Shown piece after piece: positions 1 through 6,229 of a stretch of DNA of 6,229 bases. Position 1 is the stretch's first letter. Every line of letters starts with the position of its first letter. The position numbers and the translations under genes are program-made. The DNA is from Thermococcus sp. (GTDB lineage: Archaea; Methanobacteriota_B; Thermococci; Thermococcales; Thermococcaceae). The DNA lies in assembly GCA_027023165.1 (NCBI GenBank), contig JALVWX010000244.1, positions 1 to 6,229 of the forward strand, in the 5' to 3' direction. The notes beneath the pieces were generated by a model. The model was not told the DNA's origin. It did no database searches and worked only from the letters and a program-made list of their open reading frames with translations.

Positions 1-503
1 AAAATCCAGTGGCATAGAGTTTTTAGGTAGTCCTCTTTAAGCTCATTTTCTAAAGTTTTAATAAAAGCTCCTGCTGTGGCTATCCAGTCGATAGATTCCA
101 ATTCAAATTTTTTGTCGGTAATGAAATCTTTTAAGGTTAGAATTTTGTTTTCATCTTCTATTTTTTCGTCCAAACTGATTGGGATATGTTTTTGAAGGGT
201 ATCAACCTTTCTAAGGTAATCTATAATTAAGCCATTTATTTTTCTGATGAAATAACCGGAGGTAAATCTGTCTTTGTTTTCTAAAAACTTTCGCTTATTT
301 TCCTCTTTCAATAGCCAAAGAAAAAAGTCTTGTGTAATTTCCTCCGCAAGATATTCCCAGCTTTGATAGTCCTCTTGGGGGAAATAGCTTCTAACCTTCT
401 GAGCAACTATCTTTTTGATGAATAGGTAATAATGTTTTTTGCTTTTATCGGGTTTATCGCTTTTTAAAATTTCCCAAACTAAATCCTTGAGGGTTTTATC
501 CAT
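1..503 (-). CDS. Sigma-70 family (ECF-like) RNA polymerase sigma factor, C-terminus outside window
   Basis: The reading frame opens with ATG at 503-501 and stays open to the left edge, giving 167 residues without a stop. Residues about 24-100 look like sigma region 2: a helix ending in EEITQDFFLWLL (54-65) matches the usual 'D.vQetFl.l' core-binding helix, and SGYFIRKINGLIIDYLRK (82-99) matches the 'F..wl..Ia.N...D.lRk' helix that recognises the -10 element. A linker starting PISLDEKIEDE (108-118) follows, then what looks like the start of region 4 (about 137 onward); its helix-turn-helix would lie beyond the edge. There is no region 1 or 3, as in group 4 (ECF) factors. The role would be to redirect RNA polymerase to a dedicated regulon. 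The start is well set by AGGAGG six bases upstream, lying inside the end of the preceding gene, so translation is probably coupled. The neighbouring gene is a plausible anti-sigma partner. The family call is fairly sure; the regulon is unknown. Confidence 0.83.
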   Translation of the reverse strand, partial: MDKTLKDLVWEILKSDKPDKSKKHYYLFIKKIVAQKVRSYFPQEDYQSWEYLAEEITQDFFLWLLKEENKRKFLENKDRFTSGYFIRKINGLIIDYLRKVDTLQKHIPISLDEKIEDENKILTLKDFITDKKFELESIDWIATAGAFIKTLENELKEDYLKTLCHWI

Positions 504-957
504 TATTATCCTCCTTTTTCAGGCAAAACTTTTTTAATTTCTCGAGATTTTCACAGCAACCGCAGAATTTACCAATAGTTTCCATTTGGAATTTGTTTAA
601 AACAATTTTTTCATATTCACCCTTTCGGTTGCGAAACAGATAAACTTTCTCATAAAAGGTAAAATCTTCGCACCCTTCTTTCCGACAAAGGGTTAAATTG
701 ACGCTCTTTTGATTTCCTTTCGAGGTGCTCGATAAAAATACCACAACAAACGTATCACCTTCATACCAACAACTTAAAAAAGGTCTCTGTTTCCTAATTT
801 TGTCTTTGGCGAAATAAAAATTTTTTCCGGTTAATCTTTCCACTTCTTTTAAGTTTGTGCCTAACCAAAGGCAAATTTTTTCTTCCAAAGACCCTTTTGA
901 GACTCTTTTTAAAAGGTCGTTAAAGACATCTTGGTAGATATCTTTTAAACTTTCCAT
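496..957 (-). CDS. Cys-rich protein with MazF/PemK-like core, candidate anti-sigma partner (CalpT-like)
   Basis: This 153-residue soluble protein has no signal peptide or membrane segment. Residues 1-45 look helical. From about residue 47 it reads as a MazF/PemK-type beta barrel: KQRPF (56-60) corresponds to the 'RP' strand of MazF, EGDTFVVVFLSSTSKG (66-81) to the strand and 'TTQSKG' loop of E. coli MazF, and FYEKVYLFR (101-109) to the 'ladqvksi' strand. MazF catalytic Arg29 would be R58 and Thr52 would be S76, so RNase activity is uncertain. Eight cysteines (29, 63, 91, 96, 132, 134, 135, 145), including C-x4-C and CGCC, suggest metal binding or a thiol switch. The gene overlaps the sigma gene by 8 bases, so the two are made together. 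A MazF homologue that holds an ECF sigma is known as CalpT; this protein is clearly shorter than I recall for CalpT. There is no good ribosome site at the ATG. That it is a gene is fairly sure; the fold is moderate; the anti-sigma role is inference. Confidence 0.6.
   Translation of the reverse strand: MESLKDIYQDVFNDLLKRVSKGSLEEKICLWLGTNLKEVERLTGKNFYFAKDKIRKQRPFLSCWYEGDTFVVVFLSSTSKGNQKSVNLTLCRKEGCEDFTFYEKVYLFRNRKGEYEKIVLNKFQMETIGKFCGCCENLEKLKKFCLKKEDNNG
510..515 (-). promoter_or_regulatory. Shine-Dalgarno AGGAGG for the sigma-factor gene
   Basis: A perfect AGGAGG sits six bases before the sigma-factor ATG and is embedded in the last codons of the MazF-like gene (its Lys-Glu-Asp codons). It fixes the start of the sigma gene and suggests terminating ribosomes reinitiate there. 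It is one of only two strong ribosome sites in the window. Confidence 0.85.
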
Positions 958-1056
958 TCTTAATAAGATAATTAAACTTAATCACCACCCTTTAAGCTGT
1001 TTAAAAGTGTTGTAAAACCCCACACAGGTTTAAACAATGTATTAAATTCCCTACAC
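958..1056. promoter_or_regulatory. Divergent intergenic region with repeated TTTAAAC motif
   Basis: This 99 bp separates the leftward MazF-like/sigma unit from the rightward DUF2202 gene and must hold both promoters. It is AT-rich and contains the 8-base palindrome GTTTAAAC (1028-1035) plus a second GTTTAAA (999-1005). On the minus strand TTTAAAC therefore occurs twice, 29 bases apart. A TATTAA -10-like element (1040-1045) lies 11 bases before the DUF2202 ATG, which has no Shine-Dalgarno, so that transcript could be nearly leaderless. No convincing -35 element was found on either strand. Confidence 0.4.
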
Positions 1057-1740
1057 ATGGAACTAAAAAGATTTGCAAAAACCCTTCCGGGGATACTTTT
1101 TGCCCTCGCCCCCCTAACGGGGTTTGGAATAAATAACTTTCACTCCTACGGGGGGACGTATCACTACGGAACCCCTTACGGTCTCTACTACGTCGAAAAC
1201 CTACCCAAACAGAGGTTGGGCGAAAAGGAGAAAGAGGAACTCCTCTATATGAGGGAGGAGGAAAAACTGGCGAGGGATGTCTATTTGACCCTATACCGCA
1301 AGTGGAGGCTTCCAATCTTTAGAAATATCGCCCGCTCCGAGCAGAGACATATGGATATGGTCGGCGTCCTGATAAAAAAATACGGACTAAAAGACCCGGT
1401 AATAGACCGCGTGGGTGTATTTACCAACAAGCACATTCAGGAGCTATACAACAAATTGGTCGCCGAAGGGGAAAAATCCCTCATCGACGCCCTAAAGGTG
1501 GGGGCGCTTATAGAGGAGCTCGACATTGCCGACCTTAAAAAGGCTATGGCGAATACCGACAACCGCGATATGCGTATAGTTTACGCCAACCTGATGAAGG
1601 GCTCCAGAAACCACCTTAGGGCTTTTGTCCGCCTTTTGAGACGCTTCGGCTACGACTACACCCCCAAATACCTACCTAAGGAGGAGTTCGAAGAAATAGT
1701 TTCCACACCTATAGAGAGGGGTTTTATCCGCAACCCCTAA
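1057..1740 (+). CDS. Exported ferritin-like DUF2202 protein
   Basis: The 227-residue protein starts with KR (4-5) and a hydrophobic stretch at 9-24, consistent with a signal peptide or N-terminal anchor; there is no lipobox cysteine and the cleavage site is unclear. A Tyr/Gly-rich segment follows (28-45), then a full DUF2202 domain (about 54-195), a four-helix ferritin-like fold. Family hallmarks are the EEEKLARDVY helix (67-76), NIARSEQRHMD (90-100), GVFTNKHIQELY (120-131), the VGALIEELDIADL helix (148-160) and the GSRNHLRAF helix (182-190). The Glu and His residues on these helices (E67-E69, E95, H98, E153/E154, H186) are the likely di-metal ligands. The substrate of this family is not established; an iron or redox role at the cell envelope is inference. 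The gene stands alone: divergent from the sigma unit, convergent with yicC, and closed by its own terminator. No Shine-Dalgarno precedes the ATG. Family call very sure, function unknown. Confidence 0.92.
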   Translation: MELKRFAKTLPGILFALAPLTGFGINNFHSYGGTYHYGTPYGLYYVENLPKQRLGEKEKEELLYMREEEKLARDVYLTLYRKWRLPIFRNIARSEQRHMDMVGVLIKKYGLKDPVIDRVGVFTNKHIQELYNKLVAEGEKSLIDALKVGALIEELDIADLKKAMANTDNRDMRIVYANLMKGSRNHLRAFVRLLRRFGYDYTPKYLPKEEFEEIVSTPIERGFIRNP

Positions 1741-1757
1741 GGGGGGGTTTTCTTTCT
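1732..1757 (+). terminator. Rho-independent terminator after DUF2202 gene
   Basis: AACCCC (1732-1737) pairs with GGGGTT (1744-1749) around a six-base loop, followed directly by a T-rich run broken by two C residues. The stem includes the last codons and the loop includes the stop codon. An upstream GGGGTT (1718-1723) could instead pair with the same AACCCC, giving a competing non-terminating hairpin. Confidence 0.7.
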
Positions 1758-1838
1758 TTTTGGAACCTTTAATGGAGATCTATAAACACAAACCTATCCG
1801 AAAAAGGTATGTGGAAATGGGAATGTAGCCCTTCGGGA

Positions 1839-2711
1839 TTACTCGATATTGGCAACCTGTTGTCTTAGCTTGTCTATCGCCGTTTTCATCTCCACATTAA
1901 GGGGGAATAGGTCGGGTAATTTGTTCCCCATGGTGTTGACCTCTCGGAGCATCTCCTGTGTGATGAATTCGAGTTTTTTCCCTATAGGGAACCCCTTATT
2001 CAGTTCCTGCCTAAATAGGTTTATGTGGCTTTTCAGACGTTGTATTTCCTCGTTTATATCCGCTTTCTCAAGAATGAGTTTAAGTTCGTTGACGACAACC
2101 CTATTTTCGGTGTCCTTTAAAAGTTCCTCCGCCTTGGAGAGTAGGTTTTTCTTATAGTTTTCCACCAAAAGGGGAGCCTTTTTTTCCACTTCGTTTAGCA
2201 ACCTCTCGAGGGTGCTAAGCTGATTTTCTATATCCTTTAGTAGGTTTCTACCCTCTTCCTCCTTGCTCCTAACGAAGTCTTGGAGTGCCTTTTCGAACAC
2301 CTCAAAGAGGAGTTTTTTAAATTCCTCACTCTCGATGTAATTTTCCTCCGACGCGGCGGGGTTGTAAAACTTCATAGCCAACTGGAGGGTAAGGTCGTCG
2401 GAGATATTTAAACCCAACCTTTTGGTAGCGGATAAAATTTCCTCGACCACCTCCGCCAGGTCGGATATCTTTACGGTGGGCTTAATCTTGAAAAACTCGA
2501 GCTGAACCGAAACCGATACATTTCCCCTGTAAACTTTGTCCTTTAGCCTATTTCTCAATTCCTTTTCGTAAATTACCAACTCCTTGGGGGTTCTGAACGA
2601 TATTTCTAATCCCTTTCCGTTTACCGATTTGATTAGGACAACCAATTTCAGTTTGTCGTCTCTGTGGTAAGCCTTTCCGAAACCGGTCATACTGCGAATG
2701 GTGTTCCCCAT
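1839..2711 (-). CDS. yicC: YicC family endoribonuclease
   Basis: This is a YicC/YloC protein, a widespread family; E. coli YicC has been reported as an RNase that affects small-RNA decay. With the start at 2711 the protein is 290 residues, the usual family length, and begins MGNTIRSMTGFGKA, matching the E. coli N-terminus MIRSMTAYA. An N-terminal YicC domain is followed by a charged helical stretch and a C-terminal DUF1732 domain with EEIQRLKSH, KLEFITQEMLREVNTMG and a final LRQQVANIE, nearly as in E. coli. The frame is open to 2855 (48 more codons), but that extension is not family-like, would run almost to the hfq start and would cover the shared promoter region, so I chose the inner ATG. 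That ATG lacks a Shine-Dalgarno; ATT at the IRSMTG position or the next ATG are alternatives. gmk, its frequent partner, is absent. Confidence 0.9.
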   Translation of the reverse strand: MGNTIRSMTGFGKAYHRDDKLKLVVLIKSVNGKGLEISFRTPKELVIYEKELRNRLKDKVYRGNVSVSVQLEFFKIKPTVKISDLAEVVEEILSATKRLGLNISDDLTLQLAMKFYNPAASEENYIESEEFKKLLFEVFEKALQDFVRSKEEEGRNLLKDIENQLSTLERLLNEVEKKAPLLVENYKKNLLSKAEELLKDTENRVVVNELKLILEKADINEEIQRLKSHINLFRQELNKGFPIGKKLEFITQEMLREVNTMGNKLPDLFPLNVEMKTAIDKLRQQVANIE

Positions 2712-2881
2712 TAAGGAGTAAAATAGGCATAAAACCCTTTTAGGGTAGGTTGTTTTTATTCTCCCTTTAACGGGTTCATTCGCCTTTGCACTCCCCGAAA
2801 AGGATATTGAATAGGGAGAAAAATTTCTTTCTGGAGTATCATTAATAAACTTCAAAACAACAAAAACGGAGGTAAAAGATT
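2712..2881. promoter_or_regulatory. Shared yicC/hfq divergent promoter region
   Basis: About 170 bp between the chosen yicC start and hfq. TATCAT (2837-2842) is a good -10-like element for hfq (five of six consensus bases) and would start the transcript about 33 bases before the hfq ATG, but no matching -35 is visible. Two inverted repeats are present: ACCCT-TTT-AGGGT (2734-2746), in the yicC leader, and CTCCC/GGGAG (2791-2795 and 2814-2818). Both are short and could be operators or chance. Confidence 0.4.
2868..2872 (+). promoter_or_regulatory. Shine-Dalgarno GGAGG for hfq
   Basis: GGAGG lies nine bases before the hfq ATG and sets its start at 2882. It contrasts with the neighbouring genes, most of which lack any recognisable ribosome site. 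Confidence 0.85.
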
Positions 2882-3175
2882 ATGCCTTTCAAGTTGCAGG
2901 AAACTTTTTTAAACACCGCAAGGAAACAGAGAATTAGGGTTTCCATCTATTTGGTAAACGGTATTAGGTTGCAGGGTAGAATTCGCTCCTTCGACACCTA
3001 CACCATTTTGCTCGACGACGGCAGAAACCAAACCCTTGTTTTCAAACACGCCATAACCACCATAATCCCCTCCGAGAGGATAGAGTTCAAATTCCTCGGC
3101 GGTGGGGAGGAACAGCAGGGCGCCGAGGCGGGTAGCCAAACCGCCGAAGGTGAAATAGACCCCAACGCACTTTAA
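2882..3175 (+). CDS. hfq: RNA chaperone Hfq
   Basis: Hfq forms a cytoplasmic hexameric ring that binds small RNAs and mRNAs. This 97-residue protein has the complete Sm core: KLQETFLN (4-11), the rim-type basic patch RKQR (14-17), the Sm1 stretch VSIYLVNGIRLQGRIRSFD (20-38) and the Sm2 signature FKHAITTIIP (54-63). Q6, K55 and H56 are the expected poly-U binding residues of the proximal face. It resembles what I recall of the Aquifex Hfq more than the E. coli one. After the core comes a 25-residue tail rich in Gly, Glu and Gln, ending in EIDPNAL; acidic Hfq tails are known to modulate RNA release. It is divergent from yicC and shares an apparent operon with the LysM gene six bases downstream. 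The common partners miaA and hflX are not here. Confidence 0.97.
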   Translation: MPFKLQETFLNTARKQRIRVSIYLVNGIRLQGRIRSFDTYTILLDDGRNQTLVFKHAITTIIPSERIEFKFLGGGEEQQGAEAGSQTAEGEIDPNAL

Positions 3176-3181
3176 TCATCG

Positions 3182-3670
3182 ATGTCCTTCAGATTTCTCC
3201 TTCTCCTTCTATCCCTATCGATTTGGATAGCCAACGGGTTTTATGCCGTATATCTCAACAAACTCCGCTTGGAGCAATACAAACTTTTGCGGGAACTTAG
3301 GGAGTTGAGAAGGGAAAACAACGAACTCTATTGGCGTATATCCCGCACCCTGAACTTTAAAAGGGGATTGGAATACGCCCAAAAGGAGGGGTTTAAAGCG
3401 GTAAAACCCTACAGGGTTTACAACTTTAGACCTTACTTGGAAGGGAAGCCTTTAATAGATTTCTACTTCGTTTGGTTTGGAGACTATCCCCTAAAGGTTG
3501 CCAAAAAGTTGGGTATCCCCCTAAGGGTTTTGAAAAAATATAACCCCTCCCTGAGGTGGGGTTATCTCATTCCCGGTCAGAGGCTGATTTATCCGGTATC
3601 CTCACCCTGTTTGGGGTTTTCTAAGACCTTGCCACAACAAGATGGAAAGACCCAATCCAACCATAATTAG
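3182..3670 (+). CDS. FtsL/FtsB-like membrane-anchored coiled-coil protein with LysM domain
   Basis: The 162-residue protein has one N-terminal membrane segment (about 4-22) with no cleavage signature, a Leu/Arg/Glu-rich coiled coil (about 27-56), a short linker with GLEYAQKEGF (62-71) and a LysM-type domain (about 94-138): FGDYPLKVAKKLGI (99-112) matches the 'GDtl..IAkkygv' half, NPSL (121-124) the 'Np.l' turn and LIPGQRLIYPV (129-139) the 'l.pGq.L.iP' end. LysM binds peptidoglycan glycan strands. Topology and size of the first half recall the divisome proteins FtsL and FtsB, so a cell-division or envelope role is plausible, but sequence alone cannot separate these from other single-pass coiled coils. 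It starts six bases after hfq without its own Shine-Dalgarno, so translation is probably coupled. The last 23 codons lie antisense to the end of lgt and look like non-domain tail. Confidence 0.8.
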   Translation: MSFRFLLLLLSLSIWIANGFYAVYLNKLRLEQYKLLRELRELRRENNELYWRISRTLNFKRGLEYAQKEGFKAVKPYRVYNFRPYLEGKPLIDFYFVWFGDYPLKVAKKLGIPLRVLKKYNPSLRWGYLIPGQRLIYPVSSPCLGFSKTLPQQDGKTQSNHN

Positions 3671-4351
3671 GCATACGATTTGATTCCAAGTTAAACCCAA
3701 ACCGGGAATGGGTGGGGTTACACCCCTTACAAACTCGAGGAGGAACCTTTCCGTTCCGTACCAAAGGAGGTATAGAGCGGCTATAAATCCGTCAAAGGGT
3801 TTGTTTCTGTAAAACCACCTAAGGAGGAGAAAGCCAAGAAAGTTTCCGGTTGCCTCCATTAGTTGGGTTGGGTATAGAGGTATCCCCGAAGGGGCGACCG
3901 CTTCGGGTGGGAAAACCACACCTATCGGTAGGTCGGTGGGTTTTCCATAGCAGCAGCCGGCAAGCCAGCACGAAAGCCTTCCCACCGAGTGGGCTAACAA
4001 GACGGAAATGGCGGCTACATCGGTAATCTTCCAAAAGGGAAGCCGATAAAACTTTATAGCCAAGATAACCGAAATAGCCGCAAATATTAAAGCGCCGAAA
4101 AAGTCGAGACCTCCCTCCCAAATGCTGAAGTAGTGGGAAAGGGATAAGTGGTGTTCTACCGCATAAAAAAGCCTAGCCCCCACCAAAGCGGAGATAAAGG
4201 CGACTATAAAAAGGTTTTCAATCTTTTCCCTTTCGATACCCTCCCTTTTCGAAAAGTATATTGCGGAAAGATAGGCGGTGAATACCGCCAGGAGTAGCAT
4301 AACCCCGTAGGCGGGGATTTTCAAACCGAAGATGTGGATAAAGGGATGCAT
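3602..4351 (-). CDS. lgt: Prolipoprotein diacylglyceryl transferase
   Basis: Lgt moves the diacylglyceryl group of phosphatidylglycerol onto the lipobox cysteine of prolipoproteins in the inner membrane, the first step of lipoprotein maturation. The 249 residues hold about seven hydrophobic segments and the family landmarks: HPFIHIFGLKIPAYGVML (2-19), VGARLFYAVEH (57-67), EGGLDFFGA (79-87), HSVGRLSCWLAGCCYGKP (121-138), YPTQLMEA (160-167) and ERFLLEFVRG (201-210). R125 aligns with essential Arg143 of E. coli, but Asn146 is replaced by C128 and His103 by F85, as in a Cys-type branch of the family. The ATG comes 11 bases after trpA; that gap contains eight T residues and no Shine-Dalgarno, so expression likely depends on trpA translation. 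The 3' end overlaps the convergent LysM gene by 69 bp. Confidence 0.95.
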   Translation of the reverse strand: MHPFIHIFGLKIPAYGVMLLLAVFTAYLSAIYFSKREGIEREKIENLFIVAFISALVGARLFYAVEHHLSLSHYFSIWEGGLDFFGALIFAAISVILAIKFYRLPFWKITDVAAISVLLAHSVGRLSCWLAGCCYGKPTDLPIGVVFPPEAVAPSGIPLYPTQLMEATGNFLGFLLLRWFYRNKPFDGFIAALYLLWYGTERFLLEFVRGVTPPIPGLGLTWNQIVCLIMVGLGLSILLWQGLRKPQTG

Positions 4352-4352
4352 T

Positions 4353-4378
4353 AAAAAAAATCTTAAGCCGCTTCGCGG
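4353..4378 (-). other. Hairpin plus T8 tract at trpA-lgt junction
   Basis: On the minus strand CCGC-GAA-GCGG (4378-4368) covers the last trpA codons. After seven bases including the stop it is followed by eight T residues that end one base before the lgt ATG. The pieces resemble an intrinsic terminator, but the gap between stem and T run is larger than usual, so it may only be a weak attenuator or chance. Confidence 0.35.
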
Positions 4379-5148
4379 AGACCTTCCTTTAAATCCCTTA
4401 CAGATTTCGCCAACCCCTTTAAATCCCCCCTGCCTACCAATTTGACGAAGTGGCTACCCACCACAATGCCGTCCGCCAAAGAGCCTATGGCTTTGGCGTG
4501 TTCCCTTTTCGATATGCCAAAACCCACTACAACCTTTTTACCACACAGGGAGCGGTAGAGGTTTAATCTCTCCGAGAGGTGTTTTAAAGGTAAACTTTCC
4601 CTTTCACCGGTTATACCGGTTACCGATACATAATAGGTAAACACATCGGTATTCCGACAAATCAGTTTCAACCGCTCTTCGGTCGAGGTGGGAGCCGCCA
4701 ACATTACGAGTGCGAGGTCAAACTTTTGGGTTATCTCCCGCAGGGGTGCGCTCTCTTCGGGGGGAAGGTCGGGAACGATAAAGCCGTCTATACCGGCTTC
4801 GGCAAAGGCGGAAACAAATCTTTCCAAGCCAATTTTAAACATGGGGTTGTAGTAGGTCATCAATATCAGTGGGGTTTGGGGGTATCGCTCCCTAAGGGTT
4901 GAAACAGCCTTTAAAACATCTTTGAAACGGATACCGTTTTCCAAAGCCCTTTCATGGGCTACCTGTATCGTCGAACCGTCCGCAACGGGGTCGGAGAAGG
5001 GATAACCCACCTCCACTATATCGCTCCCGTTTTCTATCAAAGTCTCAAAAGCCCTTAGCGAGGTGTCGAAATCGGGATAACCGACCATCATATAGGATAC
5101 GAGCAATTTTTTATTTCCCTCAAAGGTTTGTTTGAGCCTTTTCGACAT
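4363..5148 (-). CDS. trpA: Tryptophan synthase alpha chain
   Basis: TrpA splits indole-3-glycerol phosphate into indole and glyceraldehyde 3-phosphate and channels indole to the TrpB subunit. The 261 residues form the expected TIM barrel. VEVGYPFSDPVADG (45-58) holds catalytic E46 and D57, equivalent to Glu49 and Asp60 in Salmonella/E. coli. GFIVPDLPPEES (122-133) is the loop-2 region, VTGITGERE (176-184) the mobile loop 6, and GFGIS (209-213) with VVGS (229-232) the phosphate-binding loops. Length is typical. A TTG three bases upstream (5151) would add one Met, but the ATG at 5148 fits better. There is no Shine-Dalgarno. It sits between an antiporter and lgt with no other trp gene in view; scattered trp genes are known in Aquifex, so trpB is presumably elsewhere. 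Confidence 0.97.
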   Translation of the reverse strand: MSKRLKQTFEGNKKLLVSYMMVGYPDFDTSLRAFETLIENGSDIVEVGYPFSDPVADGSTIQVAHERALENGIRFKDVLKAVSTLRERYPQTPLILMTYYNPMFKIGLERFVSAFAEAGIDGFIVPDLPPEESAPLREITQKFDLALVMLAAPTSTEERLKLICRNTDVFTYYVSVTGITGERESLPLKHLSERLNLYRSLCGKKVVVGFGISKREHAKAIGSLADGIVVGSHFVKLVGRGDLKGLAKSVRDLKEGLREAA

Positions 5149-5173
5149 CAAAGGTTAAAAGGATAAGAGAGGT

Positions 5174-6229
5174 TTATCCACCCTCCGATTTGGAAGGGAC
5201 TACAATCTTAACGAGGAGGGGAAAGATAACGCTACTCGATATGGTTAGAAGAATTACCACTCCAAAATCGGTCGAATTCCAAACACCCTTCTCGTGAAGG
5301 ATTTTTCCTATTGCTATCAATACGGTAAAGGGAAAAGAAAAGAGTAGCGAAGCGATAAAAATCTCTTTGAGGGAAAAACCCAAAACTTTAAACCATAGGG
5401 AGGAAATCAATTTAACGATAAAGATACCCACTGTGAGGAAAAGGGTAAGCTCCAGAAAGAGGGGAGAAAGGGCTGAAAAATCGAAGGATAGACCTACCTG
5501 TATGAAAAAGAAGGGGATTAAAAAGCCGTATCCGAAAGCCGATAATCTCCCTTCAAAGTGTTCTTTATCCCGAAAAATGAAACCGAGCAAGGTGCCGGCT
5601 ATAAACGCTCCCAAAATGGGTTCGACGTGTATTAGAGAGGTAAAAGCCATAAATAGGAGCATTAGGGCAAAGCTTGTTCTTATATCTACGGCGGCTTTAG
5701 TCTCCTCCACCACCAAGGAGGCAACCCGTTCGGGAAAATACCACACGAGCAATTTGAGAAGTTTCAGAAGGAAGACAAAGACTGCTCCAAAAACTCCTAT
5801 TAGGCATAGGTGTATGTAAAAGGAGGTTCCGAGCCGAAAGGAGAGATAGAGGTCGTAAACGGTTAGAGCCAAAAGGGTAAGAACCTCTCCGAGGCTTCCG
5901 GTAATTAGCACTATCTGAACGAAGTGGGAAGGTAAATCCAGTTCCCTCAAAACGGTTAGCATCAAACCAATCCCCATTGAGGACAGGAGCAATCCGACCG
6001 ATAGGGGAAATTTGAGGACTTTTACCACCAATAGGGAGAGGAGGAAATTTGTTAACACTACAAGGGTTATAACGAATTTTTCCCGCCTTTGGAGGGTTTC
6101 GAGTTTGTTCCAATCGATTTCCAACCCCGCGAGGAACATAAGGAGTGAAAATCCCAAAAAGGCGAGGAAATCTATATAAACGAATGCGTTTTCCCCTACA
6201 TGGAATTTTTGGAAGGTGTAGAGTAGAAC
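5174..6229 (-). CDS. CPA2-type monovalent cation/proton antiporter, N-terminus outside window
   Basis: The frame enters from the right edge with no stop and no start inside the window; the first likely-looking start (6157) is a TTG leucine codon inside a membrane segment, so the gene is 5'-partial. The visible 351 residues include about eleven hydrophobic segments typical of the Na+/H+ exchanger domain. FLGFSLLMFLAGLEID (visible 24-39) is the family's 'lGlilLlFlaGLeid' helix, and VEPILGAFIAGTLLG (about 202-216) the 'lGAFlAG' helix. FIVKLISS (about 270-277) has the conserved Lys of TM10. In the transport core, where family members usually have Asp, GSLGEVLTLLAL (111-122) offers Glu115. It would exchange Na+ or K+ for protons at the inner membrane. 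The protein ends soon after the last helix, so there is no TrkA-N regulatory domain. It lies 25 bp upstream of trpA in the same direction, probably one transcript. Ion choice cannot be told from sequence. Confidence 0.9.
   Translation of the reverse strand, partial: VLLYTFQKFHVGENAFVYIDFLAFLGFSLLMFLAGLEIDWNKLETLQRREKFVITLVVLTNFLLSLLVVKVLKFPLSVGLLLSSMGIGLMLTVLRELDLPSHFVQIVLITGSLGEVLTLLALTVYDLYLSFRLGTSFYIHLCLIGVFGAVFVFLLKLLKLLVWYFPERVASLVVEETKAAVDIRTSFALMLLFMAFTSLIHVEPILGAFIAGTLLGFIFRDKEHFEGRLSAFGYGFLIPFFFIQVGLSFDFSALSPLFLELTLFLTVGIFIVKLISSLWFKVLGFSLKEIFIASLLFSFPFTVLIAIGKILHEKGVWNSTDFGVVILLTISSSVIFPLLVKIVVPSKSEGG

Follow-up and report, generated by a model that had tools for sequence, protein, structure and literature searches.

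A predicted MazF-fold protein encoded ahead of CalpS as a near-constant fourth gene of type III CRISPR Calp operons in one phylum

The window, which is the whole stretch of 6,229 nucleotides analysed here, carries at its left edge a small gene for a MazF-like protein, here called A, which runs into a gene for an ECF-like sigma factor. The pair raises the question of whether it belongs to the Calp signalling module of type III CRISPR systems and what A would do there. According to the Calp passages of PMC11417357 and PMC12751052, cA4 from Cas10 activates CalpL, which cuts CalpT, and the sigma factor CalpS is released. CalpT is described as an anti-sigma factor of about 33 kDa in the passages of PMC11417357, and Calp as a three-protein system in those of PMC11417357, PMC12751052 and PMC11229360.

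The gene pair and its operon

Both genes of the pair are present at the coordinates given in Table 1, with the orientation and the 8-base overlap that the original prediction had described, and the overlap is likely to reflect translational coupling. The upstream neighbour is, as had also been predicted, a divergent DUF2202 gene, and the intergenic stretch in front of it is presumably the site of the Calp operon promoter. The sigma ORF is cut by the left edge of the window at position 3.

Table 1. Coordinates of the features at the A-CalpS locus in the window
Feature	Position	Strand	Basis
Gene A (153 aa, 18.06 kDa; MazF-fold, PADLOC family C3a162)	496..957	-	ORF and A-family profile, E 1.3e-31
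CalpS-type ECF-like sigma gene, 167 of about 230 aa	3..503	-	ORF, 95% identical to the G001 protein
A/sigma gene overlap, 8 bases	496..503	-	ORF coordinates
Arg58-Pro59 codons, aligned with the catalytic Arg-Pro of MazF	781..786	-	62/62 non-redundant A; hhalign with PemK/MazF
Ser76 codon, aligned with the catalytic Thr of MazF	730..732	-	Ser/Thr in 62/62; hhalign
Cys91 and Cys96 codons, first half of putative metal site	670..687	-	60/62 and 61/62
Cys132 and Cys135 codons (C-x-x-C), second half of putative metal site	553..564	-	61/62 each
Intergenic stretch, Calp operon/divergent DUF2202	958..1056	.	ORF map
Divergent DUF2202 (ferritin-like) gene; neighbour outside the module	1057..1740	+	Pfam E 2.2e-65

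When the genome contigs were scanned, one relative of A was obtained that is 89% identical, at locus L001 of an Aquificales draft genome (G001), and the sigma protein of this locus is 95% identical to that of the window, in agreement with the predicted Calp-type module of an Aquificota-like genome. The L001 contig stops 76 codons into the third gene. CalpL and most of CalpT of G001 are found on a second contig, one end of which matches the end of the A-CalpS contig exactly over 127 bases, and this gives the gene order A-CalpS-CalpT-CalpL. The G001 CalpL matches the PADLOC model CRISPR-Lon with an E value of 3.5e-85, Csx1 and Cas1 genes are located near it, and Cmr2 and Csm1 (Cas10-family) matches over the cut-off are present elsewhere in the genome. 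A DUF2202 gene adjoins A both in the window and in L001 (7219-7928), where it is split into two ORFs; the genes past it are YicC and Hfq in the window and a phosphoesterase-like gene and DXS (named by eye) in L001.

The same order, followed by cmr genes, is found in the Sulfurihydrogenibium-type locus L057. Its fourth gene matches the CalpL of the PDB over the full length (E 0, 1064 bits), and its third gene encodes 271 aa, the last 76 residues of which match the solved CalpT10 with an E value of 2.8e-43. After CalpL, cmr1, cas10/cmr2 and cmr4 each score over the NCBIfam cut-off, while a cmr3 match is under it. Because the genes of L057 match CalpL and CalpT10 of the PDB, we identified the sigma gene as CalpS, the third gene as CalpT and the fourth as CalpL. 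The window sigma ORF is in the same family as the CalpS of L057 and, as the original prediction had proposed, we assign it to the CalpS family on the basis of these comparisons. As a single sequence it matches Sigma70_r2 of Pfam with an E value of 0.02, under the curated cut-off, and its full-length relative in L001 (230 aa) matches NCBIfam sigma70-ECF with an E value of 2.3e-4, also under the cut-off of the model. Sigma70_r2 was the Pfam model matched by most members of the sigma family (8 of 33, best E 2.8e-5), and a PDB sequence search with the window sigma ORF gave no meaningful match. The dN/dS value between the window and its nearest relative was 0.11 for the sigma gene.

Since L001/G001 and L057 share the order A-CalpS-CalpT-CalpL, the CalpL of the window would most likely be located just past its left edge, and CalpT would lie past this edge as well. 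From gene content and order, we read the window as containing the start of a type III CRISPR Calp operon, of which the first two genes are present before the left edge cuts it. The original prediction had allowed for a CalpL past the edge as a fallback, which fits the gene order of the relatives. Its main proposal, a module that has no CalpL and needs another trigger, is very likely wrong, because the nearest relative has CalpT and CalpL after its sigma gene; and CalpL, which had been expected to precede the pair, comes last in the loci that have all four genes.

Predicted fold and conserved residues of A

The small protein had been called MazF-like, and this description is supported by structure prediction and by profiles, although no Pfam PemK match is obtained with the single sequence. 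The predicted structures of A (two AlphaFold models) match MazF toxins, so that a MazF-type barrel is predicted, and the profile comparison by hhalign with PemK/MazF proteins, for which the PemK alignment was built from the 14 of 30 PemK loci that passed the ORF filter, also groups A with MazF. When the window A was searched against Pfam, no PemK/MazF family was found up to an E value of 10, a search in which filters drop most weak matches. Thirty-four A1 members searched against Pfam at E values up to 1 matched 13 families, PemK (PF02452) not being among them, and a PDB sequence search with A or the A profile gave no meaningful match.

We then counted conserved residues in 74 A sequences, or 62 without near-duplicates, excluding the A of L046, which is broken, and those of L103, L105, L109 and L110. 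The Arg-Pro and the Ser/Thr that align with the catalytic residues of MazF, in which the Arg and the Thr/Ser have known catalytic roles (PMC7354611), are kept in every one of the 62. In addition, A contains a near-invariant set of four Cys residues (60, 61, 61 and 61 of 62). The dN/dS value of A between the window and its nearest relative was 0.15, and values from 0.11 to 0.30 were obtained in the five of seven A pairs for which it was computable, so that A is under purifying selection.

A second MazF-like protein is encoded in the same operon. We take CalpT to be a MazF homologue, and the hhalign comparison of its N-terminal part with PemK agrees with this (score 25.3, P 0.004, probability 9%). 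A and CalpT have in common a MazF-like part, the Ser/Thr, kept in CalpT in 54 of 54 sequences, and the operon itself. The Arg-Pro kept in A is absent from CalpT in 55 of 55 sequences; the count is 55 because one of the 56 CalpT sequences, a remnant, has no residues in the stretch examined. Comparison of A with CalpT showed no direct profile similarity (hhalign score 17.0, probability 0.6%), and comparison with CalpT10 gave no match. A, at 18 kDa, also differs from CalpT in size, CalpT being a protein of about 33 kDa (PMC11417357), and CalpT has a C-terminal part, CalpT10, solved together with CalpL.

A in the Calp loci of the phylum

In order to see how A is distributed, a set of 136 genomes from the phylum of G001 (Aquificota, inferred) was surveyed, which was reached through the relative. 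The sigma protein search gave matches in 33 of the 136 genomes, and where the surroundings are uncut by contig ends they contain A, the sigma protein, a protein of approximately 260-320 aa and one of approximately 460-560 aa. CalpT was found in 32 and CalpL in 30 of the first 33 loci, the missing ones being at contig ends. With profiles, A was matched in 57 of the 136 genomes and CalpS likewise in 57, at 63 loci (65 rows, from which the edge fragment G060:C131 and, in G038, the second part of a split gene were removed). At 62 of the 63 loci A immediately precedes CalpS, so that the survey proposed with the original prediction speaks against a chance pair. Among the 62, the A of L056 and L105 was missed by the search and identified by eye, that of L046 is broken, and some are truncated at contig ends (A is partial in L037 and L110). 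All loci with four genes have the order A-CalpS-CalpT-CalpL. Based on this distribution, A appears to be a near-constant fourth Calp gene in the phylum surveyed, separate from CalpT.

The sole CalpS locus without A is L097 (G019), in which CalpS, CalpT and CalpL are present; CalpS there begins right after a homoserine-kinase-like gene (named by eye). Three loci, L096 and L107 with CalpT and CalpL and L106 with CalpL alone, have neither CalpS nor A, and their CalpL is possibly put to another use. A without CalpS was found only at two contig ends and in two remnants (L082, L091, L088 and L092). Eleven regions cut by contig ends (L082, L091, L095, L098-L102, L104, L108 and L111) were left out of the presence/absence comparison, and two further regions, L112 and L113, are not Calp. 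The latter two, which contain type III genes, encode a protein of 331-332 aa (L112 6284-7279, L113 5747-6745) that has its SAVED part in common with CalpL; among the PADLOC models it is matched best by 'CARF, 4 TMs' and SAVED_TM, with E values down to 1e-97 and 8e-73.

In four genomes (L065, L066, L067 and L068) there is a tandem pair of A genes ahead of CalpS, and the copies of L065 are only 51% identical. Overlap was measured in 46 of 56 pairs of A and CalpS genes, 29 of 55 pairs of CalpS and CalpT, and 43 of 52 pairs of CalpT and CalpL; these counts use the start codon closest to the stop codon upstream, a choice that favours overlap, and one A-CalpS distance of +133 belongs to a broken A. 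An apparent CalpT-CalpL fusion in one region was rejected, since the ORF reads through a run of N. Homologues of cas10/cmr were found in at least 34 of 82 fetched regions, using a few seed proteins, seven of them confirmed. The start of the G107 Calp operon (L003, the same as L032, cut by the contig end) and the decayed Calp operon of G108 (L092) have a gcvT-like gene (named by eye) as their common neighbour, an arrangement that suggests a recent loss of the module in G108.

When proteins were searched with the A alignment, a search restricted to those that have short words in common with it, 13 were listed, and the two named ones are from Aquificota. Viral contigs scanned with two A proteins and one CalpS yielded no confirmed relative, and tblastn of the L057 A in plasmids and of the window A in phages yielded no match.

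Upstream of A, 13 of 42 loci have an exact TATAAT no more than 35 nt from the start codon, for example before L042 10848 and L047 9083. In the two 35-nt stretches that come next it occurs in 2 and 1 of 42 loci, and shuffling gave a mean of 2.0, with a maximum of 7 among 500 shuffles; the count includes close relatives, and the 42 loci are thus non-independent cases. This signal suggests that the Calp operon has a housekeeping-type promoter and that its leader is very short or absent, in which case expression of the operon would come ahead of any CalpS release.

When the proteins were compared with catalogued families, the PADLOC models 'HTH', 'CRISPR-T' and 'CRISPR-Lon' matched CalpS, CalpT and CalpL, and the model PDLC01080, 'C3a162', matched the A of L057 (E 2.3e-60), P0027 (1e-16) and the window A (4.2e-4); it gave no match for three of the six A proteins scanned (L042, L065 and L105; E limits 0.1 and 0.001). 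C3a162 is a catalogue entry only, described as 'Unknown function', and presumably originates in a survey of type III accessory genes published in 2019. The closest known modules are the CalpL/CalpT/CalpS of Sulfurihydrogenibium sp. YO3AOP1 and, presumably, CCaCalp. The YO3AOP1 module has the same genes for sigma factor, anti-sigma factor and Lon-SAVED protease, but it is a three-protein system in the descriptions covered, whereas the operons found here, including L057, are headed by a further gene. In the literature covered we found neither a fourth Calp gene nor a MazF-type Calp effector; the original descriptions of Calp and CCaCalp are outside this scope, and an earlier description is possible. 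The Calp passages of PMC11417357, PMC12751052, PMC11229360, PMC12409355, PMC12830947 and PMC13148439 mention no fourth gene, those of the last three do not name CalpT, and among the six MazF appears only in those of PMC11417357.

Possible roles of A in the Calp module

A ribonuclease is the best reading of A because the catalytic pair is conserved, and A is tied to the Calp module because it is placed before CalpS and is absent jointly with it. We suggest, with about equal weight for and against, that A acts as a MazF-type ribonuclease and gives Calp a second output arm, A being held in a complex and freed on the loss of CalpT. A would be co-translated with CalpS, and in the resting Calp complex it would be kept inactive by CalpS and/or by CalpT, which is MazF-like but has no catalytic Arg. 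Upon destruction of CalpT by CalpL, A would be released or made more strongly, and activation of Calp would thus both redirect transcription and cut RNA. Regarding the keeper of A, gene coupling and joint absence point to CalpS, while tree distances lean to CalpT: in a test on 41 loci, which omitted L046, L063, L067 and the loci without four complete genes, an A-CalpS partnership was unsupported and a moderate A-CalpT signal was obtained, a signal to be read with caution because all four genes travel together.

The strongest alternative is that A is not an enzyme but a second regulator of CalpS, which might be a sigma-binding co-anti-sigma factor, a chaperone, or a zinc or redox gate acting through the four Cys residues. 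The frequent overlap of A with CalpS, the near-invariance of the Cys residues and the absence of A together with CalpS where CalpL persists with or without CalpT (L096, L107 and L106) are in line with such a role, and CalpT, a MazF homologue whose anti-sigma role is described in PMC11417357, shows that such a fold can act in this way. However, a pure binder leaves the invariant Arg-Pro unexplained, as the anti-sigma factor CalpT itself does without it, and the tree-distance test does not favour CalpS as the partner. We consider the regulator rather unlikely, while giving it a share of the probability that has to be taken seriously.

Here, we need to weigh two further readings in which A does not act in Calp at all. 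First, A might be an RNA- or metal-binding accessory of the type III effector, as the cas10/cmr homologues in many of the fetched regions would allow; but A is located directly before CalpS also where no cas10 was found nearby, and it is absent at L107 despite CalpT, CalpL and a cas10 match, which makes this role improbable. Second, A could be a conventional MazF toxin that belongs to an independent toxin-antitoxin or addiction unit and only happens to lie in the operon. Like the MazF/PemK/Kid mRNA interferases (PF02452), it has the predicted fold, the catalytic Arg and the Ser/Thr, and canonical PemK/MazF genes are present in 19 of the 61 genomes that were sampled from the phylum. Unlike them, A has no Pfam match and no antitoxin gene, carries four additional, family-specific Cys residues, and has a fixed place in a CRISPR signalling operon. 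In the window no antitoxin ORF adjoins A, which lies between the divergent DUF2202 gene and CalpS, and among the 57 genomes with an A match it was not seen beside an antitoxin away from Calp. A toxin of this kind, which would also have to account for the presence of A at nearly all CalpS loci and for its occurrence without CalpS only at contig ends and in remnants, is more improbable still. Finally, the reading of the original prediction, in which A is CalpT lacking its C-terminal part and serves as the anti-sigma factor of a CalpL-free pair, would suit a small MazF-like protein overlapping a sigma gene, but we rejected both the shortened CalpT and the CalpL-free module, and find them scarcely credible, because CalpT is encoded by a gene of its own farther downstream in these operons, A and CalpT lack direct profile similarity, and CalpL is found in the genome of the nearest relative.

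Returning to A as a ribonuclease, we tentatively extend it to a four-part Calp system, a possibility that we hold to be less likely than its opposite, in which two MazF-fold proteins have opposite uses. CalpT would cage the sigma factor and A would be the RNase effector, so that a single cA4 signal would both liberate the sigma factor and set off RNA cleavage, with the sigma factor and/or CalpT as a stand-in for the antitoxin. If this were true, Calp would be a CRISPR switch derived from a toxin-antitoxin system. As A heads the operon in nearly all CalpS loci and in L057, it belongs in assays of CalpS release. If A is an RNase, Calp would couple transcriptional reprogramming with RNA cleavage, and the pair of CalpT and A would represent a toxin fold recruited twice into one CRISPR signalling operon.
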